Source of the DNA: Lysobacter sp. yr284
GTDB taxonomy: Bacteria; Pseudomonadota; Gammaproteobacteria; Xanthomonadales; Xanthomonadaceae
Assembly (NCBI RefSeq): GCF_900107375.1
Contig: NZ_FNPT01000030.1
Span: 5,001 to 45,037, forward strand
Direction of reading: 5' to 3'
DNA length: 40,037 nucleotides
The translations under genes and the position numbers were made by a program. Position 1 is the first letter of the stretch; the number at the start of each line of letters is the position of its first letter. Positions 1 to 40,037 of this stretch are shown piece by piece. Under the pieces are notes generated by a model, which was not told the origin of the DNA, made no database searches, and was given only the letters and a program-made list of their open reading frames with translations.

Positions 1-537
<537 letters not shown>

Positions 538-700
538 TAACCTCAAGTGGCCTTGGACTCGACGACGCGTCGACACTCCAACCCAACACTGACTCGCTAC
601 ATTCCAATCTATTCGCCGACAACGCAGCTCCATCGCGTTGAAAGCAACCAACGAGAGCGTGTGCGCTATTCCTTCCGGAACCTGCGACCCTCCACCCTCT

Positions 701-816
701 CCCTGGTGATAATAGCTGTGTGGAACCACCCGATCCCATCCCGAACTCGGAAGTGAAACGCACATGCGCCGATGGTAGTGTGGCTTAAGCCATGCAAGAG
801 TAGGTCATCGCCAGGG
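701..816 (+). rRNA. 5S ribosomal RNA
   Basis: The block contains the conserved gammaproteobacterial 5S segments ccacccgatcccatcccg and gatggtagtgtgg. The terminal stem is formed by cctggtga at the 5' end and tcgccagg at the 3' end. The length of about 116 nt fits the family. It closes the rRNA operon and is followed directly by a strong terminator. Confidence 0.96.
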
Positions 817-827
817 GCTTTACCCTG

Positions 828-864
828 AAGGCCGGATCCCAAAAGGATCCGGCCTTCTTCTTTG
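828..864 (+). terminator. rRNA operon terminator
   Basis: A perfect 12-bp stem (aaggccggatcc at 828-839 and ggatccggcctt at 845-856) with a 5-nt loop is followed by a T-rich tail (cttcttt). It lies 12 bases after the 5S gene, as expected for the end of an rRNA operon. Confidence 0.93.
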
Positions 865-1316
865 CGTCAGCGAAATGATAATCCCGCCGTTTCCCGCCGC
901 CGCGGTGCGATTCCAGGTGCGGGGGGCCATAGGACTGGCGTGTCGACGGCGGTCTGACCATTCGCGCGGTGCCGGACGAATCGTGCATCGTCGGTGGCGA
1001 TTGTCGCGACCGGCCGGTAATCGAGGCGATTGCGTGTATGCGAACGCGGCCCCAATAACTGCAACTGGGCTAAGGCCTCAGTGCGCACCAACGGCCGCCG
1101 CAAGCACTCGGTCGCTACAAAAAGAAACGCCGGCATTCAGCCTCGTTGCACATTCGGGCTATCGACTGCGGGTACACTCGCCAGGCTGCAGGTAACCGGC
1201 ATCGCGCCGGTCGCAGCTTGCCGGCCACATCGACCCCGACGGGGTTTGGCCGTGCCGCCGACGCCCGCCGCGCGATGACGCTCCGGGATCGGCTCCGTCG
1301 AAAGGAGAGGCGAAAG
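865..1316. other. Intergenic region without a recognised gene
   Basis: This stretch of about 450 bases follows the rRNA terminator. Open frames here have no ribosome binding site, and the overlapping frames on both strands look like GC-rich shadow ORFs. A tacact hexamer at 1172-1177 could be a -10 element, but no -35 box lies at proper spacing, so no promoter is called. Confidence 0.5.
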
Positions 1317-1355
1317 ATGAAGTTCACAATCACCGGCAAGGTTCGTCACCGTTAA
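1317..1355 (+). CDS. Twelve-codon mini-ORF (possible leader peptide)
   Basis: This ATG-started ORF encodes MKFTITGKVRHR and then TAA. The reason to report so short an ORF is its ribosome binding site: AAAGGAG at 1301-1307, nine bases before the ATG, which is stronger than that of most genes here. About 10 bases after its stop lies a potential stem (GCGGCCC at 1366-1372 with GGGCCGC at 1400-1406). The ABC transporter begins 295 bases downstream on the same strand. A translated leader controlling the transporter, or a small peptide in its own right, is possible. No family is recognised, and it could also be the remnant of a decayed gene. The ORF itself is certain; its expression and function are inferred. 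Confidence 0.4.
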   Translation: MKFTITGKVRHR

Positions 1356-1650
1356 GTCGGTGTCTGCGGCCCCGGATCCGGTCGTTTCGGATCGGTATCG
1401 GGCCGCGCTTGGCTGACCGCTGTTCGCTCCAGGCCGCTTTGGCCCTGGATCGCGCGCGCACGTCCGTCTCCCCACTCCCGCTCTTTCTCCGGCGCCTGTC
1501 AGGCGCCTGGTCGCTCGCATGCGTCGTGCGTTCGCGCCGGTTCCGGTGCGTCGCCGCACCGACGCTGCGGCGGGAGTCGTTCCAGTTCCGACAAGGCCGG
1601 GCCCACGCAGCCCCGCCTCGCGCGGACATGTTCAAACAAGGCAAAACGCC

Positions 1651-3489
1651 ATGATGATTTTTCGTTGGTTCGAATCGTTGATCGACCCGTTCCGACCGGC
1701 GCCGGCGCAGATGCCGCCGCGCTCGGTCGCGGGGTTCTACTGGCATTTCATCCGCCAGGCCTGGCCGATCTTCGTGATCCTGACCGTGGTCGGCTTCTTC
1801 GTCGCCATCGTCGAGGTGGTGATGTTCGACTACCTCGGCAAAGTGGTCGACCTGGTCAACACCACGCCGCCATCGGAGCTGTTCGCCCGGCACGGCGACG
1901 AGTTGCTGTGGATGGCCCTGGTGATGCTGATCGCGCGGCCGGTCTGCCTGGGCTTGCACGACTTGCTGCTCAACCAGACCGTGCATCCGAGCATGACCAA
2001 CCTGGTGCGCTGGCAAACCCACCGCTACATGCTGCGGCAGAGCCTGGGCTTCTTCCAGAACGACTTCGCCGGCCGCGTGGCCAACCGGATCATGCAGACC
2101 GGCCCGTCGCTGCGCGAATCCACCACCCAGGCCTTCGATGCGATCTGGTACGTGGTCGTGTATTCGGCGTCGGCGATCTATCTGTTCGCCCAGGCCGATG
2201 TCTGGCTGGTGGCGCCGTTGGCGGTGTGGATCGTGTTGTTCATCGGCCTGATGCGCTACTTCGTGCCGCGGGTGAAGCTGCGTTCGTGGAGGGCCTCGGA
2301 CGCGCGTTCCAAGCTGATGGGGCGCATCGTCGACGGCTACACCAACATCGCCACGCTCAAGCTGTTCGCGCACTCGCGGCGCGAGGAGGAATACGTGGCC
2401 GAGGCGATGGTCGAGCAGACCCAGCGCTCGCGCGACATGACCCGCATGACCACGCTGATGGGCGTGAGCATCACCACGCTCAACGGCCTGCTGATCGTCG
2501 GCACCACCGGCTTGGCGCTGTGGCTATGGCACCAGGGTTCGATCACGGTCGGCGCGATCGCGCTGGCCACCGGCCTGGTGATCCGCATCCACAACATGTC
2601 GGGTTGGATCATGTGGACCGTCAACGGCATCTTCGAGGACATCGGCACGGTGCAGGACGGCATCGAGACGATCTCGCGGCCGCTGACCGTGGTCGATCGC
2701 GACGACGCCAAGCCGCTGCAGGTGACCCGCGGCGAGGTGCGCTTCGAGAACGTGCACTTCCACTACGGCAAGGATGCCGGGCTGATCGCCGACCTCGACT
2801 TGCAGGTCAGGCCGGGCGAGAAGATCGGCCTGGTCGGCCCGTCGGGCGCGGGCAAGTCGACGCTGATGAACATCCTGCTGCGCCTGTACGACCTGGAAGG
2901 CGGCCGCATCGCGGTCGACGGCCAGGACATCGCCGGCGTCACCCAGGAAAGCCTGCGTTCGCAGATCGGCGTGGTCACCCAGGACACCTCGCTGCTGCAC
3001 CGTTCGATCCGCGACAACCTGCTGTACGGCCGGCCGGGCGCGAGCGACGAGGAAATGTTCGAGGCGGTGCGCAAGGCGCGTGCGGACGAGTTCATCACGC
3101 AGCTGGTCGATGGCGAAGGCCGGGTCGGCTATGAGGCCCTGGTCGGCGAGCGCGGCGTGAAGTTGTCGGGCGGCCAGCGCCAGCGCGTGGCGATCGCGCG
3201 CGTGCTGTTGAAGAACGCGCCGATCCTGGTCCTCGACGAGGCGACCTCGGCGTTGGATTCGGAGGCCGAGGCGGCGATCCAGGAGAGCCTGGAAACGCTG
3301 ATGGCCGGCAAGACGGTGATCGCGATCGCGCACCGGCTCTCGACCATCGCGCGCATGGACCGGCTGGTGGTGATGGACAAGGGCCACATCATCGAGACCG
3401 GGACGCACGAGGAACTGATCGCGCGCGACGGGCTGTATGCGCGGCTGTGGAAGCGGCAGACCGGCGGCTTCGTGGGGATGGAGGCGTAA
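1651..3489 (+). CDS. ABC exporter, fused membrane and ATPase domains
   Basis: This 612-residue protein is a type IV (ABCB/MsbA-like) half-transporter expected to work as a homodimer in the inner membrane. The first 330 or so residues form a six-helix transmembrane domain, and the rest is the nucleotide-binding domain. Walker A GPSGAGKST is at residues 396-404, the signature LSGGQ at 505-509, the Walker B Asp-Glu at 529-530 and the H-loop histidine at 561, so the ATPase looks intact. The frame stays open back to 1519, but the ATG at 1651 is preferred: protein similarity begins there and a weak aagg lies at about 1638-1641. An ATG at 1654 is an alternative. Substrate unknown; lipids, peptides or drugs are all possible for this family. 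It stands alone between the mini-ORF and a terminator. Confidence 0.92.
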   Translation: MMIFRWFESLIDPFRPAPAQMPPRSVAGFYWHFIRQAWPIFVILTVVGFFVAIVEVVMFDYLGKVVDLVNTTPPSELFARHGDELLWMALVMLIARPVCLGLHDLLLNQTVHPSMTNLVRWQTHRYMLRQSLGFFQNDFAGRVANRIMQTGPSLRESTTQAFDAIWYVVVYSASAIYLFAQADVWLVAPLAVWIVLFIGLMRYFVPRVKLRSWRASDARSKLMGRIVDGYTNIATLKLFAHSRREEEYVAEAMVEQTQRSRDMTRMTTLMGVSITTLNGLLIVGTTGLALWLWHQGSITVGAIALATGLVIRIHNMSGWIMWTVNGIFEDIGTVQDGIETISRPLTVVDRDDAKPLQVTRGEVRFENVHFHYGKDAGLIADLDLQVRPGEKIGLVGPSGAGKSTLMNILLRLYDLEGGRIAVDGQDIAGVTQESLRSQIGVVTQDTSLLHRSIRDNLLYGRPGASDEEMFEAVRKARADEFITQLVDGEGRVGYEALVGERGVKLSGGQRQRVAIARVLLKNAPILVLDEATSALDSEAEAAIQESLETLMAGKTVIAIAHRLSTIARMDRLVVMDKGHIIETGTHEELIARDGLYARLWKRQTGGFVGMEA

Positions 3490-3538
3490 GCCTCCTCCTC
3501 GCCCGTGTTGCGGGCGAGAGCGCGTCGATCGATCGCAA

Positions 3539-3571
3539 GCCCTCCTCCCCGTGTGGGAGGAGGGCTTTTTT
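3539..3571 (+). terminator. Terminator of the ABC exporter gene
   Basis: Stem gccctcctccc (3539-3549) pairs perfectly with gggaggagggc (3555-3565) and is followed by six T residues. It lies about 50 bases after the exporter stop codon. Confidence 0.93.
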
Positions 3572-3657
3572 GTGGGAGCGGCGCGAGCCGCGACCGCGGC
3601 ATCCGGCTCGCGTCGTAACTTGCGGGGGCGCGGTCGCGGCTTACGCCGCTCCCGCAC
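3572..3657. repeat. Palindromic repeat, family A (copy 1)
   Basis: Imperfect inverted repeat with outer arms gtgggagcggc and gccgctcccgcac and inner arms cgcgaccgcg-like. It belongs to a dispersed family sharing the core GAGCGGCGCGAGCCGCGACC, also found at 5332, 23201, 35995 and 39732. It lies between two convergent genes, as REP-type elements often do. Confidence 0.8.
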
Positions 3658-3701
3658 GGAGCGGGGGCCGCAGCGAAGGGGCGGTCGGAGCGAAGCTCGG
3701 C

Positions 3702-5189
3702 TTAGAACAGCGAGCCGGTGGTGCCGCGGCCGCCGTCGTCGGGCGAGCCCTGGCGCTTGCGCACCCAGCCGCCGACGCCGGAAGGCTGGTGCGCCGGCGC
3801 CGCCGGCCGGGCGGCGCTGCGTTCGCGTTCCTGCCGATGCGCGTTCTCGGCCATCGCCTTGAACTGGCGCTCGCGCTGCAGCCACAACTCGTCCAGGCTC
3901 GGGTCGGCGACCAGCGCCGCGGCGCCGAGGTCGGCTTCGCTGGCTTCGTCGGGGATGTGCTGGAACGGGATGCGCATCGGCGCTGCGCCCTGCGCCAGCG
4001 CGTCCTGCATCGCGCCGAAATACAGGCGGTTGTTGCCGTAGCGCCGGTTGACCTGGTCGAGCACGCGGGTCAGGGCGTGGTTGCGTTCGCGTTTGGGAAA
4101 AAGCGCGGCGCTTTCGCCGGCGTTGGGCAGCAGGTCGATCAGCGACACCGCCACCGACAGCGGCGGGAAGCGCTCCACTCTCCAGCGGCCGCGGGCGGCG
4201 GCGCGCAGCAGCGGTTCCAGCGCGTCGGTCATCAGCTTCAGCAAGGTGGGGCTGTCGTCGAGCGGCGCGAACGACAGGTCGCGGCTGTAGCGTTGCTCGC
4301 GGCCGACGAAGCGCACGTGCAGGCTCAGCCCGCGCGCCTTGCAGCCTTCCTGGCGCAGCCGCATCGCCGCTTTCGCCAGCAGCTTGAACAGCACCGAACG
4401 CATGCCTTCGGCGCTGCGCATCTGCGGGTCGAGCACGTGCGAATGGCCGACCGAGCCGACCGCGGCGCGTTGCCGCGTCGGCGGTTCGATGCCGCGCAGC
4501 TGCGCCCAGAAGCGCTCGCCCTCGATGCCGCCCCAGATCGCCTTGAGCCGTTCGCGCGGCGCGGCGGTGAGCTGCGCGACCGTGTCGATGCCGGCGCCGT
4601 TGAGCCGCTGCAGCATCGACGGGCCGATGCCGCACAGGTCCTGCAACTGCAGCCCGTGCAGCGCCTGCGGCAGGTCGGTCGATTCGATCACGGTGAGGCC
4701 GTCGACCTTGTCGAGGTCGGAGGCGGTCTTGGCCAGGAAGGTGTTGGGCGCGATGCCGACCGAGCAGCGGATCGGGTCCAGCTCGCGCTCGATCAGCGTG
4801 CGCTTGATCCTGTGCGCGATGGCCACGGCGTTGTCGCGCTCGCGTTCGCGGCCGATCAGGCGGCAGGCGACTTCGTCGATCGACAGCGGCTTGCCGTCGA
4901 TGGGGATGCAGTCCTGGATCGCCGCGATCAGGCGATGGTGCAGTTCGACGTAACGCGCCGGCCGCGCTTCGACCAAGGCGATGTCGGGGCAACGCTCCAA
5001 TGCTTCGCGCACCGGCGTGCCGGTCTTGACGCCGTGGACCTTGGCCTCGCGGCTGGCGGCGATGCAGCAGGTGGTGGCGGCCATCACCGGCACCACGCCG
5101 ACCGGGCGCCCGCGCAGCTCCTTGCGGTCGAATTGTTCGACCGAGGCGAAGTAGGAATTGAAGTCGACGAACAGGCAGCGCAGGGTCAC
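3702..5189 (-). CDS. Y-family DNA polymerase (DinB/UmuC-like)
   Basis: This 495-residue protein resembles error-prone lesion-bypass polymerases. The catalytic palm carries the family's acidic residues: Asp9 in FVDFNSYFASVEQ and Asp105-Glu106 in LSIDEVACRL. A helix-hairpin-helix-like stretch (DLCGIGPSMLQRL) follows near residue 200, then the little-finger region. By alignment with Dpo4 the steric-gate residue should be Phe14. The protein is longer than DinB (about 350 residues), with a hydrophilic C-terminal tail of about 60 residues rich in Arg, Gln, Ala and Gly. The start is GTG at 5189. The five-codon ORF ATGGCCCTGCCGCCGTGA ends on that GTG (GTGA overlap), which might couple initiation. It could be a DinB-type or an ImuB-like accessory enzyme; intact catalytic residues favour an active polymerase. 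Confidence 0.83.
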   Translation of the reverse strand: MTLRCLFVDFNSYFASVEQFDRKELRGRPVGVVPVMAATTCCIAASREAKVHGVKTGTPVREALERCPDIALVEARPARYVELHHRLIAAIQDCIPIDGKPLSIDEVACRLIGRERERDNAVAIAHRIKRTLIERELDPIRCSVGIAPNTFLAKTASDLDKVDGLTVIESTDLPQALHGLQLQDLCGIGPSMLQRLNGAGIDTVAQLTAAPRERLKAIWGGIEGERFWAQLRGIEPPTRQRAAVGSVGHSHVLDPQMRSAEGMRSVLFKLLAKAAMRLRQEGCKARGLSLHVRFVGREQRYSRDLSFAPLDDSPTLLKLMTDALEPLLRAAARGRWRVERFPPLSVAVSLIDLLPNAGESAALFPKRERNHALTRVLDQVNRRYGNNRLYFGAMQDALAQGAAPMRIPFQHIPDEASEADLGAAALVADPSLDELWLQRERQFKAMAENAHRQERERSAARPAAPAHQPSGVGGWVRKRQGSPDDGGRGTTGSLF

Positions 5190-5331
5190 GGCGGCAGGGC
5201 CATGCTTGGGGCGTCAGTATCGCGCTGCGCGGCGGGCGGCGCAGCCGGTGCGGACAGACAGCATCGGCCAGGGCGGTCTCAGGGGGCGATACTCGTTTTC
5301 GATCAACGACTTGCGAGGGAACGCGAGGCGC

Positions 5332-5420
5332 CTGTAGGAGCGGCGCGAGCCGCGACCGCGAAACCGCACGCTGGCGTCGCAGGTGCGGTTTCGCGGTCGC
5401 GGCTCGCGCCGCTCCTGCAG
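5332..5420. repeat. Palindromic repeat, family A (copy 2, near-perfect)
   Basis: This is the best-preserved copy. A 38-base left arm (5332-5369) beginning ctgtaggagcggcgcgagcc is matched almost without error by the right arm (5383-5420), leaving a 13-base loop. It sits between the polymerase gene and rpiA. Confidence 0.88.
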
Positions 5421-5451
5421 GCAGTTGGGCCGATACGCGAAGGCGTGCGGC

Positions 5452-6114
5452 TTACAGCACCACCGGCGGCTCGCCGCCGACGATGACGACATCGGCCTTG
5501 CGCCGCGCGAACAGGCCGACCGCGACCACGCCGGGGATCTGGTTGAGCGCGTTCTCGAGCTTGACCGGTTCGGCGATGGCGAGGTTGTGGACGTCGAGGA
5601 TGACGTTGCCATTGTCGGTGACCACGCCGTTGCCGGCCGCGTCCTGGCGCCACACCGGCTGGCCGCCGGTCATCGCCACGATCTGGCGCGCGACCAGGCT
5701 GCGCGCCATCGGGATCACTTCCACTGGCAGCGGGAACTTGCCCAGCACCTTGACCTGCTTGGACGGATCGACGATGCAGACGAACTTGGCGCTGGCCTCG
5801 GCGATGATCTTCTCGCGGGTCAACGCGGCGCCGCCGCCCTTGATCAGGCACTTGTTCGGGTCGCACTCGTCGGCGCCGTCGACGTACAGCGACAGCCGGC
5901 CGGCGCTGTTGAGGTCGAGCACCTCGATGCCGAGCCCGCGCAGCAGCGCGGTGCTCTGGTCCGAGCTGGACACCGCGCCCTGGATGCGCTCCTTGATCCG
6001 GCCCAGGGCCTGGATGAAGTAGGCGACGGTCGAGCCGGTGCCGACGCCGACGATCATGCCGTCTTCGATGTAGTCGATGGCTTTTTCGGCGGCCAGGCGC
6101 TTGTGTTCGCTCAT
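5452..6114 (-). CDS. rpiA: Ribose-5-phosphate isomerase A
   Basis: This 220-residue cytosolic enzyme interconverts ribose 5-phosphate and ribulose 5-phosphate in the non-oxidative pentose phosphate pathway. RpiA motifs visible are GTGSTV near residue 27, the substrate-binding SSSDQS, the catalytic YVDGADE segment and the following [12 protein letters not shown] with the conserved lysine. Length matches E. coli RpiA (219). The ATG at 6114 ([12 protein letters not shown]) is chosen because similarity starts there; the frame runs further upstream only as Pro/Arg-rich shadow sequence. It is the first of several minus-strand housekeeping genes running up to the 6S RNA locus. Confidence 0.96.
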
Positions 6115-6233
6115 TGGTAGTTCGCAATCGGTTGGAGAGGGTGGAGGGGAAAGACGGGAACCAGGCCGCGAGGGGAAGGGCCGCAAGCGCGGGCCCGCCG
6201 CCGTTCCCCGTCGCCTTCATCGCCCTGCGGCGG

Positions 6234-6704
6234 TTACTCCATCGCCAGCAACAGCTTCCACTGCGCGGCCGACACCGGCAGCACCGAGAGGCGGTTGCCG
6301 CGGCGGGTCAGGGCGAAGTCTTCGCCGAGTTCGTCGGCGCGGGCCTTGATCTCGTCGAGCGCGATGGTGCGCGAGAGCTTGCGTTCGAAGGCGACGTCCA
6401 CCAGCAGCCAGCGCGGGTTCTCGCGCGTGCTCTTGGGGTCGTAGTAGTCGGACTTGGGGTCGAACTGGGTCGGGTCCGGGTAGGCTTCGGCGGCGATGGT
6501 GGCCAGGCCGACGATGCCGGGCACCGCGGTGTTGGAGTGATAGAACAGAACGCCGTCGCCCACTTTCATGCCGTCGCGCATGTAGTTGCGGGCCTGGTAG
6601 TTGCGCACGCCGTTCCATGGCTCGGTGCGTACGCGTTCAAGGTCGTCGATGGAGAAGGTGTCCGGTTCGGACTTCATCAGCCAGTAGCGGCGTCGTGCGG
6701 TCAT
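6234..6704 (-). CDS. EVE domain-containing protein
   Basis: This 156-residue protein consists of one EVE (PUA-like) domain, a fold related to YTH and ASCH domains that binds modified bases in nucleic acids. Typical features are the start RRYWLMKSEPDTFSIDDL, then WNGVRNYQARN and GDGVLFYHSN. The ATG at 6704 (MTARRRYWLMKSEP) is used because the EVE domain begins a few residues later; the upstream 41 in-frame residues look non-coding. Small EVE proteins often sit beside fau (5-formyl-THF cyclo-ligase) and 6S RNA in proteobacteria, as here. The biological role of this stand-alone form is not established. Confidence 0.92.
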   Translation of the reverse strand: MTARRRYWLMKSEPDTFSIDDLERVRTEPWNGVRNYQARNYMRDGMKVGDGVLFYHSNTAVPGIVGLATIAAEAYPDPTQFDPKSDYYDPKSTRENPRWLLVDVAFERKLSRTIALDEIKARADELGEDFALTRRGNRLSVLPVSAAQWKLLLAME

Positions 6705-6759
6705 GCGGGGGGCTCGCAAGGTTCGGATGCGGGGGCAGTCGCATCGCGGTTGGGGGATC

Positions 6760-7353
6760 TCAGGCGTACAGCGCGGAGCGGCAGTCCACGCTGCCGGCTT
6801 CGGTGCACACGGCGTCCAGCGCGACATCCCAGTCGGCGGCGTCGAGGCGCTCGACGCGCTGCAGTTCGAAGCCGGCGCCGACCAGCCAGGGCGGGGCGGG
6901 GCGGCGTTGGCGGAAGGCGAAGCTGCGATCGTACCAGCCGCCGCCCATGCCGAGCCGGTGGCCGCGGCCGTCGAACCCGACCAGCGGCAGCACGATCAGG
7001 CCCATCTGCTCGGGTTCGAGCAGCGATTCGGGCGCCAGCGCCGGCTCGGGGATGCCGAAGCGGTTGGCGGCCAGCGGATCGCCCGGGCGCCACGGCGCGA
7101 AGCGCAGGCGCTGGTCGGCGTGCAGCACCGGCAGGCAATAGACGCAGTCGCGCGGCAGCCGCAGTTGCCAGGCGTGCAGGGCGATTTCGCCGTCCATGGC
7201 CCAGTAGCCGGCGACATAGCCCGACTGCGGCGCGAACGGCAGCGCCAGCAGTTGCGCGGCGAGCGCTTCGGCGCCGCCGATGCGGGCGGCGGCGGGCAGG
7301 TTGCGGCGGCGCGCGCGCAGTTCGCGGCGCAGGAGAGTGCGGTCGTCCGTCAT
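6760..7353 (-). CDS. fau: 5-formyltetrahydrofolate cyclo-ligase
   Basis: This 197-residue enzyme (YgfA family) uses ATP to convert 5-formyl-THF to 5,10-methenyl-THF, returning a folate storage form to one-carbon metabolism. The conserved substrate and nucleotide loop appears as FDGRGHRLGMGGGWYDR near residue 145. The N-terminal RRELRARRRNLP resembles the basic start of the family. The ATG at 7353 (MTDDRTLLRREL) gives the usual length of about 190-200. It lies directly downstream of the 6S RNA gene on the same strand, as in E. coli, where ygfA is co-transcribed with ssrS. Confidence 0.94.
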   Translation of the reverse strand: MTDDRTLLRRELRARRRNLPAAARIGGAEALAAQLLALPFAPQSGYVAGYWAMDGEIALHAWQLRLPRDCVYCLPVLHADQRLRFAPWRPGDPLAANRFGIPEPALAPESLLEPEQMGLIVLPLVGFDGRGHRLGMGGGWYDRSFAFRQRRPAPPWLVGAGFELQRVERLDAADWDVALDAVCTEAGSVDCRSALYA

Positions 7354-7424
7354 GCGGTCGGGGGGCTCGGCATGGTGGGTGCGGGGCGAGGGCGGGCCCG
7401 CGTACATAAGGAAACGGGCGCGAA

Positions 7425-7595
7425 ATCACCTGGGGTGACGTCGCGCCCGTTCCGGGAAAAGTAGTCCTCCGCCAATGGCGATGCTTGCGAAACGACCTTG
7501 AACCCGGGGTTCAAGTGGGAACGCTTGGACGCCTTCGGGCTTCCCGCTGCTAGGCGGACTTGCACTCCAGGCTTCCGGCGCGTCCCCGGTGTCGT
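7425..7595 (-). ncRNA. ssrS: 6S RNA
   Basis: This RNA mimics an open promoter and sequesters sigma-70 RNA polymerase in stationary phase. On the minus strand the segment cttgaaccccgggttcaag (about 7496-7515) matches the near-palindrome cttgaaccaagggttcaag in the 3' half of E. coli 6S RNA. It is followed by ggtcgtttcgcaagcatcgc. The two ends form a closing stem: cacc, gggg and cgcgcc at the 5' side (about 7577-7591) pair with gggcgcg, cccc and ggtg at the 3' side (about 7427-7446). Its place between zapA and fau is the classic ssrS location. End positions are good to roughly 5-10 bases. Confidence 0.9.
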
Positions 7596-7894
7596 CATTA
7601 AGGGACAAGGCGAATGTTTGCGCACGCCGTCGCGCACAGCAGAGGACGTGCGGGCAGTATAGCGCGCGAGTGCCGGCAGGCGAATCCGCTCGTCGGCGAC
7701 GATTCATGCGCTCGGCGTCGAGCGGCATGAACGGGGCGCGGCGTGACGCGCGTCGCGCAGCGTCGCAGCGCATGCGCGCGGTGTGCGTTAGCGACGATGG
7801 ATGCAGTGTGCGCGGCGTGCCGGTTCGGCGCGCGCGATCGGCCGGGCGGCGGCGCCGCTTCGATGCGGGGACGACGATCCAGCGCCCGATCGCT
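7596..7894. other. Gap between zapA and 6S RNA; likely holds the 6S promoter
   Basis: About 300 bases without a supported gene. On the minus strand a taatga hexamer lies just upstream of the inferred 6S 5' end and could serve as a -10 element; no good -35 box was found. A tatact hexamer (minus strand, near 7656-7662) lies further upstream. The promoter assignment is weak. Confidence 0.35.
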
Positions 7895-8200
7895 TCAGCG
7901 CGAGGCCGCGTCGAACAAGGTGTCGAGCTTGCGGTGCAGATCGTCGAGGGTGCGCGCCAGCTCGCGTTCGCGGCCGCCGCTTTCGCCGCGCAGCTGCTGC
8001 AGCTCATGGGCGAAGTTGAGCGCGGCCAGCACCGCGACGCGGTCGAGCGCGGCCATGCGGTTGCCGCCGCGGATCTCGCGCATCTTGCCGTCGAGCATGC
8101 GCGCGGCGGCGAGCAGGTCCTCGCGTTCGTTGGGCTCGCAGCCGACCGTGTACTCGCGGTCGAGCAGGCGGATGCTGACGGCTTCGCTCGTCGTACTCAT
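7895..8200 (-). CDS. zapA: Cell division protein ZapA
   Basis: This 101-residue protein binds FtsZ and promotes bundling of protofilaments in the Z-ring. The N-terminal globular part includes VSIRLLDREYTVGC, typical of ZapA, and then AARMLDGKMREIR. The C-terminal half (residues about 60-100) is a predicted coiled coil for dimerisation. ATG at 8200. The next upstream gene, at 8254, encodes another short coiled-coil protein 53 bases away on the same strand, so the two are probably co-transcribed with the 6S RNA downstream. Confidence 0.93.
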   Translation of the reverse strand: MSTTSEAVSIRLLDREYTVGCEPNEREDLLAAARMLDGKMREIRGGNRMAALDRVAVLAALNFAHELQQLRGESGGRERELARTLDDLHRKLDTLFDAASR

Positions 8201-8253
8201 GCGGGCAGGCTCATGGGCGAGTTCGGGGGACTGCGGTTGCGGCGGGGACGGGC

Positions 8254-8475
8254 TCAGGTGTGCTGCTCCAGCGACTTGAGCCGGGCGATCATGGCTTCGA
8301 CGCGGGTGCGGGCCTGCTCGTTCTTGGCCAGCAGGGCCGAACGTTCGCCGACCAGTTGCTCCTGCTGCTGGCGCAGGCTGCGGTTTTCGTCGCTGAGCCG
8401 GCGCACGCGGTCGCCGAGTTCATCGACCCGGGCGAGCACGGCTTGCAGTTCGGCGATCAGTTCGACGCGATCCAT
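8254..8475 (-). CDS. Small coiled-coil protein (TIGR02449-like, ZapB-type)
   Basis: This 73-residue protein is almost entirely a coiled coil, with heptad-like leucines and polar residues (LIAELQAVLARVDELGDRV, RRLSDENRSLRQQQEQLV). Short proteins of this kind, named TIGR02449 in family databases, lie next to zapA in many gammaproteobacteria and resemble the division factor ZapB. The ATG at 8475 (MDRVELIAELQ) is used; the longer frame upstream is GC-rich and shows no similarity. A role with ZapA at the septum is inferred from context only. Confidence 0.8.
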   Translation of the reverse strand: MDRVELIAELQAVLARVDELGDRVRRLSDENRSLRQQQEQLVGERSALLAKNEQARTRVEAMIARLKSLEQHT

Positions 8476-8859
8476 CCCGGCACGATGGCAGGAGCGGGCG
8501 GGGGCGGTCAAGGCGGACGCACGGCCGGTTGCGCCGCGGTTGCGGGACGGTGTGCTGGGCGCGGCGCACGGCAGGACCTGTCGGTCCGCCGCATTCAGCG
8601 GCGATGCGGGCGCGGCGAGCGCAAGCGGGATCAAGCGATGGACGGGAGACCGCCGGCCTCCGGTCCGGCCGCGCGCCGCAGTCGGCGCGTGGCGGACCGC
8701 CGCGCAGCCGGCGTGGCGAGGCCGGCCGTGCGGCGGTCCTGTACAACGCGGGAGCGTGCGCCGGGGCGGGCCGTGGCCGGCCCCGGCGTCGGCGCCGGCC
8801 GCGTCCGCGGCGAGTCCGGCGCGCGCCGGCCCGGCCCGGGCGCGACCGCGCCGCCCGGC
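8476..8859. other. GC-rich gap at the edge of the putative fluopsin operon
   Basis: About 380 bases, extremely rich in CG dinucleotides, with several short overlapping inverted repeats (for example ggccggcc-type blocks near 8655-8745). No ORF with a ribosome binding site and no clear T-tailed terminator was found. It separates the methyltransferase stop codon from the zapA/coiled-coil unit. Confidence 0.5.
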
Positions 8860-9933
8860 TCAGGGACGCAGTTCGAACAACGCCGGCAGCGGCGGCCGCT
8901 CCGACGGCACTTTGCGGAAACGGCCGAATCCGGCCTCGCTGGCCATGGCGCGGGCGCGCTTCTCGCCCATGAACGCGCCCAGCCCGGCGCCGTCGTGCGA
9001 CAGCGAGCAGGTCATGCAGTACAGCGTGCTCTGCGGATACATGACCCGGCCGAACAGGTTCATGTTCTCGTGCAGTTCCTCCGACAGGTTGAGCTCGACC
9101 ATCAGGTAGGTGCCGTCGTCGGCGGTCGCCGCGCGCAGGTCGCGCAGCATCTGCTGCGGATCGGTGGCGTCGTGGATGACCACGAAGGTGGTCACGAAGT
9201 CGAACGTCTGCCCGACCAGGACGTCGGAATCGGCGACCTCGAAGCTGACCCGGTCGGCGACGCCGGCCGCCGCGGCGTTGGCGCGCGCGCGTTCGATCGA
9301 CGGCAGGTGGAAATCGCAGCCGACCACGCGCGCCTGCGGATAGGCCTGGGCCATGGTGATCGCGGCCAGGCCGCTGCCGCAGCCGAAGTCCATGACCGTG
9401 CCGCCGGCGCGCAGCTTGTCCTCGACCCCGTCGAGCGAAGGAATCCAGCGCTGCACCAGGTGGTGCTTGTACCAGGGCATGGTCATGCGCTCCATGCCTT
9501 GCCAGGTCTCCAGCGGATAGGCCTCCTCCGGCGCGCCGCCGCCGTTGCGGAAGGCCTCGGCGATGCGCGGGGCCATGCTCACGAACGGCACGCTCAACTG
9601 CAGGATGCCGCCGGCGAAGTAGGGCGAGTCCTCGTCGGCCAGCACCGGCGCGAACTCGTCGGGCAGGCGGTAGCGCCGCGCCTGCGGGTCGTAGTCGAGG
9701 TAGCCGCCGGTGACCATGCTGCCGAGCCATTCGCGCAGGTAGCGCGCGTTGAGGCCGGTGTCGCGCGCCAGTTCCTCCTGGGTCACCGCGCCCAGGCGCC
9801 ACAGCGCCTTGAACAGGCCGACCTTGTCGCCGATGTAGAGCATCGCCCCGCGCAGGGTGTTGCCGTAGTCCTCCATGATCCGGGCCGAGAATTTCTCGAC
9901 CTTGTCGGTATCGATCGCGTTGCCGTCAGCCAT
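8860..9933 (-). CDS. flcA: SAM-dependent methyltransferase, putative fluopsin C biosynthesis (FlcA-like)
   Basis: This 357-residue protein is predicted to N-methylate the thiohydroxamate or its precursor. Residues about 25-95 form a winged-helix-like dimerisation region (TQEELARDTGLNARYLREWL) and residues about 165-350 the class I Rossmann fold. SAM motif I is DFGCGSG at 182-188 and the acidic ribose-binding residue is Asp207 in VVGCDFH. ATG at 9933, preceded by gagggg. It is the last gene of the operon, 52 bases after the second lyase. Family and fold are clear. The fluopsin role is inferred from the complete set of neighbours: two lyases, two iron enzymes and one methyltransferase match the published P. 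aeruginosa pathway. The letter is assigned by gene order and should be checked by alignment. Confidence 0.8.
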   Translation of the reverse strand: MADGNAIDTDKVEKFSARIMEDYGNTLRGAMLYIGDKVGLFKALWRLGAVTQEELARDTGLNARYLREWLGSMVTGGYLDYDPQARRYRLPDEFAPVLADEDSPYFAGGILQLSVPFVSMAPRIAEAFRNGGGAPEEAYPLETWQGMERMTMPWYKHHLVQRWIPSLDGVEDKLRAGGTVMDFGCGSGLAAITMAQAYPQARVVGCDFHLPSIERARANAAAAGVADRVSFEVADSDVLVGQTFDFVTTFVVIHDATDPQQMLRDLRAATADDGTYLMVELNLSEELHENMNLFGRVMYPQSTLYCMTCSLSHDGAGLGAFMGEKRARAMASEAGFGRFRKVPSERPPLPALFELRP

Positions 9934-9985
9934 TGCGGTAGTCCCCTCGGATGAGTGTTTGCTTGAATGAAAGGCGCCGGCCCGC

Positions 9986-11449
9986 TCAGCGGCGGTGGCC
10001 GACTTCGCCGAGCACGCCGTCGACGATGGTCGCGGCCATGCCCAGGTGCGCCTGCGGTTCGAACAGCCGCGCCAGCCGTCCCTCGCCGACCGCGGCGAGC
10101 ACGCGCGGATCGGCCTCGACCGCTTCGCGGATCGGCACACGGTCGCGCTGGCAGGCTTGGGTCAGCTCGAAGATGATTTCGTAGGCGCTGCTCTTGCCGA
10201 GCTTGCCGGCCATCTCGAACACGAACGCTTCCATGCAGATCGAGTCGCTGAACGCGCGCGCGTTGCGTTCCATCGCCGCGGCGTTGACGGTGAGTCCGGC
10301 GACGGTGTCGGTGAGCAGGCTGGTCGCCATCAGCGCGTAGTGCGAGACGTCGGCGACCGCGCACCATTCCAGGCGGGTGCCGCGGTAGTCGCGCTCGTGT
10401 TCCAGGATCATCGCGTCCAGCGCCAGCGCGACCTGGGCCTTGGCCAGCCGCGCCATCACCACGACCTGCTCGCAGCCTTCGGGATTGCGCTTGTGCGGCA
10501 TGGTGCTGCTGCCGATCTGGTGCTCGCTCCAGCCGACCTCGACCTCGCCGATCTCCCAGCGGTTGAGGGTGCGGATCTCGTCGGCCGCGCGCGCCAGGGT
10601 CGCGGTCATCATCGCCAGGGTGCTGACGAATTCGGCGACGCGGTCGCGCGCCACGTGCCAGCCGGCCAGCGGCACGTCCAGGCCGAGCCGGCGCGCGAAC
10701 GCTTCCAGCAGCGGCATCGCCTTGGGCCCGAACGCGGCCATGGTGCCGACGCCGCCGAACAGCTGCACCACCAGCACGCGCTGGCGCGCCTGGCGCAGGC
10801 GGTCGCGGTGGCGCAGCAGTTCGTCGATCCAGCCGGCGACCTTGAGCCCGAAGGTGGTCGGCAGCGCCGGGATCGAATGGGTGCGCGCGACCATCACCGA
10901 ATGGCGATGGCGGTCGGCCAGCGTCGCCAATCGCGCGAGCAGGCCGTCGAGCGCTTCGTCGAGGGTGTCGAGCACGTCGCGCAGTTCCAGCGATTGCGCG
11001 GTGTCCTGGATGTCCTGGGTGGTGGCGCCGTAGTGGATGAACTCGCGCGCCTCGGGGCTGCAGGCGTCCTGCAGCGCGTGCAGCAACGGCATCAGCGAGT
11101 GGCCGGTGCGGGTCACGCCTTCGGCGATGCGCTCCAGGTCCATCGCCGGCAGCACCGCGCGGCGCTGGATTTCCAGCGCCGCCGGGCGCGGGATCATGCC
11201 GACGTCGGCCTGGGCCATCGCCAGCGCGGCTTCCACGTCGAGCCAGCGCTGCAGCCGGCAGCGGCTGCAGAAGATCGCGCGGGTGGCGGCGTGGGCGTAG
11301 CCGCCGCCGTGGGTCTTGGAGTCGAGCACGTGGCTGTGTTCGTGCCGGCAATCGGCCAGCGCGTGGGTGTGGCCGTCGGCGCAATGGGCCGGGGCGGTGA
11401 ACGCCGCCGGCGGCGGCAGCGGGATTTGGACCAGGGTCTGGGGTTCCAT
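9986..11449 (-). CDS. flcB: Fumarase/aspartase-superfamily lyase, putative FlcB, with His/Cys-rich N-terminus
   Basis: This 487-residue protein belongs to the adenylosuccinate lyase-like branch. The mobile catalytic loop GSSTMPHKRNP is at residues 313-323, ATTQD at 142-146 and ARTH ending at His191, so the active site looks intact. In the fluopsin pathway two such lyases act on cysteine and later steps; in this superfamily the chemistry is addition or elimination of fumarate. Compared with its neighbouring paralogue it has an extra N-terminal stretch of about 38 residues. Together with the start of the domain, residues 22-64 contain eight His and four Cys (H22, C23, H27, H29, C34, H36, H38, H40, H47, H53, C61, C64), suggesting metal binding. 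The ATG at 11449 has an excellent ribosome binding site (ggaagg). Which lyase performs which step cannot be read from the sequence. Confidence 0.8.
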   Translation of the reverse strand: MEPQTLVQIPLPPPAAFTAPAHCADGHTHALADCRHEHSHVLDSKTHGGGYAHAATRAIFCSRCRLQRWLDVEAALAMAQADVGMIPRPAALEIQRRAVLPAMDLERIAEGVTRTGHSLMPLLHALQDACSPEAREFIHYGATTQDIQDTAQSLELRDVLDTLDEALDGLLARLATLADRHRHSVMVARTHSIPALPTTFGLKVAGWIDELLRHRDRLRQARQRVLVVQLFGGVGTMAAFGPKAMPLLEAFARRLGLDVPLAGWHVARDRVAEFVSTLAMMTATLARAADEIRTLNRWEIGEVEVGWSEHQIGSSTMPHKRNPEGCEQVVVMARLAKAQVALALDAMILEHERDYRGTRLEWCAVADVSHYALMATSLLTDTVAGLTVNAAAMERNARAFSDSICMEAFVFEMAGKLGKSSAYEIIFELTQACQRDRVPIREAVEADPRVLAAVGEGRLARLFEPQAHLGMAATIVDGVLGEVGHRR

Positions 11450-11506
11450 CGCATTCCTTCCATTCTCGGTGGCGGGGTGGAAACGCTTGCGATTGCGATG
11501 TTGCGT

Positions 11507-12901
11507 TCAGTGCCCGGGTGCGCTTGCGCCCGGTGTGTCGGGTACGCCCGGGCCGGCGGCGTCGCCGGCGACCAGGTCGACCATGTCGGCCGCCAGTCCT
11601 ACGTAGGTGACCGGATCGAGCAGCGCCTCCAGCGCCTGCGGGGCGAATTCGCCGCGGATGCGCGCATCGCCCAGCAGCGCGTCGCGGAACGGCAGTTCGC
11701 CGTGGCGCGCGTGCATGGAGGCTTCGTGGACCAGTTCGTGCGCGGTCTGCTTGCCGACCCGCTCGCCCAGCGCCAGCATCACCCGCTCCGACAGCAGCCG
11801 GCCGCCGAGCAGGTCGAGGTTGCTGCGCATGCGCTCGACCCGGATCTCCAGGCCCGCGGCCAGCACCTCGTCCATGCGCGCCAGCAGCGCGCCGGCGTAG
11901 ACGAAGATTTCCGGCAGCGCCGCCCATTCGATCCGCCACGCGGTGCCGTCGCGTTCGTGCTGGTGGAAGGCGGCGTCGGTGAGCGCCAGCATCTGCGCGC
12001 GGATCATCCGCGACAGCGCGCTGATCAGGTCGATGGTCGAGGGGTTCTGCTTGTGCGGCATGGTGCTGCTGCCGATCTTGCCGGCCGGCGCGCCCTCGCG
12101 GACTTCGTCGATCTCGGTGCGCTGCAGGTGGTAGACCTCGTTGGCGATGCGCCCGATCGTGACCGCGACCTGCACCAGCAAGCCGGCCACGTCGAGGATG
12201 CGGTCGCGCGCGCAGTGCCAGCTGGTGCGCGGCGCGCCCAGGCCGAGCCGGGCCAGGGTGCGCCGTTGCAGTTCGAAGCCGTGCGCGCCGAACGCGGCCA
12301 TGGTGCCCACCGCGCCGGTGAGGTTGCCGACCATGACCCGCTCGTAGGCTTCGTCGAAGCGCTGCAGGTGGCGGTCGATCTCGTCGATCCACACCGCCAC
12401 CTTGTAGCCGAACGTGGTCGGCAGCGCCTGCTGGCCGTGGGTGCGCGCGACCATCGGCGTGTTGCGGTGCGCGCGCGCCAACACCAGCAGGTGCGCGCGG
12501 ATCGAGCCCAGCCGCGCCAGCGTGAGCGCCCAGGCCTGGCGGATCTGCAGCACCAGGCCGGTGTCGAGGATGTCCTGGGTGGTCACGCCGTAGTGCACGT
12601 ATTCGCCCCAGCCGTCGCTGCAGCGCTCGGCCAGGGCGCGGATGGTCGGCACCAGGATGTGGCCGGTGCGGCGGTTTTCCTGGCCCAGCGCGACCAGGTC
12701 GAATTGCTCGGCGCAGGCGGCGCGGTCGATTTCCTGCGCCGCCTGCGCCGGGATCAGCCCCATATCGGCCTGGGTCAGCGCCAGCGCGCGCTCGACTTCC
12801 AGCCACTGGCGCAGCTGGTTGCGGTCGCAGAACACCGCGGCGAACTCCGGCGCGGAGTAGACGCCGCCGTAGAGGCGCGATTCGGTCACGTGGCTGGGCA
12901 T
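11507..12901 (-). CDS. flcC: Fumarase/aspartase-superfamily lyase, putative FlcC
   Basis: This 464-residue protein is a paralogue of the next gene. Superfamily landmarks are TTQD at 107-110, ARTH ending at His155, GTMAAFG near 199-205 and the catalytic loop GSSTMPHKQNP at 277-287. It is expected to be a homotetramer that adds amines or thiols to fumarate or eliminates fumarate from such adducts. It differs from true PurB and ArgH in pairing with a second lyase and two HDO proteins, so a purine or arginine role is unlikely. The ATG at 12901 (MPSHVTESRLYGG) is used; the frame upstream overlaps the HDO gene and is not coding in this frame. Gaps of 53 and 57 bases to its neighbours support a single transcript. 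Confidence 0.8.
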   Translation of the reverse strand: MPSHVTESRLYGGVYSAPEFAAVFCDRNQLRQWLEVERALALTQADMGLIPAQAAQEIDRAACAEQFDLVALGQENRRTGHILVPTIRALAERCSDGWGEYVHYGVTTQDILDTGLVLQIRQAWALTLARLGSIRAHLLVLARAHRNTPMVARTHGQQALPTTFGYKVAVWIDEIDRHLQRFDEAYERVMVGNLTGAVGTMAAFGAHGFELQRRTLARLGLGAPRTSWHCARDRILDVAGLLVQVAVTIGRIANEVYHLQRTEIDEVREGAPAGKIGSSTMPHKQNPSTIDLISALSRMIRAQMLALTDAAFHQHERDGTAWRIEWAALPEIFVYAGALLARMDEVLAAGLEIRVERMRSNLDLLGGRLLSERVMLALGERVGKQTAHELVHEASMHARHGELPFRDALLGDARIRGEFAPQALEALLDPVTYVGLAADMVDLVAGDAAGPGVPDTPGASAPGH

Positions 12902-12954
12902 GGCGGCGGGTTCGGTCGGCTGGCTCGTGAAGGGCTGGCGGGGCGCGGCGGGGC

Positions 12955-13974
12955 TTACTGCACGCTGCGCATCTCGTCCCAGACCGCGTCGTAGTACGCC
13001 CGCTCGACCCGGAAGTGCTGCGCCAGCGAGGTCAGGAACGACTTCTGGAAACCGTGGTCGGGCAGGCGCTTGGCGATCAGTGACCACTCGCGCTTGGCCC
13101 GCGGCGGCACCAGGCTGACGTGGATGCGGTAGTACTCGGCCTCGTCCTCGCTCAGCCCGGCCTTGAGCAGCGCCTTGTAGAGCTTCTCGTGGTTGCCCGG
13201 CACGACGATCTCGGTGATGTAGAACACCGCCAGGCCCCAACCCACGTCCGGGTTGCGGAAGCTGCGCACGCGGTTGTTGAGGTAGGCGATCTCCTCCGGC
13301 AGGGTGCTGACCGCCTGGAAGTCGGCGTCCAGCCCGATCGCGCGCAGCAGCTTGGCGAGCAGGCGCGGGTGCGAGCCCTGCTCGCTCTCTTCGCCCAGCT
13401 CGCCGTACAGATAGCGGCCCAGCGCGGCGGCTTCGTCGACGTCGACCAGGTTGACCAGCAGGTCGGCGGCGTCGCGGTACAGGCGGAAGGTGCGGAACCA
13501 CTGCCGGCGCAGGAATACCTGCAGCTGCGCGCGGCTGGCGCGGCCTTCGAAGATGTATTCCGACATCGGGTGCTTCTCGCGCGAGCGCGCGGCGACTTCC
13601 TGCTCGATGCGGGCGAGGAACTCGGCTTCCGACAGCGCGTGCGGCACGTCGGCGGCGGGGATGTGGCGCTCCTCGATGCGGTAGCCCTCGTTGGACAGCC
13701 AGCGCCGGGTCAGCGCGGTGGCGGTGTCGTCGCTGAGCGAGAGGATGTACAGCAGCTTCTGGTATTCGCGGTGGGCGTCAACGTCGCCCTTGAGCGCGGT
13801 TTCGGCCAGTTCCGACAAGGTCTTGCCGGCGGTCTGCAGGTGCGCGTACGGCGCTTCGGGATGCAGGGCGCGGGCGAGGATGCGGGCGCGGTTGCTCTGC
13901 AGCGAGTCGAGCTGGCGCAGCGAGTGATTGGGGGCGGCGCTGGCGGGCATGGTGGCGTTCATGACTGCGTTCAT
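12955..13974 (-). CDS. flcD: HDO-family (heme-oxygenase-like) iron enzyme, putative FlcD
   Basis: This 339-residue protein is all-helical and resembles the heme-oxygenase-like diiron oxidases (SznF, UndA, BesC and relatives). Visible family metal ligands are Glu192 and His202 (E-x9-H in YGELGEESEQGSHP), Glu255 in YITEIVV and His285 in YYRIHVSLVPPR. The usual third-helix H-x3-D-x2-H motif is altered to H285-x3-V289-x2-R292, so its metal site must differ from the standard one. In fluopsin biosynthesis one such enzyme does oxidative decarboxylation and N-hydroxylation and the other excises a carbon; which one this is cannot be decided here. ATG at 13974, nine bases after the upstream stop; a start at an internal ATG a few codons later is possible. 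The D/E lettering follows gene order. Confidence 0.77.
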   Translation of the reverse strand: MNAVMNATMPASAAPNHSLRQLDSLQSNRARILARALHPEAPYAHLQTAGKTLSELAETALKGDVDAHREYQKLLYILSLSDDTATALTRRWLSNEGYRIEERHIPAADVPHALSEAEFLARIEQEVAARSREKHPMSEYIFEGRASRAQLQVFLRRQWFRTFRLYRDAADLLVNLVDVDEAAALGRYLYGELGEESEQGSHPRLLAKLLRAIGLDADFQAVSTLPEEIAYLNNRVRSFRNPDVGWGLAVFYITEIVVPGNHEKLYKALLKAGLSEDEAEYYRIHVSLVPPRAKREWSLIAKRLPDHGFQKSFLTSLAQHFRVERAYYDAVWDEMRSVQ

Positions 13975-13983
13975 GGCATGGGC

Positions 13984-15003
13984 TCAGTGGAAGGAGGGGC
14001 CTTGCATCTGGCGCCACAGCAGATCGAAGTAGGCGCGGTTGATGTCGAAGTGGCGGGCCAGCGATTGCATGAAGGTGCGCTGGAAGGTTTCGCTTTGCGC
14101 GTACTTGGCGATCAGCTCCCACATCTCCTCGGTGTCGATCTCGTCCTGGGTGCCGTGCAGGCGGTGGAATTCGCTGGGGCCGTCGGGCACGCCCATGCGC
14201 TGCAGCAGCTCGTAGATGCGCAGGTGGTTGACGCAGCTGACCGATTCGACCGCGTACAGCAGCGACAGGCCCCAGGCCACGTCGGTGTGGCGCACGCAGC
14301 GGATGCGGTTGTTGAGGTAGGCCTTTTCCAGCGGGTGCAGCGCGGCGAAGTCGATCTCCAGCGGGATCTCGAAGTGCTCCATCAGCTTCGACAGCAGCGC
14401 CGGATGGGCGCGCTCGGGCGTTTCCGCGCCGGCTTCGCCGTACAGGTTGCGGTAGAACACCGAGGCGTCGCGGATGTCCTCGAAGCGGAACGCCAGTTCG
14501 GCCAGCAGGCTGTAGAAGTTGTACGAGCGGATCCAGTGGTGTTCGAGGAAGAAGCGCACGTCCTGCGCGGACGGTTCCCCCTGGAACAGGTATTGCGACA
14601 TCGGGTGGCGCACGCGGGTGCGCGCTTCGATTTCCGCATCGATGGCGGCGCGGAACTGTTCCACCGGCACCGGCTGGAACTGCGGCAGCGCCGGGGCGAA
14701 TTCGTCTTCGACCCGATAGACCTGGCTGGCGAGCCAGCGCCGGGTCGGTTCGCTGGCCGGATCGGCCGGCAGGTGCAGGTCGAGCAGGATCGACTGGTAC
14801 TGCGCGTAGGCTTGCGCGTCGCCGCCCAGGCCGCGGCGGGTCAGCGCCAGCAGTTCCTCGGTTGCGAGCGCGAGTTGCGCGTAGGACGCGTCCGGGCGCA
14901 GGGCCTGGACGAGCGAGTCGGGCGCCGCGGCCAGGGCCGCGGGCGGCGGCTGCGGCGTAGCGGTGGCGTGGGTGTCGTCGAGGATCATGCGGGTGGCGCT
15001 CAT
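13984..15003 (-). CDS. flcE: HDO-family (heme-oxygenase-like) iron enzyme, putative FlcE
   Basis: This 339-residue protein is a paralogue of equal length to the next gene. Predicted iron ligands are Glu190 and His200 (E-x9-H in YGEAGAETPERAHP), Glu253 in YAVESVS, and His283 and Asp287 in RLHGTQDEID. The last residue of the family H-x3-D-x2-H motif is Asp290 rather than His. It is a likely cytosolic, O2-dependent oxidase of an amino-acid adduct. The ATG at 15003 has a good ribosome binding site (agagggg). It is the first enzyme gene of the operon, 243 bases after the MerR-YHS gene. That gap shows no convincing promoter, so read-through from the regulator promoter is plausible. Confidence 0.78.
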   Translation of the reverse strand: MSATRMILDDTHATATPQPPPAALAAAPDSLVQALRPDASYAQLALATEELLALTRRGLGGDAQAYAQYQSILLDLHLPADPASEPTRRWLASQVYRVEDEFAPALPQFQPVPVEQFRAAIDAEIEARTRVRHPMSQYLFQGEPSAQDVRFFLEHHWIRSYNFYSLLAELAFRFEDIRDASVFYRNLYGEAGAETPERAHPALLSKLMEHFEIPLEIDFAALHPLEKAYLNNRIRCVRHTDVAWGLSLLYAVESVSCVNHLRIYELLQRMGVPDGPSEFHRLHGTQDEIDTEEMWELIAKYAQSETFQRTFMQSLARHFDINRAYFDLLWRQMQGPSFH

Positions 15004-15246
15004 GTGTTCCCCTCTGGGCTGGCGGATGGATGGTTCGGCTGGCGGATGCAGGACTGCGCGGCCCGATCGCGGCGCGCAGGCGGATGCGCCGCGACCGATG
15101 CGGTCGCGACCTGGGTAAGTCTTTGCAGCGTCTGAACGGTGAAGCCCCGTACGGCGCGCCGGCCGCCGCGATGCGATGCGATGCGGACCCGGTGCGCTAC
15201 GGCCGCCCGGCGTGGGCGAGCGGCCGTCCCCTTGGTGCCTGGAGCC

Positions 15247-15888
15247 TCAGCGCGCGGCCGGCGCGCCGGATTCCAGGAACTCCTGGCGGCATTGCGCCGA
15301 GCAGAAGTAGTAGCCCACGTCCGCCTGCACGGCGTGGTGCGGCGTGGTTTCGATGTTCACCTGCATGCCGCAGACCGGATCGACCGCGCTGGCGGCGGCC
15401 TGCGTCTCGCAGGTGCGCGCGGCCGAGCAACAGCTGCGTTGCGGGGCTGCGGCCTCGTCGGACGGTTTCTCCAATGGATGCGGACCGCTCATGTTCTTTT
15501 CTCCCTCCAGGGCGTTGACTATCGGACAACATTCGACCGCACCGCGGCCGGGACACGAATCGAGCAGCATTTGCAGCAGGTCGCGGATGTGCACGAGCTC
15601 GGCGAGCTTGGCTTCGACGTCGGCTAGCTTCTGCGTGGTCGCCGCCTTGACCCCGGCCATGTCGCTGCCGCGGCTGCCGAGCAGGCCGAGCAGTTCGCGG
15701 ATCTCGGCGAGGGTGAAGCCCAGGCTCTTGGCGCGGCGGACGAACTGCAGCCGCGCCACGTCCTTGGTTTCGAAGCGCCGATAGCCCGACATCTGCCGCA
15801 TCGGCAGCGGCAGCAGGCCCTGCCGTTCGTAGTAGCGGACGGTGTCGATGCCGACCCCGACGCGTTGCGCGAACTCCCCGATCTTCAA
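15247..15888 (-). CDS. Copper-type MerR regulator fused to a YHS domain
   Basis: This 213-residue protein starts with a MerR winged helix (KIGEFAQRVGVGIDTVRYYE) followed by the long dimerisation helix. The metal loop has Cys112 and Cys120 (CPGRGAVECC), the same numbering and spacing as the Cu(I) ligands of E. coli CueR, plus Cys121. Position 77, Ser in CueR and Cys in divalent-metal sensors, falls on Met77 in an approximate alignment. A Cys-rich linker (C153, C154, C160) leads to a YHS domain at about 169-208, with DPVCGMQV and YYFCSAQCRQEF (C173, C196, C200); YHS domains occur in copper and heavy-metal ATPases. The TTG start at 15888 is chosen because GGAGGT lies five bases upstream and the HTH begins there; an ATG at 15945 would overlap the operator. 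It lies upstream of the five enzyme genes on the same strand, so it probably controls them. Confidence 0.86.
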   Translation of the reverse strand: MKIGEFAQRVGVGIDTVRYYERQGLLPLPMRQMSGYRRFETKDVARLQFVRRAKSLGFTLAEIRELLGLLGSRGSDMAGVKAATTQKLADVEAKLAELVHIRDLLQMLLDSCPGRGAVECCPIVNALEGEKNMSGPHPLEKPSDEAAAPQRSCCSAARTCETQAAASAVDPVCGMQVNIETTPHHAVQADVGYYFCSAQCRQEFLESGAPAAR

Positions 15889-15926
15889 TCCCCACCTCCA
15901 TGTCGTAAGGCGCCCGGTACGTCGCC

Positions 15927-15958
15927 AGTGTTCGGTCTGGACCATAGTCCAGGGTCAA
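15927..15958 (-). promoter_or_regulatory. MerR-type promoter/operator of the regulator-fluopsin operon
   Basis: On the minus strand a -35 box TTGACC (15958-15953) is followed by a dyad, ctggac-tatg-gtccag (15952-15937), and a candidate -10 box AACACT (15932-15927). The spacer is 20 bp. MerR regulators act on promoters with a 19-20 bp spacer containing a dyad, so the arrangement fits autoregulation. The -10 box is weak, as usual for activated promoters. The start codon lies 39 bases downstream of the -10 box. Confidence 0.7.
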
Positions 15959-15985
15959 GCCTTTTCCCTGGTGGAAGGTCCGGAT

Positions 15986-16019
15986 GAACATTGACCGGAT
16001 TGGCTAATCCGAAATGTTC
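15986..16019. promoter_or_regulatory. Second dyad upstream of the MerR promoter
   Basis: GAACAT (15986-15991) and ATGTTC (16014-16019) flank GGATT (15997-16001) and AATCC (16006-16010). It lies about 30-60 bp upstream of the regulator's -35 box. This could be an operator for another protein; no gene starts to the right of it on the plus strand. Confidence 0.4.
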
Positions 16020-16179
16020 GGTCGATCCGCCGTTGCCGGATGCGAATCGAGGGGAGTTGTGCGGCATTGCGCCGCGCTCGGGGCGTGACCGCGGTCGCGT
16101 TCGCACATAGACCCTCAGGGAAGGTCCTGGGGGCGCGCGGCGATGCAGCGCTTGCGGGAGCGCTGTTGCGGGAGGGCGG

Positions 16180-16267
16180 TTGTGGGAGGGCCTTCAGGCC
16201 CGAAGCTCTTGTTTCCGATCGCCGCGACCTGAGCGAAAGGCGTCGGGCCTGAAGGCCCTCCCACAAC
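16180..16267. repeat. Palindromic repeat, family B (copy 1)
   Basis: Arms tgtgggagggccttcaggcc and ggcctgaaggccctcccaca enclose a loop containing a gatcgccgcgacctgagcg segment. A further half-unit (gggcctgaaggcc) follows at about 16278-16290. Related copies lie at 24958, 27056 and 36653. Confidence 0.82.
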
Positions 16268-16339
16268 AGCGACGTTTGGGCCTGAAGGCCATGCCGGGCA
16301 GCGCAAAACATCCGGCCCGCAGGCCCGCCGCGAAGGCGA

Positions 16340-19300
16340 TCAGAACGCGGCGCGCACGTTCTGCGGCGGCTGCCACTGCTTGATGAAGGCCAGGCAGGCG
16401 TCGGCTTCCAGCGGCTTGGCCAGCCAGTAGCCCTGGATTTCGTCGCAGCCGTGCGCGCGCAGGAATTCCATCTGCTCTTCCAGCTCGACGCCTTCGGCGA
16501 CCACGTTCAGGCCCAGCGAGTGGGCCATGGTGATGACGGTGGTGGTGATGGCTTCGTCGTCGGGATCGCGGGTCAGGTCGCTGATGAATTCCTTGTCGAT
16601 CTTCAGCGTGTTGATCGGCAGGCGCTTGAGGTAGGCCAGCGACGAGTAGCCGGTGCCGAAGTCGTCCACCGCCAGCGCCACGCCGAGTTCGCGCAGCGCC
16701 TGCATGGTGTTGGAGGTATGCGCGGCGTTGGACATGACCACGCTTTCGGTCAGTTCCAGCTCCAGCCGCCACGGCGGGATGCCGCTTTCGCTGAGCGCGC
16801 GGGCGACCATCTTCGGCAGGTCGCCGCGCAGCAGCTGGATCGCCGAGACGTTGACCGACACCGACAGTTGGTCGAGCCCGTGCTGGCGCCACTGGCGCAG
16901 GCGGTTGCAGGCCTCGCGCATCGCCCACTCGCCGATCTCCAGGATCAGCCCGCTTTCCTCGGCCAGCGGGATGAACTGGGTCGGCGGGATGTTGCCGTAC
17001 TCGGCGCTCTGCCAGCGCAGCAGCGCTTCCACGCCGGTGATGCGCGCCTCCGGCAGCGACAGCCGCGGCTGGAACACCAGCCGCAGTTCGTTGCGGTCGA
17101 GCACCTTGCGCAGCGCCGCGGAAATCGTCGCGCGCTGGCGGATCTCGATGTCCATCGCCTCGGTGTAGCGCATGAAGGTGCGCCGGCCGGCGGCCTTGGC
17201 CTGGTACATCGCGGTGTCGGCGTGCTTGAGCAGGTCGGTCGGCACCTGGGCGTGGTCGGGATAGACGCTGATGCCGATCGACGGCGAGATCGCCACGTCG
17301 TGGCGCTCGTCGAAGTCCAGCGGCGACTCGAACGCCTTGATGATGCGCCGGGCCACCTCCTCGGCCTGCTCGGGCGTGTCCAGGTTCTCCAGCACCACGG
17401 TGAACTCGTCGCCGCCCAGGCGCGCGACGGTGTGTTCGGCGCCGACGGTTTCCTGCAGGCGCACCGCGGCCGCGCGCAGGATGCGGTCGCCGGCGGCGTG
17501 GCCGAGCGAGTCGTTGATGTCCTTGAACCGGTCCAGGTCGAGGAACAGCAGGGCGATGCGGTGGCCGTGGCGGCGCGCGCGCACGATCGCCCGCGACAGC
17601 CGCTCCGACAGCAGGGTGCGGTTGGGCAGGCTGGTGAGGGTGTCGTAGTTGGCCAGGTAGCGCAGTTCCTGCTCGGCGCGCTTCTGGTCGGTGATGTCGG
17701 TCAGCACCGCCACGTAATGGCCGCGCTGGCCGCTGCTGTCGAGCACGATGGACGCCTGCAGCCAGCACAGGAACTCGTTGCCGTCCTTGCGCTGCTGCCA
17801 GATCTCGCCCGACCAGCGGCCGCTGCGCTGCAGTTCGTCGCGCATGTCCGAATAGAACTCCGGATCGTGCTGGCGGCTGTCGAGCAGGCCGGTGGTCTGG
17901 CCGATGACCTCGCCCTCGGGATAGCCGGTCATGCGCGAGAACGCGGGGTTGATCGAGACGAACACGAAGTCGCGGTCGAACACCGCCACCGCCTCGGCCA
18001 TCGAGCGCAGCACTTCGCTGGCGATGCGGCGTTCGCGCTCGGCGCTGCGCACCGCGGTGACGTCGCGGCCGGTGCCGGCCACGCGCACCGGATGGCCTTC
18101 GCCGTCGCGCTCGACCACCCGGCCGCGCGCCCGCACCCAGCCCCAGTCGCCCTTGGGCGTGCGCATGCGGTGCTCGGACAGGAACAGCGCGGCGTCGCCC
18201 TTGAGGTGCTTGCGCAGCAGCTCGGCGACCCGCGGCAGGTCGTCGGGATGGATCTCGTGGTCGTCGGCGATGTCGGCCTGCACGCCGATCTCGGGCGATT
18301 GCGCGTTGTGGTCGTCCACGCGCATGCGGTGCAGTTCGCGGCGCTTGAGGTCGTAGTCCCAGAACTGTTCGCCCGACGCCCACAGCGCCAGCTTCAGGCG
18401 CTCCTCGCGTTCGCGGATCTGGGTGAAGTAGCCGCGTTCGCGCTGGCGCGTGCGGTGCCAGCGCCAGCCGAAGCTCAGCAGCAGGCCGAGCGCGGCCAGC
18501 GCCAGGGCGGCGATCGCCAGCGGGTGCCGCCACAGCGGCGGGTCGACGCCGACCGGGATGGTCAGTTCCTGGGTGTTCCAGACCCCGTCGCGGTTGGTCG
18601 ACTGGGCGCGGAACAGGTAGCGCCCCGGCGGCAGGCGGGTGTAGGTGATGTCCTGGCGCGGGCCGTTGTCGATCCAGTCGCGGTCGAACCCGTCCATGCG
18701 GTAGCGATAGCGGATGCCGCTGTTGGGGCCGAAGTCGAGCGCGCCGATGCGCAGGCGCAGGATGCCGGCGCCGTCGGGGATCTCCAGCTTGGACGACTGC
18801 CACAGCGCGCTGGAGCCGGCGCTGGTGTCCGAGCCGATCCAGGCGCCGAGCAGGCGCACCGGCGGGGTGTAGCGCGAGTCGGCGATGCGCGCCGGATCGA
18901 ACAGGTTGAGCCCGCGCACGCCGCCGAAGGCCAGGCGCCCGTCGGCCAGCGCGGCGACCGCGCCGGCGTTGAATTCCAGGTCCTGCAGGCCGTCGGCCAG
19001 GCCGTAGCGGCGCACCAGCGAGGCGCCCGGGTCGAAGCGCAGGATGCCGGTGTCGGTGCCCAGCCACAGCCGGCCGTCGGGCCGCTCGGCGATGGTGAAC
19101 ACCACCGGCACCGGGTGGTCGCCGAGCACTTCGGCCAGCGGGTGCTCGAAGCGGATGCGGCCGTCGCCGAATTCCACCACCCGGCTCAGCCCGGCCGGGG
19201 TGCCGACCCAGATCGAGCCGTCGGCGGACTGGTGCAGCGCGCGCACCACGTTGCCGGGCAGGCTGTCGGCCTGGTCGGTGATGTGGCGGTAGTGGCGCAG

Positions 19301-20947
19301 GTAGCCGGTCTTGGGGTCGAGCAGGTCCAGGCCGTCGCCGGTGCCGAACCAGATGCGGCCGTTGCGGTCTTCCAGGATCGCGTTGACGCGCGGATGGCTC
19401 AGGCCCTTGGGATCGCCCTCGCGGTAGGCGTAGCGCACCAGCACGCCGCTGTCGGGCAGGTAGTGCAGCGCGCCGATGTCGTCGCTGCCCAGCCACAGGC
19501 TGCCGTCGCGGGCGAAGCGCAGGCTGCGCAGGGCGGCGTCCTTGTAGCCGCGCAGGTCGACCGGCTCGATCCGGCCGGTGCCCGGGTCCAGCCGCAGCAG
19601 GCCGCCGGAGGTGGCCAGCCACAATCGGCCCGGCGGCGCCGGCTTGGGCGCGGCTTCGGCGGCAGCGGCGGCCTGGACGGCGGCGCCGGCGGGCCCGGTT
19701 TCGGGCTGGCGCGCGATCGCCGCGACCTGGCGGGCGTTCGCCGGCAGCAGCGAGGTCATGTCCTGGAAGCGGTCGCCGGAGAGGTCGTAGCGGCGCAGGT
19801 GGGCGTTGTCGGTGCCGATCCAGATCGCGCCGCTGTCGTCCTGGGCCAGGGCGCGGATGCTGGCGTCGGCGGCGGCGCGGTCCGGGCGCGCGTCTTCCAG
19901 GTCGAGCACATAGCTGAAACGGGTGCCGCGCGGATCGGCCACGGCCACACCGCGGAACACGCCGCCGGCCCACAACAGGCCGCCGTGGTCGATCATCAGC
20001 GCATCGACGGTGTCTTCCGGCAGGCTCGCCTCGACCCCGGGCTCGGCGTGGACGCGCTGGCTGTGGCCGGTCTGCGGGTCGTAGCGGTACAGGCCGGTGC
20101 CGAAGCCGGCGATCCACAGCCGGTGGTCGGGCGCCTCGGCCAGGGCGCGCGCGTCGCGCAGGCCGGCCAGGGCCTCGTCTTCGATCTTGACCAGCACGCC
20201 GGTACGGCCGTCGAGCCGGTACAGGCCGTCGCCGGCGCCGGCCCAGAGCACGCCGCGGCGGTCGATCAGCACGCTGCGCAGCGCGATCGCCGCGCCGATG
20301 CGCTCGACCCGGCCGTCGACGCGGATGCGGTGCAGGCCGGCGGCGCTGGCGAACCAGGCGCTGCCGTCGCGGCCCTCGGCCAAGCCCTGCCACGGCGCCG
20401 GGCGGGTGGCTTCGCCGGGCAGGGCCAGCAGCAGCTCGCGCGTGCCGGTCTGCGGGTCCAGCCGCTCCAGCCCGGCGAGGGTGCCGATCAGCACCTGCTC
20501 GCGCCACGGCAGCAGCGACACCACCTGGCGCCCGGCCTGCGACTCCGGCGCGCCGTAGCGGTGGATGCTGCCGCTGGCCAGGTCCAGCCGCGCCAGGTAT
20601 TCCGAATGCGTGCCGACCCACAGCGCGCGCTGGCCGTCCAGCGCCAGCGCGGTGATGTAGCTGTCGGGCAGGCTGGCCGGGTCGCGCGGATCGTGGCGGT
20701 AGGCGAGGTAGCGCTGGCCGTCGTAGCGGTGCAGGCCGCCCTGGGTGCCGACCCAGACGAAGCCGTGCGCGTCCTGGGCGAAGGCGGTGACCGAGTTCTG
20801 GCTCAGGCCCAGCTCGCTGCCCAGGCGCGAGAAGTAGAAATCGCGCGTCGCCGCCGCCACGCGCTGCGGCCACGCCGCCGCGCACGACAGCAGGGCGATC
20901 AAGACGGCGGTCAGCAGGGCGGCGGGGGACGAGGGACGCACGGACAC
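16340..20947 (-). CDS. Beta-propeller/PAS/GGDEF/EAL c-di-GMP signalling protein
   Basis: This 1535-residue membrane protein should both make and break cyclic di-GMP. A hydrophobic signal segment (about 8-27) precedes a periplasmic beta-propeller of Reg_prop repeats, with recurring patterns such as GFVWVGTQGGLHRYDG and GRIWFGTGDGLDLLD, then a Y_Y_Y domain. A transmembrane helix lies at about 805-827, followed by two PAS domains (about 850-1095). The cyclase motif GGDEF (1178-1182) and the phosphodiesterase motif EAL (1307-1309, in EALLRW) are both intact. The RxxD inhibitory site five residues before GGDEF is absent (GAEH). GTG at 20947 is chosen because the signal peptide follows and an apparent promoter lies just upstream; GTG at 20941 is an alternative. 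The ligand is unknown, and it stands alone between the fluopsin operon and ygfB-like. Confidence 0.9.
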   Translation of the reverse strand: MSVRPSSPAALLTAVLIALLSCAAAWPQRVAAATRDFYFSRLGSELGLSQNSVTAFAQDAHGFVWVGTQGGLHRYDGQRYLAYRHDPRDPASLPDSYITALALDGQRALWVGTHSEYLARLDLASGSIHRYGAPESQAGRQVVSLLPWREQVLIGTLAGLERLDPQTGTRELLLALPGEATRPAPWQGLAEGRDGSAWFASAAGLHRIRVDGRVERIGAAIALRSVLIDRRGVLWAGAGDGLYRLDGRTGVLVKIEDEALAGLRDARALAEAPDHRLWIAGFGTGLYRYDPQTGHSQRVHAEPGVEASLPEDTVDALMIDHGGLLWAGGVFRGVAVADPRGTRFSYVLDLEDARPDRAAADASIRALAQDDSGAIWIGTDNAHLRRYDLSGDRFQDMTSLLPANARQVAAIARQPETGPAGAAVQAAAAAEAAPKPAPPGRLWLATSGGLLRLDPGTGRIEPVDLRGYKDAALRSLRFARDGSLWLGSDDIGALHYLPDSGVLVRYAYREGDPKGLSHPRVNAILEDRNGRIWFGTGDGLDLLDPKTGYLRHYRHITDQADSLPGNVVRALHQSADGSIWVGTPAGLSRVVEFGDGRIRFEHPLAEVLGDHPVPVVFTIAERPDGRLWLGTDTGILRFDPGASLVRRYGLADGLQDLEFNAGAVAALADGRLAFGGVRGLNLFDPARIADSRYTPPVRLLGAWIGSDTSAGSSALWQSSKLEIPDGAGILRLRIGALDFGPNSGIRYRYRMDGFDRDWIDNGPRQDITYTRLPPGRYLFRAQSTNRDGVWNTQELTIPVGVDPPLWRHPLAIAALALAALGLLLSFGWRWHRTRQRERGYFTQIREREERLKLALWASGEQFWDYDLKRRELHRMRVDDHNAQSPEIGVQADIADDHEIHPDDLPRVAELLRKHLKGDAALFLSEHRMRTPKGDWGWVRARGRVVERDGEGHPVRVAGTGRDVTAVRSAERERRIASEVLRSMAEAVAVFDRDFVFVSINPAFSRMTGYPEGEVIGQTTGLLDSRQHDPEFYSDMRDELQRSGRWSGEIWQQRKDGNEFLCWLQASIVLDSSGQRGHYVAVLTDITDQKRAEQELRYLANYDTLTSLPNRTLLSERLSRAIVRARRHGHRIALLFLDLDRFKDINDSLGHAAGDRILRAAAVRLQETVGAEHTVARLGGDEFTVVLENLDTPEQAEEVARRIIKAFESPLDFDERHDVAISPSIGISVYPDHAQVPTDLLKHADTAMYQAKAAGRRTFMRYTEAMDIEIRQRATISAALRKVLDRNELRLVFQPRLSLPEARITGVEALLRWQSAEYGNIPPTQFIPLAEESGLILEIGEWAMREACNRLRQWRQHGLDQLSVSVNVSAIQLLRGDLPKMVARALSESGIPPWRLELELTESVVMSNAAHTSNTMQALRELGVALAVDDFGTGYSSLAYLKRLPINTLKIDKEFISDLTRDPDDEAITTTVITMAHSLGLNVVAEGVELEEQMEFLRAHGCDEIQGYWLAKPLEADACLAFIKQWQPPQNVRAAF

Positions 20948-20972
20948 CGTGGCGCAGGCACGCAAGAGCCGC

Positions 20973-21002
20973 AGTGTAGGCAGGCGCCGATGGCGGCAAC
21001 AA
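20973..21002 (-). promoter_or_regulatory. Candidate sigma-70 promoter of the c-di-GMP protein
   Basis: Minus strand: -35 TTGTTG (21002-20997), 18-bp spacer, -10 TACACT (20978-20973), 25 bases before the GTG at 20947. This would leave a short leader. Confidence 0.5.
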
Positions 21003-21152
21003 GCACTTGCGCGGCCCGGTCGTGCTGCGCCGGCGCAACCGCGCGCGAAACCGTGCGCTGGCGCGGCTGCGGCGAGGCCGGTGTGTAGGCCGCGTGAGGG
21101 CCGGCGCGGCAAGCCGCGCGCGCGCTAAACTGCCCGCAATCCCCCTGATGGC

Positions 21153-21707
21153 GTGCCCGTGCCCGCGAATTCCCTTCCCCTGTTGTCCGAGGTCGAGGCC
21201 GAGAGCCTGGCCCTGACCCTGAGCACTTCGGCCGCCGAACTGCACGGCGCGCTGTGCGGCTGGCTCGCCGGCGGCGGCGCCGACGTGCGCGAATGGCCGG
21301 CGCGCGTGCTCGCCGACCCGTCCGCCGCGACCCCGGCCGCCGGCGGCGCGCTCGACCGCCTGCGCGTGGCCACGGTCGCGCAGATCGGCGACGCCGAATT
21401 CGGCTTCGAACTGCTGCTGCCCGACGCCCAGGCCTCGCTCAGCGAGCGCAGCGGCGCGCTGTTCGACTGGTGCCGCGGCTTCCTCGGCGGCTTCGGCCTG
21501 GCCGCGGGCGCGGCGCCGAACCTGTCGGAGGAAAGCCGCGAGGCGCTCGGCGACCTGGCCAAGTTCGCCGCCACCGCGCCGCAGGAAGAGGGCGACGAAG
21601 AAGACGAGGAAGCGCTGGCGGAACTGGAGGAATTCGTCCGCGTCGCCGCGCTCGGCCTGCACGGCGACGTGGCCCTGGCCGCGCGCCACCGCCAGCGGCT
21701 GAACTGA
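21153..21707 (+). CDS. UPF0149 family protein (YgfB-like)
   Basis: This 184-residue protein belongs to the UPF0149/YgfB family. Visible family features are the helical start LSTSAAELHGALCGWLAGGG and, near residue 105, the segment FDWCRGFLGGFGL, followed by an acidic stretch (EEGDEEDEEALAELEEF). In many gammaproteobacteria this gene lies between zapA and pepP. The GTG at 21153 is taken as start; a GTG two codons later is possible and neither has a clear ribosome binding site. Its stop is immediately followed by the pepP start at 21709, so the two are co-translated. Biochemical function is not known for this copy; YgfB has been linked to regulation of antibiotic resistance in Pseudomonas. Confidence 0.9.
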   Translation: MPVPANSLPLLSEVEAESLALTLSTSAAELHGALCGWLAGGGADVREWPARVLADPSAATPAAGGALDRLRVATVAQIGDAEFGFELLLPDAQASLSERSGALFDWCRGFLGGFGLAAGAAPNLSEESREALGDLAKFAATAPQEEGDEEDEEALAELEEFVRVAALGLHGDVALAARHRQRLN

Positions 21708-21708
21708 G

Positions 21709-23043
21709 ATGCTGGCGGCGCTGACCATGCCGGCCAAGGCGTACGCGCGCCGGCGCCGGCAGCTGATGGAAATGGCCGGCCCCGACGCGATCGTGGTGGT
21801 GCCGTCCGCGCACGAACTGATCCGCAGCCGCGACACCCACTACCCGTTCCGCCAGGACTCCGACCTGAGCTATCTCAGCGGCTTCCCCGAGCCCGAGTCG
21901 GTGCTGGTGCTGGTGCCGGGGCGCGCGCACGGCGAAGTGCTGCTGTTCTGCCGCGAGCGCGACCGCGAGCGCGAAGCCTGGGACGGGCCGCGCTACGGCC
22001 CGGAGGACGCGGTCGAGGCGTTCGGCCTGGACGACGCGTATCCGATCACCGACCTCGACGACATCCTGCCCGGGCTGCTGGAAGGCCGCTCGCGGGTGTA
22101 CTACCACTTCGGCCGCGACGCCGAGTTCGACCTCAAACTGATCGGCTGGCTCAACCGGGTGCGGGCGATGGTGCGCCACGGTGCGCAGCCGCCGCACGAA
22201 TTCCTGGAGTTGGGCCACCTGCTCGACGAACTGCGGCTGTTCAAGGACCGCGACGAACTGCGCTTCATGCAGCGCGCCGCCGACATCAGCGTGCTCGCCC
22301 ACGAGGCGGCGATGCGCGCGGCGCGGCCGGGCGTGCACGAATACGAACTGCAGGCGGAGATCGAATGCGTGTTCCGCCGGCACGAGGCCGAATCCGCCTA
22401 CGGCAGCATCGTCGGCGCCGGCGCCAACGCCTGCGTGCTGCACTACCGCGCCAACAGCGCCCAGGCCCGCGACGGCGACATGATCCTGATCGACGCCGGC
22501 GCCGAATATCGCGGCTACGCCGCCGACATCACCCGCACCTTTCCGGTCAACGGCCGCTTCAGCGCCGAACAGCGCGCGCTGCACGATTTGGTCGGCGCGG
22601 CCCAGGCCGCGGCGCTGGCGCAGGCGCGGCCGGGCCTGGCGTACGAAGCCGGGCACCTGGCCGCGGTCGAGACCCTGACCGAAGGCCTGCTGCGGCTGGG
22701 CCTGCTCAAGGGCAGCCTGGAACGCAACCTCGCCGACGGCGGCTACAAGCGGTTCTACCGGCACAAGACCGGGCATTGGCTGGGCATGGACGTGCACGAC
22801 GTCGGCGAATACCGCATCGACGGCGAATCGCGCCTGCTCGAGCCGGGCATGGCGTTCACCATCGAACCGGGCCTGTACGTCGCGCCCGACGACAGCACGG
22901 TGGAGCCGCGCTGGCGCGGCATCGGCATCCGCACCGAGGACGACGTGGCGATCACCAAGGACGGCCACGAAGTGCTGACCGCGCGGCTCGCGCGCAGCGC
23001 CGACGAGATCGAAGCGCTGATGGCGCAGCGGCGCGCGGCGTAG
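21709..23043 (+). CDS. pepP: Xaa-Pro aminopeptidase
   Basis: This 444-residue M24B metallopeptidase removes an N-terminal residue next to proline. The N-terminal creatinase-like domain (YPFRQDSDLSYLSGFPEPES) is followed by the pita-bread catalytic domain. Dimanganese ligands are visible in DAGAEYRGYAADITR (two Asp), GHWLGMDVHDVG (His), FTIEPGLYV (Glu) and IRTEDDV (Glu), and HYRANSAQ carries the conserved His. Length equals the E. coli enzyme (441). The ATG at 21709 abuts the ygfB-like stop; the internal ATG of MPAKAYARRR is an alternative. In E. coli ubiH follows pepP; here a repeat cluster and a LysR gene follow, so the conserved order also ends on this side. Confidence 0.95.
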   Translation: MLAALTMPAKAYARRRRQLMEMAGPDAIVVVPSAHELIRSRDTHYPFRQDSDLSYLSGFPEPESVLVLVPGRAHGEVLLFCRERDREREAWDGPRYGPEDAVEAFGLDDAYPITDLDDILPGLLEGRSRVYYHFGRDAEFDLKLIGWLNRVRAMVRHGAQPPHEFLELGHLLDELRLFKDRDELRFMQRAADISVLAHEAAMRAARPGVHEYELQAEIECVFRRHEAESAYGSIVGAGANACVLHYRANSAQARDGDMILIDAGAEYRGYAADITRTFPVNGRFSAEQRALHDLVGAAQAAALAQARPGLAYEAGHLAAVETLTEGLLRLGLLKGSLERNLADGGYKRFYRHKTGHWLGMDVHDVGEYRIDGESRLLEPGMAFTIEPGLYVAPDDSTVEPRWRGIGIRTEDDVAITKDGHEVLTARLARSADEIEALMAQRRAA

Positions 23044-23090
23044 GCTTGAGGCGGCGCGGGCGTACGACGAGCCGCGCACGCCCCATCGTC

Positions 23091-23173
23091 GTCATGCCCG
23101 CGCGGGCGGGCATCCAGGGCTTCATCCATGCATGGCTCTGAAGTTTCCGGATCCCCGCTTTCGCGGGGATGAC
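23091..23173. repeat. Palindromic repeat, family C (copy 1)
   Basis: Outer units gtcatgcccgcgcgggcggg and ccccgctttcgcggggatga face each other across a central segment with ccatgcatgg. This is the widespread proteobacterial repeat carrying GTCATTCCCGCGAAAGCGGG-like ends. A half copy is present at 39853. Confidence 0.75.
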
Positions 23174-23200
23174 GTCCCGCGAAAGCCGCAAGGAAACCCC

Positions 23201-23297
23201 TGTAGGAGCGGCGCAAGCCGCGACCGCGACAACGCAGCTGCGCCGCAAGCTTCGCCGCGAGCGAGGTGGCGCGGTCGCGGCTTGCGCCGCTCCTACC
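23201..23297. repeat. Palindromic repeat, family A (copy 3)
   Basis: Left arm tgtaggagcggcgcaagccg and right arm cggcttgcgccgctccta enclose a loop of about 40 bases. It directly follows the family C element, between pepP and the convergent LysR gene. Confidence 0.85.
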
Positions 23298-23309
23298 GGG
23301 CAAGCCCGG

Positions 23310-24206
23310 TCATTCGCGCGGGCCCAAGGTGTCCATCACCAGCTCGACGAAGCGGCTCAGCTTCGGCAGCGGTTGGCGGTCGCGCGGATACAGCAGATGC
23401 ACCGGCCGCGGCGGCGGCAGGTCGTCTTGGAACAAGGCCACCAGGCGGCCGGCGGCGATGTCGTCGGCCAGCAGCACTTCGGGTTGCAGCACGATCCCGC
23501 AGCCGTCCAGCGCCGCGCGCCGCAGCGCTTCGCCGTGGTTGGAGGCGAAACGCCCGTGCAGGCGCAGCGCCTCGCCGCCGAGGCTGGCGAAGCGCCAGCC
23601 GGCGTTGGGATGCCACAGCAGATGGTTGAGGCAGCTGTGCCGGACCAGTTCGGCCGGGCTCGCCGGCGTGCCGCGCTCGCGCAGGTAGGACGGCGCCGCG
23701 CACACCATCATCCGGTACGGCCGCAGCGGCCGCGCCACTAGGTGGTCGGAATCGGGCAGCGGGCCGATCCGGATCGCGGCGTCGTAGCCCTCGGCGATCA
23801 GGTCGGTGGTGCGGTCCTCCAGGGCGAGGTCGATGCTGACGTCGGGGTAGGCGCGCAGGTAGGCCGTCGCCAGCGGCGCGACCGCGGCCGTGCCCAAGGT
23901 CAGCGGCGCGCTGACCCGCAGGTGTCCGCGCGGGCGCGCGCCGTCGCCGAGGCGTTCGGTCACGGTCTCGGCGCGGCGCACCTGCTCCAGCACTTGCCGC
24001 GCCTCGGCCAGGAACGCGGCGCCGGCCTCGGTCAGGCGCTGCTTGCGGGTGTCGCGTTGCAGCAGCCGCGCGCCGAGGCGTTCTTCGAGCTGGCGCACGT
24101 GCTTGCCGACCATCACCGCCGACAGCCGTTGCGCCTGCGCGGCGGCGGCGAAGCTGCCGGTGTCGGCGACCGAGACGAACACCGCCATCGCGCGCAGCAG
24201 GTCCAT
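23310..24206 (-). CDS. LysR-family transcriptional regulator
   Basis: This 298-residue protein has an N-terminal winged helix-turn-helix (MDLLRAMAVFVSVADTGSF, then AQAQRLSAVMVGKHVRQLE) and a C-terminal periplasmic-binding-protein-like sensor domain (from about residue 90, beginning GHLRVSAPLTLG). The subfamily pattern RVSAP, EGYDAAIRIG and PEVLLADDIAAGRL is typical of small LysR proteins that control a divergent oxidoreductase. The ATG at 24206 gives the standard start MDLLRAM; the longer frame adds residues with no similarity. It is divergent from a dehydrogenase-like gene 101 bases away, and a dyad lies between them. The effector is unknown. Confidence 0.93.
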   Translation of the reverse strand: MDLLRAMAVFVSVADTGSFAAAAQAQRLSAVMVGKHVRQLEERLGARLLQRDTRKQRLTEAGAAFLAEARQVLEQVRRAETVTERLGDGARPRGHLRVSAPLTLGTAAVAPLATAYLRAYPDVSIDLALEDRTTDLIAEGYDAAIRIGPLPDSDHLVARPLRPYRMMVCAAPSYLRERGTPASPAELVRHSCLNHLLWHPNAGWRFASLGGEALRLHGRFASNHGEALRRAALDGCGIVLQPEVLLADDIAAGRLVALFQDDLPPPRPVHLLYPRDRQPLPKLSRFVELVMDTLGPRE

Positions 24207-24233
24207 GGCTAACTCAGGGTTAGGGGAGCGCGA

Positions 24234-24247
24234 AATGCTAGCGCATT
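24234..24247. promoter_or_regulatory. Candidate LysR operator dyad
   Basis: AATGC-tagc-GCATT lies in the 101-base divergent gap between the LysR gene and the dehydrogenase-like gene, about midway. LysR sites are interrupted dyads of this size, often with a T-N11-A core. The assignment rests on position and symmetry only. Confidence 0.4.
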
Positions 24248-24307
24248 CACCGTGCACGCCCCGGCGCGCAGACTGGACGCCTGTTCTCCCACCCGGACGT
24301 TTCCCCC

Positions 24308-24904
24308 ATGAAGATCCTGCTCGTCGGCGCCAGCGGCACCCTCGGCCGCGCCATCGCCCAGACCCTGTCCCACCACGAAATCCTCGCCGCCGGCCGCAGC
24401 AGCGCGCAGTACCCGGTCGACATCACCGACGACGCCAGCGTCGAGGCGCTGCTGCGCAAGACCGGCAAGCTCGACGCCATCGTCTCCGCCGCCGGCGCGT
24501 TGCACTTCGGCCCGCTGAGCGAGATGAAACCGGCCGACTTCGCCATCGGCCTCAACGACAAGCTGCTCGGCCAGGTGCGGCTGGCGTTGCTGGGCCAGCA
24601 TCACCTCTTTGATGGCGGCTCGATCACCCTGACCACCGGCATCGTTTCGGCCGAGCCGATCCGCGCCGGCGCCAACGCCAGCGCGGTCAACCGCGCGATC
24701 GAGGGTTTCGTCGCCGGCGCCGCCTGCGAACTGCCGCGCGGCCTGCGCATCAACGCGGTGAGCCCGAGCGTGCTGACCGAATCGATGGACGCTTACGGCG
24801 CGTTCTTCCCCGGTTTCGAGCCGGTGCCGGCCGCGCGCGCGGCGCTGGCGTACCGGCGCAGCGTCGAGGGCGTGCAGAGCGGGCGGACGTTCGAGGTCTG
24901 GTAA
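24308..24904 (+). CDS. Short-chain dehydrogenase-like protein lacking the Tyr-Lys pair
   Basis: This 198-residue protein has a Rossmann fold with the nucleotide loop LLVGASGTLGRAIA at residues 4-17, SAAGALHFGP in place of the usual NNAG region, and the C-terminal RINAVSPSVLTESM. Where SDR enzymes carry YxxxK it reads GANASAVNRAIEGF, with neither Tyr nor Lys in register, so ordinary SDR catalysis is doubtful. A known group of small bacterial short-chain-dehydrogenase-annotated proteins shares this change and often lies divergent from a LysR gene, as here. ATG at 24308. Function unknown: reductase with different chemistry, or an NAD(P)-binding sensor. Confidence 0.85.
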   Translation: MKILLVGASGTLGRAIAQTLSHHEILAAGRSSAQYPVDITDDASVEALLRKTGKLDAIVSAAGALHFGPLSEMKPADFAIGLNDKLLGQVRLALLGQHHLFDGGSITLTTGIVSAEPIRAGANASAVNRAIEGFVAGAACELPRGLRINAVSPSVLTESMDAYGAFFPGFEPVPAARAALAYRRSVEGVQSGRTFEVW

Positions 24905-24957
24905 GGCGGGTCGGAGAGCGGGAGGGCTGAGATCAGGGCCCGACTGCGTTTGCTTGA

Positions 24958-25042
24958 GTGGGAGGGCCTTCAGGCCCGACGCTTTTCGGCCGGGTCGCCG
25001 CGATCCGGAACAAGAGCGTCGGGCCTGAAGGCCCTCCCACAA
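24958..25042. repeat. Palindromic repeat, family B (copy 2)
   Basis: Arms gtgggagggccttcaggcccga and its complement (gtcgggcctgaaggccctcccac) enclose gcttttcggccgggtcgccg. It lies between the dehydrogenase-like gene and the convergent SnoaL-like gene. Confidence 0.85.
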
Positions 25043-25074
25043 GAGCGGACGCCTGCCTGCGAGGACCGAAGCGC

Positions 25075-25515
25075 TTACTCGGCCCCATCGCGCTTGAGTA
25101 TCGCCTTGCCGCTGCCATGATCGACCGGCGCGGAGGTGTGCTCATGCACGATCTTCCATTCTCCATCGCGCCGCGCCAACGCCAGGCTGATGCGATTGTC
25201 GAGCGAACGCAGCGGCGTGCCGTCGGCCGCGTGCGCCGCGTAAGTCAGCACCGCATGCCCGTGAGCGAGTTCCGCGCCTGCCTGCGACTGCGCCTGCGAG
25301 TAGGTCACCTCAACGGTTTCCGTACCCAGCGAGCCGAACCACTCCTGCGCCATCGCCCGCCACGCCGGCAGGCCGCGCAGTTCCCAGCGTCCCCACATGT
25401 CGAACACGTGCACGTCGTGGGCGTACAGCGCGGCGAACGCGTCGACGTCCTTGGCCGCGACCGCCGCGGCATAGGCGTCGAGCGCGGCCAGGAAGGGATC
25501 GCGGGTCTCGCTCAT
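25075..25515 (-). CDS. SnoaL-like/NTF2-fold protein
   Basis: This 146-residue protein shows the cone-shaped NTF2-like fold pattern: an N-terminal helix pair (AALDAYAAAVAAKDVDAFAA), then LYAHDVHVFDMWG, a central helix around the WRAMAQEWF segment and C-terminal strands ending DGEWKIVHEHTSAP. It resembles DUF4440/SnoaL-like proteins often annotated as ketosteroid-isomerase related. No catalytic set can be assigned. ATG at 25515. The prolidase gene upstream on the same strand ends 31 bases before this start, so the two may share a transcript, though their functions show no evident link. Confidence 0.85.
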   Translation of the reverse strand: MSETRDPFLAALDAYAAAVAAKDVDAFAALYAHDVHVFDMWGRWELRGLPAWRAMAQEWFGSLGTETVEVTYSQAQSQAGAELAHGHAVLTYAAHAADGTPLRSLDNRISLALARRDGEWKIVHEHTSAPVDHGSGKAILKRDGAE

Positions 25516-25546
25516 GCAGGCGCTCCGTTGCAGGAGAGGGCGGCGC

Positions 25547-26881
25547 TCAAGCCGCCGCGGCGAATTCTTCGCGGGTCAGGTTGATCGGCGCGGCGTCGGT
25601 GCAGACCACGTCGTCCTCGATGCGGATGCCGCCGAACGGGCGGAACGCATCGATCCGCGCCCAGTCCACCGCATCGGCGTGTTCGCCGCGCTGCAGGCCT
25701 TCCAGCAGCAGGTCGACGAAGTACAGGCCCGGCTCGATCGTCACCGCCATGCCCGGCGCCAGCGTGCGGGTCAGGCGCAGATACGGATGCCCGGCCGGCT
25801 TGTCGATGCGGCCGCCGCGGTCGCTGGCGGCGAAACCGGCGACCTCGTGCACCTGCAGGCCGATGCCGTGGCCGATGCCGTGCGGGAAGAACACGCCGCT
25901 GACGCCGTTGGCCACCGCCGCTTCCGGCGAGATCTTCAGCACGCCGAAGTCCTTGAGGATGCCGGCCAGGGCCAGGTGCGCGTCCAGGTGCAGCTGCTTG
26001 TAGTCGAAGCCGGCGCGCACCTGCGCGCACATGCGCTGCTGGGCCGCGTCGACCGCGTCGATCAGCGCCTGGAACTCGCCGTTGGTATCGCTTGCGTAGG
26101 TGCGGGTGATGTCGCAGGCGTAGCCGGCGTGGCTGGCGCCGGCGTCGATCAGGAAGCTGCGCGATTGCGCCGGCGCTTCGCGGCCGAGGTCCATGTAGTG
26201 CAGCACCGCGCCGTTTTCGTTGAGCGCGACGATGTTGCCGTACGGCAATTCGTTGGCGTCCTGGCGCGCGGCGGCGCAGTAGGCCAGGTGGATGTCGAAC
26301 TCGCTGGCGCCGGCGCGGAACGCGGCTTCGGCGGCGCGGTGCGCGCGCACGCCCTTGCGCGTGGCTTCGCGCATCATCGCCACTTCGTACGCGGTCTTGA
26401 ACGCGCGGTGGTATTCCAGGTAGTCGATCACCGGCTGCGGATTGTTCGGCGCGAATCCGCCCAGCGCGCTTTGCGGCTCGCCGAGGATCGCGCAGCGCGC
26501 CGGGTCCTTGGGCAGGTGCGCCAGCGCATCGGCCGGCTCGCGGATCACGATCACTTCGAAGTGATCGACCCACGGCCCGCTCGGCGCCTGCGGCACCACG
26601 TGCCAGTAGTCGAAGGGCTGCAGGTAGACCAGCTTGGGCTTCGCGCCGGGGGTGAACACCAGCCAGCTGCCGGGGTTGCGCACCAGCGGCACCCAGGCCT
26701 TGAACTGCGGATTGACCGCGTACGGATAGTCGCGATCGTCGAAGACCTGGTAGTGCAGGGTGCCGCTGGGGACCACCAGGTGATCGAAGCCGCCGCGCGC
26801 CAGCGCTTCCGCGGCGCGGCGCTGCTGCTCGGCGAAGTGCTGCGCGTAGAGGTCGGCGGGGGCGGCGGCGGGAGCGTTCAT
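25547..26881 (-). CDS. pepQ: Prolidase-like M24 metallopeptidase (Xaa-Pro dipeptidase)
   Basis: This 444-residue protein matches the length of E. coli PepQ (443). Its N-terminal half (GTLHYQVFDDRDYPYAVNPQ) is PepQ-like. The pita-bread domain carries the metal ligands in LIDAGASHAGYACDITRTY (two Asp), GIGHGIGLQVHEV (His), TIEPGLYF (Glu) and RIEDDV (Glu). It should cleave dipeptides with C-terminal proline in the cytosol and, like other PepQ enzymes, may hydrolyse organophosphates. The ATG at 26881 is used; an in-frame start 14 codons earlier adds a Pro-rich stretch without support. This is the second M24 peptidase in the window, distinct in subfamily from pepP at 21709. Confidence 0.93.
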   Translation of the reverse strand: MNAPAAAPADLYAQHFAEQQRRAAEALARGGFDHLVVPSGTLHYQVFDDRDYPYAVNPQFKAWVPLVRNPGSWLVFTPGAKPKLVYLQPFDYWHVVPQAPSGPWVDHFEVIVIREPADALAHLPKDPARCAILGEPQSALGGFAPNNPQPVIDYLEYHRAFKTAYEVAMMREATRKGVRAHRAAEAAFRAGASEFDIHLAYCAAARQDANELPYGNIVALNENGAVLHYMDLGREAPAQSRSFLIDAGASHAGYACDITRTYASDTNGEFQALIDAVDAAQQRMCAQVRAGFDYKQLHLDAHLALAGILKDFGVLKISPEAAVANGVSGVFFPHGIGHGIGLQVHEVAGFAASDRGGRIDKPAGHPYLRLTRTLAPGMAVTIEPGLYFVDLLLEGLQRGEHADAVDWARIDAFRPFGGIRIEDDVVCTDAAPINLTREEFAAAA

Positions 26882-26987
26882 GGCATCGGGCGGGTTGCGG
26901 GCCACAGGGCCGGGGATCGCCATTCTGCCGCATCCGCGCGGGGCGGGGCTTGCGCGGGCGGGGGATTGGCCGGGGGCGTTCGCGGCG

Positions 26988-27165
26988 ATCCGGCCGAAAA
27001 GCGTCGGGCCTGAATGCCCCCCACAAAAGCCGCGCCGGCCTCGAGCCAGGGCCGCTGCGGGAGGCGCTTCAGCCCAGCTGCTTTGGTTGTTATGGGAAGG
27101 GCTTCGGCCCCGATGCTTTGGCTGTTGTGGGAGCGGCTTCAGCCCCGATGCTTTCCGCTCAGGTC
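26988..27165. repeat. Family B half-units, including a three-copy 35-bp tandem
   Basis: A degenerate half-unit (cgtcgggcctgaatgcccccc, about 27001-27022) is followed by three head-to-tail units starting at 27056, 27091 and 27126, exactly 35 bp apart. Each reads approximately tgtgggagcggcttcagccc plus cgatgctttggctgt. Other family B elements in the window are inverted pairs, so a direct tandem is unusual. Confidence 0.75.
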
Positions 27166-27178
27166 GCCGTACAGCCGC

Positions 27179-27526
27179 CTACTCGAAGCTCCCGCCCGGC
27201 GAATCCAGCCAATGCCGCAGCTGCGCCATTCCGTCTTCGGGCATGGCGATGAAGCGGAAACCCGCCCAGGTCTGTCCGGGCATGCTGGCGCGGTCCTGCC
27301 ACAGCAGGTGCGCGCCGACTTCGATCGGCGCCTGCCGCGGCGCGTCGCGCAGGTCGAAACGCAGTTGGTACAGCGCGTCGTCGGCCAGCGGCATGCTGGC
27401 GATCAGCATCATGCCGGTCTCCGACAGGTTGCCCAGGTGGCCGACCACCTGCTCGGTCATGGTGTCGATCACCTGCACCGTCTCGACGATGCGGCGCCGG
27501 CGCGCGCGGCGGAATTCGTCGTTCAT
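27179..27526 (-). CDS. PilZ-domain protein
   Basis: This 115-residue protein is a single PilZ domain, the c-di-GMP receptor fold. The two binding motifs are visible: an Arg-rich RxxxR at the start (RRARRRRIVETVQV) and the (D/N)xSxxG motif as NLSETG at about residues 33-38. The C-terminal strands include LLWQDRASMPGQTWAGFRF. ATG at 27526 overlaps the stop of the upstream DUF1631 gene by four bases (ATGA), so the two are translationally coupled and probably work together. It may respond to c-di-GMP made or degraded by proteins such as the GGDEF/EAL protein at 16340, but no direct link is shown. Confidence 0.9.
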   Translation of the reverse strand: MNDEFRRARRRRIVETVQVIDTMTEQVVGHLGNLSETGMMLIASMPLADDALYQLRFDLRDAPRQAPIEVGAHLLWQDRASMPGQTWAGFRFIAMPEDGMAQLRHWLDSPGGSFE

Positions 27527-29829
27527 GCCGGCCGCTCCGCCGGCTCGTCGCGGCCGCGGCCGCCGAAGCCGCGCAGCGCGTCCAGCGCGGCGTGCCAGGC
27601 GCGGTCGACCAGGCGGTTGCGCTCCTGCTCGACGATCCGCGCCTGCCCGCGCGCCAGCATCCGCGCCAGCGCGTCGAGCGAGTGCTCGGCCACGCGCTGG
27701 CCGCGTTGATTGACGAACAGGGCGTTGTCGGTGACCGGGCTGAACCACGACAGCCGCCGCCGCACCGCGTCGCCCTGCTGGTTCTGCACGAACTCGAACC
27801 AGGTGCCGAACGGCAGCGCGCGCAGGCGTTCGAAGCAGGCCTGCTCGCGTTCGTCGCGCGGCGGCAACGGCGCGCGCGGCGGCGCCGCGGCGGCGGCCGC
27901 GCCGTCCTCGCCCAGGCGGTTGCGCTGGCGCAGCTTCATCGCCAGCTCGGTGCGCGAGGCCGCGTCCTCGCCGGTGGCCGGGCCGACGGTCAGCTGGCGC
28001 GCGATCGCGCGGGCGTCGTCGCCGTGGTAGCCGACCAGGGTCAGCGCGTGCTCGATGTCGCCGTCCAGGCCGTGCAGCCGCGTGGTGCTGCCGGCCTGGT
28101 TGGCGGCGACGATCTGGCCGGTGATCTGCAACTGCCGCTGCCAGGCCTCGGAGTCCTCGCCGTGGCGCAGCTGGGTCAGGGTCAGCACGTCGGTCCAGGC
28201 CTGGTTGAGCAGGGTCTGGACGAAGCGCGGCAGGCGCTGGCCGGCGACGGTGTGTTCCAGCGCCTGCTGCGCGCGGCGCTTGGCCAATTCCAATTTTTCC
28301 TTGCCGCGCGCGGCCTCGACGTGGCGGCGCTCGGCCACCTCGGCCTTGCGCGCCAGCGCGTGCAGGTGCTCCTGCAGGCGCTGGTTGGCCGAGTCGAACG
28401 CCTGCGTCGAGCCGCCTTGCTCGACCACATGCTCGACCGCCTGGCGCAGCGGCTCGTGCAGTTGCGGGTCGGCTTCTTCGGCCGGGGTCCAGCGCGCGCC
28501 GGCCTCGGCCACGGTGTTGAGCAACTGCAGCGCCGGATGGCCGTCGGCGGCCAGCAGCGAGCGGTCGCGCAGGGCGGCGTGCAGCAACGGCGTCTGCAGG
28601 CGGTTGAGCAGGTTGGAGATCACCGCGTCGCCGCGCAGGCGCTGTTCGATCTCGTCGAACAGCAGGCCCAGCAGCTCGAACACGTCGCCGTCCTCGCGCG
28701 ACAGCGCGGCCTCGGCGCCGGCGGCGCGGCGCTGGGCGAGCAGGGCCTGGCGCAGGTCGGCGATCTTGCGCAGCGGCTGGGCGCCGCGGCCGGCGGCCTC
28801 GTCCAGGCCGGCGATGAGTTCGATCAGCTCGCCGGTGGCCAGGGCCGGCGGCGGCTGCGGTGCGTCGGCTTGCGGCGGGCGCGGGCGCAGCTTTTCGACC
28901 AGCTCGCGGCGTTCGGACAGCCAGCGCTGCAGGGTGGCGAAGTCGAGCGCGTCGCCGGCCGGCGCGGCGGGCGCCGTGGTCCAGGCGGTGTGCGGGCGCG
29001 GGCCGGCGGCGGGGGCCGGCGCGGCGGCGCGTTCGCGCGCGGGTTCGGCCGCGGTGTCCGCTTCGGCCGCGGCTTCGGCGCGCGGCGCGGGTTTGTCCTG
29101 CGCGCTCGGCCGCGCGCGCAGCGGCACGAACGACAGGCTCGGCAGCACGTTGTCGCGCGCCAGCAGGGCGTTCATCGATTCGACCAGGGCGCTGTAGCCC
29201 AGCATCACCTGCTGGTCGAACACCCGGTACAGGTCCAGCCGCGATTCCAGCGGGATCTGCAGCGGCTGGCAGGCCTGGGCGAAGCGACGGATCAGCCGGT
29301 GCGGGCCGACCGGCAGGCGTTCGTTGTCGAACGCCGGCGCCCCGGCCAGCACGCCGAAGCGCTGGCCCAGCAGCAACAAGCCCAGGCCCGCACGCGATTC
29401 GTGGCGGCTGGCGAGGCTGCGCAGGACGGTGGTTTCGTCGATCTCGCTGTCCTCGACCAACCGAAGCTCCCGAAACTCAGGCGCCGCAGACGCAACCGAG
29501 CGCGACGCGCCGTCCGCCGCTCCTTCCCGTACCCGCGACAGCTCCGCCTCCAACCCCACCAAATACCGCGGAATCAAATCCGACCGCCGCAACCGCACCA
29601 GCCGCAGCGTTTCCAGATACCCCGATTGCAGCCCCGGATTGCGCGCCTGATCGGCCTGGCGGAACAGCTGCTGCTCGAACTCGGCCAGCATCCGTTCCAT
29701 CTGCGGCGCGATCTCGTCGCTGACCAGCGCGTAGAGCTGTTCCAACAGCCGGCGCACACGGCGCGGCAACGCGGCCGTGGCCAGAGTGGCCCGAGGCGAG
29801 GCGTCCAGGGGGTCGAACGTGGCGGGCAT
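27523..29829 (-). CDS. DUF1631 family protein
   Basis: This 768-residue protein belongs to the uncharacterised DUF1631 family, sometimes mis-annotated as thymidine phosphorylase. It is mainly helical. The N-terminus has LEQLYALVSDEIAPQMERML and a mid-region Pro/Ala-rich linker lies at about residues 250-310. The C-terminal half contains ERLRALPFGTWFEF, then RRRLSWFSPVTDNALFVNQ and RGQRVAEHSLDALARML, resembling the PilZ-type barrel segment reported at the end of this family. The ATG at 29829 (MPATFDPLD) is preferred; an ATG two codons earlier is equally possible. Codon positions near 29470-29640 are less GC-rich than the rest of the gene. Coupling to a PilZ protein suggests a c-di-GMP output role, by inference. 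Confidence 0.87.
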   Translation of the reverse strand: MPATFDPLDASPRATLATAALPRRVRRLLEQLYALVSDEIAPQMERMLAEFEQQLFRQADQARNPGLQSGYLETLRLVRLRRSDLIPRYLVGLEAELSRVREGAADGASRSVASAAPEFRELRLVEDSEIDETTVLRSLASRHESRAGLGLLLLGQRFGVLAGAPAFDNERLPVGPHRLIRRFAQACQPLQIPLESRLDLYRVFDQQVMLGYSALVESMNALLARDNVLPSLSFVPLRARPSAQDKPAPRAEAAAEADTAAEPARERAAAPAPAAGPRPHTAWTTAPAAPAGDALDFATLQRWLSERRELVEKLRPRPPQADAPQPPPALATGELIELIAGLDEAAGRGAQPLRKIADLRQALLAQRRAAGAEAALSREDGDVFELLGLLFDEIEQRLRGDAVISNLLNRLQTPLLHAALRDRSLLAADGHPALQLLNTVAEAGARWTPAEEADPQLHEPLRQAVEHVVEQGGSTQAFDSANQRLQEHLHALARKAEVAERRHVEAARGKEKLELAKRRAQQALEHTVAGQRLPRFVQTLLNQAWTDVLTLTQLRHGEDSEAWQRQLQITGQIVAANQAGSTTRLHGLDGDIEHALTLVGYHGDDARAIARQLTVGPATGEDAASRTELAMKLRQRNRLGEDGAAAAAAPPRAPLPPRDEREQACFERLRALPFGTWFEFVQNQQGDAVRRRLSWFSPVTDNALFVNQRGQRVAEHSLDALARMLARGQARIVEQERNRLVDRAWHAALDALRGFGGRGRDEPAERPA

Positions 29830-29835
29830 GTGCAT

Positions 29836-30188
29836 TCGGTACTGACGACCGCGAAATATAACCACGCCTCCCCGGTGCCCGCCCAGCCCAGTGAAGCGGG
29901 CATGGCGGGGCGCCGACAGGAGGCGACCATTGGCACAAACGCGTAGTCCCCGACGCGGCGGCCAGCAACGAGTCTCAGTGCCGGGATGTGTCTGGGCCGT
30001 GATGCCCGCGGCACGGCTGCCGGGCCTGCCTGCGGCCGCGCCGGTTCGCGGCGGCCGCGCTTGCGGCGGGCGCTCGCAGTGGGTAGTTCGCCGGCGGCCG
30101 CGGCCGGCTCAAGCCCGGCCGGTTTCGTCCGCGGCCGGCGCGCCCGGGGCAAGCGGGTTCGAAGCCGGCGCGCGCAACGCCGGCGCGT
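29836..30188. other. Gap without a recognised gene
   Basis: About 350 bases between DUF1631 and hemW. Open frames on both strands are Arg/Ala/Gly-rich shadow-type sequence without ribosome binding sites. A tatatt hexamer on the minus strand near 29856-29861 could be a -10 box for DUF1631, with no good -35. Confidence 0.45.
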
Positions 30189-31391
30189 TCAAAGCAGGCG
30201 CGTCGCCCCGGCCTCGTCGCTCGGCGATTCCTCGCCCAGGAACAGCGCCACCACGTCGTTGGTGAAGCGCCGGCCCAGTTCGGTCGGGCGGACCCGGTCG
30301 CCGTCGCGCTCCAGCCAGCCCGCGGCCATGGCTTCGTCCAGCTGCGCGGCGATCGCGTCGCGGCCCAGACCGGTGGAGGCCTCGAACGAATCCAGCGAGA
30401 ACCCCTCGACCAGCCGCAGCGCATTGAGCATGTATTCGAACGGCCGCCGCGCCGGCGCGATCCGGTCGTCGCCGCCGATCGCCGCGGCGGTGCCGGCCTG
30501 GGCCAGGTAGGCGGCGGGATGCTTGAGCTTCCAGCGCCGCACGATCGCCTGCTCGGCGCCGAGGCTGATCTTGCCGTGGGCGCCGGCGCCGATCCCGAGG
30601 TAGTCGCCGTAGCGCCAGTAGTTGAGGTTGTGCTTGCACTGCCGGCCGGGCCGGGCGTAGGCGCTGACCTCGTACTGGCCGTAGCCGCGCTGCGCCAGCA
30701 GGGCCTGGCAGTGCTCCTGGATGTCCCAGGCGTTGTCCTCGTCGGGCAGGTCCTGCGGCGGGCGCGCCGCGAACACGGTGTTGGGCTCCAGGGTCAGCTG
30801 GTAGTGCGACAGGTGCGCCGGTTCCAGCGCGAACGCCCGCTCCAGGTCGTACTCGGCCATGGCCAGGGTCTGGCCGGGCAGGGCGTACATCAGGTCGAGG
30901 TTGAGATTGTCGAAGCCCGCGTCCTGGGCCAGCTTGACCGCGGCCTCGGCCTCGGCGCTGCCGTGGATCCGGCCCAGCCGCTGCAGGCAGCCGTCGTCGA
31001 AGCTCTGCACGCCGAAGCTCAGCCGGTTGACCCCGGCCGCCTTGTACAGCTCGAAGCGGCCGTGCTCGGCCGTGCCCGGGTTGGTTTCCAGGGTGATTTC
31101 GGCACCCGGGGCGAAGCGCAGGCGCGCGCTGGCGGCCTGCAGGAAGCGGTCGATCGCCTCCGGCGGGAACAGGCTCGGGGTGCCGCCGCCGAAGAACACG
31201 CTGTGCACGGTGCGGCCCCAGACCAGCGGCAGGTCGTGCTCCAGGTCGGCGACCAGCGCATCGACATAGGCCGCGAACGGCGGCGCGCCGCGGGCCTCGT
31301 GCGAGTTGAAATCGCAGTACGGGCATTTGCGCACGCACCACGGCAGGTGCACGTACAGCGACAGCGGCGGGGGAACGAGGGCGACGCTCAA
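30189..31391 (-). CDS. hemW: HemW-like radical SAM protein
   Basis: This 400-residue protein is a radical SAM enzyme of the HemW (formerly HemN-like) group, which binds heme and acts as a heme chaperone rather than as coproporphyrinogen oxidase. The iron-sulfur motif reads CVRKCPYCDF (CxxxCxxC) within YVHLPWCVRKCPYC. Further landmarks are FFGGGTPSLF, ETNPGT and GVQSFDDGCLQRLGR, and the C-terminal HemN_C-type region (LRLVEGFSLDSF). The start is taken as TTG at 31391 (MSVALVPPPLSLYVH), since no closer ATG or GTG precedes the domain; there is no clear ribosome binding site. It often follows rdgB in proteobacteria, as here on the same strand. Confidence 0.93.
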   Translation of the reverse strand: MSVALVPPPLSLYVHLPWCVRKCPYCDFNSHEARGAPPFAAYVDALVADLEHDLPLVWGRTVHSVFFGGGTPSLFPPEAIDRFLQAASARLRFAPGAEITLETNPGTAEHGRFELYKAAGVNRLSFGVQSFDDGCLQRLGRIHGSAEAEAAVKLAQDAGFDNLNLDLMYALPGQTLAMAEYDLERAFALEPAHLSHYQLTLEPNTVFAARPPQDLPDEDNAWDIQEHCQALLAQRGYGQYEVSAYARPGRQCKHNLNYWRYGDYLGIGAGAHGKISLGAEQAIVRRWKLKHPAAYLAQAGTAAAIGGDDRIAPARRPFEYMLNALRLVEGFSLDSFEASTGLGRDAIAAQLDEAMAAGWLERDGDRVRPTELGRRFTNDVVALFLGEESPSDEAGATRLL

Positions 31392-31565
31392 GGGGCGGGC
31401 GCCGGGCGGCGGAGGCCCGGCAATCGGTCAGGGGAAGGCGCGCAGTTTAGCGGGCCGGGGCAGGGCCGGCACGGGTGGGGCGGGATTGGGGCGCGGGGCG
31501 GGAAGGCAATGAGGGGCGTGGCCGGGACGCGAGGGGCCGGCGCTGCCGCCTGCTCCGGCCCGGCC

Positions 31566-32141
31566 TCAACGGTCCAGCGCCGCCCCGTAGCGCCGCGCCG
31601 CCAGCAGCGCGCGCAGATTGGTGTCCAGCGAAACCTCCGGCCGCGCCTGCACGACCTGGCGGATGATCGAGGCCAGCGGCTCGGCGCGGCCGTCGCCGGA
31701 CATGTCGCCGTCGAACAGGGTCACCGTGGTCCAGCGCCGGTGCGCGGCCGGGGCCAGGCGCAGTTCCAGGGTCGAGGTCAGGCGCAGGCGCCCGTCCTTG
31801 GCCCGGTGCAGCGACATGCTTTGCACTTCGCCCGGCTCGAACGTGCGGGTGCGGTGCAGGCTGGTGATGTTGGCGTAGCCGATGGCGCCGCCGGCGACGG
31901 CGCCCAGGCTGACCCGCTGCACCGCGGCCGAGGCGACCAGCCCGACCAGCGCGGCCAGCAGCCACAGCGCGAAGCGGAACTCGCTGGCGAAGTCGGTGGC
32001 GCCGGTCTGCAGCCCGTCCTGGCGGATCCATACCGCGATCGGCAGGGCCAGCAGGTACAGCACCGCGACCGTGGCCACGGTGTGGCCGCCGGTGCGGAAT
32101 GCGCGGCGATGTGGGGCGTCGGCGCGCAGCATGCGGTTCAC
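31566..32141 (-). CDS. Small inner-membrane protein, unknown function
   Basis: This 191-residue protein is not assigned to a family. Two hydrophobic segments are predicted near residues 21-40 (VATVAVLYLLALPIAVWI) and 58-77 (ALWLLAALVGLVASAAV), and the remainder (from about 85) is a soluble domain with LHRTRTFEPGEVQSMSLHR and a C-terminal helix. The GTG at 32141 overlaps the rdgB stop (GTGA), so it is translationally coupled to rdgB; an ATG at codon 4 is an alternative. The position between rdgB and hemW suggests an accessory housekeeping role, but no function can be claimed. Confidence 0.75.
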   Translation of the reverse strand: MNRMLRADAPHRRAFRTGGHTVATVAVLYLLALPIAVWIRQDGLQTGATDFASEFRFALWLLAALVGLVASAAVQRVSLGAVAGGAIGYANITSLHRTRTFEPGEVQSMSLHRAKDGRLRLTSTLELRLAPAAHRRWTTVTLFDGDMSGDGRAEPLASIIRQVVQARPEVSLDTNLRALLAARRYGAALDR

Positions 32142-32734
32142 CGGCCCAGCTCCGGCAGGCGCTCGCGCAGCGCGGCCAGGGCGCGGGCGCGGTGGCTGAC
32201 CCGGTTCTTCAGCGCGTCGTCGATCTCGCCGGCGGAAATGTCGTGTTCGGTATCGAGGAACACCGGCTGGTAGCCGAAGCCGCGGGTGCCCTGGCGCTGG
32301 TGCAGGATGCGGCCGTTCCAGACGCCCTCGGCGATGATCGGGCGCGGGTCGCCGGCGTGGCGCAGGGCCACGATGACGGCATAGAAATGCGCGCCGCGGC
32401 GTTCGTCGGGCACATCCTTGAGCGCGGCCAGCAGCTTGTCGATGTTGCCTTCGTTGTCGCCGTGGCGGCCGCTGTAGCGCGCCGAGTACAGGCCCGGGGC
32501 GCCGCCGAGCGCATCCACGCAGATGCCCGAATCGTCGGCCAGCGCCGGCAGGCCCGTGACCGCACTCGCGTGCCGGGCCTTGAGCAGCGCGTTCTCGACG
32601 AACGTGCTGCCGGTTTCCTCGATGTCCTCGACCCCCAGGTCCGATTGCGCCACCAGTTCGATGCCGGTGGCGCCGAGCAGGTCGCGCAGCTCCACCAGCT
32701 TTCCGGCGTTGCTGCTGGCCAGCACCAGTTTCAT
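32138..32734 (-). CDS. rdgB: dITP/XTP pyrophosphatase
   Basis: This 198-residue enzyme hydrolyses ITP, dITP and XTP to monophosphates, cleaning the nucleotide pool of deaminated purines. Ham1/RdgB motifs are all present: LASSNAGK at the N-terminus, FVENALLKA near residue 45, LADDSGICVDAL near 65, GFGYQPVF near 152 and the terminal VSHRARAL. The length is close to that of E. coli RdgB (197). ATG at 32734 overlaps the stop of the upstream VOC gene (ATGA), and its own stop overlaps the next gene (GTGA), giving a run of three coupled genes. Confidence 0.96.
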   Translation of the reverse strand: MKLVLASSNAGKLVELRDLLGATGIELVAQSDLGVEDIEETGSTFVENALLKARHASAVTGLPALADDSGICVDALGGAPGLYSARYSGRHGDNEGNIDKLLAALKDVPDERRGAHFYAVIVALRHAGDPRPIIAEGVWNGRILHQRQGTRGFGYQPVFLDTEHDISAGEIDDALKNRVSHRARALAALRERLPELGR

Positions 32735-33123
32735 GCTTTCAATTCCAGCAAATCCCAGCGATTACCGTACAGATCTTCGAATACGGCGACCGTGCCGTAG
32801 GTCTCGACGCGCGGAGATTCCAGGAAGCGCACGCCGTGGCCGCGCATCGCGGCGTGGTCGCGATGGAAGTCGTCGGTGTGCAGGAAAAAGCCGACCCGGC
32901 CGCCGGTCTGGTCGCCGATGCGCGCGCGCTGGTTTTCGTCGGCGGCCTGCGCCAGCAGCAGCGCGGTCTGCGCGCCGGCGGCCGGCGCCACCCGCACCCA
33001 GCGCTTGCCGCCGCCCAGGTCGATGTCCTCGAGCAGGGCGAAGCCGAGCGCGCGGGTGTAGTAGTCGATGGCGCGGTCGTAGTCGTCCACGACCAGGGTG
33101 ATGCTGCCGATGCTGCGATTCAT
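32731..33123 (-). CDS. Glyoxalase/VOC superfamily protein
   Basis: This 130-residue protein has the vicinal-oxygen-chelate fold: ITLVVDDYDRAIDYYTRALG at the start, GGKRWVRVAPAAG in the middle and VAVFEDLYGNRWDLLE at the end. Two betaalphabetabetabeta modules can be followed, with the second having FFLHTDDFHRDHAAMRGHG. A terminal Glu in LLELKA could be a metal ligand. ATG at 33123. It is the first gene of the unit VOC-rdgB-membrane protein, with 4-base overlaps. The substrate is unknown; it could be a glyoxalase I-like, bleomycin-resistance-like or dioxygenase-type protein. Confidence 0.9.
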   Translation of the reverse strand: MNRSIGSITLVVDDYDRAIDYYTRALGFALLEDIDLGGGKRWVRVAPAAGAQTALLLAQAADENQRARIGDQTGGRVGFFLHTDDFHRDHAAMRGHGVRFLESPRVETYGTVAVFEDLYGNRWDLLELKA

Positions 33124-33522
33124 GGGTAGGCCTTGCGAACGAGGGAAAACCTTGCGATCCCGACCGGCGCGCGATGCGCACCCGCCGGCCGGACGACAGC
33201 GCGGCGCACGCGCCGCGCGAACCGCGCCGATGCGCGCGCCGATACGGCACGAGCGCCGTGCGGATCGAGGCGCGCCGGTGCGGCGTCCAGGCGATTGAAC
33301 GCCCCCGGCGCCGGAAAGTTCAGCGCGCGCCGCGCGAACTGCGATGCAGTGCGCGCGCCGGGCGCGGCGGAAGCGGGGTTTTGCCGGGATGGGCGCCAAT
33401 GCGAACGGGCGGGAGGAAAGAGATAACGAGCGAAGAGGATCGATCCCCCATCGCCCGCCGTCTTTTCCTGCCCGCCCGCGTAAGGCGTCGTCGATGTCGG
33501 TGCGGCGCGCGCGCGCCGCGGC
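33124..33522. other. Gap without a recognised gene; contains a long inverted repeat
   Basis: About 400 bases between rph and the VOC gene. Most is GCGC-rich with no ribosome binding site. At 33405-33479 the arms cgggcgggaggaaaga and tcttttcctgcccgcccg form a long inverted repeat with a 38-base loop, possibly a transcription-end structure downstream of rph; no T tract follows. Confidence 0.5.
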
Positions 33523-34299
33523 TCAGCCGGCCAGCGCCTGGCGCTGCTTCTCCACCAGTTCGCCGATGCCGGCCTGGGCCAGCGCCAGCAGCGCGTCGAG
33601 TTCCTCGCGCCGGAACGCGTGCCCCTCGGCGGTGCCCTGCAGCTCGATGAAGCCGCCGCCGTCGTTCATGACCACGTTCATGTCGGTGTCGCAGTCGCTG
33701 TCCTCGGCGTAGTCCAGGTCCAGCACCGGGGTGCCGCGGTAGATGCCGACCGACACCGCCGCGACCGCGCCGAAGATCGGGTCGCGGTTGATCTCGCGCC
33801 GCGCCTGCAGCCAGCGCACCGCATCGACCAGGGCCACGTAGGCGCCGGTGATCGCCGCGGTGCGGGTGCCGCCGTCGGCCTGCAGCACGTCGCAGTCCAG
33901 GGTGATGGTGCGCTCGCCCAGCGCCTTGCGGTCGATGCAGGCGCGCAGGGCGCGGCCGATCAGGCGCTGGATCTCCAGGGTGCGGCCGCCCTGCTTGCCG
34001 CGCGCGGCCTCGCGGTCGCTGCGGGTGTGGGTGGCGCGCGGCAGCATGCCGTACTCGGCGGTGACCCAGCCCTCGCCCTTGCCGCGCAGGAACGGCGGCA
34101 CCTTGTTGTCGACGCTGGCGGTGCACAGCACCCGGGTCTGGCCGAAGCTGACCAGGACCGAACCCTCGGCGTGGCGGGTATAGCCGCGCTGGATGGTCAC
34201 CTCGCGCAACTGGTCGGCGAGGCGGCCGCTGGGGCGGGATACCGGGCCGGACGAGGGGCCGGCCGGGGCCTGGGCGGGGGCGGCGTTGGGACCGGTCAT
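33523..34299 (-). CDS. rph: Ribonuclease PH
   Basis: This 258-residue phosphorolytic exoribonuclease trims the 3' ends of tRNA precursors and degrades structured RNA. Motifs: [72 protein letters not shown] and [16 protein letters not shown], with the last Asp pair lining the active site. It is complete; E. coli K-12 carries a frameshifted rph. An additional N-terminal run of about 22 residues rich in Pro and Ala precedes MRPSGR-like sequence; no internal start with a ribosome binding site was found, so ATG at 34299 is kept. It is divergent from yicC, a common arrangement. Confidence 0.96.
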
Positions 34300-34369
34300 G
34301 GCGCGGCGTTACCGTTTTGAGGGCCGGCGAGTTTACCATTCACCCCCCGTAAGGCTCGGAAACCTGCGA

Positions 34370-35230
34370 ATGATCCGCAGCATGACCGCCTTCGCCAGCG
34401 GCGAACGCGCGACACCCTGGGGCACGCTCGGCTGCGAGCTGCGCTCGGTCAACCACCGCTTCCTCGAGCTGGGCGTGCGCCTGGCCGACGAACTGCGGGT
34501 GCTGGAACCGGCCCTGCGCGAGCGCATCGCCGCCCGCGTCGGCCGCGGCAAGCTCGACCTGAGCCTGCGCCTGCGCGCGCCGGAAGGCGGCGACGCGCTC
34601 CAGCTCAACCCGACCCGCCTGCGCGAGCTCAGCGACCTGGCCATCGACCTGTCCGCGCGCTTCCCGGCGCTGCGCACCGAGTTCACCGAGCTGCTGCAGT
34701 TCCCCGGCGTGCTGCAGGCCCCGGCCACCGACCCGGCCGCGTTGCAGGCCGAGGCGCTGGCGCTGCTGGACAGCGTGCTCGACGAATTCGTCGCCTCGCG
34801 CGAACGCGAGGGCGGCAAGCTCGCCGCGGCGATCGGCGAGCGGGTGGACGGCATCGAGCGCATCGCCGACGAGGTCCGCACGATGATGCCGGCGATCCGC
34901 GCCGGCCAGCGCACCAAGCTGGAAACCCGCCTGGCCGACCTCGCCCAGCCGGCCGACAACGGCCGCCTGGAGCAGGAACTGGTGCTGTGGCTGCAGAAGC
35001 TCGACGTCGAGGAAGAGCTCGACCGCCTGCATTCCCACGTCGCCGAGGCCCGGCGCGTGCTCAAGCTGCGCGAAGCGGTCGGCCGGCGCCTGGATTTCCT
35101 GTTGCAGGAATTCAACCGCGAAGCCAACACCCTGGGCTCCAAGTCGGTCGACGCGCGCAGCTCCGCCGCCGCGGTCGAGCTGAAGGTGCTGATCGACCAG
35201 GCGCGCGAGCAGATCCAGAACATCGAGTAA
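34370..35230 (+). CDS. yicC: YicC family endoribonuclease
   Basis: This 286-residue protein matches E. coli YicC (287), an RNA endonuclease implicated in control of small-RNA stability. Typical start MIRSMTAFASGERATPWGTL, then ELRSVNHRFLELGVRL near residue 26, and the conserved C-terminus with VGRRLDFLLQEFNREANTL and GSKSVDARSS. ATG at 34370, with aagg upstream at about 34351-34354. It is followed by a stem-loop and then gmk, as in several gammaproteobacteria. The rph-yicC gap is 70 bases and must hold both promoters. Confidence 0.94.
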   Translation: MIRSMTAFASGERATPWGTLGCELRSVNHRFLELGVRLADELRVLEPALRERIAARVGRGKLDLSLRLRAPEGGDALQLNPTRLRELSDLAIDLSARFPALRTEFTELLQFPGVLQAPATDPAALQAEALALLDSVLDEFVASREREGGKLAAAIGERVDGIERIADEVRTMMPAIRAGQRTKLETRLADLAQPADNGRLEQELVLWLQKLDVEEELDRLHSHVAEARRVLKLREAVGRRLDFLLQEFNREANTLGSKSVDARSSAAAVELKVLIDQAREQIQNIE

Positions 35231-35241
35231 CCGGCGGTCGC

Positions 35242-35280
35242 GAACCGGCAACGAGCGCTTGCGCTCGTTCCCGGGTTCTT
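35242..35280 (+). terminator. Stem-loop after yicC
   Basis: AACGAGCG (35250-35257) pairs with CGCTCGTT (35262-35269), extended by GAACC/GGTTC outside. The following tail is only moderately T-rich (ttcttctcc), so it could be a partial terminator between yicC and gmk. Confidence 0.55.
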
Positions 35281-35338
35281 CTCCGCTCGTTCCTGCGACT
35301 CCCCGTTTTCACTGTTACAGGCCGGACCACACCGACCC

Positions 35339-35959
35339 ATGCGCGGAACCCTCTACATCGTCGCCGCTCCCTCCGGAGCCGGAAAATCCAGCATCGTCAA
35401 CGCGGTGCTCGCGCGCGACCCGAACATCCGCCTGTCGATCTCGTTCACCTCGCGCCAGCCGCGTCCGGGCGAGCGCCACGCCGAGCACTACCACTTCGTC
35501 AGCGAGCAGGAGTTCGAGGCGATGGTCGCCGAGGGCGATTTCTTCGAGCACGCGCGCGTGCACGGCGACTGGAAGGGCTCGGCGCGGCAGTCGGTGGAGC
35601 CGTTCCTGTCGGCCGGCAAGGACGTGCTGCTGGAGATCGACTGGCAGGGCGCGCGCCAGGTGCGCAAGAAGGTGCCCGACGCGGTCAGCGTGTTCATCCT
35701 GCCGCCGTCGCGGCGGGCGCTGGAGTCGCGCATGCGCTCGCGCGGGCAGGACAGCGAGGAAGTGATCGGCCAGCGCCTGGCCGCCGCGCGCGAGGAGATG
35801 TCGCATTACGGCGAGTTCGACTACGTCATCGTCAACGAGATCTTCGATACCGCCGTGGACGAGATGTGCGCGATCTTCACCGCCAGCCGGCTGCGGCGCG
35901 AACCGCAGGTGGCGCGGCATTCGCGGCTGATCACGGCGCTGTTGGCCGACGAGGGCTGA
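35339..35959 (+). CDS. gmk: Guanylate kinase
   Basis: This 206-residue enzyme phosphorylates GMP to GDP with ATP. The P-loop APSGAGKSS is at about residues 10-18. The GMP-binding segment is recognisable in ISFTSRQPRPGERHAEHYHF and GDFFEHARVHGDWKG, and the lid residues lie in SRRALESRMRSRGQD. The length equals that of E. coli Gmk (207). ATG at 35339. gmk, rpoZ and spoT occur in this order in many gammaproteobacteria; a family A repeat and an apparent promoter separate gmk from rpoZ. Confidence 0.97.
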   Translation: MRGTLYIVAAPSGAGKSSIVNAVLARDPNIRLSISFTSRQPRPGERHAEHYHFVSEQEFEAMVAEGDFFEHARVHGDWKGSARQSVEPFLSAGKDVLLEIDWQGARQVRKKVPDAVSVFILPPSRRALESRMRSRGQDSEEVIGQRLAAAREEMSHYGEFDYVIVNEIFDTAVDEMCAIFTASRLRREPQVARHSRLITALLADEG

Positions 35960-35994
35960 GCCCGGCCCGACCGCGACGAGGCCGGAGACCCGAC

Positions 35995-36083
35995 CTGTAG
36001 GCGCGACGCGAGCCGCGACCGCGGGGTTGCGGTCTTGCGTCGTAACTGAGGTGTCGCGGTCGCGGCTTGGGCCGCGCCTGCAA
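35995..36083. repeat. Palindromic repeat, family A (copy 4)
   Basis: Left arm ctgtaggcgcgacgcgagcc with gcgaccgcgg, right arm cgcggtcgcggcttgggccg with cgcctgcaag. It is a diverged copy with mismatches in both arms, located between gmk and rpoZ. Confidence 0.75.
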
Positions 36084-36124
36084 GGGCTATCGGGTTGATT
36101 CGTAAGGGTTAATTGGCGAAAACC

Positions 36125-36153
36125 TTGCGTTCCAGGGCCGCTGCGCCTAAACT
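36125..36153 (+). promoter_or_regulatory. Promoter of rpoZ-spoT
   Basis: -35 TTGCGT (36125-36130), a 17-bp spacer and -10 TAAACT (36148-36153), about 50 bases before the rpoZ start. Both hexamers are good sigma-70 matches with ideal spacing. Confidence 0.7.
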
Positions 36154-36203
36154 TCCCGGTCCCCATCCGTTTGCAAGACGGCCGACCCGGCCGCAGGAGC
36201 CCC

Positions 36204-36503
36204 ATGGCCCGCATCACCGTCGAAGATTGCCTGGAAGTGGTCCCCAACCGCTTCGAACTCGTCATGCTGGCCGCCAAGCGCGCCCGCCAGCTGGCCAACG
36301 GCGTCGAGCCGCAGCTGGACAACAGCGAAGCCAACGACAAGCCGACCGTGCTGGCGCTGCGCGAAATCGCCGCGCGCCAGGTCAACCCGGACTACATCGA
36401 CGCGGTCGAGAAGGCCGAGCGCGAGCGCAAGGAGCGCGAAGCCCTGGAGTGGGCCGCGGCCGAAGTGGTCGCCGACGACGACCTGTCCAAGGGCGACGAC
36501 TGA
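36204..36503 (+). CDS. rpoZ: RNA polymerase omega subunit
   Basis: This 99-residue subunit helps assemble beta-prime and contributes to the ppGpp binding site 1 of RNA polymerase. The N-terminus [20 protein letters not shown] and the middle AAKRARQL, then [15 protein letters not shown], are diagnostic. The C-terminal part is highly charged ([15 protein letters not shown]) and acidic at the end. ATG at 36204, with caggag about eight bases upstream. Pairing with spoT, the ppGpp synthase/hydrolase, is conserved and functionally linked. Confidence 0.96.
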
Positions 36504-36573
36504 GTTCCCCGGCCCGCCGCGCGCGGGCCGCGAGCGGCGGCTTCGCCCCCTGCGGGCGCAGGCCGCGCCGAGA

Positions 36574-36606
36574 AACGGCTCCGCCTGGCGGGGCCGTTTT
36601 CTTTTG
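36574..36606 (+). terminator. Terminator-like hairpin between rpoZ and spoT
   Basis: aacggc (36574-36579) with ccgcc pairs with cgg and gccgtt (36593-36598), followed by ttttctttt. It would limit read-through from rpoZ into spoT. Confidence 0.75.
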
Positions 36607-36652
36607 GGCCGCTTTTTCGGCCCGTCCCGCCGTTGCCGGCTGCCGCCGGGCC

Positions 36653-36737
36653 GTTGCGGGGGCTTCAGCCCCGACGCGCTTGTGCCGGCGCGCGGCGACC
36701 TGGGCCAAGCGCGTCGGAGCTGAAGCCCCTCCCACAC
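36653..36737. repeat. Palindromic repeat, family B (copy 3)
   Basis: Arms ttgcgggggcttcagccccg with acgcgc and its partner cgcgtcggagctgaagcccc with tcccacac. It lies between the rpoZ terminator and spoT; the remainder of this 413-base gap shows no gene. Confidence 0.78.
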
Positions 36738-36916
36738 CAGCAGGCGCGCCGCTGCATCCAGCGCGAATCCGGCCGCCAGAGCGGCACTTTCCTGAACCGG
36801 ATCGCCGCCCGCCGCCGCGCCCGGCGCCCGATTGCTTGCGCCCCATCTCACCGCCGCCACATCCAGAACATGACGATGCGTTGCCACTTGCCGTACCGCG
36901 CGCGTAAATTTCCGTT

Positions 36917-39097
36917 ATGACACCTGCCGAGCCCGCGCTGAAGACCTATCCCGCCGCTGCCGACGACTCGGAGCTGCCGGACTACGTGCGCGAGCTGGAA
37001 CTGGCCGCGCACTACCTGCCCGAGCCCCAGCGCCAGCAACTGCGCCGCGCCTGGGCGGTCGGCGCCGCCGCGCACGCCGGCCAGACCCGCAAATCCGGCG
37101 AGCCCTACATCACCCATCCGGTGGCGGTGGCCAAGGTCCTGGCCGAGCAGGGCCTGGACATCGAGACCCTGGTCGCGGCGATCCTGCACGACACCATCGA
37201 GGACACCCCGGTCACCCGCGAGTGCCTGGCCACCGAGTTCGGCGCGACCGTGGCCGAACTGGTCGACGGCGTCACCAAGCTCGACAAGCTGCAATTCCGC
37301 GACCGCCAGGAGGCCGCCGCCGAGAGCTTCCGCAAGATGCTGCTGGCGATGGCGCGCGACCTGCGGGTGATCCTGATCAAGCTCGCCGACCGCCTGCACA
37401 ACATGCGCACCCTCGGCGCGCAGAGCGCCGAGGCGCGGCAACGCATCGCCCTGGAAACGCTGGAGATCTACGCGCCGATCGCCCAGCGCCTGGGCATGAA
37501 CCTGATCAAGGCCGAACTGCAGGACCTGGGCTTCCGCGCCATGCACCCCTGGCGCCACGCGGTGATCGAAAAGCGCATCCGCACCCAGCCGGTGGTGCGG
37601 CGCGAATCGCTGGTGCAGATCGAGGCGCACCTGGCCCAGCGGCTGGCGAAGGAAAAACTCCCGCACCGGCTGATCAGCCGGGTGAAGTCGCCGTGGAGCA
37701 TCTACACCAAGATGCACAACGAGCATAAGAGCTTCAACCAGGTCATGGACGTGTTCGGCTTCCGCGTCGTGGTCAAGAACGTGCCCGACTGCTACCACGC
37801 GCTGGGCGTGGTGCATTCGGCGTACAAGCCGCTGGACGGGCGCTTCCGCGACTTCATCGCGATCCCCAAGGCCAACGGCTACCAGTCGCTGCACACCGTG
37901 CTGTTCGGCCCGTACGGCTCGCCGGTGGAAGTGCAGATCCGCACCGAGGACATGGACCTGGTCGCCGAGCGCGGCATCGCCGCGCACTGGTCGTACAAGC
38001 ACGGCGGCGAAGGCCCCAACAGCGCGCAGTCGCGCGCGCACAGCTGGATCGCCAACCTGGTCGAATCGCAGCGCGCGACCGGCTCGTCGCTGGAGTTCCT
38101 GGAAAACGTCAAGGTCGACCTGTTCCCGGACGAGGTCTACCTGTTCACGCCCAAGGGCGACATCCTTTCGCTGCCGCGCAATTCCACCGCGCTGGACTTC
38201 GCCTACGCGGTGCACACCGACGTCGGCAACCGCGCGGTCGCCGCGCGCGTGGACGGCAAGCTGGTGCCGCTGCGGACCAAGCTGGCCAGCGGCCAGCGGG
38301 TGGAGATCATCACCGCCAAGTCGTCCTCGCCCAAGCCGCAGTGGCTGGAGTTCGTGGTCTCGGGCAAGGCCCGCACCTCGATCCGCCAGCAGCTCAAGCA
38401 GCTCGAGCACGAGGACGCGGTGCAGCTCGGCCACCGCATGCTCGACCGCGCGCTGGAATCGCTGGAAACCTCGCTCGACCGCACCCCGGCGCTGCGCCTG
38501 GAAACGTACCTGGGCGAGAACCGCTACCCGCGCCTGGAAGCGCTGCTGGCCGACATCGCGCTGGGCAACCGCATGCCCAACCAGGTCGCGTTGGCGCTGG
38601 CGCGCGAGGCGCCGGGCAAGGTCCGCGGCCGCGCCATCGACCGCCCGCGCCTGCCCGAGGACAAGATCCTCATCACCGGCTCCGAGCGCGGCGTGATCAG
38701 CTTCGCCAACTGCTGCCTGCCGTTGCCGGGCGACGAGATCATGGGCTACCACACCGCCGGCCGCGGCATCGTGGTGCACCGGCTGGACTGCCCGAACGTC
38801 GCCGACTACCGCAAGTCGCCCGACCGCTGGGTGGCGATCGGCTGGGACCGCCAGGTCTCCGGCGACTTCGCCGCCGCGCTGCGGATCGAAGTCGACAACC
38901 GCCCCGGCTCGCTGGCCCAGGTCGCGGCCGCGATCGCCGAGGCCGAATCCAACATCGACCGGGTCGAGTACCTGGAACGCGACGCCAACATCGCGGTGAT
39001 GCGCTTCGCCATCGAAGTGCACGACCGCCGCCACCTCGCCGACGTGATGCGGCGGGTGCGGCGCCTGCCGGTGGTGTTGGGCGTGCAGCGGATGTGA
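36917..39097 (+). CDS. spoT: Bifunctional (p)ppGpp synthase/hydrolase
   Basis: This 726-residue RSH-family enzyme makes and degrades the alarmone (p)ppGpp in the stringent response. The HD hydrolase motif is HDTIED with His91 and Asp92 intact, and THPVAVAKVL precedes it. The synthetase part shows FNQVMDVFGFRVVVKN and GRFRDFIAIPKANGYQSLHT. A TGS domain (about 400-462; DLFPDEVYLFTPKGD), a helical region and a CC-type module (NCCLPLPGDEIMGYHTAGRG) follow, and an ACT domain ends the protein (VDNRPGSLAQVAAAI). An intact HD motif points to the SpoT/Rel type rather than RelA. ATG at 36917; no clear ribosome binding site. Confidence 0.95.
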   Translation: MTPAEPALKTYPAAADDSELPDYVRELELAAHYLPEPQRQQLRRAWAVGAAAHAGQTRKSGEPYITHPVAVAKVLAEQGLDIETLVAAILHDTIEDTPVTRECLATEFGATVAELVDGVTKLDKLQFRDRQEAAAESFRKMLLAMARDLRVILIKLADRLHNMRTLGAQSAEARQRIALETLEIYAPIAQRLGMNLIKAELQDLGFRAMHPWRHAVIEKRIRTQPVVRRESLVQIEAHLAQRLAKEKLPHRLISRVKSPWSIYTKMHNEHKSFNQVMDVFGFRVVVKNVPDCYHALGVVHSAYKPLDGRFRDFIAIPKANGYQSLHTVLFGPYGSPVEVQIRTEDMDLVAERGIAAHWSYKHGGEGPNSAQSRAHSWIANLVESQRATGSSLEFLENVKVDLFPDEVYLFTPKGDILSLPRNSTALDFAYAVHTDVGNRAVAARVDGKLVPLRTKLASGQRVEIITAKSSSPKPQWLEFVVSGKARTSIRQQLKQLEHEDAVQLGHRMLDRALESLETSLDRTPALRLETYLGENRYPRLEALLADIALGNRMPNQVALALAREAPGKVRGRAIDRPRLPEDKILITGSERGVISFANCCLPLPGDEIMGYHTAGRGIVVHRLDCPNVADYRKSPDRWVAIGWDRQVSGDFAAALRIEVDNRPGSLAQVAAAIAEAESNIDRVEYLERDANIAVMRFAIEVHDRRHLADVMRRVRRLPVVLGVQRM

Positions 39098-39261
39098 GCG
39101 CGCGGCCTTCGGGCCGCCGCCGGGAACCGGCAGCGGGGCATCGGGAATCGTAAGGGCGGGGGCGCGATTGCCGGCGTCCCAAACAGCGGGCTGCGCCCTT
39201 TGCCGCCGCCGGGTCCTGGCTTTACGATTCCAGACTCCCTAACCCCAATTCCCGGCCCCCA

Positions 39262-39645
39262 ATGTCCCGCGAAATCATCCAGACCGACAAAGCCCCGGCC
39301 GCCATCGGCCCGTACTCGCAAGCCGTGCGCGTGGGCGACACCGTCTACCTCTCCGGCCAGATCGCGCTCGACCCGTCCAGCGGGCTGGTGGTGGAGGGCG
39401 ACATCGAGGCGCAGGCGCACCGCGCGTTCCAGAACCTCAAGGCGGTGTGCGAAGCCGCCGGCGGTTCGCTCGCCGACATCGCCCGCCTGGGCCTGTACCT
39501 GACCGACCTGGGCGCGTTCGGCAAGGTCAACGCGGTGATGGGCGAATACTTCAACCCGCCGTACCCGGCGCGTTCGACCGTGGAAGTCTCGGCGCTGCCG
39601 CGCGGGGTCGCGTTCGAGGTGGATGCGGTGATGGTCCTGCGCTGA
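39262..39645 (+). CDS. ridA: RidA family deaminase
   Basis: This 127-residue protein hydrolyses reactive enamine/imine intermediates such as 2-aminoacrylate from serine dehydratase. It starts [20 protein letters not shown], with [14 protein letters not shown] and the signature [14 protein letters not shown], in which the conserved Arg binds the carboxylate of the substrate. The length matches trimeric RidA (128). ATG at 39262; the ribosome binding site is weak. It follows spoT by about 165 bases and is closed by a strong terminator, so it may be transcribed with or separately from spoT. Confidence 0.96.
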
Positions 39646-39674
39646 GGCGCGTCGCCCGGCGTCGATGCACGCGA

Positions 39675-39703
39675 AAGGCCGCCCCGACCGGGGCGGCCTT
39701 TTT
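39675..39703 (+). terminator. Terminator after ridA
   Basis: Perfect 11-bp stem aaggccgcccc (39675-39685) with ggggcggcctt (39690-39700), 4-base loop, followed by T residues, 30 bases after ridA. Confidence 0.93.
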
Positions 39704-39731
39704 GCATGAGGGGACGTGGCTGCGATCGCTC

Positions 39732-39831
39732 CCTGCAGGGGCGGTGTGAGCCGCGACCGGGCCATTGCGGCGATTGCGAAAGTTTCGTCGTAGTTGCGTT
39801 GTCGCGGTCGCGGCTTGCGCCGCTCCTACAG
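39732..39831. repeat. Palindromic repeat, family A (copy 5)
   Basis: Left arm cctgcaggggcggtgtgagc with cgcgaccg, right arm cgcggtcgcggcttgcgccg with ctcctacag. It is more diverged than copies 2 and 3. Confidence 0.75.
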
Positions 39832-39852
39832 TCGGATACGAAACCCCACAGC

Positions 39853-39911
39853 CGTCATTCCGGCGAAAGCCGGAATCCATTCTGATCTTGCTGTTGCTGT
39901 TGCTGTTGCCG
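39853..39911. repeat. Family C half copy followed by a TTGCTG microsatellite
   Basis: cgtcattccggcgaaagccg with gaatccattctg is one end of the family C repeat (39853-39883). It is followed by three copies of ttgctg and a final ttgccg (39888-39911). Confidence 0.7.
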
Positions 39912-39954
39912 TTTGCTCGGACGCAACCCCACGCAAAGCACACGTTTCGCAGCC

Positions 39955-40037
39955 CCGGAGGGCGTGCGCATGGATGCGCACGCGCGCCATGGGGCAGGAT
40001 GCCCCTTATGGCGCGGCCCCGCGCCCGGTGCTGGACC
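39955..40037 (+). other. Paired palindromes at the right edge; possible start of the next gene
   Basis: gcgcat-gg-atgcgc (39967-39980) is followed by nested arms cgcgccat...atggcgcg (about 39983-40014) holding ggggca-ggat-gcccc. An ATG at 40008 opens MARPRARCWT to the window edge. recG would be expected after spoT-ridA in related genomes, but ten codons cannot confirm it, so no CDS is called. Confidence 0.4.

Follow-up and report, generated by a model that had tools for sequence, protein, structure and literature searches.

The stretch of DNA analysed here (the window, 40,037 nt) is from Lysobacter sp. yr284, a soil bacterium, and carries six minus-strand genes at 8860-15958. The sequence-only reading had described six consecutive genes with this order, span and set of families, and the ORF check and Pfam agreed with it. 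The span to 15958 also includes the promoter of the first gene, merR-yhs. This MerR-type promoter/operator (15927-15958, minus strand) consists of TTGACC, a 20-bp spacer with the dyad CTGGAC-TATG-GTCCAG, and AACACT. The merR-yhs gene (15247-15888, minus strand) encodes a regulator of 213 aa from a TTG start, was assigned by Pfam/NCBIfam, alignments and a tree, and exceeded the cut-offs of three MerR models in Pfam. Its YHS part (15247-15492, minus strand) resembles a shortened N-terminal region from a copper-type P1B ATPase. A gap of 243 nt follows, in which a GC-rich inverted-repeat block upstream of flcE (15086-15110, minus strand) is conserved across eight loci.

The five enzyme genes stand beyond this gap, all on the minus strand. 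The flcE orthologue (HDO-1, 13984-15003) and the flcD orthologue (HDO-2, mononuclear-iron, methine excision, 12955-13974) both encode 339 aa, equal in length as had been claimed, and both carry HOASN and Haem_oxygenas_2 in Pfam. The flcC orthologue (lyase-1, C-S cleavage, 11507 to about 12901, 464 aa if translation starts at the first ATG in the conserved region) and the flcB orthologue (lyase-2, cysteine plus fumarate, 9986-11449, 487 aa) both match Lyase_1 and ADSL_C. The flcA orthologue (SAM N-methyltransferase, 8860-9933, 357 aa) has methyltransferase domains and an Rv2258c-like winged helix.

On sequence grounds the five enzymes are orthologues of the fluopsin C genes, and they are enzymes of a known kind. 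flcE-D-C-B-A of the window are collinear with the genes of P. aeruginosa PA7 at 72-80% identity over most or all of each length: 76% over 325 aa for FlcE, 72% for FlcD, 72% over 456 aa for FlcC, 77% over 458 aa for FlcB and 80% over 357 aa for FlcA. The proposed correspondence to PA3515-PA3519 thus holds with PA7 for all five enzymes, in the same order and strand. When the PA7 proteins were compared with the ORFs of the window, and the reverse within the fetched PA7 locus, each of the five found its own counterpart as best match in both directions, the next-best being 37-42% identical. Such collinear identity means that the resemblance is not chance. The gene order was identical in all 21 fetched loci, two of which are repeats of contigs already counted.

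Residues of the active sites are also kept. The FlcD orthologue matched FlcD (8w1q/3bjd) with 516 bits and retains the full E-H-E-H-V-R iron motif (E192, H202, E255, H285, V289, R292) in 6/6 aligned sequences. The substrate residues R121, Q147, R150, Y220, R224 and H251 correspond to R132, Q158, R161, Y231, R235 and H262 of the window, with numbers carried over by matching spacing, and are likewise present in all six. Both the metal motif and the substrate contacts were described for FlcD, and among 150 HDO groups the motif is strongly predicted for the FlcD subgroup alone (PMC11363339). In FlcE, the putative metal-ligand stretches LYGEAG..HP, YAVES..NH and FHRLHGTQDEID are common to the window and PA7. 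The lyase signatures are GSSTMPHKQNP in FlcC and GSSTMPHKRNP in FlcB, and an N-terminal C-x-HEHSH motif of FlcB was found in 20/20 loci.

FlcD was present in 8 of the 20 genus genomes searched, and phylum-wide in one of 398, namely the genome of strain yr284 itself; no match was obtained in the plasmid search or in the viral search. The flc tree, which is unrooted, splits Lysobacter from Pseudomonas only. In all eight genomes merR-yhs is attached to the flc module, which occupies two different genome sites, as determined by tblastn of named flanking genes (tblastx gave near-total coverage everywhere, a noise of GC-rich sequence). In the open-licence literature we found no paper joining fluopsin with Lysobacter, though other collections may contain one. 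The abstract of Patteson 2021 in Science reportedly describes the pathway as conserved in other bacteria, and Lysobacter may be listed there.

Alignment showed that the metal site of the regulator is Met plus C-X8-C in 8/8 flc MerRs, and the protein of the window reads C-X7-C-C, so that both spacings are present in it. The C-X8-C spacing is typical of divalent sensors, unlike CueR, for which we take the corresponding features to be S77 and C-X7-C. With NCBIfam the mercury MerR model was best, followed by ZntR and then CueR (110.6 bits, cut-off 147.4), all below their cut-offs. The Met at the position of S77, the C-X8-C and the sub-cut-off score led us to reject the flc regulator as a CueR. The true CueR of the same genome scored 162.9 bits and has Ser and C-X7-C; its gene stands after a P1B ATPase, with a CueR-type box in that region. 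Support for the flc group in the MerR tree was 93/97, which is below the threshold of the program, and the group also took in a long-branch Novosphingobium row.

The YHS assignment is marginal, with 27.0 bits in the 232-aa ORF and 29.7 for the C-terminal piece alone against a Pfam cut-off of 30.3. Over 37 aa the piece shares 59% identity with the N-terminal YHS region of an X. campestris plasmid ATPase of copper type, and a GGAG-like stretch still precedes an ATG of its own. Among the flc loci, YHS is a separate ATGA-overlapping ORF in clade 2 and is fused to MerR in clade 1. Its six Cys are invariant in 8/8 loci, and omega values of 0.18-0.49 indicate purifying selection. No paper on a MerR with a YHS domain was found in the open-licence literature, again without proof of absence elsewhere.

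In relatives, the same MerR precedes a P-type ATPase. Of the 26 fetched non-flc loci, 23 showed both YHS and HMBD motifs, and the same operator pattern occurs in all 26. Six such ATPases were scanned, and all exceeded the copper-ATPase cut-off of 397 (599.7 for the X. campestris plasmid, 569.5-576.2 for five genus-mates); they also exceeded the cadmium-family cut-off (389-405 versus 313.5 bits), with values below their copper scores. The X. campestris plasmid (NZ_CP066927) carries the regulator among genes of copA/copB type for copper resistance. Within the sample of 20 genus genomes, eight had the MerR with flc, five had it with the ATPase, none had both and seven had neither (Fisher p 0.0008 within the 13 genomes, ignoring relatedness). 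Since the eight flc genomes represent few lineages, as few as two or three events may lie behind this exclusive pairing. YHS-type ATPase was absent from 8/8 flc genomes, and no HMBD or CPCALG motif was detected within the 1.5-kb flank of the four flc loci scanned. Judged by sequence, the flc regulator groups with the MerR proteins of merR/YHS-ATPase operons, not with CueR.

The operator of merR-yhs is the same in 8/8 Lysobacter flc loci save two C/T positions, while the flanks diverge between clades. With up to 3 mismatches allowed, the genome of strain yr284 contains this site and no other (reversed-pattern control, 0), and a regulon of the flc MerR beyond the locus was rejected on this count. 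A CueR-type box stands before flcE in 12/12 fetched Pseudomonas flc loci, where CueR controls flc according to passages of two papers (PMC12833586, PMC7922089), and in 0/8 Lysobacter loci, the gap of the window included. This contrast bears out the earlier suggestion that the operon has its own sensor instead of CueR. For lack of a box we rejected CueR control of flc in Lysobacter, even though a CueR is encoded in the genome.

Between merR-yhs and flcE lie the conserved block and also, close to the merR-yhs stop, an inverted repeat; transcription of flc may therefore start from a promoter of its own or be attenuated. The intergenic region of the eight loci is poorly alignable apart from 15086-15110; the pattern of this GC-rich block has one match in the window, and 2 of 100 shuffles contain one. 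It might then be supposed that the enzymes make fluopsin C and merR-yhs is a leftover, with the flc promoter in the gap, perhaps at this block, under another regulator. The two repeats speak for such an arrangement, but the merR operator and the YHS part are both conserved, merR-yhs stays attached to flc in all eight genomes at both sites, the gap has no CueR-type box and its RNA fold is ordinary, not more stable than shuffles (z 0.54); we regard it as unlikely, though deserving some weight. A regulator tuned to a soft metal other than copper (Ag, Au, Hg, Zn, Cd), with fluopsin made in response, seems to us decidedly improbable. It would fit the nearest NCBIfam models, MerR and ZntR, all sub-cut-off, the related ATPases exceeding the cadmium cut-off, and the difference of Met plus C-X8-C from the CueR set; the Cys sets of MerR and ZntR also differ from it. 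However, the copper score was higher in 6/6 ATPases scanned, the X. campestris regulator has copper resistance genes around it, and the expected output binds copper.

The product could also be a related thiohydroxamate or another cysteine-derived metallophore, given that the Lysobacter enzymes are 72-80% identical to those of PA7 and not identical. With all five enzymes present, the metal and substrate residues of FlcD kept and the FlcE and lyase motifs unchanged, we find this very hard to favour. HDOs and aspartase/fumarase lyases are widespread, and both lyases here exceeded the cut-off of an NCBIfam model with the name adenylosuccinate lyase, which would suit an unrelated HDO/lyase pathway that is flc-like by family membership only. 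The chance of this is practically negligible, and we rejected it on the orthology (collinear 72-80% orthologues against 37-42% paralogues) and on the FlcD motif, strongly predicted in just one of 150 HDO groups (PMC11363339).

Taken as a whole, a fluopsin C operon in Lysobacter under a MerR of the merR/copper-ATPase type is the explanation we consider highly probable. The pathway steps are known from P. aeruginosa (PMC11363339). By orthology, FlcB would join cysteine and fumarate, FlcE and FlcD would remove two carbons oxidatively, FlcC would cleave the C-S bond, FlcA would carry out N-methylation, and copper would be bound by two N-methylthiohydroxamates; the product is thus probably fluopsin C. 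The MerR should bind the conserved -35/-10 dyad at the head of the operon; a soft metal, with Cu(I) as the likeliest candidate, should activate it through Met plus C-X8-C, upon which it would switch on merR-yhs-flcEDCBA. We read the metal as copper because the relatives of the regulator precede copper-type ATPases, and we take the regulator to drive flc, presumably with promoter read-through across the 243-nt gap, because the operator is conserved. For copper induction of flc, the family of the regulator and its operator are indirect pointers. The YHS piece, separate or MerR-fused, may supply the sensor with metal or act as a metal buffer.

The best reading of these loci is that flc replaced the exporter as the output of the MerR sensor. 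We lean towards a conversion of a copper-export operon into a copper-antibiotic operon, in which flc displaced the exporter, the YHS end was kept and was later fused to MerR by stop loss, and this second metal-binding domain tunes fluopsin production. If so, exporter and fluopsin operon would be interchangeable answers to one signal.

These results extend the fluopsin C pathway to Lysobacter, a genus whose biocontrol strains include some, such as L. capsici AZ78, that are combined with copper fungicides (PMC4742617). They also offer a natural case in which one kind of sensor stands ahead of a copper pump in some genomes and of a copper antibiotic in others, and through this pairing the purpose of fluopsin C (copper detoxification, weapon or both) becomes testable: if it detoxifies, flc loss should lower copper tolerance in genomes that lack the exporter of the circuit and have flc in that position. 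Comparing the MerR-YHS fusion with its unfused sister form offers a way to ask what a YHS domain contributes to a MerR sensor.

Compared with known systems, it is the regulatory arrangement that is new, and the enzymes are of an already known kind. The locus resembles flcA-E of P. aeruginosa (PA3515-PA3519) in five orthologues, their order and catalytic motifs, whereas a MerR-YHS heads the Lysobacter locus and flcE has no CueR-type box there. Beside flc, PA7 carries RND-pump-like ORFs and a small CopZ-like ORF, read by eye and in agreement with the literature; a six-frame search of the window gave no CopZ-like motif, and 10 neighbouring ORFs scanned gave no RND or copper families. A copZ pattern requiring GM matched 0/12 Pseudomonas loci, the PA7 ORF reading NMSCGGC. 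With the merR/YHS-ATPase operons of Lysobacteraceae (e.g. NZ_CP066927) the flc loci share the MerR subfamily, the operator pattern, Met and C-X8-C, and in clade 2 the ATGA overlap; they differ in keeping the YHS N-terminus only, with five flc genes in place of the ATPase, and in the fusion of MerR and YHS in clade 1. With CueR the regulator shares the MerR family and a metal-binding loop with two Cys, and activation of the CueR type is expected by DNA distortion at the long spacer; unlike CueR, it has Met and not Ser, C-X8-C and not C-X7-C, and another operator.

The six minus-strand genes that the sequence-only reading had put forward as a fluopsin C operon were all found at their positions: merR-yhs (15247-15888), two HDO genes of 339 aa each, flcE (13984-15003) and flcD (12955-13974), two lyase genes, flcC (11507-about 12901) and flcB (9986-11449), and the methyltransferase gene flcA (8860-9933). 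Its expected same-order match to the PA3515-PA3519 enzymes was borne out against P. aeruginosa PA7, with collinear genes and 72-80% identity (FlcE 76% over 325 aa, FlcD 72-73% over 324 aa, FlcC 72% over 456 aa, FlcB 77% over 458 aa, FlcA 80% over 357 aa). Reciprocity was assessed within the window and the fetched loci; the second-best matches to the PA7 proteins in the window were at 37-42%, and FlcA had none.

HDO-2 matched P. aeruginosa FlcD (8w1q, 3bjd) with 516 bits, and the two proteins of the own genome matching FlcD at 1e-30 were the two HDOs. According to PMC11363339, a single iron and an E-H-E-H-V-R motif distinguish FlcD from the rest of the HDOs; all six motif positions, together with the six named substrate contacts, were present in the window protein, matched by spacing. 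One lyase was assigned as FlcB because of gene order, as FlcB is PA14_18850 within operon PA14_18810-18860 (PMC11419262). Its N-terminal extension carried C-x-HEHSH in 20/20 loci, followed by FCS[HR]CRLQ in 17, while the motif was absent from FlcC in all 20; the extension is possibly a metal-binding tag on the enzyme that opens the pathway. Both lyases (9986-12901) scored over the cut-off of an NCBIfam model named adenylosuccinate lyase, the next model being 3-sulfopropionylcysteine synthase XcbD (448.6 and 474.3 bits, cut-off 600), and FlcB and FlcC may have received wrong names from automatic annotation.

A pattern search of 84,980 species genomes, whose count is a lower bound, gave at least 14 flc loci, 12 in Pseudomonas (including PA7) and two in Lysobacter. 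The five genes were collinear in all 21 loci compared, a count that includes two repeats of contigs already in the set. FlcD was detected in 8/20 genus genomes (E 1e-100 or better), in 4/198 family genomes (1e-30), all from the genus of the window, and in 1/398 phylum genomes (1e-60), which was the own genome. The tree of joined Flc proteins split eight Lysobacter rows from 12 Pseudomonas rows with support 100/100. In five Lysobacter genomes including the window (clade 1), flc is flanked by a GGDEF-EAL gene on one side and the zapA gene pair on the other; these flanking genes adjoin each other in the other 15/20 genomes (12 flc-negative, three with flc elsewhere). In these last three (clade 2), merR and YHS still precede flc, so the module occupies two different genome sites.

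In P. aeruginosa, PA3515-PA3519 are under CueR control (PMC12833586, PMC7922089). Using a box pattern of 19 specified positions, we found a CueR-type box before flcE in 12/12 Pseudomonas loci (0-4 mismatches), whereas the best site in each of the eight Lysobacter loci had at least 7 mismatches, which rejects CueR control of the Pseudomonas kind. The non-CueR arrangement with its own regulator, suggested earlier from the sequence, is supported by 8/8 Lysobacter loci. The own genome does have CueR (162.9 against an NCBIfam cut-off of 147.4, with Ser and C-X7-C), directly after a P1B ATPase and with a CueR-type box of 2 mismatches in its region, yet its flc genes are without the box.

The MerR promoter, TTGACY-CTGGACYATGGTCCAG-ACCG-AACACT, was identical in 8/8 flc loci except at two C/T positions, and occurred once in the own genome. 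The MerR part of the window regulator had C-X8-C and, at the position of the CueR Ser (aligned by spacing), Met. Relatives at 1e-30 or better were found in 88/198 family genomes, and the 30 loci examined from the best-matching of these genomes comprised four flc and 26 non-flc loci. All 26 non-flc loci had an operator of the flc-MerR pattern and the Asp-Met plus C-X8-C site; within a 1.5-kb flank, 24 had the YHS motif, 24 the HMBD motif, 23 both, 20 CPCALG and 19 all three, one (L058) having none. The ATGA overlap was present in 21/26. Six ATPases scanned whole, one from a X. campestris plasmid and five from genus-mates, passed the copper-ATPase cut-off of 397 (569.5-599.7) and likewise the cadmium-family cut-off of 313.5 (389-405). 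The plasmid also carries copper oxidase, CopB and a four-helix copper protein; its record is labelled linear with MerR and ATPase at opposite ends, and their adjacency presumes a circle. The eight flc MerRs fell on one side of a branch from the 26 ATPase-type ones with support 93/97, just under the program's mark, and a long-branch Novosphingobium row fell inside the flc group.

The YHS motif followed MerR in 4/4 flc loci scanned, none of which had HMBD or CPCALG motifs there. In clade 2, YHS has its own ORF of 85-86 aa, joined to MerR by an ATGA overlap as in the ATPase operons; clade 1 has lost the MerR stop and both form one protein, with the YHS ATG and a GGAG-like stretch retained. MerR (1e-25) was present in 13/20 genus genomes. 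The eight with flc had no YHS-type ATPase (best ATPase 46-47%, matching from residue 107-110), and the five without flc all had an ATPase at 76-78%, encoded on the MerR strand at a distance of 99-126 nt (Fisher p 0.0008 on the 13 genomes, kinship ignored); the remaining 7/20 had neither pairing. An in-frame TGA lies within the ATPase match of two flc-negative genus genomes (G116:C44:15552-17513 and G592:C2:458568-460529). The six Cys of the YHS part were invariant in 8/8 flc loci, and omega over nine pairs was 0.18-0.49 for YHS against 0.00-0.20 for MerR; the YHS part thus varies more than MerR does, yet is under constraint.

MerR family regulators activate transcription when the metal-bound protein untwists a long promoter spacer. 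By analogy, the MerR here, once loaded with metal, would untwist its 20-bp spacer, transcription of merR-yhs-flcEDCBA is predicted to run across the 243-nt gap before flcE, and the YHS part would be an added metal-binding site close to the sensor. The RNA fold of this gap was ordinary. An inverted repeat directly after the merR-yhs stop (15199-15227, (-), ACGGCCGC...GCGGCCGT), both arms of which are changed in matching fashion in locus L019, may weaken read-through into flc. A GC-rich inverted repeat block before flcE (15086-15110, (-)), kept in eight Lysobacter loci, is possibly a promoter element or RNA hairpin.

We found no paper in the open-licence literature linking fluopsin with Lysobacter or MerR with a YHS domain. 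The fluopsin C pathway itself is already known; what appears to be new is the proposed regulatory swap before flc with the YHS stub of the exporter retained. Ten surrounding ORFs were scanned: five below zapA, zapA itself with the adjacent ORF, and three above merR. They matched an ABC transporter, Y-family polymerase, RpiA, EVE, 5-FTHF cyclo-ligase, ZapA, GGDEF-EAL protein, M24 peptidase and LysR regulator, and one gave no match. None belonged to a copper family, and no CopZ-like motif was found in six frames of the window. In contrast, flc of P. aeruginosa PA7 adjoins a small CopZ-like ORF that has a CueR-type box to itself, and its neighbours include ORFs resembling those of an RND pump.
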